Shown piece by piece: positions 1 to 64,000 of a stretch of DNA of 64,000 bases (position 1 is its first letter; each line of letters begins with the position of its first letter). The position numbers and the translations under genes are program-made. This stretch comes from Cliona cf. orientalis (taxonomy: Eukaryota; Porifera; Demospongiae; Clionaida; Clionaidae): assembly GCA_963930775.1 (NCBI GenBank), contig OZ005694.1, positions 5,325,054 through 5,389,053 of the forward strand, read 5' to 3'. Below the pieces are notes generated by a model. That model did no database searches. It was not told where the DNA came from and worked only from the letters and a program-made list of their open reading frames with translations.

Positions 1-2
1 AT

Positions 3-233
3 CGAGGTGAAGAAGAAGTGTTTATTCGTGGTCAGTGGGTTTCAAAATTGAAGGAACGATATCCTCTTTCTCCCTTGATTTATCACTGCTTGCAAAGAGA
101 TCCTTTAAAACGACCAACAGTGAACCAGCTTAGGGAGAATTATCTTGGCAGTTTGAACAATAGGCTATCGATAGAAGCAATAGCCAAAGCACATACAGAA
201 ATGCTTCTTTATTTCAATGAAGTACTCCCCTAA
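3..233 (+). CDS. protein kinase, C-terminal end (5' partial)
   Basis: The reading frame is open from the window edge and stops with TAA at 231-233, so only the last 76 or so codons of a larger gene are present. The segment CLQRDPLKRPTVNQL matches kinase subdomain XI (C-L-x-x-D-P-x-x-R-P-T-x-x-x-L), which packs the end of the C lobe. About 35 residues follow, with no further recognisable domain. No splice acceptor is needed inside the visible part. The first ATG in frame lies well inside the conserved helix, so a start within the window is unlikely. The substrate and the rest of the architecture are outside the window. Confidence 0.75.
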   Translation, partial: RGEEEVFIRGQWVSKLKERYPLSPLIYHCLQRDPLKRPTVNQLRENYLGSLNNRLSIEAIAKAHTEMLLYFNEVLP

Positions 234-1703
234 TAACTATTATAAAAGCGACCTTGCAAGGTTGTTAATTTTCCCCTAGATTTTGTCTCAATAGTTGCTT
301 ATAATTATTATGATCTGTCAGCTAGTGTCATAATATTTTTAAAAAATGAACAGTTGATTAATTTTGTTATAATGTTTTATAACTAAATTTTTATTTTTGT
401 TGTGGTATTTTTGGTTTTATAGCTACATGGTATTATAAATATTAAATTAACTTTTATAGGCATTCTTTGTGCAAGTTAATAATTATTATGTACCGGTATG
501 TGAGTTTTGTCACGGTTAAATATTCTAAATTAATGTGGTATCATTAATAATGAGCTGAATTATACTTTGTATTAATTGATTTTGTGTGAATTTCTTTGGA
601 ATGCCTATATATTATGCTCTGGTTCTCTTTGTTTTTTCCCTATACCCAACTTTCCCATGAATTTTGTACTTCAGTACGAAATTCAAACTGAATCGCGGGG
701 ATCGATAACAGATCTAGACAGATATGTACAAGTATTATTATACTAACTGGTCATGCATGGGATGGGCCATTCCAGTCTCTTTGGGTCGTAACAATATTAT
801 TGTAGCACTCACATTAAATATATTATTTATCTTTTCCAATAGATACAAGTATAGGGACGGTATCTGGAGGATATAATATACCAGGTCCTAATCACAAAAT
901 CAAATAATGAACACCATTGCATGGTGCTAAACCTTCGGTGCTGTGATCATGAGATTTATAGGCCACTCCAATCTCAGGTTGTCTAAGGACTGGGACACCC
1001 ATTCAGACTCATGATTTTTAGCTGTATCTTTGCTTGTTTAGTGTCTAGAAGACAACATGATACGGACAAGAAAGTTGCACCATAATGTAGAGCAACCATT
1101 TCTCTAACCGCAAACTAATTTATAGCCACGCCCACTAATTAGTTACCTCCTGGTGACGTCATGAGTAATGGCTATTCTGAAGATAAAATCGCCAAAGGCG
1201 GCGGTGAAGATCAGCCTGGACGACTATTTCTCCAGGCCTTAGATAATATTCATATGCCTAACTAATAAATATCACGGGGGCAAGTCGATCTGTCATACTA
1301 CTAAGCTAGAATACCACGAAGTGTGATAAATGTACCGATCTTGGAGGGCTATTTACCTGAATATCTCCCGTCCCGTTGAACAGCTCTTCTTGCCCCCGGA
1401 TAGTATGGCTTAAAATCGACGTTATTCGCTTTGTGCAACGGAGATATCTTCGTAGCTAAGCGTCTTCATCGCCGCCTCGGCAACCTTCAGCCTTTATACA
1501 GCTACTCTATGGCCATGATCGTGATCATGTGACTAAATGTAGTGCTAGGTATATTGCGCACGTGATCCCGCTCGCGCGTGCGCGTACCCAGTCCTTACCA
1601 GTACCCAGTCCTTAGACTACCTCCTCAGTGCTAACGGGCTCTACCTTGGTGCTTTTGCGCATGCACTGGACGAATTTATATATTTCTAATATCGAGGAAA
1701 GAT
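234..1703. other. AT-rich non-coding stretch, possible decayed TIR element
   Basis: No convincing exon was seen. Short inverted repeats occur at about 976-995 (AGGTTGTCTAAGGACTGGG) and 1602-1622 (its near complement). A second inner pair around 1190-1210 and 1463-1482 carries a GGCGGCGRTGAAGA motif. Together these suggest an old inverted-repeat transposon of about 650 bp spanning roughly 976-1623. No target duplication was identified. Confidence 0.35.
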
Positions 1704-1835
1704 CTGAAATATGATGTTTCGACTTTCAGTTACATGTGAAAGTTGTAGAAAGGAGATATTTCAACAAAAGAGCTGAAATACGATAAAATATGAACTTTCA
1801 ATGACGTTTAAAACTGAATAAATATCGTGTTTCAG
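1704..1835. mobile_element. MITE with CTGAAATAYGAT termini, copy 1
   Basis: The block begins CTGAAATATGATGTTTC and ends with ATATCGTGTTTCAG, an imperfect inverted match to the start. It lies just beyond the 3' end of the transposase gene at 2.1-5.3 kb. A related block with the same terminal motif is at 11,513-11,709. No coding potential was seen. Confidence 0.45.
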
Positions 1836-2089
1836 TGTAATCGTAAATATGTGCTTATTTATCATGTTTCCATTGTGTTTCATCATAGCATAAAGATGAG
1901 AAAATGTCATAATTACACTGATTCACTGAAATTTAACATTTCTTCATTTATACACATGATACTTATTTACACTGAATTTCAAAAGTGTGGACTCATAATA
2001 ATATTATTATTATGATGAGATTGTTACACTGTCATGATTAATTACAAAATTAATAACCAAAAGTCAAGGATGTACTATTGTAACAGTAT

Positions 2090-5000
2090 TCATACAAAAT
2101 GCTTGGATCGTAAAGGACAAACAAACATAACGCTTTCAAAATTAGGGTGGCAAGCACCATCAGTTCTTATACTACCATATGCTGGTGCAAATTTAGAGTT
2201 AATGCAAGCAATAGGTATGTATGAAGAAGATCCATATGCCTCATGACTATCTCTGTGCCAAAGATCTAAACCATTTCCATACAGTGCCTTGTTTGGATGA
2301 TATCTGTACCATGCAACTTGAGCAAATGGTATGCTATAAGTTTCGCCCTTATCTGTCCTGAACTTATATACAAATATCTGTCTTATCGTTCCCGGTCTTA
2401 AATCACTCTTGGTTTCAATATCTCCAGCATCACCAGCCCAGCGTGCAAGTATGTTACTATGACGACCATACCTTGAATCATTATGCACACTGTACACTTC
2501 AGAGCCGAACTCAATGCGTTGATAGCATCTAATCTGTTTTGGGAGGTGATCTATCTGGGGAATAAAATCCTGATCCTTAAAGAGATGGTGAAGAACTCTA
2601 GAAAAACAAATCAGTTCTCTACTTGATAAGAGTTTCATTTTCCAGCGATTAGAAACCCTCCATACTGATTCTTTGAGCAATAAATGTGTACTATTTTCTC
2701 TGAAATCTGAATTTGATAGACAGTATAGTCCAAACTTTATCTGAGGCTCATCAAGGCATTTGTCTTTATCATGAACTCCTCCAGTTACACTTTCTAGTAG
2801 ATGGAAAAATTGATCCTGGAACATCTGTGGTAGAGATAAAGTGTGCAGCTGCATTTCTGTTTCAAAACGCCTCATAAGTTGAACCTCAATATGCTTTTGA
2901 TTGTTTGGAAATTTACCTAACATTCCATTGTACCGTTCAAAACTGAAGAGCCAAAATCCAAACATGGGTCCATAATCATGTATACATTCAGATAAATGAC
3001 CATGAAGATGCATATTTGGAGTGATTTCTTGTTTTCCATAGAGAATCTCTACCTTACGACAAAAGTTAAGGAGGAGAAGGTCGGCTTTCTTTATTTCTAT
3101 GTCTGATAAAACTGGAAGAGTAAGCAACCTGCAAGCTAAAACAAATGAGCGCCAGCACTCATAATGTTCTTTGCCAATAAGACCACGAAGAGCATAAAGA
3201 GAGTATACTAATGTCCAATTCAACCACTGCTCAGCTGTGAATCCACCGAATGCTGATGCTATTTTGCGCGGTATACGTCCAATTGTTGAGGGAACGGCTA
3301 CACAATCTACCCTTGCTTGAATTTCTTTTAGCTCCTTCTCTTTTAGCAAACCTCTTGGAATCCAAATCTTTTTGAAAATCTTTTTTGCTGTTCCAAGGAA
3401 CAAGTTATGCATTGGATCTATGATAGTGTGCAAAATAGGATTAAAGTATTCCAACTCAGACATAATAGAGTAATACATCCCATTTGCTACTTCAAGATCA
3501 TTTCTAGCCTTTAATGTTTTTGCATGCTTAATCTTCTTGGAAATGGTACGATGTTTGTCAATATCTCTTGGTGGCCAATTTTCTCTCTCAAATCCAGAGT
3601 AATCTTTTTTTGTTATTGGCCCAGGAAAGAATATGAAGCATCTAGAACAGCCATGATTTGCATTATGCCCTTTGAATCCACAAACCTTACGCGCAGCTGG
3701 TATATCACATGCAGCGCAGATTAGTGCTCCTCTAACAAGAACTTTGAAGCTTGGAGATTCAGATGTATACATACGAATACCCTTCCAGAGATCCTGGAGT
3801 TCGCTGATTAGTGGTGAAAGAAATGTGTTCAGAGTATTGGGTTCGCTCTCAAGGGGCGGTATTAAGCCAGCTAAAATTACATTTTCACGCTTATAGCGCT
3901 CTTTTCTAGGAAGATTCACAAGAACAAGGTAAATAGCTCCAATTGAATCTGTACAATGCTTAAAAGGTTGAAAAAAATCAAAATTTAGCATTAATGCAAG
4001 AGTTCTCTTTTTGTGCAACAGTTCATCCACAAAATGTTTCCAGACCCTACCATCATAAACATCTCCATAAAATCCCACAGGCATATTCCTTTTTCTCCAG
4101 GACTCTAGCTGTAAGTGGATGTTCTTACGAAGAAGGATTCTCTGTAATGCATCCTTGAGGCTTTTTCGTACATAGCAATGCAAAGCATACAATCGTTTTG
4201 TACCATTAGAATGATGCACTACACGCACTAATGGTGTGCTACAGGAAAGTCGTCTATTTCTTTGCGGATGATCTGGAAACTCAACGTAAGTGCATCTTTT
4301 TACTCTAACTGAGCCATCTGGGTTTGCCTTTAGCATGTGATCATAGTCATACAGACTGAGACATTTAGGACGGAGTGCATATTTCACAAATGTATCACGT
4401 TCAATTCCGAGGTACCTATAAGCAACAAAGAGACTGACTGGAAAAGCAGAAAGACCAATAGCTGCAGGAGAACTAACTAACGTTTTGGCTACAGAAAATG
4501 CTGTGGCTATGGACGTTAGTAGCTCATTCATGGCAACTGCACTAATGCAATGAGCAATCTGCCAGCTTAACAAGAAAATTAGAAACCAGCGAAACAAATG
4601 TGTAAAATTCTTATCATGTGGTGCTAAATGTGGAACATCTTCGGTTTCAGAGTCAGACTCAGACTCTGATTCATACTCTGACTCCATTTGTGAATCATCT
4701 GCAATATAAAGGATAATTTTGAGCTTGGGATTAAAGGGGCATGCATAATTATTACGCCCATCCTCTCCCCCTCCCCCCTCAGTGACACTCTACTCAGTCT
4801 CTCAGTCTCTCTCTCTCTGCACCTCATTAATAATTTATACTAATACATACAGCCATCATTATGCAAACCATGATCATACATTGCAATCAGGGTTCAAACT
4901 TAAAATCTACTCATTTAATTGGAGTCCTACCTTCATTCAGCTTGTCTGGCTCAGGAGATTCATCTGGTTCAACGTCTGTGTTTTCACTTTCATGAGGGGT

Positions 5001-5322
5001 ACTATGATCCATTTCAGAGCTATCATTGGGATCAACCTATAAACAAAATAAGACGTTTACCATATATTAATCAATTATGTCAGGTATTAGTTACCATACT
5101 ATCCTCTTCTGGACATGCTGGATTTGAAGAAAAATCTCCAAATTCTGTGATGAGGGGTTGTTCATGTGCTGCTTCTGTAGCACTTGTTTCAGGAAACCTC
5201 TTGATTTTTTTAGTCCATGAATTAGACTCACTGTCAAAATACAATCTTTGATGCTCTCTAAAGGTTCTAGAAGCTAACATCTCCATACAGTGTCCACAGA
5301 ATTTACGTGACACTCCAGCCAT
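2090..5322 (-). CDS. Tnp2/CACTA-like transposase, three exons, apparently intact
   Basis: Exons on the minus strand are 5322..5095, 5036..4931 and 4698..2090, joined by GT-AG introns of 58 and 232 bp. Phases match exactly and give about 980 residues. Exon 1 starts MAGVSRKFCGHCMEML and has a short Cys/His finger (C-x2-C...H). Exon 2 and the start of exon 3 are acidic linkers rich in Asp, Glu and Ser. Exon 3 carries the Tnp2-type core: NVILAGLIPP, an EP.N..L.PL..EL..LW segment, VRGALICAACDIPAARKV, a GCSRC finger and DPMHNLFLGTAKK. This fits a cut-and-paste transposase of the CACTA/EnSpm group (Transposase_21-like). The start is chosen because exon 1 opens with ATG just after a promoter-like AT stretch. 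No frameshift or stop was seen. Terminal repeats of the element were not found. Confidence 0.8.
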
Positions 5323-5644
5323 GATTGGTTATCTGTCTATAATATAGCTACATATACTGCCAGATCAGAGCACGTCACATGGTCAGCAGGTGAGATATGA
5401 TCCTTGATTGACACTTAATTATAAGTCATTATCACTAGATGTGTTTGATAATGTATATACCCATGTGTTCTCCATACTGTCTATAATATTATTATCTGCA
5501 TGTGTATCTCTATCCCTGCATGTATGACATGTATATACAATGTACGTCATAGTTCCCCCCCCCCCCCCTTTTGATTTAAATAGAAATAATTTTAATGAAT
5601 GGCCAGAATATTGATAACAATAAGTAATAAATTAAAAGTACTAG
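5323..5644. other. intergenic spacer with poly-C tract
   Basis: Nothing coding was seen. A C run of about 15 bases lies near 5557-5570. The stretch separates the start of the Tnp2-like gene from the 3' end of the kinase gene; both are on the minus strand. Confidence 0.6.
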
Positions 5645-6823
5645 CTACCTTAATATATCAGAAAGAGATTCACAAACATACTGAAGTGAAGGTCTCATGG
5701 CAAAATCAGATTTTGTACATAATCTTGCTACAACTTTGAGATCATGATTTTTAGTGACAATCACAACTTTTTTAATGATGTGACCAATAGAATAAATATC
5801 TGTTTGCACAGATTGAGCCTGTAACCCTTTGACAAGTTCAGGTGCTAAGTGAGTGTAATTCTTTAGATAGTATTCTTTTTCCTTGTCAGTCAGTTTATAC
5901 TTTTTGGGGCATGTCATGGATCTGGCCTTGCCAAAGTCAATGATGATTGGCCATACAGGTGGATTTTCCTTAGTCTGACAGTGACAGATGCAGTCGCTCA
6001 TGATAATGTTGTCACACTTCAAATCATTATGTAGAAAACCTTTTGTGTGTATTGCTTGTACACCATTACAGATCCCGACGAGAATTTGTGTCCAGTCATG
6101 TATTCTTACTTGTGAATCACTTTGATACTGATTACGTAAATATTGATGAAATGTGCATGATTTACCAGCAACGGAGTAAAATTTTGTCACAAGAAGCGGT
6201 TTTGAACACTCAGGATGATCATATACACCGATAAAAAGGGGTAAGTTTGGATGGCCATGGCATACTTCAACCATTACTTCGGCCTCGTACCAGACATCTT
6301 TTATAGAATAGGAATCAAGAGTTATTGTTTTCACAGCTACTTCAGTAGCACTAAGCAACATTTTCGTACACTTTCCAAATGATCCCGATCCTAGATCAGC
6401 ATCTGCTCCAAGTGATACTAAGCTGTATCTATCAATCCTGTTGATTGCCTGATGATTCTGAACTTGTGTGTCGGAATCAGAATATCGAGTAACTCCAGCC
6501 ACTGTCAGTCGAGATGAAGCTGTGGGTTTACTACGCAAAAAGCATCGTAGTGAAGAAACACTGCTTGGTCCTGAATTATGCTGAGCTGGTACGCATTTCA
6601 TGGGCGGTTTACACGCTCCTTCCCGGACGGTTAGTTTTAACGCACGCTTCCTTGCTGCTGCCAACTGGCCGCGAGTTTGAATCAATTCCTCTTTCTTTTC
6701 TTCTAACTCCTGTAAAACCGCGTACGTTTGGTGCAACCTCTCTTTTCTTTTGTTTCGATTGTTCCTTCTCCGTCTTCTGTTTCGTTCTTGCTTTCGTGTA
6801 GTCTCCTTCATGCCTGACTCCAT
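5645..6823 (-). CDS. protein kinase with basic coiled-coil N-terminus
   Basis: Single-exon gene of 392 residues. The ATG at 6823 (MESGMKETTRKQ) is the first methionine that makes sense; upstream codons run into GC-rich promoter sequence. Residues 8-60 are strongly basic and then heptad-like (LQELEEKKEELIQ), suggesting a short coiled coil. The kinase domain follows from about residue 140: glycine loop LGSGSFGK, VAVK lysine, a helix-C glutamate in YEAEVMVEV, catalytic loop HNDLKCDN, IDFGKARS, APEL and DIYSIGHII. The HRD arginine is replaced by Asn, a non-RD loop, but the catalytic Asp and the metal-binding Asn and Asp remain, so activity is plausible. Substrate unknown. The gene is divergent from the five-exon gene at 7.3 kb and may share its promoter. 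Confidence 0.88.
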   Translation of the reverse strand: MESGMKETTRKQERNRRRRRNNRNKRKERLHQTYAVLQELEEKKEELIQTRGQLAAARKRALKLTVREGACKPPMKCVPAQHNSGPSSVSSLRCFLRSKPTASSRLTVAGVTRYSDSDTQVQNHQAINRIDRYSLVSLGADADLGSGSFGKCTKMLLSATEVAVKTITLDSYSIKDVWYEAEVMVEVCHGHPNLPLFIGVYDHPECSKPLLVTKFYSVAGKSCTFHQYLRNQYQSDSQVRIHDWTQILVGICNGVQAIHTKGFLHNDLKCDNIIMSDCICHCQTKENPPVWPIIIDFGKARSMTCPKKYKLTDKEKEYYLKNYTHLAPELVKGLQAQSVQTDIYSIGHIIKKVVIVTKNHDLKVVARLCTKSDFAMRPSLQYVCESLSDILR

Positions 6824-6913
6824 TGTGCATATGCATGCCTTATTGTAGGCGGAGCTAATAATTATTAGTACTGCCCTGGTACCGGAACGAGACAAGAGCC
6901 GGCCAACGGTATG

Positions 6914-6972
6914 GCGCCGCGCGCGCAATCACTTTCGAATTTCTGATTCCGCCGCGCGCACGCGCGCGGGCT
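6914..6972. other. CpG-dense alternating purine-pyrimidine block
   Basis: Runs of GCGCGCGC and CGCACGCGCGCG sit just upstream of the kinase start. They stand out against the AT-rich surroundings and could be an unmethylated promoter core. Function is inferred only from position. Confidence 0.4.
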
Positions 6973-6985
6973 GTGCACATGGCGC

Positions 6986-7124
6986 ATCCCTGCTGTCGAA
7001 TCCCATTGGTCAGTTTTACCAGGAAACATCACGCTACAATGGATTTGGAGCGTTAAAAATCCCTGCCGTCGAATCCCATTGGTCAGTTTTACCAGGAAAC
7101 ATCACGCGACCGTGGATTTGGCGC
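6986..7124. promoter_or_regulatory. bidirectional promoter candidate: tandem 73-bp block with CCAAT box
   Basis: The block ATCCCTGCYGTCGAATCCCA followed by TTGGTCAG and ACCAGGAAACATCACGC starts at 6986 and again at 7059, a period of 73 bp. Each copy contains CCCATTGG, an inverted CCAAT box of the kind bound by NF-Y. The pair lies between the divergent starts of the kinase (6823, minus) and the gene with ATG at 7339 (plus). Both sequence and position suggest a shared promoter. Transcription start sites are not known. Confidence 0.5.
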
Positions 7125-7338
7125 TCATTTTGCCCACAGAGCTAGCTAGCTAGAGTTAGCTTGATCTCCTGTCTATCTGTGCTAGTCCTGTACCCTCTGC
7201 TTGCCATCTCCCCCTTTAAATAGTGAACGGCGAGGCCTACCGGATCTTCATCTTCAACGAAGGTATAGCGAATTGATCTTCCTGTATATCTTGTCAGTAT
7301 ACATCATGTGCTCTTTTTTTTATTTCAGAGACTCAAAT

Positions 7339-10300
7339 ATGGCAGAAGATGATATAGCTATACTGCTGCAAACTGCTATTTCTGAAATGCAAGAATCAAG
7401 GAGGCAGGCTGAGGTCTTAATGAGACACAATCAGCAACTGGTGGATCAAAACAATCAATTTGCGGACAAGATGAAAGAACTGGTGGCCACCAAACAACGA
7501 AAGCAACTTTCCAAAGTCCAGGTGTCTGTTCAGACAAAGGTATTGAAACTGTGTGTACTAATTTAATAGTGTATAGGTACTAATTACGCTTTGTGTGATT
7601 GTGTATCGAATGGTACGTGTCCTCAGATTTTGCTGTAGGAAGGGAATCAAATTATTACATCATTACAGTGCATATTGACTTTATAGTGGTATATATGCAG
7701 TTACCACTCACAGTGGAGTAGTGATGTCGATCCAGTAGTAGCTAGCTAGTAATGTGTTGATATGGAGTTTACCACTTGAACCCCCTATAGTCTATTATGC
7801 AATTGGGGATGGGACAAAAGGACTATTAGTCTGCAGTGATAGTATTCTCTAATACTTGAAAACTTCACAAGTGTTTAATTGTGCATGCATATGTATGTGG
7901 TCGTCCTGGTTCTGAGACGGTCCCTTCTAGGGAGCAATGTACTCAGTGTACCCCACTTATTGTGGGAGTGACAACCTTATACATGTACAAGCACAATTTG
8001 CCTATTTCCAAAATCTGTGAGCATAATAAGATTATAAAGTAATTAAAAGAGCTTACTATAGTTGGTGCTCACCTTCTCCGGCAACCCTGGCTCTGAGACG
8101 GTTCTACGGAAGCAATGTACTCAGTGTACCCCATAATGGGAGTGGTTGTTGGTGAAGTGAAGCACAATTTTGCCTTTCATTAAGTGGAAATTGGCTTTCC
8201 CTATACTAAATATACCAATCCCCCCTCCCCCCCCCCCCCCCCCCCCCCCGATTTCTATTTGCTCCTCCTTAAGTTTCCTGCTATGTGTTTGCCCCCTCTT
8301 GAGTGAAATCTACCCTGCAAGCTATATTTAGTTGATATTGTTGCAAGGAAGTTTATGATTTTGGGTTTGTGCATGACTATGTCCAGCTTCTGGTGAAATA
8401 TTTCTATGTAGGTTGTGAGGGATAGATCTCTCTATGGATTTTAGATTAAGGACCTGAGCTAGGGAGAAATTATTCAGCAGGGAATTAGTTAGCATTGATT
8501 TACCAGTGTATTAGATAATTATCTATATATTACATGTGTATATAATTATCGTACCCTCGCATAAGAGAGGGCCCATGGGTGGTGCACCTTACATTGGGCC
8601 AAGATTGGAGGATGGGCCGATATTCGAGGTATCATGGATCAGTATTGCATTTATACGTGAAAGAGCGCCCAGGTAAGTTACCCATGCTATCTTCAGAATT
8701 TGAATAGTAGCAGCGGCTACTATTGATTTCAGCCTTATTCAAGCACGGTTACCAATCAAGAGGAAGGGCGGCTGCGATACTTCACCATGTGTCGCTGATT
8801 GCAGCCGTATTAAGTGGGCATGGCTAACCGTGTACGATCGTTTATTTGTGCTGAAACGTGGCATAAACCTACATGTAGCTAGACTTAGTTGTACGGCTGT
8901 TTAGCACGCTATTTATTGATCTTACATAGACTATCCAAAGTTCAGTCCACATAAACCAGCCATTTGAGCTGCGTTTTCAGGGCAGCTACACATGGGCGCA
9001 TCTTTGAGTAAACACTAGACCTTAGCAGGAAATTGAGCCCAAAGTGGGGGGTACCGGCATTCGGTAGTGGGCCCTCTTTCACGAGGGTACAGTATGTGAA
9101 CTTGATAATGATGAGATTTTTCTATCGTAAAATACTGCCCTAGAACTTGATCCACAGTGTGTACCGAAATTTTAGCACCGATGAAGAGGCTGAGAAGCAT
9201 CAGTGGAACTTTAATGAAAGGTAATAAGCAAATTATTGCTACGTAGTGCCAAGCACTTAACTTAAACAAGCTTAATACTCCAGGTTTGAATCACCATTCA
9301 ACAAAGGAGTAACTAGGGAGATAATTCGTGAAATACAGACCGATGTTCCAAACACCAAAGAAGAAGAAATACTTTGTAAGCTAATTTTAATGACTAGCCA
9401 TGTATATTAATACAGGGGGCACCCTGGGTCCTCCCCTCCCCCCCCTCACTGGCATTCCTCCTGAAATTTCCAAGTATTATAATTATCGTACTTGCTCTAG
9501 CTATCGAACATTCTAGTAACCCGAATGGCAGGTTTGAAATATTTTATTTCCATTCTAATTCATTGAACGTGCCGAATTTCAAATTTTCTCACTAATCGAA
9601 TAATCACAAGGTATGCAATCATAGCAGGAGATGTACAGAGTTCAGAGTTCAGCATCAACACATCTATTTGTGGCTTCCATGATTATCGTAGAGTGTGGCA
9701 CCTTATTCTTGCATGGATGGTGTCCATAAGCGGAAAAGGACTACTGAAACTGAATATCATTTTATGATTGCAGTCAGACACTAGAGCTAACAATGATCGA
9801 TAAATCTAAAGCTGGACATCTACCAGAGAGATAGGTAAGCGCGGCAATAGCTAGCGCTTCCTCCATTTTTCTATAGATCTATTCTATTTTTACTCGAACA
9901 AGCTGCTGAATTTATTCATATAATATTGAAGGGCCATAATTATTAATTTTGGCCATAAAAGAGCAAGTACATACTAATACATGTTGTAGAGAAGCCACTA
10001 GATACCATTTCAGAGGTTGTAAAATTCAGCCCCCCCCTTAGTTTGGGTATGCTAACTTGCATTAGCCCCTCTATCATTCCTGCAGGTGGATGTCGTGTGT
10101 ATTTCAAATCTTTAAATGATGACAGGAAACGCCGAACATCTGGCGCATATAATCAGCACAGGACCAAGCAAAAAAGGATTGGACGTCTTAAACATGTAAG
10201 GTTGTATAATATGTAATCTAGCTTTCACTGACTGTAAGGTGGCTCACACAAAGTCATAAATTTCAAAATTTCCTGGGGGGGGGGAGCATGCCCCAGACCC

Positions 10301-10872
10301 CTAGTATGGGTATGCTGCCACATACTAGGTTTTACCCCCCACTACGAAACAAATTAAATCCCCAATCATTGCATTAAATAGTACAGTAACAACAATTATT
10401 CACTTCCAAATTAATTTTGCAGAAACTTAAAATCCGAAGCTTAGGACTGGACACAGCTGCCTCAGAACACACGTGGAGTGCTACACACAAACAGCGTGTA
10501 CGAAAACTCCTTACAACAGATTATATGTCATCAGAATCCTCCGATGAAGAAGACACTGAATCTGGTGGGAGGTCTGTTTTGAAAGTAAAAAAGTTATTAT
10601 GGCTCAAAAAGAAATATAGAAACGCCTTTCATCAAATTGATACAGCATATTACAACAGCCACAAAAAATCGAAAGATAAACTTAAGCATCGTATTTCTGG
10701 ACCTGATAGTGTTCGTCAACCGCCTGAGGATGCACCCAGATTTGCTATCAAATCTGAATACCACCGGGATAATCAGGAATCAGATCCAGGACTCAACTCG
10801 TCCATCAGTGATCCTACATCCCAAGATCCACAACTTAACTCCTCACTGTCCTCAGCTAATGATTCTGAGTAA
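7339..10872 (+). CDS. five-exon gene of unknown function, conserved-looking nuclear-type protein
   Basis: Coding exons 7339..7539, 9144..9220, 9284..9375, 10086..10195 and 10423..10872 join with consistent phases and GT-AG sites to give 309 residues. A 5' non-coding exon probably ends near 7260, with acceptor TTTATTTCAG at 7328. Residues 1-67 are a predicted coiled coil (MAEDDIAILLQTAISEM...). The middle (about 90-165) holds VTREIIREIQTDVPNTKEEE, then CRVYFKSLNDDRKRR and a very basic stretch. The C-terminal half has DYMSSESSDEED, a tryptophan-containing KKLLWLKKKYRNAFHQID segment, SVRQPPEDAPRFAI, and a Ser/Asp-rich tail. I recall similar D-Y-M-S-S-E...W...F..Q.D proteins of unknown function in invertebrates. 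Family name and role are not known to me. The acceptor of exon 2 is weak. Confidence 0.65.
7900..8150. repeat. two diverged copies of a dispersed repeat in intron 1
   Basis: Copies near 7906-7970 and 8085-8145 share CTGAGACGGT, AGCAATGTACTCAGTGTACC and TGGGAGTG. They lie in the first coding intron of the five-exon gene. No coding potential. Confidence 0.5.
8220..8250. repeat. poly-C tract
   Basis: A run of about 30 C with two interruptions at the start, inside intron 1 of the five-exon gene. Length is likely unstable. Confidence 0.9.
8551..9090. mobile_element. TIR MITE in intron 1
   Basis: The termini GTACCCTCGCATAAGAGAGG and its imperfect complement ending ACGAGGGTAC (9081-9090) face each other 540 bp apart and are followed inward by GGGCCCA on both sides. 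No transposase was seen. It inserted in the intron upstream of exon 2 of the five-exon gene. Confidence 0.5.
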
Positions 10873-11512
10873 TTATTGTTGTTTTAAACTAGAGGAGGTT
10901 GGCCACGCATCATGATACATTGATAGCTTACTTGATTTTCATCCCCGCCCATCCCAATTTTTACAGGCCAACTCTACGAATTTTATTGCTATTGTGCATA
11001 TGAAGTAGAGCGACTCTACCCAAGTATATAGAAAATATAATCTAGATCTAGTCTAGTGTCCTGATGAGTAAGAAATAAAGTGCCTCCTCCTGCCCCTACT
11101 TTTTGGAAAAAGGGATGAAAATTATTTTATGTCCTTAGCATTCCTGAACAAAATTTTTTATTGGTGATGTTTGATGATGCATGTCCAACCTAGCCTCCTA
11201 GATCCTCTGGTCCTTAATAATCACCATTCATTATTGTTTAGAACAGGCTATTTTATTGTCATACTTATGGTCCAAGCCAATTATTCACGAGACTGTCTAA
11301 CTTCAGATCATGATCAATCATTTGCAGCTTCATTTATTACAATTATTATAATTTTCAGCATAGTATCAGATTCTGAAAATTTACATAAACATGAAAAATA
11401 AGTGCACTTCAGTATCAGTGTATTAATTTATTTATGGTCTTTCAGCTTACATCAGCTAATGGTACTATGTGGAGTCATGGATGTTAAGTATCTTGTAGCA
11501 GATAGATATATT
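10873..11512. other. 3' flank, no gene seen
   Basis: AT-rich. AATAAA-like strings near 11075 could serve polyadenylation of the upstream gene. No other feature is supported. Confidence 0.4.
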
Positions 11513-11709
11513 CTGAAATATGATCTTTCTGTGGCAGTTTTTCCCAGATAATATGCTGAAACATGGCAATAAAGCATATTTCTCTACTGACATAATATAT
11601 GTGTAAATATGATGTTTCAATACCTTTATCCACATATTTTCTCATGGTGGAAAGGTGGCCAGTGTGCTCTGCTGAAATATGATTAAACTTCGCAAACATC
11701 ATATTTCAG
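11513..11709. mobile_element. MITE with CTGAAATATGAT termini, copy 2
   Basis: Begins CTGAAATATGAT and ends ATCATATTTCAG, a perfect 12-bp inverted pair. An extra internal copy of CTGAAATATGAT lies near 11672. Related to 1704-1835. Non-coding. Confidence 0.6.
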
Positions 11710-11779
11710 CTGCTGCTTAAACTTGGATAAACTGACAGGAACCTGGTCTTTACATATGTTTATCTGGCTTTCTAACAGG

Positions 11780-12676
11780 GATAAATATACCATTTCGTCC
11801 AGTGATGCTGATGATATCCGCACAGCATCAACCAATGCCACCGATGCTACAGATCAAGTAAAGACTGTAGACCGGTTTGCAGAGAAGAATGGCCTCCAAC
11901 TCAGCCTGGAAAAGTGAAATGTCTGGGTGTGTGGTGGAGTTCTAGCGGCTCTAGCCACAAGAGCATAGAGGAACGCATCAGCAAAGCTCGTGGGGCCTTC
12001 TTTGCTCATGGTCAGCTGGGCTCCTTCCATGGCCAACTGAATCCACTTTCATCTAGAAGCCTCATTGAATCCTGCGATTGCCAAGAACTACTGCAAATAG
12101 CATCCCCTTGATAACTCTGGATTGGCCATCTATGAGATGCCGCTGTCTCTGTGCAAAGCTGTGCTTCTTGTTTCGAGCCTGCTCTGGAGATTCAAATACT
12201 GACACATTGAGGGAAGAGGTGTTCAAGACTCTAATGTAGAGGCACTAGACCTTGTCAAGCAATGCCGTCTCCTTGAGCTTCCCTATTCCACAAACTTCAC
12301 CAGCGAAGTATTGTCAAACTCAGCTGGATCTCTTAAGGGTCTGAAAAAGCGAATTATCGAAGTAGATCGCTCCTACCAACTGAAACAGGCTCTGAATCAC
12401 CCATCTCAGAAACTAGTCACTCGAGTTGCTATGGCTATTGGCTGGCTGAAAGTCTGGGACGAGGCACTGGACCGCAGTCCCACAGGCACCTTGGCCTCAC
12501 TCTCCATCCTCAAGCTGCTATGTAAAACTGTGTTTGCCGACAGAAAATGTCCTGTGGAACTATGCAGTGAAACTATTCCATCTGACCACGCACTGAACAA
12601 TCACTTTTTAACCCAGCACTGGACAAAAAGTGGAATTTCCTGCACTACAGAAAACGTACAGTGGATGTCCAAGTGA
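11780..12676 (+). pseudogene. decayed non-LTR retrotransposon, reverse transcriptase 3' part
   Basis: Three frames each hold a piece of one protein. The first (about 11,795-11,917) has an ADDI motif followed by F-A-E-K-N-G-L-Q-L-S-L-E-K, the palm/thumb pattern of LINE reverse transcriptases; the catalytic tyrosine position reads Asp or Ser here. The second (11,914-12,111) has CLGVWWSSSGSSHKSIEERI and KARGAFF. The third (12,311-12,676) ends in a CPVELC...H-x4-H finger typical of LINE C-termini. At least two frameshifts separate the pieces and the 5' half is absent, so this is a dead fragment. Confidence 0.7.
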
Positions 12677-12815
12677 AGTTTCCTGTACGTTTTTTGTACA
12701 TGCACTCATGAAGTATACTGCACAGTTTCTTAGGCTAGTGGGGAGTGAAGTTTCCTGTACATTTTTTGTACATGCACTCATGAAGTATACTGCACAGTTT
12801 CTTAGGCTAGTGGAT
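12673..12815. repeat. two tandem copies of a ~73-bp unit
   Basis: GTGAAGTTTCCTGTACRTTT through CTTAGGCTAGTGG occurs twice in a row, immediately after the LINE fragment. The first copy may derive from the LINE 3' end. Apparent frames across it are repeats, not genes. Confidence 0.75.
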
Positions 12816-13008
12816 AGATCATGTGTCACTAACATATCATTCATATTCTGTGTACACATGAAACTTGATGTCTTGTTGTGTTATCTGTGCTGGTGGATAC
12901 ATGAACATGATGAAGTGTCACTAACATTTCATTCACACATTCTCCCACTATAATTATTATGCAAGAAGTGGTTGGGCCCGCTCTCTACTCATACAAGGCT
13001 ACCTGCTG

Positions 13009-13375
13009 AATGATGAGACATCTTGACAGCTCTCTGGCTGGGCTCATCGTTGCCCCCACAAGCCGGCTCCCTTCTCACTGTGACCCAAGGCTACCTGCCG
13101 AAAGATGGAACATCTTGACAGGCTGCTGCCGAAAGATGAGACATCTTGACAGCTCTCTGGCTGGGCTCATCGTTGCCCTTCTCTTCTCACACAAGGCTAC
13201 CTGCCGAAAGATGGGACATCTTGACAGGCTGCTGCCGAAAGATGAGACATCTTGACAGCTCTCTGGCTGGGCTCATCGTTGCCCTTCTCTTCTCACACAA
13301 GGCTACCTGCCGAAAGATGGAACATCTTGACAGGCTGCTGCCGAAAGATGAGACATCTTGACAGCTCTCTTCATG
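13009..13375. repeat. minisatellite, ~106-bp unit, four partial or complete copies
   Basis: GATGAGACATCTTGACAGCT recurs at about 13,011, 13,136, 13,242 and 13,348. The last two spacings are exactly 106 bp. A half-unit GATGG.ACATCTTGACAGGC alternates with it, so the unit is itself an older duplication. The period is not a multiple of three and the frames shift, so this is not coding. Confidence 0.85.
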
Positions 13376-14260
13376 TCTCGTTTAATAACTCACTCTCTCT
13401 AGCCCTCTTCTTGTATGGCATGGGCGGAGTCCAACGCACGCGCATGGGCCCTAATGATCACGTGACATGCATGTGCCATTCATTTCAAATTGTGCTGATG
13501 CAGCGCTTAGTCTCGTCCCCAGATCTATATCTGCAGATGAAGCTGTACCCGCTGTTCGTAGTAGCTATGGCACCGTGACAAGCTTCCAGATCGACATGCA
13601 GAAGCAAAATGTGAGAAATGGGGTATGCTGTAATAACTGGCAAGATCTACACTGATAATTATTAATTTTTACCTTTATACACAGGATGATGGTGTGCACG
13701 GTCAGGCTGCCACTTTTTGTGACAGTATCGTGAGCTATCACGAGTGAACTTGAAAGCGATTTGGCCTCAGTTATTATCTGGTAAGTTGATAGAATAACTA
13801 TAAAACAGTTTAAATCATACAAAATAATTTACCAGGTGAACCAGTGAGTGCTGTGTGGATGATTAGTAGGAAGTTTGGAGCTGTTCAGTACCAGACGGCT
13901 GCTTTGAGGTACATGTGGCTTTACATCAAAGTTATATAATTGGTAAGTTCATAATGTTACATGTGAGGCTACTGAACTTTGTTTTTGGAAGGATGTACCA
14001 TGTACAAAGTATAGCTGCCTTGAACCGTGCGTGATGTCATCACCCAATACAAATTCACTTCCACATGTCATGGTACGAGTGTGTGCCATACTTGAGCCAT
14101 AACTCTCCCAGAATTACTGAATGTGTACAATGTATGCTACAGACTAATGTACTGACCTTGTGTGTATTTATTTCTCACTACAGAGTGAATGTGACCAAGT
14201 TACCAGAAGCTATGACAACTCGATATGTAACTAAGGTTGAACATATTTAGTGACTGTGTA
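13376..14260 (+). other. possible exons of an unrecognised gene
   Basis: Short open blocks with splice-like borders lie on the plus strand: one ending at 13,610 (…QIDMQKQN, then GTGAGA), 13,685-13,748 (after TTATACACAG), 13,837-13,908 (after TTTACCAG, EPVSAVWMISRKFGAVQYQ, then GTACAT) and about 14,185-14,235. Phases were not all reconcilable and the second block stops. I do not recognise the product. It may be a relic. Confidence 0.25.
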
Positions 14261-15762
14261 CACAATATTATGACTGTACTTGTGTTGCTGTATAGTGTAC
14301 GTATGTTGTATGCTGTATTTTTGTAGTGTATTGTCATTGCTGAAAACTATTGATTTCACGTATTTTTTCATCAGGATACCTGATATGTCCTTAAAGATTT
14401 CCTACAGTATGATAGTTCATAAATCCTCTGGTACATGATATGTGTAGGAAATTCAGCCCTATCCTCTACCTGAGACGCTACCTAAAATGTGTAGTTTCCT
14501 GTAGTATGGATAAGTGAAAGGGACATCGTGTGCCCTTCATATTTTTTATACAAAAACTGTGTGAGGAAATCTCTCTCTTTGTCCAGTGCAGCACACCGAC
14601 CTCAACATGGATATTGACTCTCTATTTGACACTATTTGTTCATGTTCTGAAGAACTTTTTACTATTGGTTTAAAATTAAGTAAATTTGTGTAATTTTCTA
14701 TCATAGTATAAGTATATCTACACTGTATTGTGTATCCTGTTTGGGCAGTAAATATGAACTTTGACTTGACTACCTGAGGTGAGATTGATTGTTTCTCATT
14801 ACCTCGATCAGTATCAATCTCCTGGAGTGGATGCGGGCTGGCGCAGGCGGTCATTTTTAGTACATGATTCTTCACCATCGTGACATGCCACATTATACTT
14901 TAATTATGCGGCATGTGTGCATGCATGCATGATATCGATATACTGCATGTAAGTTATATACACCAATTATATAGACTCCTAAAGGAGAAGAGGGCATGCA
15001 TGTAAGTAGCTATAGGCACCTGGCAAAATATAAACTAGGGCTACTAAAAAATCATAGTGAAAGCCAACCGGTGACTGCAGCTGTTACTGATCTGAATTTT
15101 GCTGGTACACAGGACGCTATGGCAGTTACATGCCCTCTCTCCCTTTGGGATCATAGTGAGCCCAAAACTTATGCGGGCGCCGGGCGGCTCAGTGGAAATG
15201 GTCGTTTAATCACAAGTTTGATGGGAAATGGTCGTCAAAAATAAGCTCCGCTTGTCCCAAAATGGGGAATCCCAAGGGACGTCACGGTAGGATTCTTTCC
15301 GCCCACTCCTCCGTATATCCCTCAAGGTACTTTCCCTCTACCGAGAGCGAGCTGACAAGGCAAGTTTGATCCTCTACACTGCTGGACAGTCCAGCCCAAC
15401 CAAGTGAGCTCCGGTGTCTGAATAGTGCCGTAATTGTTGAATCACTGCTAGCTAGTGAAGAATCCAGAACTAAACTAGAGCTCTCTCGAGCACAAAACCC
15501 TCGGCGCGCTGCATGGCATTTAAGCTACACGATTCAACAGTTGCATGCAGAAAGGGGGCAGCTAAAGGGCTGGGGCCAGGGCCAGACAGGGATGAGGCTA
15601 ATGTTATACTTGCACAGCAGTGTTATTCAAGACGGTTCAACAGCTCAAAGCAGCAACAATCCTAGCGTGTTGTATCGAACTCCGCACTGTGGTGTCGACG
15701 TCAACTCAACCATCCTCACTGTAGCCTAACGTCCAATTCTTGGGGACTTAGCTAGCTACATC
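14261..15762. other. no gene seen
   Basis: AT-rich to about 14,990, then more GC-rich to 15,760. Open frames are short and lack recognisable motifs. A duplicated phrase GGAAATGGTCGT occurs near 15,190 and 15,223. Confidence 0.4.
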
Positions 15763-16785
15763 TTAAGGTACCATTAAATTGCGTGGGCGTGAGGTGGGGG
15801 ATATGACACCTAAACCACATCAAAGTCATTAGTGAGGTGCATGTTGTGTAACCACGCCCTTTTAATTGCACAGGTCTCAGGGGTGTGGCTGCTAGAGCCG
15901 GAAGTGTTCATTTAATATCCTCCATGGACCGGAAGCCGAGCCGGAAGGGAGGGGCCAGGCCACGCCCAAAACAGCCCCACCCTGTTCCCCAAGGACCACC
16001 ATTCTCAATCAAGTGCCTACTAACCACCGGATGTCCACCGGAAGCCCACAATCAATCGCAATTAAAACACACAGCTTCCTCAAGGCCAAAACACACACAA
16101 ACACTTGGAGGCCGTTCTGCCACACCGCCCACGCAAGAGCTCACCTCATTTCCTGTGTGGGCGGAGTAACAACACGTCATCGCAACCACATCCGCTTCAA
16201 ACCATCGTCAGCTTCCGTCCAGCCGTACAGGCCCCTCGATCGCACCGCCGTACAGTGCCTCATTAACAGACATGGCCTCACCTTTGACCTCCTGCCACGC
16301 CCCCAAAGCCTCCTCGCGGGGTTCAAAGGTCACCACCGCAGCCGGGACACGCCCACCTATCGCCGAGGCCAAGTCCCAGGCGCCGATGTCCAAGCACTGG
16401 CCCGTGAAGCCACGCCCAATCGGAAGCAATAAAACCTGCATTAACGCACACGCACACACTCCACACAGTGCCAGGAACACGCCCACATGCTTAATTAGGC
16501 CTAATAAGCTTTTTTTTTTTTTTTTTTTTTTTTTTAAGTCGTTGCGGTTAATAGTTAAGAAAGAATGCTTTGATCTTGCTTTGATGTGGGCAATTACCGG
16601 CCTTTTCTTCAGGGGCCACTTCCGGTCGCTAATTACACGCGCATAATCATCCCTGGCCGATTCTGGACACGCCCACCTTCGACCAAAAGCACTCGTATGG
16701 CCTCTTCGGCCACGCCCCTTCACGATTCGCTAATTGAATTAGCCATTCCTGACGCTCACGCCCACGCAATTAAATGGTACCTTAA
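15763..16785. mobile_element. ~1.0-kb inverted-repeat element flanked by TTAA
   Basis: TTAA at 15763-15766 and 16782-16785 flanks a block whose ends start GGTACCATTAAATTGCGTGG at 15767 and end with the complement at 16781. The inverted match is at least 27 bp with one mismatch. TTAA duplication is typical of piggyBac and Kolobok superfamilies. The inside is GC-rich with an internal T run (about 29 T at 16,510-16,537) and no transposase. The several open frames inside have low-complexity proline, lysine or threonine-rich translations and no domain. A non-autonomous element is most likely. Confidence 0.7.
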
Positions 16786-18551
16786 CTAGAAGGACTATGA
16801 TGCAAAGCCTTGGCACAAGACTGAAGTACACTGAGCAATATTGCATGTCCAATATTATCACAACTCACTTGGTTTCAAGCACTGTAATTCCATGCATGCA
16901 TACAAGCCAGAGAATCAAAGAAGAATACAGGCAGCTAAGCCGCTTAGAATTGAAAAGAAGCCAAAAGCTCGCTGGTGGACTGAGGGGCGGGATTGATGCA
17001 ATCGCGCATGCGCTGAGGGTTATAGACGTATATACCGTATATAGTGCGCAACCTATTTATACGTTAAGTCATGCTAGCGCTAACTCGGGCAAAGTCAAGA
17101 AGCTTAGAATCGACAAATGACACCAAAACTGGCGAACAAAGCGTTTTCGGAGAAATCCACACAAATCATGAATTGGGAACGCCATAAGGAACCTTGCAAC
17201 ACCGCAAATTGGACTAGCAAACGAGGTATGTAGCAGCTAGCGTGGTAACAGACAGACAGACAGACAGACAGACAAACCAACTACAGTAACCCTCGCGCAT
17301 GCGCCGAGGGTTAATTAAAGTTGTGAAAGTGCTGCTCGATCCGCTATTAAAACTAACTTCGGAATTTAGTGGGTGCAGAGTCCAGCAAAGAATAGTTACC
17401 AGCACAGGGGCGGATACAGGATTTTAAGAGAAGGGGGGTCAAGGAAGAGAAGTAGTTATGCGCGCGAAGCGCGCGAAAAATTTTCACGACCACGCCCCGT
17501 AATTAGCGGACCACACCCAATTAATACAAATATACAGCTAATACAGCCATATGCATAGCATTTACCTGGACAAATGTCTTACCTTTGAAAGTAGGATGTG
17601 ATCAGTGAACTTTAATATTGACTTTGTTTCAATTTCATGGTGTGTCAGATATAATCCAGATGCACAGTACTGAGCAGAGCTCAGATCATGCATATGCGCA
17701 TATGCGCGCGCATGCTTGTGGTACATCACGTGACTACCTAGGTAGGTAAAGGTCGTTATTCTCGATCATTAAAGGGATAATAGCTACCATACATAATAAT
17801 AATCTTTACATATTCAGATGCAACAACCTTTTTCTTCTTCTCTGGAGGCAGACTGTCCACTCTATCTACTATTTCTAGCTTTCTTTTAACAGTTTAGAAC
17901 CTGATATCGATACTGCTAGATATAGCTACTTCTGGCTAGTGCAGCTGCACTCAGCTGCAGCCATGTGGTGCCCATGTGATCTATTTTCCGTATACTATAT
18001 GTGCATGTCCGTATCTAGACCTTATGCGTGTTCTAATTAAGCGAAAGTGCCATTTCGAATTTATGTATTAGCTATATGTGGGGAATTGGAAAGACTTCAA
18101 ATTAGAAGAAAATTCGTGGTAAGCGGATTCGAATTAGGTGGACTACACTGTATTAAGGTCTGGTTACCGTTAATAAGTGCCTGCACATGCGCTTTTCCCT
18201 CTTGGTGAAGGACAATTTGCACTTAATTATACTATAATACAACAAAAATATTTTTCAGAGCAATAAGTTTCTTATAATATATTATTATATGATAATTATG
18301 ATATGAGAAAAGGGGCAATTTTGTGCAAAACGCTAAATTTTAACTATTTTTTCAAGTTGCCACCACTCAAAGGTACCAAGAGCCATAAGCTTTATTCTTG
18401 GTTTATAAACATTCCTGCCCTTCTACCATGTCCTAACCCGGAGGGCATAAAAGATGCGCTCTTCTACAAGTTTAGAAGGCTCACTATTGGTCAGAATTGT
18501 AGTGCTGTGTGCACAAATCAGGGGGTCATAGAGATACATTCTTGAGTAAAT
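16786..18551. other. repeat-rich non-coding stretch
   Basis: Contains a GACA microsatellite (about 17,250-17,276). Direct copies of GCGCATGCGC.GAGGGTTA lie near 16,997 and 17,297. A CpG-rich GCGCGCGCATGC block lies at about 17,700-17,715. No gene supported. Confidence 0.4.
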
Positions 18552-18912
18552 GGCATGAAGGGATGGTAGTGCCAAAATACACAAATAAGATTTGTAGGAA
18601 TAATATATCACACCAACTATACATCCCTACACTTGCCTTTTGAGTATAGCCGTGTACACACATAATATTATTATATATGGGGCACATGCAGGATTGGAAA
18701 ATCAATATAATATATCATGGATCAACATCAAAATATAGCGATACTTTATATACTGAATCACAAGTGTAACATATTAATTATCGAGAAAAGCAAGCATAGG
18801 GATGTATAGTGGGTGTGATACGTACATTATCCCTACAAATCTTGTTTGTGTATTTTTTGGCACTGCCATCCTACTTCATCCTTCAATTTTATTCAATTGT
18901 TTTTTATACTCG
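18552..18912. mobile_element. foldback MITE family A, copy 1 (left arm partly lost)
   Basis: Arms contain TGTAGGRATAAT...CATCCCTAC and TTTTTGGCACTGCCATC in opposite orientation around a short AT-rich centre. The right arm ends TCAATTGTTTTTTATACT. The same arms occur at 20,011-20,393 and 34,975-35,347. The left arm lacks the outer AATTGAAGGATGAAG part. Non-coding. Confidence 0.7.
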
Positions 18913-18964
18913 TATATATTGAGCTAGCGATTTAGATATCAAACTAAGCTGTCTCTTACATTTA

Positions 18965-19669
18965 TACCGTATAGCGGGAAATTTTCGAGGGTATTAATTT
19001 TCGCTCTTTTCACGGATCAGGGTGAATCCGCGAAATTTTATACCTCGAAAATTTCCCGCTAAATTATAAACGGTAAGACTTGACGACCCGTTCCTACACA
19101 GACTTAGCTAGCTCGAGCATGCGCAGTCCCACCAGCACATGATATCAGTAGAATGGGTGTGGTCGATACAAACCACAAGGCATACTGAACAGAAAATGCA
19201 CTATTTGTAGCGTTAGCAAGCCATTTTCGAAGAAAGAGCGAACATATTATAGCTGACATTTTTCTTGGGACGTCGGTCCAACTATTGTTGAAGCCTCGGG
19301 TTTTGTGACAGCTACAGCGTAGGGGTCACGGACGTTGCCGGGCTCTCGGATACACGTCAGATTTTCTCCAACTTCAACCTCCCAAATGCTTTGATACTCG
19401 TGGTAGCCACGGATCATCGCCTCCACAACACAGCTTCGTAGTTCAGACATAGTTAGCTCGTGTTTAACACTAGCCTCGTATAGATCTACACCCAGGCCTT
19501 TGAAAGGGTATATACGATGAAAGAAGAGGGGCGTGGTTTTATTGCATCCAATTTGGGGGTGTGGCTTTGTCTCAGGGCTGCACCGATCCTCGAAAATTAA
19601 AACGCGAAAAAGTTCAAAATCCCACATCCGCGAAAATTGCTACCCTCGAAAATTTCCCGCTATACGGTA
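18965..19669. mobile_element. TIR element carrying a captured HIRAN-like gene fragment
   Basis: The ends TACCGTATAGCGGGAAATTT (18965) and the complement ending CCCGCTATACGGTA (19669) match over about 29 bp and continue CGAGGGTA. Inside, a second partial terminal hairpin lies at 19,000-19,075. On the minus strand, 19247-19450 encodes MSELRSCVVEAMIRGYHEYQ followed by GENLTCIREPGNVRDPYAVA, which resembles HIRAN domains found in SNF2 helicases and in free-standing proteins. No transposase was seen. A related TIR family member is at 54,485-54,705. Confidence 0.65.
19247..19450 (-). pseudogene. HIRAN-domain fragment inside a TIR element
   Basis: From ATG near 19450 the frame reads about 67 residues to a stop at 19247. 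I-R-G-Y-H-E-Y...W...V-G-E-x-L-x-C-x-R-E-x-x-N...D-x-Y-A-V-A-V matches the N-terminal two-thirds of HIRAN-like domains, whose described role is binding DNA 3' ends. The rest of the fold seems cut off after TIVGPTSQEK. It may be a passenger exon or a short expressed ORF. Known: HIRAN occurs in HLTF and in small proteins. Inferred: capture by the element. Confidence 0.5.
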
Positions 19670-20010
19670 TGAGGACTTGCTTAGCTACCACTTTGATGTC
19701 CTTCTCGAGCTAGAAATAACCGTTCTGATGGGTACAGTACCAGCAACTCGAGCATGATTCAGCAATCAGAGTGAAACTTCCAGAAAGAAGTGAAATTAGG
19801 ATCATATTTTTATTATTAAATTTTTGCCACTCACGTAATATTCAGTGCCACTAAAATTAATAGTCAGTGTTAGCGCTTTCGCTCTAGCAAAACCATTCTG
19901 ATTGCAGCTCTTACTAATAAGCACCCTTTGACCTGCTTGCGAACATTTCAGTTCTAATTATCTGTAATTAGTTTTAGCAGCACTTATATTAGAAAGTAAA
20001 CTATAATATT

Positions 20011-20393
20011 ACAAGTATAAAAACAATTGAATGAATTGAAGGATGAAGTAGGGATGGCAGGGTCAAAAAGTATACAAACAAGATTTGTAGGGATAACCAC
20101 ATCCACTATACATCCCTACGCTTGTTTATCATGCACCTATTGATGTCGACTTGTTCGTGCTATCCAAGCTTGTTGGCTAACGTGGGAGAAATTTTCATCC
20201 CTATCACTGATGGCTCGATTTTGATTCATCGCAGTATTAATGGTTACTTTAATCCCCATGCATATAGCTACTCAAAAAGCAAGCGTAGGGATGTATAGTG
20301 GATGTGGTTATCCCTACAAATCTTGTTTGTATACTTTTTGACCATGCCATCCCAACTTCATCCTTCAATTCATTCAATTGTTTTTATACTTGT
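20011..20393. mobile_element. foldback MITE family A, copy 2
   Basis: Starts ACAAGTATAAAAACAATTGA and ends with its exact complement. Arms of roughly 110-120 bp include AGGATGAAGTAGGGATGGCA and GTAGGGATAACCACATCCAC. The loop is about 130 bp. No coding potential. Confidence 0.85.
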
Positions 20394-20698
20394 TTATATT
20401 CCTTTTTTATTGCTTTCAGTGTTACAGTAATTCATCAATGCCATCTTACATGGTTTGCTCAGCACGGTGTACTTAGGTGCCAAAGTTCGCACGTGCGCAG
20501 AAAATCAGTGGTAGCCACGCCCCCTATTCCTAGGCAGGCTGACAAAGAAGCTGCCCTAGTAGCAATGATACTCTCATAAGCTGACTGACTGCTGAGGGAT
20601 CACCGAGGAATGTCCGCTCCTTGAACCTTCGTAAGCTTATTCATGATCGAATCATTGCAGGACTCTGAAAGATAATGTATAGACTAATAGTCCCTGGC

Positions 20699-21347
20699 TA
20701 GTCTCGTAAACCAGACCCCTATTCCGCAGCGCTGGGTGTATTTCATCACCAGCACGCGGAAAGAGGGTCTGGGGATTCTGGGCACCAATCCGTGGCACAG
20801 TGGAATTTTTACGTCACGTAAACGGAATGCAATATTTTACCGCAAAACTTTTTGTTGCACCTCCTTCGAGTTCTACGCGCTGTTTATGATCCTGAACTAC
20901 TCGTTTGGACTATACTGGCTAAAAGCTATCAATAAAGTACCTAAATGTAGCAAAATCTTGAATACTTAGTCAGCGCGGCTCCTTAGCGCGTGCTTGAGTC
21001 TATTTCTGTGTCTTTTCACCATAAAAATACCTGAAAAGTCAGAAAAAAGTAGCCAAACCATCGCTGTTCAAGTAACAGTCCTCATATCTGTGCATAGACG
21101 TCCTCAAAGCGGCCTTCTGGCAAGGTTTTGCTAAAATTCGGACACTGAGCGGTGAATCGAGCAGCTTGTTAATGGCATATTTGCGGGCGCAGCATGGTCA
21201 TGTGACCATTCTGAGCGATCTCATTGGCTCTGCCGACATTCCAGTAGGTGCCACGGATTGGTGCCCAGAATTCCCAGACCCTCTTTCCGCGTGCTGGTGA
21301 TGAAATACACCCAGCGCTGCGGAATAGGGGTCTGGTTTACGAGACTA
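20699..21347. mobile_element. TAGYCTCG-family non-autonomous element, 649 bp, 10-bp target duplication
   Basis: Ends start TAGTCTCGTAAACCAGACCC and are inverted over about 100 bp (…GGGTCTGGTTTACGAGACTA). AGTCCCTGGC flanks both sides exactly (20689-20698 and 21348-21357). The interior has no transposase-like frame. Terminal sequence and duplication length match the RecQ-bearing element at 39,293-44,918. Confidence 0.85.
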
Positions 21348-21412
21348 AGTCCCTGGCCTAGCTAGCTAGCACTAACGCCTTGTACTGGACTGGCCGGCCT
21401 GTAACGTCGCGC

Positions 21413-21668
21413 GCGCCGCTGACTACAGTCATGTGACTTCGCGGCGATCACCATGGCAACACATTCTGAGCATGCGTATTATACGACAAAATGGCAAATC
21501 AGACACACCCACTCGCAGAATGCGCTGTACACGCCCACGATTAAATCGCCGTCCTGATAACACAAAACTAGCGTGCCACAGATGTGCACGCTACAAAATG
21601 GACTGGATTTATACTCAAGCTAATGTGAGAAGTCCTGGCAATATCGAGTTAGCCCGAGAAAAGTAGAA
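21413..21668. repeat. dispersed repeat family B, copy 1
   Basis: About 250 bp starting near CATGTGACTTC...ACCATGGCAACAC and ending GTTAGCCCGAGAAAAG. It is about 80 percent similar by eye to 36,510-36,770. Both contain TTATACGACAAAATGGC and CCTGATAACACAAAAC. The other copy ends in an AAAG tract, so a retroposed origin is possible. Not coding. Confidence 0.6.
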
Positions 21669-22566
21669 GACAAGAAGATTGAGATTTTTGCTTTTTTTAT
21701 GATTTCTTTACACAGTTGGTTCAGGCATACCCGATTGTTTCCATGGACGGTTCAGGTCTTGATAGATAGGTATTTTGATGTAGATTATGAATATGAAAGT
21801 TTAATAGTAAGCCAGATAGCTATATCATGACGTGTGCAGTCTACTCGGTGGGAGCGGGCCGGGGCTTATAATCGAGGCAAACAAGAACTTGAGGGTCAAA
21901 GAGGGGAGGGGGCTTATTTTCGGGAGGATACGGTATTGGGATAAAATTCTAATCTTTGGCAGCACTGAACATGCCATGATGATGGCAGAGAAGTTTATTA
22001 AATACCTGTGCGTGATCCCTGAAGAAGACTATAGGTAATGATTGCATGGTTAGTCTCTTTAGCTATCAACCACCATAATATTATTATTATGTATATAATG
22101 TATTCTATCATGCGGTCAGTTATAACTTGTGGTCACGTTTTATCTCGAAATTGAAATAAGCAATGATCAGAATAGCAACGAAAATCATAAGTACCATGGA
22201 TAATATAATACGCTTACGTGGATAGGAAACGTTTCCGTATACTATACTAATTCGCGTTTCCATCCTCGTAATCCGTATAGCGGACCGCGTGCACAGTAAT
22301 ATCCGGACTTGCATGGCGCTTCTTACCACCAACTTGAGCTATACTAACCACAAAAGAGCTATAAAGCCACTACTCTCGAAGGTAAGCGAAAATAGCGATT
22401 GTATTTGACAGTAGATAAATACTTTACCGGCACTGGAAGCGAGAATATGCCCCACAATTATGAACACATGCAATGCATCAAGCAGCTGCATAGTACTTCA
22501 AGGTCAGAACAGAATTGAAGTATAAATAATATTAATATTATTATCGTAATGTGCAGTTTGCTCAGT

Positions 22567-24137
22567 ATGGCAGAAGCAGTACCCGCAGTTGAGAATGAGT
22601 CTACTGAGAGTGATTATTCCAGTGAAGAATCTGAGCCGGAGTATGATACTGAGGAACCAGCTCTAGGAGCTTTGAATTTGTCTGATAGCCAGGATAGTGA
22701 TGGAGTACACAAATTCACATTCTTGGAGGTTTTTGGACAGTTGAAAGAAGATCCTGTGATAGACTCAGATGTTGGGCCAGCTGTATTGGAGTTGCTAAAA
22801 TGCATCAAAGAAAACTGTGATGATCCTTCAACCCGGCAACTTATATCGAGCCTATGCATTCGTGCACAATCATGTGTGAATAAAGCAAGTGGATGCAAGC
22901 TAGCATCATCAATTGGAGCACGAGTTTGGCCGGCACTACATCAGCTAAGACTTAATGCTGATATCCAACGACAGTGGAAGCATCACTTATCAACAATATG
23001 CAGTGACGCTGATTTAATAAAGTATAGCATTCATGCTCTTCAGATTTTACTGGACAGGCTCGTGAAATTGTTGATCAGTAAGAGGAAGGGAAGTTTAAAT
23101 CCAGCAACTGCACCAGCACCAAGTACCAACCAGATAACATTACGAGAAGAAAATGCAGTCCATTATATGGCAGGCTACGTGACTACAAAGCTCATCAAGC
23201 GCTACCAGAAGAAATCAGCTAATAAAGCAACCCAGAAAAAGAATCGTATGTTTGTGTCTGTTTTGAAAGAGATGGTGATCAGTAGAATAGATGTAGATAT
23301 TGGAGATTACGATGCAGTGGAGTGGACAGAACTGATTGACCGTGGTGGGTTGACCCATGTCAATAATGAGGTAGGTTAATTCTATGGTGCATGTACATTA
23401 TAGCTATAGACTTTGCCCTAGGACCTAAGTAACTATATAATAGCAGGAGCACATGAGCTGCCTGAAGGATCAAGGAGTGTCCAACTGAGCTGAGTACATG
23501 TGTACATGTATCAGATCTAGATGTGTTAGGCAAAGTTCATTCGTACTGCTTTACCTTATATGGAGTGGGCAGCTGCAGGGTATTAGTGTGGCTTGTGCAA
23601 AAGCTATTCACTGCAACAGCTGTACATTCCAAATAAGGAAGAACAGACTAAGTGCATGTGCTACAGCCAACCCTACCGTATAGTCGGACGCTTCTTGGCG
23701 GCTCATATGCTCCTGATAATGGATGGACTGTATCACATATACCCAGTATAATTAGCAACTACATAGCAATGGGTATTATGCTTGCTGCCATACATGTACA
23801 GGTATTGGACTTCATGAAATCAGTTGAGTACAAAGCTCGCCAACACCTCAGCACTACGTCACTTCAACCCAATGAGGACCATCAACATGCCATCATTGAA
23901 GATGTTTTACAGGATACATCACTCCTAGACAGTTGGGACCAACTTTGCCATAAGATTCCATCAAGATATGAATCATATAGCCTTGAATTACTGAAAGAAG
24001 TTGTTAAACTTTGGACGACAATAAGGTGCAACTCATTTGCTAAGTGCTACACCATGCAGCAACAACAACAAAAATTTGTTAAGCACGGGACAAGGAGGAC
24101 TTTAAAAGCAAAAAATACGGAAAAGGAAGCACAATAA
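22567..24137 (+). CDS. P-element-associated companion protein, two exons
   Basis: Exons 22567..23370 and 23802..24137 join in phase 0 (AATGAG|GTAGGT and ATGTACAG|GTATTG) and encode 379 residues. The ATG at 22567 (MAEAVPAVENE) follows a possible acceptor and has a good context. Residues 1-40 are acidic. The centre is helical. Residues about 195-260 hold YMAGYVTTKLIKRYQKKS and TELIDRGGLTHVNNEV, a pattern I associate with ORFs that accompany P-element transposases in invertebrates. It is convergent with, and about 35 bp from, the transposase gene at 24172-27404. That tight pairing supports a single transposon with two genes. Molecular function is unknown. Confidence 0.7.
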
Positions 24138-24171
24138 TAATATGATAAGTACATGTGTGTGTTAATGTTAG

Positions 24172-27100
24172 TTACTTTGCATACCTAGGCCGTTTAGGAA
24201 GAGGTTCCATGCATGCTCTATTTGTTGGATTTTGTTTAGTAGGCTCTATATTAGCACTCTTGTTGTCCCAGTGAAGTTGTTGCTTCTGCAAAAGAATTGC
24301 TGCATTTTTTTGAAATTGGTGAACTGTGGGGTTATCATTGCCTCCTCCTCTGTTACGTTGCCTAGAAAAGTAGCGCTCAAGGGGATCCTGGGAAAAAACT
24401 TCACTCAATAGATAATTCCCTGTTGTCTTGATAAGGTGTGGTCCCAGTTCACAAAATGACTTCACTATAATATAATAGAAATGGTTAATAATCAAGGTCA
24501 TGCGCCATAATGTTCATCGTCTACAGTTCTAGTTGCATACCTGTCATTTGTAGTCCTTCCAGTGTCTCTCGACTCAAACATCTCTTATTCCTCTCTTTCT
24601 TTGATGGAAACTTCATTCTTAACTCTTCTTGCCATTCCCTTAGATATCCCATAAATTCATTTTCTAGCCACTGAGTGCAGTGTGTGTGTGTGAGTACAAG
24701 TATATTTGTGTAGGGGTGTGTGACTGATGCTGTGTGTGTGTATGTACGACTGTGGGTGTGTATGTATAAATATGCATAAATATGTATGCTGGAGATTTGG
24801 AGAAAACCTTGAATCTGTGATCGTTAGGGTTGGAGTATGGACGACGGTATTCCTTTCTTTCTAGAATGCCTTGTCGAGGGGACTTGACATTCAAGCAGTC
24901 AAAAAAACGATCCATCATTCGGATGAATAATCTTGTCTCGACTGTATCATCCTTGGTTAAGATCTGAAGAGCTGAAGCAACTGTCTCACTGAGTACCTAT
25001 AACATTATACATGCATAGTTGATATAGGAAAAAGCAAAGTACCATTAAGCTTACTTGAGCAGCTAGATTGACTTTCATCTTCGCATAGGGAGTTAACCAT
25101 ACATGGTACTTCGTGAGTTTGTGACAAAGCCTAACCCCGGGAGTTGTGCTATTCATTTCCATAAGATAGAGTGCTTCAATATGCTTCCATGAGATGGAAT
25201 GCCCATTTTTCTGAGTTGATTAGGAGTAGTGTTTCAGTAATATACAATAATTAGGATAATTGTGATACACTTACTTCAAGTTTGCGAGTCTTCAAATGAC
25301 AATGAGAATTACTGAAACAGTTCCGAGCTGTCTTCAGAAGGTGAGGAGCATCGCAGAAAAAAAATATGTGTCTGTTGGGGTCAAATGGATTTCTTGTCTT
25401 GTGATTTGCTCCTCCATCTTTGCATAGCTTATAAAATCTGCGATTCGAGCTGGCACCATCACTGGTGACTGAAATAACTGGCAGTAGGTTCATTTCCAAT
25501 GATTCGATCACTTCCCATACAATTGGATAAAGCTTGTTTCCTGTGATGTTACTACTCGGATACATTGCAATGGTGAAACACAATGATGGTTTGCACACTG
25601 GACGGACCATGAAGACTAGCATATGGGATGCAAGCTTTGCTGGCTGATTAGTGCATTCACCGGATAAGCAATAACTCAAATCGTCTATTTCTGTATTGAC
25701 GTTACTGAGGTCACAAAACCCAATGAGCTTGCCTGATGATTTGCTAAATACTAGACCACTTTTTATCTTCATTTCATCCATTAGAAGACAGAATTGTTTC
25801 TTGTCTTCAGTGATTTTCTCTTCTTTGATTGCATGCTTTAGTTGGTTAATGAAAGGTGCTTGCATACCAGTCTTGATAGAGCACCAGTGTGTATAGTCTC
25901 GTAGAGTCCTCTCTGAAGGTAACGCAAGGAATCCCAGCTTTGTTACCTGCTGAAATGCAGCTGTAGATGCATACTTAAGACTTAGAGCAAATCTTATCAC
26001 TAAGGGATGCCACCTCATCTGTCGTTTGTCTTTCAAGGCATTGTACTTTTTCTGCTCTTCCCATAAAATATATTGCACCGAGTCTTTAGGAAAGCGATAC
26101 ACAGTATCTGATGCATCCTCAATCAAATCCCTCACAACCTCAACTTCTGGTTCACTTAGCATTACTCCATTCTCATCAATATCTTTCTTCATTTTCTCCT
26201 CTAGTTTTTGAACCTTGGCAGTCACAATCTTCTTCTTTTGCTGGACATTTCTCAATCTCTCCTCCATCTCCTTCACATTTAAAAAGCGGATGTTTGTGTG
26301 GCTGTTGTGAGCTGTTCTACTAGCTGCAAGACTATCACACTGCTGAGAACGCCATCTCATTACACGCAAGTTACTTCTGTATAGCTGGCATGCTGAGCAC
26401 ATGTGTGGATATCTTTCCTTTTGCTGGCATAAAATATCACACTCATTATGGCGAACTGTACGGGCAAACAGGGCTCCATTACTGTTAGTTACATCTACCA
26501 CATCGATATATGCTGCTTGCATATTGTGGTTGTCAGCAGTAGTGATCGAGTGGCCTCTTCTCTCAAATAATTCAACCATCTCTGGATCTGGATTTCCTGG
26601 GCAAATATGGGCTCTATCTATGGCATCTGCAATCTCTTTAACTATGGCAATACTCGAAATCCTTTGTGGAAATATGCGTAATAACTGGCAGGTCGCATGC
26701 GTCAGCAGCTTCCCCATTGCATGAGCATGCCAGGACATGGAAACATTGATGGAAACTGATCTTTCGATCACTGGTTGAGATATCTGGCCCATCTTGATTT
26801 TGTACAAATGGATACCTTTGTCGTTGTGTACAACTTTCCAGTCTGTACCGAGATCAATATCTGAAAGTGATTCTTGAAGTTGGAAAAAATCAATGTTAGG
26901 GTGATATCGATAAGTGCTACTCGAGTCAGGCTCTGATACTGATGATGTGAGTCCTTCTGTAATTGGCCGATTGGATAACTCGGAAAGAATAATTTGTTCT
27001 TGTTGACTCGTAAATGGTGTAGAAGTGGGAGTTATTATGGCATTAGGAGAGTTAGGCTCTGATACTGATGATGCAATTACTGGCTGATTAGATGACTTGG

Positions 27101-27404
27101 GAATAATAGTTTGCTGTTGTTGATTAAGAGGTGACGTAGAAGTACAAGTAATAGCATTAGGACATTCTGGTGTGGATGAAGCTACAGTTTTCTGGCATTG
27201 ATTAGGAGGGTATGACATAGATGTTGGAGTGTTTACTGCATGCTGGGATCTACGCTTATTAATATCATACTTCCTACGGTGAAATAATGCTCTCCGGTTT
27301 CTTTTATTCCTTTTGATTTTTCTAATAGCATGTGTGCGGATTATATTATTATCAATAGGGGTCAGCACTGAAGATGTTGAATTGTCTGACTGTGTCTGTT
27401 CCAT
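24172..27404 (-). CDS. P-element-type transposase, five exons, apparently intact
   Basis: Exons 27404..25275, 25210..25055, 24996..24808, 24670..24541 and 24464..24172 join with matching phases and encode about 965 residues. The N-terminal third is basic and then Ser/Pro/Gln-rich. No THAP finger is visible, although C-x2-C pairs occur near CQQKERYPHMCSAC. A coiled segment (about residues 370-410) precedes the catalytic part: SERTLRDYTHW, LLMDEMKIKSGLVF, GKLIGFCDLSNVN, LYPIVWEVIESLE, SVTSDGASSNRRFYK and FFFCDAPHLLKTARNCF. The C-terminal exons carry DRFFDCLNV and QDPLERYFSRQRNRGG, both typical of the family. P elements use an RNase H-like fold and GTP. No stop or frameshift was seen, so this copy may be young. 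The donor after RFK (AAG|GTTTTC) is weak. Confidence 0.85.
24680..24775. repeat. TG/GTGTGTATG-rich tract in a transposase intron
   Basis: TG-rich simple sequence lies in the intron between exons 3 and 4 of the P-type transposase. It opens a spurious reading frame of His/Thr repeats. Confidence 0.7.
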
Positions 27405-28297
27405 CGCTCCTAATATAAATATTATTATGTACGATCAATGCATTCACATACAGCTGTGATCACATATTAAATTTTATGCATGCATATGCATACTGGACCA
27501 AAGTGCAGCCTATAACATTATTAGCAGCAAGAATGTGCAGCTTTATTTCCAGCAAAAGTACAGGGCTATGCACATCTACGTAGATTAATCCTCTGGCTAC
27601 CTCATGAATGCTAAAATAAACCACATAACTTCATAGGTTTGGAGATTATGAATCACAAGTTTTGCTATTACAATTAATGCAAGATGTTAGAAGCCTTGAA
27701 GTTTGGACAGGCTGCTAAGCAGAAAGCACAGGAAACTGACGGCCAATAAATAAACATCCCAGTAGAATGGCCCTAGTGCTATAGAATTCTGGCTAGAGTT
27801 ATAGATAAAGGCAAGTTGCTTTTGAGATTTAGAATCACTAGATTTGTGACTCCCTCGTTTAGGCCATATGGCTGCCATAGTAACCGCCACCAAAAGCGGC
27901 AATAACCGTCCTTAATCTCTAGAAGGGCGTAAACGGACCTTCTGTATTGAAAACTACTTAAAAACGATAGATACACTAACTTACATTCTTGCGGTCTCGG
28001 TGGGTGACCAAAACTATTTCATTAGCGACCAGCTTCCACCATTAATTTCGCGTTACACGGATGGTGTATCACAACCTCCGTGGACTACTCCGTATACGTA
28101 CGCGTTTCCTATCCATGTACGTGTACATATATATTATCCATGTAAGTACATAGTATTGAACACAAAAACAATATCATATGCGTAGGGCACCGGGGGCATG
28201 TGCCCCCCCCCCCCCCCCCCCCCCCGCAACCATCAAGGAAGGGGGCCAGTGCCCCAACAACCAGAGCAATGCCTGTACATGCTGTAATAGGCCTGAC
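27405..28297. other. 5' flank of P-type element, no gene seen
   Basis: No coding exon supported. A poly-C run of about 24 lies at 28,202-28,225. Near 28,090-28,125 a GGATAGGAAACG-type string occurs in the orientation opposite to one near 22,215-22,230. It might reflect subterminal inverted repeats of the P-type element, but the match is short. Confidence 0.3.
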
Positions 28298-28640
28298 CAT
28301 AGGCGTAGGAACCATGGGGGCTCCGGGGGCTGGTGCCCCCCTATGTTTTCTGATAGTTACATAGCTAGGCTCAATTTTGTACGCGCTGATCATAGCTACT
28401 GCCCTTGCCTATAGATCTATAGAGTCCCCCTTTACCAAACCATCTTCCTATGCCTCTGCTGACTATGAAATATCATAATATTGAATCAAGAACAAGTAGC
28501 TACAAAGACTGTTCTGATCCCTGACACTGTCATTAATGCGAAAAGGGCATGGTTTATACCCAAAGTGGGCGTGGTCGCAAAACTTTTGCACACTAATATT
28601 ACAATGTCCCCACAACCATCACCATCTTCCTACGCCTATG
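28298..28640. mobile_element. MITE with CATAGGCGTAGGAA termini
   Basis: Begins CATAGGCGTAGGAACC and ends TTCCTACGCCTATG, an inverted pair about 14 bp long, 343 bp apart. The GGGGGCTSCGGGGGC segment after the left end also appears near 28,182, hinting at a neighbouring relic. Non-coding. Confidence 0.6.
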
Positions 28641-28849
28641 AATATTAGTTAATCATCACCGAAGTTTAGGACTCGGTTTAGGATGAACGGACTTAAAGTA
28701 TCGTACAACATGGCGGTGACCTTTATAGTATGCTTGTTCCAGTGGTATCATGTTGTGCCACCCTCTATGTCAAGAGGACAGTGGAGCACTTCAGTGAAGA
28801 ACCTAACAGGTTGAAGGTGGCCACTCCTGGCAGCATCATGAAAAGGTAT

Positions 28850-29697
28850 CCTTGGCAGTGGATAGTGAGTCACTGTTGTTCTTGGGTGAGGTAGCTACTG
28901 CACTACCTCAACATAACCATTTTCAGCTGCCATGTGCAGCGATGTTAGCTACTCTCTCACTGTCCAAGTGCGATGGATTACAGTTACACTGTTCTACTAA
29001 GTATTTTATGACATGCAGATGTCCTCGTTGGGCAGCACCATGAAGGGTAATTCTACCTCCAACTCCAGTAGTCCTACCCTGGTACTCAATAGGTAGAGCT
29101 ATATTAGGGTCGCAGTTTAAGTTAGTGATGAAGAATTTCACTATATCTAAACATCCATTCAAAGCTGCGAGGTGGATAGGAGCTGCTCCATCTTTGCCTC
29201 TACTAGTGACTATGTCCTTGAGTGGAAGAAACTTGCTTAGTTCATCCACTAGGTATCTCACGACATTAATGTCCCCACTCTGAGAAGCTTGATGTAGTGG
29301 AGTAGAACCATTGTCAGCACAACACAGTGGATCTATCTGTTGCTCAGCAACAAGGTAGCAGAGTATTTCAAGATGTTTACCAACTGCTGCATAATGATCA
29401 TGAAGAGGTGTAAATGTAGTCTCGTGCGCCAGCCCCTCCGGCTGGCACGCGAAACTAGTGTAAATGCTCAATCGTCTTGACTTGCTGTGACATCCCCTCT
29501 CTTTGATGAAATAGCTCAGCACTCTTAATTGTCCATATAGCTAGAACTGAGTAGTGAAGTGCATTCACTCCAAACTGGCCTCCTTTCTGTAGTGGATCAA
29601 ATTGCTTCTCCTCAATGAGTTCTTTTACTTTCTTCAAGTCTCCTCTGGACGAGGCTAGGTGTAGTTTATTTTCAGTTGAGAATGGAAAATGGGACAT
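28850..29697 (-). pseudogene. ankyrin-repeat gene fragment, disrupted
   Basis: Two overlapping minus-strand frames carry ankyrin units. The upstream one (29697 to about 29560) reads NKLHLASSRGDLKKVKELIE and DPLQKGGQFGVNALHYS. The downstream one (29445 to 28923) has about four units: HDHYAAVGKHLEILCYL, STPLHQASQSGDINVVRYL, AAPIHLAALNGCLDIVKFF and ITLHGAAQRGHLHVIKYL. Just past the stop at 28923 another frame continues AAENGYVEVVQ, so a frameshift ended it. A 41-bp TAGTCTCG micro-element with a 9-bp duplication sits at 29417-29457. Ankyrin repeats bind proteins; no enzymatic domain is present. Frame changes between 29,455 and 29,560 make an active gene unlikely. Confidence 0.65.
29417..29457. 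mobile_element. 41-bp TAGTCTCG micro-element in ankyrin sequence
   Basis: TAGTCTCGTGCGCCAGCC is followed by a 5-bp spacer and an imperfect complement ending GCGAAACTA. GTGTAAATG flanks it exactly at 29408-29416 and 29458-29466. The whole element is little more than two terminal repeats. Confidence 0.8.
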
Positions 29698-29848
29698 TAA
29701 AACAGATTGGACCAGTAGCAGTCAGTGATCTGACTCACCTCACTGTGCTGTATCACTCCGGCTGTTGTGCCAGTGATAATACTGCTCCTCCCTAGTGCTG
29801 AGTCAGCACTGATGGAGGCAGTATCCCAAGGTTTGCCCATGGCCATAC

Positions 29849-31134
29849 TACAGGGGCGTAACTACCATAGAGGCAACGGAGGCAAGTGCCTCCTCGCTTT
29901 TCTGCCTGACGATCATTACCTATAATTATTGCGATCCTTACCGTACCGTGATCCTTACAGCGTTAACACGTGCTGAAAGGAGCCAGTGTACGTGTGTGAC
30001 AAGTTGACAGCTGTTTGGCCTAGATTCTAAGTTGTGATGGCAGCAAAGAGGAGTGGGAGTCGCCTAGTCTCGAAACCAGACCGCTCCCACCGCAGCGTTT
30101 AGTTCTTTCAGGATAAACACGCGGAGGGAGGGTCTGGGAGACTGCCTATACCGTTTTGGATCCCGATCAGAGGAGGTTGGACATGCATAGTTCAATACAT
30201 AAAGACAAAAATCTTTGAATTGAGGGGTAATAACTTTGCCAGTGACTCCATACTGATGAAATGTTACATCTTAGCCTGTTAAGATCATCAAAACAGTGTT
30301 ACCTATATAGTGGAGTACATATTTGCACTATCATCCAGTGACTTTGTCGTTTAATTGCATTCCATTGTACATAAAACAGCTCATAAGTACTCCATGGTTG
30401 ATTTTCTCACGGGGCTTCAGTTGGGCTCTGACATTATTTGTCAACATAGACTTACTGGCAAAGTTTCATTCCCTAATTCCAAAAATTCCTTCATTATGTA
30501 TAGGACAATGTCCAACCTCCTCTGGATCCCGATTATGCAAGATGTACGTGACGTCACGCGTTGGGGTCCGCCCATACGATGTCAAGAGCCAGCCAGTTAG
30601 CACTCTTTTTTGCTGTTAAGGACGCTAAAAACCTTCTCTACGAGCGAATTAGCCTTCGAAAGGTATCTAGAGGTACTGAATTCAAAGAGAAAAGTCGATC
30701 TGGTGGTTCAAGATTTCAAACGTGTGACGTCACTCGCGTTCTGTAATCTGATTGGCCCGCCAAGATCTGTGCGCGCGGATCCAAAACGGTATAGGCAGTC
30801 TCCCAGACCCTCCCTCCGCGTGTTTATCCTGGAAGAACTAAACGCTGCGGTGGGAGCGGTCTGGTTTCGAGACTAGGAGTCGCCCTATCACCAGCTATTT
30901 TCGGAAGTTGCATAAGAATGGTAATTAATTGTACTTGGACATGGCAAATTTTAAAGTATTGAAACTAAAATTAATGTGCCAGAAAGTGCGTCAGAATCTT
31001 TCTTAGAGGGTCTAAAATTAAAAATTTTTCTGGGGGGGCATGCCCCCAGACCCCCCTAGCTTGCTGTGGCCTTTGGCCACAGTTAAAGTACAGCAGTGCC
31101 TCCTGTCTCCAAAAAGGCTAGTTACGCCCCTGTA
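29849..31134. mobile_element. TIR element with TACAGGGGCGTAACT ends, host of a nested insertion
   Basis: TACAGGGGCGTAACT at 29849 faces AGTTACGCCCCTGTA ending at 31134. The 3' part contains GGGGGGGCATGCCCCCAGAC, also seen in a related form near 10,275. The 811-bp element at 30065-30875 is inserted inside it, so removal of that leaves about 466 bp. Non-coding. Confidence 0.7.
30065..30875. mobile_element. TAGYCTCG-family non-autonomous element, 811 bp, 9-bp target duplication
   Basis: Ends begin TAGTCTCGAAACCAGACCGC and are inverted over about 100 bp. GGAGTCGCC flanks both sides exactly (30056-30064 and 30876-30884). Frames inside are short and have no domain. Nested in the element at 29849-31134. 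Confidence 0.87.
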
Positions 31135-31484
31135 CTATAGCCAGTCCAGCAGTTATGGTTGACAAATCAGTAAAAGTATCACCTACATGTATAAAAAAAC
31201 ACTGATCTATCCTTCACAGAAATCATATAATTGAAAATCATTAGCTGTCCCACATACTGTGCAAGGGATATTAAAAGTAAAATTTAGGTAACAAATTGAC
31301 GCGTAGCTATATAAGCACAACAAATCTGCCGAAAAACTGGATTCATTAATCATTACATCATGATTACATCATAATATTACATCATTTAATCATTAATCAC
31401 ACTACCCACTGCTGGCCATGACACTGTGCTTTCTGCTCATGTACTTAACCAAGCACAATAGGTAAAGGTCGTCAACACACACTC

Positions 31485-31510
31485 GCTGCTGCTGCTGCTG
31501 CTGCTGCTGG
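31485..31510. repeat. CTG trinucleotide repeat (about 8 units)
   Basis: CTGCTGCTG... at 31,486-31,509 would read as a serine run on the minus strand downstream of the sponge-type domain gene. Whether it is in an exon is unclear. Confidence 0.7.
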
Positions 31511-31857
31511 TAGATATAGATGCATGATGCAGATGTAATCCCAGGCCCCTTTGGGAAAATTCAGGATCAATTATTGGATAGTATGACTCACTATCGGCAC
31601 AGGCAGAACAGTCTCCATCAGAATCACGGGCCGTCTGGCTCCTTTGACTTCTTGCACAATATAATATCATGAGTTATCATACATGTTTTAGTCTAGCCTC
31701 CCATATTCATTTCTTTGATTGGGTAACCAAAATGATTGATATGGTCACAAACTGCCACCCAAATCACCACCCAAACCACTAGCTACCCACTATGCCTTAC
31801 ATTCTTCTGGGGAGACTGTGTATCAATAACAATCAAACGTAATAATAATTATGAGCT

Positions 31858-32625
31858 TACCTTGTTCTCCCTTCTATTGAAATTGAAATGGTACATGTAG
31901 GTACCACAGGATATCTCCACAACACCTTGATCAGCTAAAGCCTTTCCTTGCTCCTCGGAGAGAGGGAAAATTGTTTGCTGAATAGAGGTTGGCAATTGAA
32001 AGATGAGTGTCACACTTCCAGGGCAAATGCGACACAGCTTGAGGTGCACGAGTGAAAATATCTTCAGAGTCTGACGCAAATCATTGATGAATATGTTCAG
32101 GTGATCAACGGTGCAATTATCAAACGAGCTGCCCAAAGTCACAAACATATTGGAATACCCCTCTTCACTCATTTTACTAACTTCTGATGGACACTCGATG
32201 ACACAGCATTCAGCATACTTGGCAAAATCTTCTTTATACTTCGCTAATTTCTTTTTGTTTTGCTTGGTACCAAACTCACTGATGATGTGCTCCAACATAC
32301 GACAGTTAAAAAATGGGGAATAATCCTTGACAACAGACATGATATCATCAATGCTCTTGGCATTAGTTAGTGCGGGTAGCTGGCATCACAGTGGACTTTG
32401 ACCTACATCCTTGTAAGCTGGCTGAATAGATCCCAAGCATTCCAGATGATGAACTAGATCTTTAACGGAGACCTTTTTCTCCCACAGTGATTTTCTTGTT
32501 ACTGTGAAAAGCTCTTGGAATTTGTACATTATGCTTTGTGACTCAGAGCACACCTTCCCTTTCTGTTCAAGGGTAAGCGTGGGTGTATTGGAATCGGAAC
32601 CAATTCCGATACGTTTAAAGTTGCA
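31858..32625 (-). pseudogene. sponge-type uncharacterised domain exon with in-frame stop
   Basis: A long exon from an acceptor near 32625 (CTACTAG) to a donor at about 31858 (AACAAG|GTAAGC). The translation runs SDSNTPTLTLEQKGKVC...KFQELFTVTRKSLWEKK, DLVHHLECLGSIQPAYKDVG, then one TGA near 32,385. The same frame continues QLPALTNAKSIDDIMSVVKD, FFNCRMLEHIISEFGT, CPSEVSKMSEEGYSNMFVTL, LKLCRICPGSVTLIFQLP and LSEEQGKALADQGVVEISCG. The pattern looks like a domain I recall recurring in sponge multidomain proteins, sometimes near kinase or death domains. Its function is unknown. The single TGA could be a real nonsense mutation, a polymorphism or a base error. Confidence 0.55.
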
Positions 32626-32655
32626 CCTAGTAGTAATATTAATTATTATTATGCA

Positions 32656-33412
32656 ATGATAATGAAATCTAATAGCAGCAGCCAGTACTCTCTACAAAAC
32701 AAACACCCTCAATACCGAAGTGCCTTCACCTACTGTGAAGATAAACTTCCTTCATGGATGTTGGCAAAAGTAAGTAGCTACAGAGGTCCATTCACAACAG
32801 AGCAGGTGGAAGATGTTAAAACGTTTCTGCGAGTCTTAGCAGGTACGACATTTTGCAGCCTCCTAATAGGTGAAGCATTCATAGTTTATAAACATAATAA
32901 CAAACTCATCTGCCTCATCAGTCGCCGTGGTAACATAATAAGTCAGTGTTTTGTCGCAAAAATCACATCAGATTTGCAATTTTTCTGTGGAATAGTACTT
33001 ATACCATTCGGAATCCATGAATTTATCATCTACCCTCTAATTGCACAGATACTTTCACTGGGTGAATAGTTACTTCAAATTTCTTCTTGGAGTAGTACTG
33101 CAAATTGTTAGAATAGTTGCTCTAATGCTAATCGAATATGAGGCCAGGCATCTCTATGTCAGGCACTATGGCAGTAATATGACGATACAGTGCATATTCT
33201 GGGAAGAGGATGGTGCCTTGAGCTCTACTGTCAACAATTGGTGGATGGCCATACCCAACATCTAAAGTTCCATGTCTTTTATTTTGCTTGGTATTGGTGC
33301 ATATGAATTCTTCTGTGCTCAAACCCCTTATACTCTAGAGAGGACTAATCTTTGGATGTGCCAATGGGAGTGCTATAGTTTTTCTTCTAGTCGGGTATGG
33401 AATAAGTGAGCC
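32656..33412 (+). pseudogene. proton-dependent oligopeptide transporter (POT/SLC15-like), decayed fragment
   Basis: The first part reads GPFTTEQVEDVKTFLRVL, a signature of POT-family loops before a membrane helix, then hydrophobic stretches and IVLIPFGIHEFIIYPLI. A frame change near 33,045 leads to SYFKFLLGVVLQIVRIVALM, GALSSTVNNWWMAIPN, a TAA at about 33,262, SMSFILLGIGAYEFFCAQTP and, after another shift near 33,340, GLIFGCANGSAIVFLLVGYG. These are consecutive transporter segments of the second half. With one stop and two shifts, and no N-terminal half, it cannot make a transporter. Confidence 0.7.
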
Positions 33413-33613
33413 ATAGATACTATGACAAAGTTATTGATAATGACATGCAACCACTATAACATTATTATGCATATATTAGCTATAATATATCTGTTACTGA
33501 TATTTGGTAGCAGTTGCCATAGCAACATAATCTTCAACCCCAAATTGTGGGATAGTTAGAGGTGATAGAGGGTCATTAGTATGTTAACGGGTCAGTAGTG
33601 ACTGCTACCAAAA

Positions 33614-33696
33614 TAGTTAGATGTAACGTTGGTTTCGCAATTCTACTCGCGGATTCGCCGCTTCGTAGAATATGCAAAACCAACATCTGACTATAG
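33614..33696. repeat. short foldback
   Basis: ATAGTTAGATGTAACGTTGG faces AAACCAACATCTGACTATAG about 80 bp away, with GTAGAAT-type inner pairing. Probably a small MITE. Confidence 0.55.
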
Positions 33697-34974
33697 TTCT
33701 TGTTATAATAATGTTTCTATACACTTGTAGCTTGAGTATATTTAATATCAGTACTGCCTTTCAGCATAAGTATATTTAATATTATGTAATTTAACATATT
33801 TAGATGCATGTATCATAGCTATTTGTACAATATCTCCATTATAATTCAGTGCTAGCTATTTGTAGCTAGCTATAATAATATTATATGAATTCACAAAAGA
33901 ATTAAGCTTAATTGTTCTTATGTTATATTATATTATTCTTAATTCTCTTGACCATGACTGCAGTCCGGACAGAGTCCACCAAGATCTTCATATCCCATGA
34001 AAGAACACCCAGGTGTCCGACAGAGAAGCTTAGGTTCTTGTATGACCTATAGTATGCATAAACATATAATATCGGATAGGTAATAATTATTAGAATATAA
34101 TATTATGTACTTACACTGTTATCAACTTACCTGTTCACTTTGATTTGATAGACAATCTGTGTAATGCTTTCTATATTCCTGAATTTCACCAATTTGAAGT
34201 GCTTTCTGCATCCTAGACATACCAAGTTAGGGTCAAAAGGTCTATCATCAAAGTGCCCCTTTTCGACTACAACATTAGATTCTAATAATTCATGTTTCGC
34301 TGTCAATGGATTATCAGCCACTTGAGCATCCTCCCCGATCATTTCATCCTCCATAATATTATCATCAACCTGCTGCTGCTCATCGTGATCTCTTCCATGA
34401 TCATGAGGCATTGAAGGGGATACATTTTTGATGATTGGTTCAACATTTGCTTGCTGTAGGTATGAAGACTGGAGCTTAGAGTTCCTGGGCTGTGATATCG
34501 ATATGGGCATAAGCATAGCAACTAGCGAGGGACTGGAAGCTCTCTCCCTTCGAGGTGAGTTCGAAGCATGAGCCTGAAGATTCTGTTGCATTTCCTTGCG
34601 TAGCTTCTCATTATTAGCTACCATCGTCTATGTAAGTATAAACAATATCTGACAACAACACATTAACACAGTTTATATACGACTGTCTATCTATATTAAC
34701 CTGTAACTCATCGACAACCCTCTAGCTCCAGGTGTATAGACTGGCCCTCATGTTTCCCTAGGGATCTCATTTCTGTACAATTAACATTGTTACTGTAATA
34801 TGTGAACAATTTCATGTGAGATAGATAAACATGCTGCTGACCAAGGGTATGCGGCTCCGTATTTTCACTGTTCGGGTGCTCTGCTATAGTGTGTTCAGCT
34901 GCAGGCTTAACCTACAATAATAGCCAGATAATAATAATAGCGATCACACTGGGCAATTTAGCTATATAAGTATA

Positions 34975-35347
34975 AAGTATAAAAAACAATTGAATAAAAT
35001 TGAAGGATGAAGTAGGGATGGCAGTGCCAAAAAATACACAAACAAGATTCGTAGGGATAACGTATCACATCCACTCTACATTCCTACGCTTGTTTTTTGA
35101 GTAGTCGTGCACACACATAATATTATATGGTGCGCATGCTTGCAGGAACGGAAAATCAATACTGTATACCCATGGATCAATATCAAAATATAGCGACACT
35201 TTATAGAATCAGAAGTGGATGAGAAAAGCAAGCGTAGGGATGTAGAGTGGATGTGATACGTTATCCCTACGAATCTTGTTTGTGTATTTTTTGGCACTGC
35301 CATCCCTACTTCATCCTTCAATTTTATTCAATTGTTTTTTATACTTG
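34975..35347. mobile_element. foldback MITE family A, copy 3
   Basis: Starts AAGTATAAAAAACAATTGAA and ends with the complement. Arms of about 120-130 bp include AAGGATGAAGTAGGGATGGC and CGTAGGGATAACGTATCACA. Part of the composite insertion that distinguishes copy 1 of the coiled-coil gene from copy 2. Confidence 0.85.
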
Positions 35348-35856
35348 TTACTGTTCTTTTTTTAGTGCCCTCAGGGCCTGGTAGTTCATGATTGTCATTA
35401 ATTTTTATCAATGCCTCCTAGCTGACTAATCTCGTGGGGACAGAGGCTGGGCATGAGACTATACATATACCATGGCGACCGGTTTGCCTATTCATTGTTT
35501 AATAATAAACATTTATTAATGCATGGAACAATCAACTAGCTACAACTTCAAAAACAATATTATTATAGGAAGCAAGTACACCACTGATTCAGCATGTTTG
35601 TGTGATCTTAACCTTTGAGTCAGGCAGCTATGGTACCCCAAATACACCGTAAGTTCTAACTTAAATACTCCTGTAAGTGCAAATCCCATGCAGGCAGTCT
35701 TTTGATAGCTATAGCTAGGACTTCTTTTGCATCTCACACTATTGAACGTGCATCAGTGGGGTTCTCGAAACAGCTCAGGTAACCAGCGTCCAGATTTGAC
35801 CTGCGAATGAAGCCACGCCCCTCGTTATCTCGATCCTGAAGCTGCCAGGGCTGACT

Positions 35857-35898
35857 TAGCCTCGTGCCCAGGCCCTTTGAGGCCTGGGTACGAGGTTA
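35857..35898. mobile_element. 42-bp TAGCCTCG micro-element
   Basis: TAGCCTCGTGCCCAGGCC, a 6-bp spacer, then the near complement ending ACGAGGTTA. GGGCTGACT flanks it exactly (35848-35856 and 35899-35907). Confidence 0.8.
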
Positions 35899-36509
35899 GG
35901 GCTGACTCGATCGGCGAACTTGAAAGAAGGCTGTTTAGAACCAAGGAGTGACGAAAACTTTCGGTTTCTGGAGCATATTTATAGGCCAGTAAGCTTACTG
36001 TTGGTAAGTAGCCATCATAATAAGGCCACTCCAATTTGATTAATTGTTTCACGAGTACGGCGACTCAATATTTTGCCAATTTGATTTATAAATGTAAATT
36101 TGTGGGTGTGGTTTAATAGTGCGCATGCGCAGTTGCTGCCATATACATTCACATAGCTGCACCTCGTGATAGCTACAGTTTTCATGTCATCTCTTATGGG
36201 AGTCAGCTGTGGGTCAGTGCTAAACTAAAGCGGAACCCCGGGAGTGTTGTGCTGATTTCACCTACCATTTTGCCAGCCACAGTCGAGGAAACTTTGTTGC
36301 ACAAAGTCAAAAATAATGAAATTCACATTTCTTATAATGATATTCATAACCTTTTAATGATATTCATACATGACATTTACAAATTTATTCCTACCTACCG
36401 ACTCACTCTTCCTGGCTATCCTACTCGTGAAACAATACATCAAATTGGAGTGGCCTAATCAACAGTTCACTGAGCTGATCAGCTGAGCGCTCGATCGAGC
36501 AGGTCCTGG

Positions 36510-36769
36510 ATGCGCCGGCGCATGCGCGCCACTTACATCGGTCACATGACTTCACCATGGCAACACTGTATGAGCATGCGCATTATACGACAAAATGGCT
36601 AATCAGACACACCCACTCGCAAAACGCGCGCTGTACACACCCACAATTCAATCGCTTTCCTGATAACACAAAACGAGCGTGCCACAGACGTGCGCGCTCC
36701 AAAATGGAGTGGATTTATACTCGAGCTAAGGTGAGCGGTCATGGTAGTCTTGTGTTAGCCCAGGAAAAC

Positions 36770-36800
<31 letters not shown>

Positions 36801-36815
36801 AGAAAGAAAGAATGA
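36510..36815. repeat. dispersed repeat family B, copy 2, with AAAG tail
   Basis: Matches 21,413-21,668 (CACCATGGCAACAC, TTATACGACAAAATGGC, CCTGATAACACAAAACGAGC) and ends in a GAAA/AAAG tract at 36,770-36,812, as a retroposed repeat would. Not coding. Confidence 0.65.
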
Positions 36816-38150
36816 GAAATGGCTATTTTTTGAACATCTGGTTCTGGCATATACAATTGAATTGATGGGTGATCTTGGTCTTGTTAGATAGATAATTTGC
36901 TGTAGATTCTGATTTTGACACTTAGAAAGTTCACAAAGTTACCTGTTTTGAGATATTTGGATTTTTGTAATGTATTATATATATGGAGTATCCGTGCCAT
37001 CCCTACTTATAGAGTCTACCGACTCTATGATAAACTTATCATTGCTAGAGAGGTCTAATAAAAACAGTGTCAAACTCCGCTGAATTCATGTGATGTATAT
37101 GCACATGCAGAAAGGCCAGGAGCTTTATGCAAGCATTGTATATATTATCTTACATCAATTTTATCCTGGAGATCTGTATACTTATGCTCCAATGCAGCAT
37201 TTTCTTCTTCTAATTTCTTTGCTTCCTCTTGCAATTTTGTAATCTTCTGTTCGTATCCACCTCTCAACTGGATTATTTGCGTTTTCAGTTCCATGATTGG
37301 TTTTTGAGAAAGTCTTTCCCTTTCCACTTGCAACTGGTCCTGTTTCTCCTGCAGTTCACTCCATTCCTCCTCCATTGTCACATTCATTTGCTGAACCAAA
37401 GTATCCATTTCAGTCTTGTACTCCAACACCATCCTCCTTAACTGGTCATTCTCGACTGATTTTGATTTCAGAGCCACTTGTGTCTTTGCGAAGAAATCCT
37501 TTGAATTTTCTTGAATAGCCTTCTGTACAGAGGTCATATCATACAATACTTTCATTATACTGGTGTGGAACTCGGAGGGCTGAGCTGCAGTAGTGGCCTG
37601 ATACTCTGATTTGTGTACTTCCATAAACTGCTCCAATTTATATGATCCTGGTATTAATAATTAATAATCAGTGTCCTAGCCTAACCATGAGCTCAGCATC
37701 ATAATATTATGAAATATCATGGTGTTCGTAGTGTGTATTTCCATTCACTGGCAGTAGTTCTGAAGTCTGATTCAAGACTTCCCTTTCCATGTATCGTAAG
37801 TAAACCTGGTGCATCAGCAGAAATCTTTAGAGTCTGTGCTCAACGTCATGATAGCACCATTCTGTTCTACCATCTGAGAAATCTGTCCATGATTAGTTAG
37901 TTACATGATATATATAATATTGGCAGTTATTAATGATCAAGTATGTGCAGGTACCTTAAACCTGTAAAGTTCATCAGCTAAATGGTTAACTTCCATTCGT
38001 AATCTTGCATTATCTTCCTAATAACAAAATACCATGAGTAAGAATTAAAACTAGCTAGCTACATGTATAGATATTACACTCTAAGATTATTAAACTCACT
38101 AAAGATTGTTTCAATTGTTCTCTTGTATCTTCAAGCTCTTATATATAAGG

Positions 38151-39283
38151 TGATTTTTCATATACAATTCTAAAGTATTTGTAAAACATCGAAATAAATG
38201 TGTGATCGTTTTCCAATGTCTACAAATAGCTAGCTAGTATTGTAATCTACAGATGGTGTTTGAGAGGTGTGTTAATTTTTTTGTACAAAATTCCAAGGCT
38301 ATGTAGAGTATCTGAATAAATTTATGACTTTCAGATGTATATGAATAATGTCAGATTTTAAGCTTATGTTGGAATTATATGTATTAAACCCAGACTATCA
38401 GAAAAATATCTGATATTACTATGGTCACATGACATACATGTGATAAAAATTCAAAAAAAAACAAGTTCAAGCATGCAAGTTTGTATAGCTGATCTCAAAA
38501 GGATGGTGCTCATGACAACCTAATAATGACTTCTGAAAGTAAGTTTGGCATGCCTGCTTTTCACTATTAAAGTTGCTGATCAAGTGATATCTAAATTTTG
38601 TGTCCCTGCAGCTGGCACAGCCATACTGATGTTTACTCCATCTCTTCTGACTCAGCTCACTGGTTAATCAAAGGATTGTACCAGCCTACTGGTAAGCAAT
38701 TTAAGATAGCTATAATATAGTTACGTACAAGCCAAAGAAAATTTTAATAGAGTATATAGCCACACGCCTATATTAAAGCTATTCTGATCCCCTACATGCA
38801 TATCAAGGACACAAGGGCATCATTGAGGTATTACGTGACTGACAAAAAACATTAGACACCTTTGATATAGCTCAGTATTAAATACAATTGCTAACAGATT
38901 TCTGTAGGGATGATACAGATTAGGAAGTCATTCAAGTTATGGGGTGCCGTTTGTGTCAAAATTCATTATTGACAGACATTTAGAAAAGTCTGGGGATTTA
39001 CGAAAGTAGTGGACAATTTTTGTAAATCACAGTGGAAATTTGAAATGAGTCACAGAAGACATAATTTTAGAGAAGCTACAACTGTGGGGATTAATGAAAG
39101 TAGTGGATATTTATGTATTGGACATTAATTTTAGATTATGCAAGTCATCAGAAAAGCTCTTGAAGAAAAGCCAGTAATTGTCCACATAATATTATAGATC
39201 GAAGCATTCTTTCAATATTTTTAACCACTGGCACAAGTCTTGGGTGCAGTCTTTGTATTCATGTGTGTGTTTACATGGGGCAC
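38151..39283. other. AT-rich spacer, no gene seen
   Basis: From 38,150 the similarity to copies 2 and 3 of the coiled-coil gene stops abruptly. The stretch up to the RecQ-bearing transposon holds no exon I can support. Confidence 0.5.
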
Positions 39284-39292
39284 ATGATAGGG

Positions 39293-39367
39293 TAGCCTCG
39301 TACCCAGGCTCTCGGGGGGGGGGGGGAAGAGAGCCTGGTACACACTGCATGCGCATGCGCCAAATTT
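39293..39367 (+). repeat. left terminal inverted repeat of the RecQ-bearing transposon
   Basis: About 75 bp, with an internal run of roughly 12 G that is longer as C at the right end. Inverted partner at 44843-44918. Confidence 0.88.
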
Positions 39368-39482
39368 CCAGAGAATTCTATGGATTTGTAAACTCTCCGT
39401 ATTCCTCCGTGTTTGATGACGTCATGACGTGCTAGTTTGCTTAGTCAGCAACAAACCTTAATTTTGCGCTTTACCGTTTAAT

Positions 39483-40906
39483 ATGGCGAGTTCCAGCTCT
39501 TCGTTTCCTTCTACCAGTTGTTCTCATAACTTCGCTGACGGCGTGAACTATGCCTTGTCGAAGCTAGGGATGTCACATCTCGAGCTAAAGAGTCAGCAGA
39601 AGCAAGCGATTGTGGCGGTCTACGAAGGAAAAGACGTCTTTGTTTTTTTGCCAACTGGCTTCGGCAAGAGTGTGTGCTTTCAAGTGCTCCCTTTTCTATT
39701 CGATCACAAGTTAGGTCTGAGTGATGGCAGCGAGAAGAGATGCGTTATTGTGGTCTCTCCACTTGTCTCTTTGATGGTGGACCAGGTCAGGAGTCTCAAG
39801 AGTAAGGGCGTTCACGCTGTCGTCATCTCCTCGAGCTCAAGGGAGAACACCATCGTGGACAGGGAGTTTCGAGCCACGGAGACTAGCTTGTCAAGCGCTA
39901 GTCTCATCTTCTCTTCTCTGGAGGCCCTGACACATACGAAGTGGAGAGAAGCTCTGGAGAATCCTGTTGTGTCCCACCGTGTGTGTGCAGTTGTTGTAGA
40001 CGAAGCGCACTGTGTTTCAAAGTGGTAAGTGGATTTTTGATATCGAGAGTAGCTGTGTAACAATTGAAAAGAAGTATTATTTAACATTTTACATACGTAG
40101 GAGCAAAGACTTCAGACCAATGTTTGGGCGACTTGCTGAGATGCGTGCTTTTGTACCACCTGGCACTCCGTTGATGGCCTGCACAGCTACAGCATCCGTG
40201 AGTGTAAAAAAAGAAGTCATCGAGTCTCTTGAAATGACTGGCTGTGTCGAAGTTACTGCCTCTCCAGATCGGCCCAATATCTTCTATGAAGTTAAGCCAA
40301 GGTCTGATATCGACACTGATTTTCTTCCACTTGTGTCCACCTTGCGAGAGAAGTCCATCAACACTCCATGTGTCCTTGTGTACTGCCAGTCACTCGACAT
40401 GTGTGCTGACCTCTATGCTCACTTCCACTATGAGCTGGGGGAAGCATCTTACCACCCTCCTGGATCTCCATATCTCAGTGACTTTCGGCTTTTTGGCATG
40501 TTTCATGCCAGCACACCTCAACATAACAAAGATATCATCCTCAAGAGCCTTCTTGTCCCTGACGGCGTTGTGCGTGTGGTGTTTGCTACTGTTGCACTGG
40601 GTATGGGCATCGACCTCCGTGACGTGAACACAGTGATACACTATGGAGCTCCTCAGAGTCTTGAGGACTATTTCCAGGAGAGTGGTAGAGGGGGCAGGAG
40701 TGGTGGAAATGCTATCTCCACCATTTTCTGGAAGCCAGTGGACTGCCCAGTGAGGAAGACACCAACCACTCTACGAGATCATGAACTCATTACTGTCAGG
40801 CGGTATGTTGAGAATGTGCAGACGAAAGTGGCTTTTGGACTACTTTGATGTTCAAGTGGACGCACAGGCCAGTCGCTGCTGTGATAACTGCTCCAACAAG
40901 GCAATA
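39483..40906 (+). pseudogene. RecQ-type DNA helicase of the transposon, frameshifted
   Basis: Exon 1 39483..40024 and exon 2 from 40101 join across a 76-bp intron in the WSKDFRP motif. Motifs in order: a Q-rich entry LKSQQKQAI, Walker A LPTGFGKSVCFQ, VVSPLVSLMVDQV, DEAHCVSKW (DExH), MACTATAS, SPDRPNIFYEV, VLVYCQSLD, VRVVFATVALGMGID, VIHYGAPQSLEDYFQESGRG. The GRGGR arginine finger is present. After about 40,815 the frame is lost: the expected zinc-binding tail CRRKWLLDYF ... CCDNC lies in another frame, explained by loss of two bases from a GTGTG string, and the current frame stops at 40,848. A donor follows at 40,907. RecQ enzymes unwind DNA 3' to 5'; here the likely role was in transposition. 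The zinc-binding tail is out of frame. Confidence 0.83.
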
Positions 40907-41161
40907 GTGAGTGATGAGTGATCCCTTGGAGCTTTACTAGTGAGGGAGGTATGAGAGTGGCTATCACCTGTGGATGAAATCAAGTAAGTCGATTGTGTAT
41001 ACATAATTACAGTATTAAAAATACTGATAGAGATAGAAAATTGTGTGAGTTGGGCAAAATGTACTGTGAGCAGAAGTATTAGCAGTGTGTACACACATAA
41101 ACCATACAAAACTTGAAATGCAGGAAAAAGTGGATTTGCAGAGGACCAATGGCTATATGAG

Positions 41162-44100
41162 TTACATCTCAAGATCACTGGAAGCAGGACACTCGACATC
41201 ACTCTCTGACACTTCGCTGCGAATGTGGCCATTGTACTTCTGGTGCTCTTTGATCTTGGCCTTGATCCAGCTGTCAGTCTTCTTGACGTCCCACTTGTGG
41301 AGTGGATTCAGCTTCATGTCTTTAAAAGACTTGTGATGGCGACCTCCTATCTCCACCAACAGTTTGTTGTCAAGCACAGTTCTCACCACTTTCCGTACAT
41401 CACCCTTGTCCGACCTTGTGCTGTGAGCAGTTGTCCTGTGTGGCACACCCCACTGAGCATCAAAATTCTCGGTGATCTGTTGAAGAGTTGTAACACACCG
41501 TGCTGCTCTCTGCAAGGCTGATGTACTTGAGAAGCTTGTTCATGTGCTCATTGAACAAGTCACATGGGATATTGTTGCCTGCCCCTCCCCTCACGTTGAC
41601 AAACCGATGCCATTTGACTTGGTGGGCAAGGTTGGATGAGTAAATGTAGTTGGTCTGGAATTGAAGCCTCAGTGCCTCTAGAGCGTACTTAGTGCAGCCA
41701 GCTACTTTAAAGTGTGGCAAGAACAGCTTCCAGCAACGAAGTACTCTCTCTCCGTCTCCCTCGTGCCAAGCGTCAGTGAGCTCCATCACCAGAGAGCCGT
41801 AGTGACAGAGAACCCGTGCGTAATTGTACACACCATCCTCCTTGTCAGGTGCTGTCTCATGAGTGAAAGAGCCGTCAACAAGAGTGCAACGATTGACTAC
41901 AAGCCTTAATCAATGCCAACTTTTGAGCATCAGTTGCTTTGTGAATCCCAGGAGGGAGAACTGGTGGCTCATCAACAGAAGAGATCCCAAGGATGTCACA
42001 AGCACACGCAACGTAATGACCCTTCACCACAGTGTAGATGAAGTCAATGCAAGCATTGACATCCTTCTTTGGGTCGTTTGTGACAGCAACTCTGTTGAGA
42101 CGACTCCGGAAGTGAGCGAGAGTTCCATGATCTCCTGATGACTTGCCGTACTGTGCCTTCCACCAAACCTACGTGTACATAGTGGTAAGTACATGTACTG
42201 TATAGCTCCAAATTTTTGTGGTTAAGATCTTTGTTAATCTCGTGAAATTGACTCCAAATTACAAATTTCATGAATAGAAATTTGTGATTGCATGCCACTA
42301 CAATGTGTGTATACATGAACACAAACATTTCGTGAATACATTTTGTGATCATGTCTTCATGCAGTCACAAAAATCACAAAAATAATACAATTATTATACG
42401 TGTACCACAAAAAATTAGAGCTATATTATGGTATGCGAAATAATGCTTGCTGTACATAATTATGGACATTTTCCTTGTCTCAGCAATTAATTGCTGTCTA
42501 TGTTATTGTATTAAGCTAAAATTGTGACTTCATTTACAGGATCGAGCTTACTCCAATTATTGCCACAAGACCGTGCCAGTCCTCTGACACTGGCCTGAGA
42601 AGTCCGAGCCGCTCCTTGACCGTGTTGCCACACATCATGTGCCTCTGTGCTCCCACCTCCCGCTCACAAGTCAACTGGTCACCTCTGGAGACCACTGGAC
42701 GGTCGTCAGGATAGTCTTCTCCAAGGTAGCCCTGATATGCATTCATGATATCCAGCATGTCCTTGTGCTTCGCCTCATTCTTCATCAAGACATCGAGCAC
42801 AGCAACCTCAGACTTCTTGGACATTTCTGCTGAATATCGATGAAGGATATGCTTTGGGACCACCTTAGAGAAAGCAGCTAGTGAGGGGATGTACTCAGTC
42901 AGGGTACGAGCAACTAGAATGACAAGATTGTCCTTCACCGCAGCGACGTCAGCCACACTTGGCTTAAAGAGTGCTGGTAATGCATCTTTCAGCTGCGCAA
43001 TCTGACCAGCTAGTGAATGGCAACTCTGGAGCTGGAGTACGGCTTCTACCTACGATCATGCTGAACATGTGAAGCATTTCACCTTGGTTATCGGACCGGA
43101 GATCACGTACACGCTGCTGTTTGTCGAGGTTGTCCCCCCAGAACTTCAACACCACTCCCTCCTTTATCCATTTATCGACTGGAACTTTGTGCAGCTTGCT
43201 CACATCCTCTGTCAGCTTCAAGGTAGCGTTATAGCTCACACACATGTTGAGGTGGTTCAGGCGTCCGTACAGCTGCAAGAATGCCAGCTAAGTATGTAAG
43301 TTTGTCACATAAAATTGTGTACACACCCTATAGATGTATGTACATTCTCTAACTAATTAAATTTAATTATCAAGACTTGTTTCCAAATGGAGGGCACTCT
43401 TACTGCTATTGGTTATGTTCCATATATTATACAGTGTACCTGCTTCTCAGCATGGCAGGAAAACATGAGGAGAGAAACCAGGGACTGGAGACCACACATC
43501 TCACGATTCCTCTCCTTCAGTAGGATGGCGGCAACAGAGCATATCCCAGGATAGTGGGCAGCTGCTACTTTAACTGCATTCCTGTTGTCATTCCTGGATG
43601 CAATGCTGAGCAACACTGAGAAGAGCAAAGGGGCTTTCTGTTGTAGTTCTTCTGCCATATCCTTCCACTTCAAGCCAGCCAACTGATCCACAGGAATTGT
43701 GCGGTAGGGAGAAGTGGTGGTCTTGCTACACAGCTTGGAGCATTCATCATTGATCTTGTGAATCAGTTGTTTGAGAATTGCCTCTTTCACATCATCCCGC
43801 TGCAATACAGCCTTGGCAATGGATGTTGCATGACCTCCAAGGAGAGCTCTAGCAACCTTTCCTTCAGCTTGTCCTAATACTTTGGTGAAAGGCACAGGAC
43901 GGGAAGGAGTACTGACCATAATCTAATGGTACGTAGACAATCATGCATTGATATTATTTTCCCTTCTATAATGCTTACAGTTACATTTTTTCTCTGAGGA
44001 GATGCATTCTCACCTGCATGATACATATTTGTACTTGAAGTTAATATCAAATGTATTATGGGTATCAATGTACAGTGTAGGTTATGTTTTGTACCTGGTG

Positions 44101-44653
44101 CAATGCAGGATTGCGGGAGCAGAGAAGAAACAGGTGCTAATGGAAGTGGAACTTGTGCTGAGGGATTGTCCCTGTTACATAGAGGACTGTTGCTTAGCGC
44201 TTCTCTTGCTGGACTCTCTGAATGTGATATAATTACAATTATGCTATTAATTTATGCCTAATGTTAATTTACTATTCACATACTCTTAAAACATAGCCTT
44301 CGTGGAATCTTTGAACGGGGTCTTGCTCGCTGAGTGTCAGGTGATACACCGACTTCACCAGTGGTCTCCTTTGTTCTCTTTAGAGATCGCTGGACCAGCT
44401 GCATGCCACTCAATGCTGATCTCTTCAGCTCAGCTAGCTCTGTCAATGCCTTCTCCAGTGCTACAACTTTTGTCATGCATTTGGAGCAGACATGTGGTGG
44501 CATGTGGTCATCTTGGCTCACAGGTACATCCAAGAGAGTAGTGATTCTGCTTGCCCACCCCCGCTCCAGGGACTTCTTGGTGAACAGATTGGTCATATTT
44601 TTATCCACTACACTTGCCCAACAAAGCCTGCATGATAAGACTTTAGAAGCCAT
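41162..44653 (-). pseudogene. transposase of the RecQ-bearing element, multi-exon, frameshifted
   Basis: Exons 44653..44284, 44217..44095, 44013..43979, 43922..43440, 43272..42552 and 42168..41162 fit by phase apart from lesions. Exon 1 (MASKVLSCRLCWASVVDKN) has two C-x2-C pairs about 50 residues apart, like a ZAD-type finger, then a Leu/Glu helix. Exon 4 has SVLLSIASRNDN, a SVAAILLKERNREMC segment and HAEKQ. Exon 5 has VLKFWGDNLDKQQRVRD (probable first catalytic Asp), SRGDQLTCEREVGAQR and LRPVSEDWHG. Exon 6 has SSGDHGTLAHFRSRLNRV, DPKKDVNACIDF, TDAWHEGDGERVLRCWK, YALEALRLQFQ, a RFVNVRGGAGNNIPCDL-FNEH block and ALQRAARCVTTLQQITENF. I recall this signature set as a DUF6589-like transposase family in cnidarians, sponges and fungi. 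Lesions: a GTAG duplication near 43,046-43,053 and shifts near 41,890 and 41,525. Confidence 0.8.
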
Positions 44654-44842
44654 AGCGCTCCAGTAGAAAAATTTACCACATGAAGGACGATTGCACGCGC
44701 GTGTAGGCACGCAATAATTATAATGTACGCGTGTAGGTGTGTGACGCAATGCGCAAGGCCGTATACGTCATGATATCGTACTTACGCGTCATAGCGCGTG
44801 CCTATTGCGTAATGTGAATGAGCACGCGCGCGTACACGTGTT

Positions 44843-44918
44843 CGAAATTTGGCGCATGCGCATGCAGTGTGTACCACGCTCTCTTCCCCCCCCCCCCGAG
44901 AGCCTGGGTACGAGGCTA
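44843..44918 (-). repeat. right terminal inverted repeat of the RecQ-bearing transposon
   Basis: Inverted copy of 39293-39367, ending ACGAGGCTA. The internal C run is longer than the G run at the left end. Confidence 0.88.
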
Positions 44919-44927
44919 ATGATAGGG

Positions 44928-46515
44928 ATGACATTAAATGTCCACTACATGTGTTTTTTTTGTAAACATCCACTACTTTCGTAAATTCCTACGGCATCAC
45001 TAAATGTCTGCCACTACAGAATTTTGCCCCCCATAGTCATTAGGCAGAGGGTAGGGTTTAGGGTTTGGGTTTGAACAAAGGGTTGGTATTATTTGGGTGG
45101 GGTTAATTGGGAAAGGGATCTCCAAGGTCATACAGAAATCTGTCAGCATCTCATTACCCCGCGCGCATGCGCAAGGGGTAAAGTAATCGGTCGTATCGTC
45201 ATTGTCATTGTTGTTGTCGTTAGCAGAAAAATCGCCATATCTCAAAATCTAGGCACCTGAGCGACTAGTAAGCACAATGAATCAGTCGCATTTGACGAAA
45301 AAACGGGCTTCAGTGTGTTTCGAATCGAGGGATATGGTCCACGAGCGTCACGAATAGTGCCTTTTCGTTAGACTTTGTAACCATGCCTATCAACAGTGCC
45401 CACTCAATGCATGCATTATGCATTCAGGCCTTGTGCTTTCTGCTCATGCGCATAACATTGAATATTATGGACTTGTAAAGGTCGTCAATAATTAATGCTA
45501 GTGGCACATGTTTGGCTGGTAGAGCTATTCGCAGACTGGTATGCAAAGCCCCATCGAATCGAAATGTAAGATACCTATATCTACCTAGTCTAGATCTGGT
45601 GCAGAGAGAGTTAGTGGTGTTTTGGCTGATATCACCAAGAGCCCTATATTATACAACCAAGGGCTTATAGGGTCTATAAGCCCTTGATACAACCAAGCAG
45701 CGACAAAAGCAGATCTAGCTATAGATTGCGCAATGTGCGCGCGAGGTATGTGCTCTATAGAGCTCTATATAGCTGGTTGCCAACCATGAACCATGACCCA
45801 TGACACTAAACTTAATATGCTGGAGTTTCTGATAGTGGCTATTAATTTAAGGTTCGGTAGCACTCATTGGTTCTCTAACTACCGTATTCACTCGAACAGA
45901 CGTCTCTCTTGATTAGTTGCCGCACCTCCGGAAGTATTGAACAAAAATTAATAGCTACCGCTCTTGAATAGTAGCCATACCACACCTACTATTTGAGAAG
46001 TACATTAGCATTTGAACATGCCTCGCAACTCATTCTAAGTAACTGAATACTTATGGATTGAACAGGAGATAACGATGTAAAAAGAAGCAAACAAGACACT
46101 GTATACCCAATAGCACACTGAAAGCCGGAACTTACAAAGACGTTCCACAGCAAGACAAGTGGAACTAGTCTGGACAGTAAACAGACTTGTTTAATATTGT
46201 ACGATATACCTTTGATTCTGAGCTGCGCCCAAAAGAGGTAGCTACTCTGGCTTGATCAGTTTCCTGGTCCTTAGTTGAATTTGGAGCATCCTCTGAAGGC
46301 TGCAATCCATCTGCAGGAATAGGTGACCAAAGTTTTAATTCACCAGTCAAGAATGCAGCCAGTTGGCTGTGTGCATACACACCAACAGACTACACTGGTT
46401 ACGTTTATACAGGTACATACAGTAAGCATACGCCACACAGGATACAATTTAGCAATCATTCAATTGACACTTGCCACGTGCAAGATCTAGCTAGCTAGTT
46501 CATACAGTGTACCAC
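44928..46515. other. no confident gene
   Basis: A short minus-strand open block at about 46,380-46,210 (SQLAAFLTGELKLWSPIPAD ... SESK, then a GTATAT donor) could be an exon of an unrecognised gene. GGGTTTAGGGTTTGGGTTTG near 45,052 is telomere-like but far too short to mean a telomere. A small inverted repeat (AGGGCTTATAG ... CTATAAGCCCT) lies near 45,660-45,690. Confidence 0.3.
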
Positions 46516-46524
46516 GCTTCTCTC

Positions 46525-46584
46525 TAGTCTCGTGCCCAGCCTCTTTATCACATGCGTGCGATAAAGAGGCTGGGCACGAGACTA
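46525..46584. mobile_element. 60-bp TAGTCTCG micro-element with perfect 25-bp termini
   Basis: TAGTCTCGTGCCCAGCCTCT plus TTATC forms a perfect 25-bp inverted repeat around a 10-bp loop. GCTTCTCTC flanks both sides exactly (46516-46524 and 46585-46593). Confidence 0.88.
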
Positions 46585-46910
46585 GCTTCTCTCGACCGAG
46601 AAACTAAAAGGATGCCACTATTGTTGACCAAACTGACGCTGGACTATTATTAGCCAGTAGCTAGTACAGATAGATAGTTATTCAAAACCCTCGTAGCTAG
46701 CTAGCTAGGCTACTCACAGTCAACAGCTAACCTCCCTCAGTCAGTGATTTCGAGTTGGATGATTCTTTATCTCGTCACTGTCAAAGTTGAATTTGTTTCT
46801 ATGGATCCGAGCTCTTTGTTTCCATGGAGAGGAGCCATTGACTAATCAGTGGTGAGATAAAACACTGCAGGGGCCACTGTTTACTTCCTTGGGATATAAA
46901 TTAGTTATAT

Positions 46911-47027
46911 CACATGCGCTTGGGATCTATGGTGACATATTGCACTCAGCCCTCGGGCACAAAGCGCCCTCGGGTTTTGTGCAATATATATCGCATAAAT
47001 CCCTCGCGCCTGTGATATAACTACTAC
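46911..47027. repeat. foldback MITE, AGTTATATCAC ends
   Basis: AGTTATATCACATGCGC... faces ...GCGCCTGTGATATAACT with about 43-bp arms that include CATATTGCAC and complement. Centre: CCCTCGGGCACAAAGCGCCC. Non-coding. Confidence 0.65.
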
Positions 47028-47840
47028 TTATCTCCACAGTAGGAAGTGGATCAGATACTGTGCATTTTCTATGGGAATAGAATCATCACGTGTGTTAGGC
47101 ATAATATGATAAAGTATATTATAAGTGTGTATTGTTGTAAGAATAAATTTATAAAGGAGCTTTTGTGATTGGTATAATTTAAGTGTGACTGTCTGATAAT
47201 GTACAGTATATTATGGGCACGCAAGCATATTGTTGTTGAACATGCAAGTGATATGCTTGTACTGTGATGTTTGTATCTAATAGTATAGTACACAGCCTAC
47301 GCAGTGTGTGTAGTGTAGTTATTATTTTAAACACAAAAAGTTTTCAATAAATCACAAAGTTGACAGTAGCTCAAGTACTTCACAATACTTAATGTCACGG
47401 TGGGGTTGGGAGTTGATTAACTTAATAAAGTAGTGTTCATTATTCCTCTTGTCTGGTTCAAAGTCTGAAATAAGGAATCTGCAGTGCAAGGACACATATC
47501 CCGACATAGCATGAAATGACTGGCAGTTTCACAAAAATAGGTGGCCATTCAGTAGTCAGACGGGTAGTGGTCATTACCACTAACCCAGAAAAGATCATCA
47601 TGCAAACATGCTTATTAATAGAGAACCCAATGCAAGCACATGGCAAAGCCATTGATTAAGGGTAATAGAGCTTCTGGGCAGCCATTGTAATATATTATGG
47701 TCATGCAAATAGGTGTTTGGTCAGTCATATGGCTGAAATGCATGGAAAAAAGCTGACGGTCGCATGTTATTTCTGATTCTGAGTTCATATCCATAGCATA
47801 TCAAGATTTGGCTTATAGCTATCATTTGCAAGACTATAAC

Positions 47841-48134
47841 ATCAACATATTTGCTTGTTCTCTCCCAAAGATACCAGTGATAGTGGGAAACTTTAGCAAG
47901 GTTTATAATTTGGCAAACAGGATATCTTTAGATATGGATTAGCTACCAAATATATAGTCCAATTTAACCATAATGCATGTGTGCCTATCAACATATTTGC
48001 TTGTTCTCTCCCAAAGATACCAGTGATAGTGGGAAACTTTAGCAAGGTTTATAATTTGGCAAACAGGATATCTTTAGATATGGATTAGCTACCAAATATA
48101 TAGTCCAATTTAACCATAATGCATGTGTGCCTAT
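47841..48134. repeat. perfect tandem duplication, 146-bp unit
   Basis: ATCAACATATTTGCTTGTTC ... ATGCATGTGTGCCTAT occurs twice with no visible difference (starts 47841 and 47987). A recent event, or an assembly duplication. Confidence 0.92.
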
Positions 48135-48813
48135 AATTATTATATAAATCACTAGTATACAGCAGTAATTGTGTTACCTCGACTTGTCTTTAAATCGCTC
48201 GTATTGGCTTTGTTTCCATGCATTCCTCCTTATCACCTACAAAATCAAGGTCGCTGAGTCTTTGCTAACTTTGTATTACATTTATGCCAGAGTCTAATGG
48301 GGGGGGGGGATGTATGTTTTTAAATAATTGATAACTAAGACTACATATATTATTCTATGATATGTGTTCCTCAAGGTATATATGTGGGTTGATTGTTGTG
48401 TTCGTGAAAGAATATGCCGTAGACTTGGGTTGTTAAGTGCACCTTTCTTATAAGCACACCCTTTTTCATAAGCACATCATTCTGGTTTGCTACCAGCTGT
48501 TGAATGCATGCACACAAATAGGCACTACCGTGCATGTGTTGCAATACTAGAACATTGCATTACCTTATGATCAAGCTGCTGCTAACTCTTTGAGACTCTT
48601 GCCAGCAGAAGACTGAGAAGATTCTCTACGGACCATGGCAGACAATCATATCCACACAGTGCAAGGTAAGGGGCGTCACCAATAGGCGGACCAGTGCTTT
48701 AAATTGCCAAGCATGTATTTCCTCACTGTTATAATTGCATTAATAACATGGTACATACATGCAGTGGTGGTTAGTAGTATTTGCATTTGTCTTAGTGCCC
48801 CGCACTCATGCAG

Positions 48814-49203
48814 TAGCCTCGTCCCCAGGCTCCCTGATCTACGCACGCATGCGAGAAAAGAGGGTGAGACTGGTATCTAATGTCACGTGCGTGACGTAGG
48901 GCCCATATGCTAGGCGGGTAGGAAGGGTGGTGGATCGTGAAAATAGCACGTGGGCGAGCGTGATTTTCGAGTGCTCAGGGTGAAAAAAAAAGCTATACTG
49001 ACTATCAGCAAGGAAGTATGATACTCAGAGGCCTCGCAGAGCTACGTTTGATCAATCAAAGATGCCAAATAGGTTTGAAATCGACGCTTTGCGGCAAGCC
49101 TAGTGCAATGCCATTATGCCAACGTTTGTCATGTGATTTTAGATACCAGGCTCCCCCTAGGCCGTGTGCGTTGAAAAAATCGGGGAGCCTGGGGACGATG
49201 CTA
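48814..49203. mobile_element. TAGCCTCG-family non-autonomous element, 390 bp
   Basis: Left end TAGCCTCGTCCCCAGGCTCC, right end the complement with one change (…GGGGACGATGCTA). CTCATGCAG before and CGCATGCAG after match at 8 of 9 positions. Interior not coding. Confidence 0.75.
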
Positions 49204-49589
49204 CGCATGCAGTACAGTGCAACCAAGCAAGGAAGCAAAATTTTTCTCTTCACTTTTTTAAAGTTATAGATTAGAAGTTGAAATTTGGTACCAACCTTCT
49301 TTGATATAAACTCTATATGGGATTTAATTTTGGGATGTTTATCGAGGATTTATCGCGGAAAACCACCCAATCCCAAGGGAGAGGTATATGGTTTTATGTG
49401 ATAAATCCATGGTGACCGTGGTATAAGTGTTAGCTATATATCCTGCACCTGATTGGTCCTGCCAGAACATCCATAGCAACAAGTAGAATTAATAAAGACA
49501 TCTTTTCAACATTGAAGAGCAAATCTGTCTATCGTATGTGTGCTACTGGACTGTTGTCAACCATCTTGTAAGAACTTAGTAGAGAGCTA

Positions 49590-50000
49590 TAGCCTGGTAC
49601 CCAGGCCCATTCCCAGCTTTTCAATGTTGCACGCTGAAAAGCGGGAGGGCCTGCATGGTATCAGAAGTCACATGACCGATTTTATCCGTATGAAGGGTGG
49701 TCGAAGGGTGAAAATGAAGTTCAGGTCGCTGCTGTTCACGATCTGCTTGAGGTAAAACTTCCAAACTATCGAGAGATTGTAGTATGATCGTTTTAGACTA
49801 CAGAGAGTAACAAAATAAATTGGTAAAGTAGCTATAGGCGCGTGGCCTACAAAGCTAGCTCTTCAAAGCGACATTTTGACCGGTGCATGGTATTCGCATG
49901 CATCATCGTGATGCAAAATCACATGACTTCTGATACCTGGCCCTCCCGCATTTCAGCTTGCAACATTGAAAAGCTGGGAATGGGTCTGGGTATGACGCTA
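49590..50000. mobile_element. TAGCCTGG-ended non-autonomous element, 411 bp
   Basis: The ends TAGCCTGGTACCCAGGCCCA and complement …GGGTCTGGGTATGACGCTA are inverted over about 50 bp, continuing TTCCCAGCTTTTCAATGTTG. The flanks AGAGAGCTA and GTAGAGCTA agree at 7 of 9 positions, an eroded 9-bp duplication. No transposase. Confidence 0.7.
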
Positions 50001-50562
50001 GTAGAGCTACACGACATGCCATGCTAGTGAACTTCAGCTGCCACATAAATTGAAGCTACTGGACAACTCTGGAACAACTAGGCACACTGTCGCTTCTTCT
50101 TTGGATCGAGAAGTACCTTCTTGAAGTGAGAACTCGAACAGTACTTCAACACTTAGCTACTAGCACTGTAGCTACATGTACATTGTATGTACACGTGGTT
50201 GTGTGATTAGTTAGATTGAGCGAGCTTCCTGTACCCAGCCAGGTGCCCGTGAGCTTTGCCGCCTGTGGGCTCCTAAACCACTATAAAGCCACTGAGCATG
50301 TAAAAAAATTATTGTAAGATTTCAAGTTGAGCACAATGACTTGTGCACTTACATGCATGCTCAAATACAGACTAAATATGCTATGGCTTCTTTAGGTTAC
50401 TGGAGTGGATAATTTATGCTCAAATGAGTGTGTGTATAATGTTTCATCACAATGTTTATAAGTGTTTATGTGACATTGTTACACAATCAAACTATTGTTA
50501 TGAATCAATATAATCTAATCATATTATTCAAATTAAACTTACATGATACAATAAAAACTTAT

Positions 50563-53430
50563 TTATACTTCCGTCTCTCTTATGTGTGAATGAGTTATAT
50601 TTTTCTTCCTCAACCTTACTGGTTGCAGAGTGTATTCCTGGTTACATTGATAACTTTCTCCAAGTTGAGTAGTTTGATTTGTTGTTGATTCCTTTAGTCC
50701 AAGTAATTTCATTGACCTCTTTACTAGAAGTCCCAAACTTGTAAATATTAGTGTTGGTAGCAGGGCTCCAACAACCGATAAAATTCCATCATCTGAGCTG
50801 TATGACCCAACTAATTTTATGAATGAGATGAATGTATAAATGAATGCGATGAATATGGTCACAATTATGATTAGCACAACAAAGATTAATAATATCTTCA
50901 TCTTTAAGTGCTTATGAAGGGCTTTCAACAATATAGCAATTATAACCACAAAAAGAAATAATCCTGAGACATAAAATAGAAACAGAGGACATGTATGAAG
51001 TGGAGAAGCTATAGCTGCGAGGAGAATCATGTAACCGCACAGTGTGGACTGCTGTAGTATGTAAGTTATTGTTGTGATACCAATGCATGTAATAATAAAT
51101 GAACCATTTTTACTGTGACAAAGAAATATAGCTGAGCAGTTGTATTTTAAAAGCTTGTCCTTCAGTTTAAATTGAACTGACATAAATACAGCATATATTA
51201 GATCCAGAATCGGAAGAGCAATGAGAAGGCAACAAGTAAGGACATAATAAAATCTGACATCTCTTTCATCCTTGGCTTCGTTGTAGCGACGTATAATGAC
51301 ACTCATATAAAATCCAAATACTGTTGTTTCAACTAAGAAGGCTGTGATACAAATTGCCCATGCATAAAATAATGCATCCGAATTAGATTGCTGAACAGAT
51401 CTCAACAATTTATCATACAAAGTGCATATATAAGGTGCAACTCCTACAAAATAGACGATTATCAACAATATTAAACAAACTGATGCCGATATTCGTATTT
51501 GCTGGAATATGGCAGCTTGTCCAGCAATGCAGCAATCTTCTGTTTTATTATGTTTGTAGAAATAGCATGAGTATCCACGACTGCTTTCATCAACACCAAG
51601 TAATCGATTGTCCTTTGCATAGGATTTTAACTGAATGAAAAAGATTCTTGTATGATCAATTGGCAACAAGAATTTGATGCAGCTGATTGCATGGCTACAA
51701 CAGGTGTTTATTATTGGGCTGAATTTATCTGTAATGTTTACATATGGCTCGACCAATTACGAGCTACCTGATGCTGAAACTACATGTAGCTGTGAAGGCT
51801 TCTGAGTGTACATGCACACATAGCTGAGGATATTTGTAGTGCCGTGCACTCATGCTGCTTTAGGGCTCAAGGCAGACCTAAAAACATGACTATGATTTTG
51901 TACCTTGAGGAGTCGTTATTCATTTGAAGTCTCAAAAATCTGTCATACCATAAACCCCCCTCTCCTTCTATTTCCAAGATGCATATCTTCAATATCTACC
52001 CTATTCTACCACGAATTAAGTACTTATTTTTTTTTCAACTTGGATACAGTAAAATTCTCAAACAAGGGGGGTCTAGAGGTGTGCTACCCTAGGAAAATTT
52101 GGAAATTTCCAACCTATGCAACTGTTTATGGTGGCTTCTGAGATCACGAGCAAAAAGGATTGTTTTTCAAATTACAAGATTAGTACTAGTTATCAGTATA
52201 ATAGACACTTTCAGAGGGTGGGGAGTCAGTCAGGATAACTCACTGCCTTGTACTAAAGTAAACTATAATACTGCAGTAAGATTTAAAGTACATCTTGTGG
52301 TGTATGTAAACCCGTCTCACCACATCCCTGGCACTGAGAATTCGCTTGAGCATGTGCAAAGGTGTACTGCATGTCTATGAATACAATTAACGTTTGACGT
52401 CTAGTCATATGCTTCTGGTACTCCTGTCTCAGCATTTTGGTGCCGAGACGAAAGAAAATGTGCTCAAGGTAGACTTGAACTCACTACCTTATGCTTTAGC
52501 TTTTACCCATTAAGACTGCGACAACATAATTGCATATTACTACTATCTAGGCCTCACTGTCAATCTAAGAATAGTAACTCCAAATAAGGTAAAAGCAATT
52601 ATAACTTGGCCCAACAATGAAAGTGAAACAGCCAAAGATCATATCTCTACAATTTTCTTCCTCTACAGGAAGGCATAGAAATTATTTAATTTACACAAAA
52701 TGTGTCTCTAGGGCCCTAAGCACTAATAATATTCATTATTCACATTACTCATTCTTTTATCTTAGCGTGTGTTGATGTGATATCATCAGTGCATGCAATT
52801 ATAGAGTGGACCATTTTCAATATCATTGAAACTGAGTCCTACCTGGTATCATGTATAACAGTTGGTTAATGCTTTAAATGTTCGAAGAAAGAAACAAGGG
52901 ATTACTTAGTGTGATCACTTATTAAGGTATAGAGCATGCTAAATTTGATGCCTTACATGAGTAGTTAGCTTGTTTAGCATCTGTATTGGATCTGAGGAGT
53001 TCACTTCACCAGAGCAGACTTGAAATGAGTTAGATTGAATTGCGAAGTGAATGCTAGGTACTCCACAAAGTGGGTCAATCACTACATTGATTGTTTCAGT
53101 ATGTCCATGATACAGATAAAGAGACAAATCTTGTAGTAGTTCTGGTCTGATTAACTCAAGAACTGGTGATGTTGACCAACGAAACTTGTACACATATTCA
53201 AAGTTTTGACTGCCCCCTATAGAGTAGTGTACATTAGCTGCAGTAGCTGCTTGCCGATTTGGAGGATAAAAACCATTGGTCATACTATCTATATTGACAT
53301 CCCTAATGACTACTTTCTCTAGCTGTCCATAGGAATGAATGCAGCGAGAGAGATCAAAATCTTCAGTTGCTCGTACATAGAGCATCAGTACATAAATCAA
53401 GAGCAACACTTTAGTTGCCTGGAACTCCAT
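50563..53430 (-). CDS. multi-pass membrane protein with extracellular N-terminal domain (unrecognised)
   Basis: Exon 1 53430..52957 (MEFQATKVLLLIYVLMLYVR) starts with a clear signal peptide and encodes a Cys-containing ectodomain of about 135 residues. Its donor CAT|GTAAGG is phase 0. Exon 2 51747..50563 continues with an ectodomain (CCSHAISCIKFL, Cys pairs YSCYFY and EDCCIAG). It then has about seven or eight hydrophobic spans, for example ISASVCLILLIIVYFVGVAP, FYYVLTCCLLIALPILDLIY and ILLIFVVLIIIVTIFIAFIY, and a cytoplasmic tail with basic clusters. About 552 residues in all. The joint is supported by phase and by topology, but the acceptor is weak (GGTCGAG|CCATAT) and the 1.2-kb intron is unusual here. 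A receptor-like role is possible. I do not recognise the family. Confidence 0.5.
52455..52530 (-). repeat. tRNA-like SINE head in an intron
   Basis: On the minus strand, TCTTAATGGGTAAAAGC fits an A box and GAGTTCAAGTCTACC fits a B box, about 30 bp apart, within GTTGTCGCAGTC...CTTGAGCA. A tRNA-derived SINE or tRNA relic. It cannot fold as a clean tRNA by eye. Confidence 0.45.
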
Positions 53431-56334
53431 AGCTTTAACAATACTATCTGCACATGAAGATAACTGTAGGAAGCTGTGGCTATAACTTGATTATGAATTA
53501 GGATCACATTGCGGGAATTCCCCTGGGATTTTCCCTTGTTGTATAAGTAGTTGTTTGTTGGCAACACATGTTTGTATTCTGGATCATTGATTCCAGTTAT
53601 GCTATACACAATGTCTGATTCCCATTGCATGTTTTAGGTTAGTTTGATTGCTAGGGAATTAATCTTCAGCACAAGTGCGATGTGGTGCCTTGACGACGAG
53701 TGATATTTCACAGTACAAGTATGCCAATCCGCATGCGCATAACTCTAGTGACCATAGTTACGTCTCGATGACAATGAATAATATTATCGGATAGCAGCGC
53801 ACAAGCATCAACGAACGCAAGCTGTTCTCTCTTAGTCACTTCTGCACCCGATATCTATTGTAGCTTTTTTGACAATGGTGCTCTTGAGTCCTCTGCTTCT
53901 GTACTGGACTCCAAGTATTGACCTTTCGACTAAGAGTCATGAGAGTCCTTAGCAGCTGCGGGGCCCCTCCGGGCCTGGCACATGATGAGGATCCCTGGAA
54001 CACTGCTCTTAGAGAACATTGTAGCTTCCACTAGGGTCCTATCTGAGTACACCTTGCAGTTTTAACCTTTATGTCAAGTTATACAGCATAATGTGTTATC
54101 AGTACCCTGAGGCAGTGTGCAATAACCCTGTGTGATATGGAAAATTATATCCCTTTTACCATAGATAATGCCTTTACATACTTTTCTAGGACGACTATGC
54201 TTAATATCGCACTGCTAAGTGTGTGATATTAACCCCCTTAGGGTATACAGTGCGATATTAATTATTAATTCCTTTAGGGTGTACTAGTACTGTGTACTTG
54301 ATACTGAGGTACTGTAACAGTTAGTATAATAGGTGTAGGGAGGCCAATGAAGGGCGTTGACGAGACTGACTGAGACGCCGAGATCGTACTAAATCCGAAG
54401 CTGTAGACTGATTAATATTGTGATCAGCCTGGACGATAAACTCCACTACTTCTGGATTGTCAGTTTGATATCTCGCCATCAGCATACCGTATAGCCGGAA
54501 AATTTGGCGGGGAATTAAATTTGGTAGTTTGGCGGTCTATATTACAACCGCCAAATTAAAATCCGCCAAAATTTCCTACTCGCATATATACGTATGGCGA
54601 TCCCGTACCGAACCGCCAAATTTAAATCCGCCAATGTTCTTCTAAAAGCAATTTGGGGCTCAACCGCCAAATTTAATGCCCGCCAATATTTCCGGCTATA
54701 CAGTATCCAGAAATCTAGGAACCTGAGCAATTAGTAAGCATCTCTAATCGGTCGAATTCGGCGATAAACTGGCTTCAGTGTGTTTCAAATCAAGGGATAT
54801 GATCCATGAGCGTTAGAAATAATGCTTTTTGTTAGCCAGGGTAGCCACACCTATTGACAATACCAGCCATCATCACGGTATGTAAAGGTCGTTGACCAAA
54901 CATGCATAATAATAATATGAGGCGCGGAGATAAAGGAGTGAGCGACCTTTACCTCCATGTTTGTGCACATGAGCTTGAGCAGAAAGCAAGCTAGCACACA
55001 TGCATATCCTGCCTGATCATGTGACTTTGTCAATCAGCTAGCCAAAGAAATTTGTTAGTTGTCTTGCAGCTTTGCTCGCAAGGGCTCCCGAGAGATGCAT
55101 CTTAGAATAGAATTATTTCCTTCTGGAAAGTACCTATGTGCAATACCGGAATGTCACCCTTTTGCATTCTCCATGCCACCATAATTATGTAAGTGTCCAG
55201 TTCAGTCTAATTCTGCTTTGTTATCTTTTTGAAGCAGCTCACTTTAGTCGCTGCTATAGAGGGCCATATCCAGCCGTGTCAGTGGGCTGTCTGATATAAC
55301 GTCCCATTTCCAGCGATGCCGAAAAAGAAACTTTTTAGCTCGGGTCGAATGACTTCCGGTCACCTCCCGCTTGTACATACACATGCACGCACACACGGAC
55401 AACTGTAATCTTAGGACCCTATACTAATAATGTCACGAAAATGAAGTTGGCATAAAATCTTCCCTTTATATATGCACACATTACATTGATTGCACACAAG
55501 GGAATATGCGCTGAAATTCTTTGCGTATAAAATGCTCCTGTTAGGTACAGAACGGGAAAAATCTTCCCTTTATGCCTAAAGGCATCGATGGCGTAAAATC
55601 TTCCCTTTAGGTATAAAGGCAATATTTACGCTATTATGGTGACCTAACGAGCTAGAGTAGAGAATTTTACATACCATTACTAGCGATTCCGAACGATCGA
55701 CCTAAAAGCAGCTAAAACTTAGCAACGGAGGGGATTGACAACAAAAAACAAAAATCACACGATAGCTTAGGAAATTCTCTTTCATTTAAGCCTCGAAACA
55801 AGCGAATCGGTTGAGTACACGCCTTGCAGATTTAATTTTTAACTCTATGGGAAAATGTATGGAAAAACAACAATCAGCGCGTAAATCTGGCACACTTCAA
55901 CCTTTCAACAAAAAACACGCATCGCTGAATAGGCCTCACCAAGTGGAAGCTATAGACACCTTAAACATATAAATTACTATTACTGCCAGTTTGCACCATC
56001 GAGCTGAAAAATTAGGCGTCCGGAATTGCTATAGCTACCACTACTCATAAATCAATACTGTCTCAGTCATTGATGCTATTGCAGTGAATGAAAATTAAAT
56101 TTTAATATTGAGGTTGTGCGTAACAGCAGCTAGCTACATTCCATATCCCACTCTCAGTTGACTATGAATAGCTACTCACTTTTTTGAGCATGCATAGAAA
56201 ATAAACAATTATTTTAAACTAGCTTTATTATGTGCATGCATGTACAGTGTGCCATGCTACAATAATCATGATTATATGAAATGGCTTCCTACTTCACAGT
56301 CAGACAGATTGTGATAGATGCATAGTAATATTAT
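53431..56334. other. repeat-rich stretch without a supported gene
   Basis: Includes duplicated phrases GTGCGATATTAA near 54,200-54,260, a MITE at 54,485-54,705, and AAATCTTCCCTTTA motifs with TAAAGGCA repeated between 55,440 and 55,635. One of the latter lies inside a small GCGTAAA...TTTACGC hairpin. Confidence 0.4.
54485..54705. mobile_element. MITE with TACCGTATAGCCGGAAA termini
   Basis: TACCGTATAGCCGGAAAATT faces ...TTTCCGGCTATACAGTA 221 bp away. Inside are several AACCGCCAAATT phrases. The ends resemble those of 18,965-19,669 (TACCGTATAGCGGGAAA). Confidence 0.65.
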
Positions 56335-56454
56335 GTAATTTAACATATTTTAGATACATGTATCATAGCTATTTGTACAATATCTCCATCATAATTCAGT
56401 GCTAGCTATTTATAACTAGCTATGAACTCACAAAAAAGCTTAATTGTTCTTATG

Positions 56455-59289
56455 TTAATTCTCTTGACCATAACTGCAGTCCGGACAGAAATCACACGAT
56501 AGCTTAGCCACTTGAGCATCCTCCCCGATCATTTCATCCTCCATATTATTATCATAAACCTGCTGCTGCTCATTGTGATTTCTTCCATGAGGCATTGAAG
56601 GTGATACATTTGTGATGATTGGTTCAACACTCGCTGGCTGTAGGCATGAAGACTGGGGCTTAGAATTCCTGGGCTGTGATATGGGCATAACCATAGCAAC
56701 TAGTGAGGGCCTGGAAACTCTCTCCCTTCCTGTGGGAGGTGAGTTCGAAGCACGAGCCTGAAGATTCTGTTGCACTTCCTTGCATAGCTTCTCATTATTA
56801 GCTACCATTGTCTACATAATAATAATATTATAAACAATACCTGACAATAACACATTAACACAGTCTTAGCTATATTATTATACGACTGTCTATCTATATT
56901 AACCTGTAACTCATCAACAACCCTCTCCAGGTGTGTAGTCCGGCCCTCATGTTTCCCTGGGGATCTCATTTCTGTACAATTAACATTTAATATTATTACT
57001 GTATTATGTGAACAATTTCACGTGAGATAGATATACAAATGCTGCTGACCAAGGGTATGCGGCTCCGTATTTTCACTGCTCGGGTAGTCTGCTATAGTTT
57101 GCTTAGCTGCAGGCTTAACCTACAATAATAGCCGATAATAATAATAGCGATCACACTGGGCAATTTAGCTAAGTATAAATTTATCATTGCTAGAGGTCTA
57201 GTATAATTATTACAGTGTCGAACTTCGCTGAATTTATGTGATGTATATGCACATGCATACAGAAAGGCCAGGAGCTTTATGCAAGTATTGTATATATAAC
57301 TTACATCGATTTTATCCTGGAGATCTGTATACTTATGCTCCAATGCAGCATTTTCTTCTTCTAATTTCTTTGCTTCCTCTTGTAATTTTGTAATCTTCTG
57401 TTCGTATCCACCTCTCAACTGGATTATTTGCGTTTTCAGTTCCATGATTGGTTTTTGAGAAAGTCTTTCCCTTTCCACTTGCAACTGGTCCTGTTTCTCC
57501 TGCAGTTCACTCCATTCCTCCTCCATTGTCACATTCATTTGCTGAACCAAAGTGTCCATTTCAGTCTTGTACTCCAACACCATCCTCCTTAACTGATCAT
57601 TCTCGACTGATTTTGATTTCAGAACCACTTGTGTCTTTGCGAAGAAATCCTTTGAATTTTCTTGAATAGCCTTCTGTACAGAGGTCATATCACACAATAC
57701 TTTCATTACACTGGTGTGGAACTCGGAGGGCTGAGCTGCAGTAGTAGCCTGATACTCTGATTTGTTTACTTCCATAAACTGCTCCAATCTATTAATATGA
57801 TCCTGCATGGTATTGATAATATTAATTTAATAATCAGTGTCCTAGCGGCCTAACCATGAGCTCATGCAGCATCATAACATTATTCAGAATGCATGATATG
57901 ATAAACACAAACCTTTAAGACTTTCATTTGGCATTCCAAACTTTCTCTTGATCTCATTATTGAAATATCATGGTATTCGTAATGTGCATTTCCATCCACT
58001 GGCAGTGGTTCTGATGTCCGACTCAAGACATTTCCAGTTCCTTGTACCGTAAGTAAACCTGGTGCGCCAACAGAAATCTCTAGATCTGTGCCCAACGTCA
58101 TGATAGCACCATTCTGTTCTACCATTTGAGGAATCTGTCCATGATTAGCTAATAATATTAAATTAGCGGATTTATATTAAACTACAATTACCTTAAATTT
58201 GTAAAGTTCATCAGCTAAATAATTAACTTCAGTTTGTAACCTTGCATTATCTTCCTAATAACAAAATACCCGGCATGAGTAAAAATTAAAACTAACTATG
58301 GCTACATGCATAGATGTTATACTATAAAAAAAAAACTCACTAAAGATCGTTTCAATTGTTCTCTTGTATCCTCAAGTTCCTCTATGAGGTAATCAGTTTG
58401 ACTATCTCCACAACAAATTGAATCACGGCTCCTCTCCTAGTTTACAAAAGAAAATTATCATGACAGTTCAGGATTAGCTATCCTAATGATAATTTTTTAT
58501 GGATGGCTCCATCCAGATTATTAGGCTAAACCTGCATGGTAACACCATGAATGAATATGGTAGCTATTATAGTGTATAGTTACTCTAAGTTGTAGCTAGT
58601 GATATTGAAAAGGTATGACATTGTGATAATCTCCATATTAGCTATGCTCTTCCTGTGACTACTACTGGATCATTGTTAACCTTAGATAGTACTTTATAAC
58701 GAGATTGTGTGTATGACAAGGGACTTTTGACATTCAGTCTGTGATGCTTTCCTCTATAACGTACAGATATCTTACCTCTGCTTTGTATGCATGACAGTAC
58801 TGCCATTCAGGGTAGGAACCATGTGCTCTTGCTGGACCAGATGTCAGTGCATATGATGACAAATCATTCACTGAATTTGACACTCTCAGTCCAGTATTCA
58901 ACCGTTTCCGTGCTTTTGATATATGGCTTTAACAGCCTCCTTTTCACAACCTCCTTCAGTCTTTCTATATTATGCCCAGCAGCCTTGTGTGTGTTAGTAC
59001 CTCGATCAGTGCTTGACTCTGCTAAAATATGCTGATCAATAAAGTGATCACTTCTCCTCTTTTTGCTGTCCCCAACCTCCAAGTTTACTGGCTTTGTTCC
59101 ATTACTGGTACGACTTTGATGGTTGCGTGAATCTGTCTGTTTTCCTTGTTCTGATTGCCAGCCATTAACACTGTTTGGTGCTGGCTCCTCTGCTGCAGCT
59201 GATCCTAGGCCTGCTTCACTGCTTAGTTTTCTATCGCCAGATACTATTTTGTGAAGTTTTCTGTTGTGTTCTTCACTATGTCTGCTCAT
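56455..59289 (-). pseudogene. coiled-coil gene, copy 2 (all exons present; frameshift in exon 1, fingers deleted)
   Basis: Exons 59289..58776, 58436..58341, 58254..58192, 58134..57913, 57802..57305, 57119..57050, 56971..56904 and 56811..56455. Exons 2-8 join in phase. Exon 1 (MSRHSEEHNRKLHKIVSGDR) is charged and low-complexity. Exons 2-3 are short helices. Exon 5 encodes a coiled coil of about 165 residues (QLRRMVLEYKTEMDTLVQQM ... KLEEENAALEHKYTDLQDK). Exon 8 is Pro/Gln/Asp-rich. Relative to copy 3, an extra ATAT at about 58,919-58,922 shifts exon 1 to a stop at 58,864. Relative to copy 1, about 335 bp are missing inside exon 8. That removes the UBZ-like finger and most of the A20-type finger; only CPDCSYGQEN remains. 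If translated from exon 2 on, a coiled-coil scaffold without fingers would result. Confidence 0.7.
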
Positions 59290-59569
59290 CTTTCATAGAT
59301 ATGATTAAAAATTGCACAACTGGGGTACTAATAACTTATAGCATGCATGGCAGTAGTAGTATAGTATGTACTACTAAGTCTTAAAATAGAGGCATATGTA
59401 GCGTGCCGCAATGGCTCCGTGCTTACAATGGCTCCGTGCGACGTGCTGGAATGGCCATAGGGAGGCGCGCGCAACAATGGCGATTATACGTATACGCCCC
59501 AGCCCCACCCACCTATACTGCGTATACGGTATATACGCGGTATAGGTGGGTGGGGCGGGGGGGGGGTTT

Positions 59570-59730
59570 GGGATGGGATGGGGATGCCAATGGTTAGCAG
59601 GGTTAGTCTCTAGGGTTTGGCTATGCGTGATATGGACGGGAGGGGCTGGGGGGTGTTGGGGATGGGTTGCCAATGGTTAGCAGGGTTAGCCTCTCTAGGG
59701 TTTGTCTATGATAGGGGGGAAATAATGATT
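59570..59730 (+). repeat. G-rich tandem phrase
   Basis: CCAATGGTTAGCAGGGTTAG followed by TCTCTAGGGTTTG occurs near 59,587 and 59,669 with GGGG runs between and before them (about 59,548-59,660). Could form G-quadruplexes. Non-coding. Confidence 0.55.
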
Positions 59731-59744
59731 GGCAGCAGCGACAA

Positions 59745-59830
59745 CAGCAGTGGTGTAGTGGTTGGGGCTCTTGTGTATGGAACAGAATGTAGCGGGTTCA
59801 AATCTCGCTTTATACTTTGATTTTTTTTTT
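59745..59830 (+). repeat. tRNA-derived SINE head with T tail
   Basis: GTGGTGTAGTGGTTGGGGCT (A-box TGGTGTAGTGG) and GCGGGTTCAAATCTCGC (B-box GGTTCAAATCT) are spaced as in a tRNA and are followed by a T run at 59,820-59,831. The body between the boxes is longer than in a normal tRNA, so a SINE is more likely than a gene. Confidence 0.55.
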
Positions 59831-60445
59831 TCACTTGTCAAAATTTTTCTAACTTCTTGTGAGCCATTCCAGCACAGAGCCAGTATAGCATGCTGCAGCA
59901 TACCATTAACTTACTGCTTATGGTACTTACTATATATAAAAGTATACATTGTTAAGGTCGTGCATACAAAGCCAAATTGAAAGTGCTTGCATGTCAATGA
60001 TAGTGGTATCTGAACTGAAGGTGTTGTACACTGATGATTATCAAACTACTCGTGTATGTATGCAATTAATATTAGCACAGTGTCTTTATAATAATATTAT
60101 TATGCAAGACTGACCGGGTATGCATTGGATGCATAACTCGAAGAGTGTAATAATGTACACTACTAGTAAATACGCACCCATGGATGGTATAACGATATTC
60201 CAGGTACTTGTTCCATTATATTATAGTATAGAGAGTAGTCTTAAAGAACATGCATTATGCATGTGGCCCCGTAAACCCTTGTCATATCTAATTTAATGGC
60301 GTCCAGTCAAGATTTTATGATTGAATTTCATTAACAAACAAAAAAATGTCATCACTATAATCATTTTAATTATGAAGTTGCAACTATTACATTTAGCCTA
60401 CATCACACACAAAACTCTTGCAAGTTAGCTATAGCTATAGACTTC

Positions 60446-62036
60446 TCAATCTCGTTTGCTCTTCTTGAGTCTCCTTGTTGCACAGTAGCCATCAGGGGAT
60501 AATGGCTTCTTGGGAGGTGGAGGTAAAGTTGTACCTGTAGTTACAGTACTTGTTATCATTGAGTCAGTTGGATCTATAACTGCATTAATAATAATTGGGT
60601 ATAATAATATACTGATCATCATAGCTCCATGGCAACCACTAGTCTTGTGCCCAGTCCCCTTCATGCACGCGCGAGAAAGAGTCTGGTCAAAGTTGCCAAT
60701 GCTCCAGGAATTCTCAATGTATCATTTACTGATACAGTACCACTTGAGGGATCAGTTAAAACTTCACAGCTCACTGATGAGATACTAAGTATATATAATT
60801 AGGTACATTACAAAAGAAATTTATAATACCTATAGAACATGAGGGAGCAGACTCTGACCAAAAACCATCCGTCTGGCAAATACGCTGTGAGACACCACTT
60901 ATCAAGAACCCATTGTTACAGCTGTAGGTGGCCACTGAGCCAATGGTTGTGATGGAGGCATCCACGTTGCCATTCTCTGGTGGAGGTAAAGGACCACAGC
61001 CATCCACTATCACAACTTGAGCAGTGCCACGTCCATCCACTATTTGTGATCTGGCACCAGCAGTTACAGTAACACTAAACATTTCCCTTCCCTCTATAAT
61101 TGCATCTTGTGGAATATTGATGGTAGAACATGCACCAGAGGCTGGAGTAGTGCTGGTTAATGTAACACTTGATGGTAGTGGTTGGCCATAGTCTTCAACA
61201 GCTATATGGAAAGTGATTGCAAGCGTCATTGTGCTAATTAACTCATGGCATGCATAATAATAATATTATTACACAGATCACCATACCTATGGCAGTGCCA
61301 TCTGTTGCAGATATTGTAGCTTCTGCAGTCAGTGTTAGTGCTGGATCTTGTATACCCGAGTTCATCAAGAATACTACGCAGACTGTGACATTATCATCAG
61401 CTTCATTGACAATGTAGCTATCCTGATCAAGTCCAATCAAAGCATCTAGTAATATTATAGGTTTATCATTTTTTGTAAATTTCAATATGATGTAATACTC
61501 ACTGTCATTATTTGAAATAAGAAGGATTTGTGTAGCTGTTGCGCCAGTGCTTGCTGTGGCTGTCAACGCAATGAATTCAGGTTGTTCCAAGAGATTATCA
61601 TCAACTACCATAAGATCAGTGCACTGCTGGAGTTCACTTGTGCCATCCACAAATGTCAGCATATTATTAGAAACTTAAGCTGAAAATCCTCTGGAGCTGT
61701 GGAATATATAAATAACAAATCAAGATCATAATCCACTTGCTATTAAATGTTTAACATCATTCTTACAATTTGCACTTCCTGTAGAGCTAATGGATACTAT
61801 CAGATCACTACCAGAAGGAGATGCAGAGAGATCCACACAGATTTGATATGGATCAGAACGCTCCTGTAAGTTAATTCCTTCGCTACTGCTTAGAGTCACA
61901 GCTGAACATAGAAAGGTAATACTTAATAAAACATTGAAATGATTAAAGTACAAAAGCCTGAGGATAAAGACTTACACTGTGCTGTGACATGATGGAAGAG
62001 GGCTAAAACTGCAAACATCACCTTCAAACATGACAT
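60446..62036 (-). CDS. secreted Calx-beta/Sushi-domain protein, six exons, intact
   Basis: Exons 62036..61976, 61901..61767, 61673..61503, 61445..61287, 61201..60830 and 60579..60446 are all phase-1 junctions and join without error to 343 residues. Exon 1 encodes a signal peptide (MSCLKVMFAVLALFHHVTAQ). Then come two Calx-beta-like segments: SELQQCTDLMVVDDNLLEQP to LLISNND, and LDQDSYIVNEADDNVTVCVV through DAIIEGREMFSVTV. A Sushi/CCP module follows from CGPLPPPENGNVDASITTIG to WSESAPSC with its four cysteines. The tail is Thr/Pro-rich, then basic (RRLKKSKRD). No membrane span is seen, so it is probably secreted or matrix-bound. Symmetrical phase-1 introns are typical of shuffled extracellular domains. 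It lies between coiled-coil gene copies 2 and 3. The exon 3 acceptor (CTTAAG|TT) is weak. Confidence 0.8.
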
Positions 62037-62652
62037 CCTTGATTGCATCTACAGCTATACTAACTAGTGTTATCTTCTCTCTACTGTGCGCTTGATTTGC
62101 AGTTGAATGCTAAGCTTCTTAGTGCTGGCTTGGCTCCAAGTTATGTGTGCAGAGACTGGTACAGCCTGGTAGCAAATCATGCTTAAAAGGGGGGCTTTCA
62201 TGATCAAGCAATAGCCTAGCAACCATTCAGCTCCTTTACTATCATTAGTTGAAATGGTTTCAGTCCAGTGCACAATACAGCAACGGTCCGGTCATATAAA
62301 GTATTGGTCCACGACAGCTGCTGCAGTATTAACGATGTCATGTATTATGACTGTGAAGCCAGCCTAGCCTAATGCATATTAATTTGGATTTCCTCTTTAA
62401 ATATAATATGCATGGGAGGTATTATACTAACGTAACAGTTTTCAGTTGTTATTAGACTGAGATTGAGCTGCCAGAGAGTTATTCACTATAGTTAATGAAT
62501 GCATTCCTAACTCTCTAGATCAGTCAGCTCTTTATGTGTCAATTGCTCACATGTAATGTTATGATGTTGCAACTGTTTAATAATAACCTCAGCACAGAAT
62601 ACACACAATATTATAGCAATACAAACCAGGAAGTGATTACATAATAATGTAT

Positions 62653-63983
62653 AAGTAAACCTGGTGCGCCAACAGAAATCTCCTACATCTGTGCCCAACG
62701 TCATGATAGCACCATTCTGTTCTACCATCTGAGGAATCTAACCGTGATTAAAATCAATGTTAGTTACATAACGTAATAATATTTAATGATCGAGTATGTG
62801 CAGGTACCTTAAACCTATAAAGTTCATCAGCTAAATGGTTGACTTCAGTTTGTAACCTTGCATTATCCTCTATAATAACAAAACACCATGAGTAAAAATT
62901 AAAACTAACTAGCTACATGCATAGATGTTACACTCTAAGATTAATAATGATTATCAAACTCACTGAAGATCGTTTCATATTGTTCTCTTGTATCTTCAAG
63001 CTCTTCTATAAGGTGATCAGTTTGACTAACTCCACACAAATTGAATGATGACTCCTTTTCTATTTTACGTAACATAATTATTATCATGACAGTTCAGGAT
63101 TATCCTAATGATAATTTTTTATGGACGACTATATCCATCCAGATTATTGGGCTAAGAATTCATGATTATTATTAGGCTAAGCCTGCATGGTACGTAACAC
63201 TATGAATGAATATAGAGGCCTCTTTGTTGTTATAGTGCATGTACTACAGCAAAACCGACCCAAAATTCTGTGCAGCCAAGCTGTATGCTATAATAATAGA
63301 GCACCACAGATCTTTAATCATAATTATCCTCTTCCATTACTACTGGATCATTGTTAACCTTAGATAGTACTTTATAAAGAGATTGTGTGTATGACAAGGG
63401 ACTTTTGACATTCAGTCCATGCATGATGTTTTCCTTAATAACGTACATATAATAATATTATAGGATATCTTACCTCTGCTTTGTATGCACGACAGTACTG
63501 CCATTCAGGGTAGGAACCGTGTGCTTCTGCTGGACCAGATGTCAGTGCATATGATGACAAATCATTCACTGAATTTGACACTCTCAGTCCATGGCCAGTA
63601 TTCAACCGTTTCCGTGCTTTTGATGGCTTTAACAACTTCCTTTTCACATCCTCCTTTAGCATATTATGCTCAGCACCCTCGTATGTGTTAGTGCCTCGAT
63701 CAGTGCTTGACTCTGCTAAAGTATGTTGATAAATAAAGTGATCACCTTTCCTCTTTTTGCTGTCCCCAACCTCCAAGTTTACTGGCTTTGTTCCATTACT
63801 GGCACGACCTTGATGGTTGCGTGAATCTATCTGTTTTCCTTGTTCTGATTGCCAGCCATTAACACTGTTTGGTGCTGGCTCCTCTGCTCCAGCTGATCCT
63901 AGGCCTGCTTCACTGCTTAGTTTTCCACTGCCAGCTATTTTGTGAAGTTTTCTGTTGTGCTGTCCTTCACTATGTCTGCTCAT
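62653..63983 (-). pseudogene. coiled-coil gene, copy 3 (5' exons intact, 3'-truncated)
   Basis: Exon 1 63983..63474 (MSRHSEGQHNRKLHKIAGSG) is open for 170 codons to a good donor (GCAGAG|GTAAGA). It keeps the segment RKRLNTGHGLRVSNSVNDLS that is out of frame in copy 2. Exon 2 (about 63,060-62,960) and exon 3 (about 62,880-62,810) are recognisable. Exon 4 begins MVEQNGAIMTLGTD near 62,728, shifts frame near 62,683, and similarity ends at about 62,653. Coiled-coil, linker and finger exons are absent. The neighbouring sequence is the 5' flank of the Calx-beta/Sushi gene. Confidence 0.65.
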
Positions 63984-64000
63984 CTTTCATAGCTATGATT

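Follow-up and report, generated by a model that had tools for sequence, protein, structure and literature searches.

The window analysed here is a 64-kb stretch of genomic DNA from the sponge Cliona cf. orientalis. It contains an element of 5,626 bp at positions 39293-44918. The element has inverted ends, is flanked by target-site duplications and encodes two genes that face each other. Its features are as follows.

39284..39292, no strand: left target-site duplication, ATGATAGGG, 9 bp
39293..39368, plus strand: left terminal inverted repeat, 76 nt, starting TAGCCTCG
39304..39338, plus strand: left terminal hairpin, composed of CCAGGCTCTC, a 15-nt G-rich loop and GAGAGCCTGG, with a 10-bp stem
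39483..40028, plus strand: helicase exon 1, DEAD domain, with LPTGFGKS and DEAHCVSKW
40102..40848, plus strand: helicase exon 2, Helicase_C domain; the open frame stops at 40848
40817-40891, plus strand: RecQ-type zinc-binding part CRRKW...CCDNC, in a different frame from exon 2 in the window copy
41162..42168, minus strand: transposase C-terminal half, DUF6589, CDLFNEH at 41544-41564; pieces in different frames
42534..43287, minus strand: N-terminal half of the transposase core, GDNLD at 43123-43137 and GDQLT at 42669-42683; frame broken
43413..43922, minus strand: transposase middle exon, without a named domain
44276..44653, minus strand: transposase first exon, zf-AD zinc finger, MASKV at 44639-44653
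44844..44918, minus strand: right terminal inverted repeat, 75 nt, with its own hairpin, whose stem has one mismatch
44919..44927, no strand: right target-site duplication, ATGATAGGG

The left and right inverted ends are 97% identical over 76/75 nt, and the two copies of ATGATAGGG are exact. An earlier note on this DNA had claimed inverted ends of about 70 bp and a perfect 9-bp target duplication, and both were found. The unit at 39284-44927 is nested in another interspersed repeat that has many genomic copies. When the flanks were joined without the element and searched against the genome, they matched many interspersed copies (55 among the matches listed). The best match besides the flanks themselves, on C17, has 84% identity and covers bases 1-292 of 329, so the insertion point is spanned. 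We read the matches to the joined flanks as probable paralogous sites without both genes. The earlier note had asked whether empty sites lack only one gene; at the level of alignments, copies of the surrounding repeat run across the insertion point without either.

The left gene has at least two exons and encodes a RecQ-type helicase. Pfam scans of the exons matched DEAD (E 5e-17) and Helicase_C (E 2e-14). The top NCBIfam model was recQ_fam, with a score under that model's whole-protein cut-off because exons were scanned singly, and the closest relative of solved structure was WRN (E 4e-25). These matches bear out the RecQ assignment made earlier. Two of the motifs quoted for it, LPTGFGKS (39648-39671) and DEAHCVSKW (39999-40025), were located as described; another, CCDNC (40877-40891), is out of frame with the preceding helicase exon. 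The window helicase shares its DEAD and Helicase_C domains with the RecQ helicases WRN, BLM and RECQ1, and the RecQ-type CRRKW...CC..C is found in its open-frame relatives. Unlike WRN, BLM and RECQ1, it is encoded by a transposon, and in the relative L041 the helicase frame stops a few residues past CC..C. No winged-helix or HRDC domain was matched in the window helicase exons by Pfam and NCBIfam scans.

The opposite strand carries the long transposase gene that had been described as convergent with the helicase. Pfam identified a zf-AD domain (E 3e-8) and three DUF6589 pieces (E 1e-4 to 7e-23) in it. GDNLD, GDQLT, EDWH (42573-42584) and DAWHEGDG (41751-41774), all quoted from this gene, were located in the window. 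The L041 transposase is 906 aa long and is encoded by five exons with GT-AG introns; zf-AD and DUF6589 are its sole Pfam domains at E <= 1. We take DUF6589 to be the Academ transposase domain. A literature search on DUF6589 found no paper. The transposase may have a DDE core, with the D in GDNLD, the D in GDQLT and the E in CDLxNE as the candidate catalytic triad. A first AlphaFold model came from an alignment weighted towards the C-terminal exon; it was helical, its core had low confidence, and it gave no useful PDB match. A second model had no Foldseek match at E <= 0.001.

CCDNC and the transposase pieces are off-frame in the window copy, and the 96% identical relative L002 is open at those places, where a single frame covers the zinc part of the helicase and both large exons of the transposase. 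The window copy is therefore inactivated; it is dead, with both genes out of frame. L002 (G000 C1:34142731-34148439) has altered tips and longer loops at both ends, and its right terminus is not TAG-like. Within family D (L040, L041, and L042), copies compared over ~5.37 kb show 7 to 26 mismatches and from 1 to 28 gap columns, and these small differences point to recent movement of the family. The C-terminal transposase exon is open in L041 and L042 and split across frames in L040. No relatives turned up in scans of contigs from viruses and prokaryotes.

The founding description of AcademH is reportedly that of Kojima (2020, Mobile DNA 11:15). The part of PMC10045372 consulted places AcademH, with a helicase and 9- or 10-bp duplications, and AcademX, with a nuclease and 3- or 4-bp duplications, in one superfamily. 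AcademH is given as low-copy in fungi in the part of PMC10799480 consulted. The window family has a helicase, a transposase and 9- or 10-bp duplications in common with AcademH, as compared by description. The helicase gene lies inside the element, and exact duplications of 9 or 10 bp are present in 40 of 45 two-ended elements. The earlier guess of AcademH agrees with the description in the consulted part of PMC10045372 in the helicase and the 9-10-bp duplications, beside a transposase with possible signs of a DDE core. Set against AcademH by description, the window element fits that known helicase-carrying kind. The nuclease and 3- or 4-bp duplications of AcademX, as summarised in that source, are unlike the helicase and longer duplications of the window family. 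No XPG-type nuclease domain was found by Pfam in nine window exon pieces and the 906-aa L041 protein, and no AcademX-type element was found among the loci read. Helitrons insert without a target duplication and encode a Rep protein, whereas the window element has duplications; Pfam found no Rep domain in the window exon pieces.

The target duplications recur in other copies, a point on which the earlier note had staked its claim. The 45 two-ended elements comprise 30 with exact duplications of 9 bp, 10 with exact duplications of 10 bp and 5 with no exact duplication. Among the first 39, exact matches were 9 bp in 23, 10 bp in 9 and 8 bp in 2 (L052 and L055); the 8-bp cases became 9 bp once the right end was shifted by one base. 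The duplication of L023 has one mismatch, and none that is exact flanks L002, L016, L025 or the large L045 element. In six elements that are more distant, every duplication is exact. As a control, the left flank of each of the 39 elements was compared with the right flanks of the others, and 0 of 1,482 pairs matched over 9 or 10 bp. The 45 do not include loci with a single end in hand (L038, L043, L049, L053, and L056, and the MITE loci L012, L017, L031, L034, and L035), L046, which is a fragment, L060-L062, for which no ends were found, or the additional short elements and window elements.

The helicase is linked to the transposase and convergent with it across most of the family. DUF6589 clusters were built from 150 of 152 matches listed and 122 further matches. 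Among the matches listed, 96 of the 104 clusters in the genome have a convergent helicase within 6 kb, one, a fragment inside L037, is arranged differently, and seven have no helicase match. Reading three of these seven loci revealed in each a diverged helicase match that faces the transposase; in L062 it is partial. A helicase-free Academ in this genome was considered and rejected for these three loci. The helicase might be a captured passenger or a neighbouring host gene, and 31 of 128 helicase clusters do lack a DUF6589 match within 6 kb. That explanation is contradicted by the linkage to DUF6589, with one orientation in those 96 clusters (among the matches listed) and with the helicase inside the ends even where transposases are only about 30-35% identical, and we consider it highly improbable. 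The earlier note had raised the position of the helicase as a check; it is inside the termini in the complete relatives read.

The ends of every family read can form a hairpin. Near the tip of each lies a palindrome with the potential to fold, and some of its pairs have changed on both sides between families. The 88 ends folded include 45 that are distinct over the first 58 nt, and a stem starts near nt 12 in 43 of these; the two L002 ends have no stem within 58 nt. Outer arms of the main clade read CCAGGC and then TC, GC or CC. The complementary inner arm repeats part of the outer terminus in inverted orientation. Main-clade hairpins span 34 to 40 nt, varying in single-nucleotide steps; those of the L058 and L063-L066 types span 48 to 68 nt. 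L057-L059 and L063-L066 have other stems at the same position. The L063-L066 stems reach about 68 nt, and their nested inner stems also differ in pairs (by eye). Stem length exceeded shuffles at the 5% level in 18 of 23 families, one end each; in L058, L059, L063, L064, and L066, where stems are interrupted, it did not.

Paired changes were scored in 15 families, one end each, in which 95.9% of cells are paired. Pair 18-45 stays paired in every family, as T-A in 7, C-G in 6 and G-C in 2. At pair 21-42, 6 families have C-G and 6 have T-A, 1 lacks pairing and 2 have a gap; 5 families lack pairing at 20-43. No shuffle matched the observed covariation score or the observed share of paired cells. 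The number of doubly changed pairs was ordinary, however (260 of 500 shuffles), the shuffles held more pair types, and 7 of the 10 pairs do not vary. On the transposase tree, with states entered by hand, pair 18-45 changed at least three times and pair 21-42 at least twice. Folding energy was examined for 44 ends of 22 elements. Thirty-four ends are in the lowest 2% of internal windows; against dinucleotide shuffles the median z is -1.13, with 12 of 44 below -2, and strong values (-3.0 to -7.2) are confined to L063-L066. For the main clade, hairpins are weakly supported by folding energy taken alone. G-quadruplex ends, suggested by the G-rich loop of the window family, were rejected; the L057-L059 and L063-L066 hairpins have no G-rich loop. 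A literature search of titles and abstract starts gave nothing on point for terminal hairpins, and we do not claim absence from the literature.

The arms of each end may instead be inverted duplex binding sites for the transposase or its zf-AD domain, with the hairpin as a by-product. Paired changes are predicted there too, because arms would change together as protein specificity drifts. An inner arm copied in part from the outer terminus is in keeping with such sites, and zf-AD domains can dimerise. The variable hairpin span is mild evidence to the contrary, as it fits poorly with two sites in a fixed helical phase, and in L063-L066 pairing continues inside the loop. Binding sites are a serious rival explanation that we judge plausible, if short of probable.

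On balance we think it probable that the window holds a dead AcademH-type transposon that moved by DDE cut-and-paste, with the helicase acting on hairpin or cruciform ends. The transposase would cut and join by DDE chemistry with a 9-10-bp stagger. More tentatively, the helicase may unwind or resolve hairpin or cruciform ends in end recognition, excision or joint repair. The helicase might alternatively serve a later step, such as donor-gap repair or replication through joints, unrelated to the hairpins. RecQ helicases have wide roles in repair, in keeping with such a step. The part of PMC10045372 consulted ties the length of the duplication in either Academ lineage to its helicase or nuclease without giving a mechanism. 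A later step leaves the hairpins unexplained, and no result contradicts it; we regard it as possible but rather doubtful.

The window also contains related short elements, listed below.

20699..21347, no strand: related non-autonomous element, 649 bp, hairpin ends, exact 10-bp duplication AGTCCCTGGC
30065..30875, no strand: related non-autonomous element, 811 bp, hairpin ends, exact 9-bp duplication GGAGTCGCC
48814-49203, no strand: non-autonomous element with the same kind of ends, duplication with a single mismatch
29417..29457, no strand: 41-bp element with a single hairpin and duplication GTGTAAATG; over its first 23 nt it has 96% identity to an L059 end
35857..35898, no strand: 42-bp element with a single hairpin and duplication GGGCTGACT; over its first 26 nt it is identical to L055 ends
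46525..46584, no strand: single-hairpin element, 60 bp, duplication GCTTCTCTC; belongs to a family of short copies

The 41-, 42- and 60-bp elements each have one hairpin, TA...TA ends and an exact 9-bp duplication. Single-hairpin elements were scanned for in 323,941 bases from 58 sequences. A stricter pattern with an exact duplication matched the window 3 times and none of 200 shuffled windows. For the 46525 family, 20 of 24 further long matches were fetched. Duplications by script were exact in 7 and had one mismatch in 5, and a cross-pair control gave 0 of 342; L083 is exact with hand-set ends, L077 has one indel (by eye), and six have no duplication. Motif TAGCCTCGNNCCCAGGC occurs 1,661 times forward and 1,668 times in reverse, with 0 for the reversed control. 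Among the first 100 ends listed, 9 pairs lie under 125 bp apart; 8 were fetched, of which L088, L092, L093, and L094 have exact duplications and the other 4 have none.

Two lone left ends of the same kind lie at 60640 and 49590. No partner was found within 9 kb for the first; the best partner of the second, at 50000, gives a duplication with two mismatches. Copies of CAAGGCTA lie 106 bp apart across 13093-13305 (ends at 13093, 13199, and 13305) in similar surroundings, which suggests a tandem repeat.

The 41-60-bp elements are probably remnants. We think they are deletion products that run from the outer arm of one end to the inner arm of the other. Deletion between direct repeats, formed by the outer arm and the inner arm of opposite ends, would give the same short product. 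By analogy they resemble solo LTRs, in which one terminal unit and the target duplication persist after internal deletion; here the unit is a DNA-transposon end hairpin, and deletion is the presumed route. Arms of the short elements match family ends in 10 of 11 compared, and L087, L092, L094, and window 35857 match the ends of larger families; window 46525 is the exception, with no match among the family ends compared. The end motif of its family occurs in 19 pairs 626-649 bp apart (among 100 of 226 places listed), so larger parents exist. Movement of the short elements as such would account for L071 and L072, identical 57-bp copies on different contigs with different exact duplications, and for the duplications among the 20 short copies. 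We consider such movement unlikely. The linkage count, the duplication tally, the end hairpins and the 41-60-bp elements are new here.

To our knowledge, there is no settled answer to why some cut-and-paste transposons carry a helicase. Hairpin ends offer a testable reason for a DNA-unwinding enzyme in such an element, and hairpins kept at the cut sites are a concrete candidate substrate for it. They would give a possible target to the helicase-assisted mechanism that the earlier note had suggested. Near-identical, apparently recent copies and many short derivatives in one genome make the helicase question testable. As a conjecture, AcademH ends might be handled as folded hairpins, opened or resolved by the carried RecQ helicase, in a structure-guided DDE transposition. 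If so, the tiny single-hairpin elements would be minimal substrates and may be mobile themselves, because ends 41-60 bp apart on a stiff duplex could hardly be paired.
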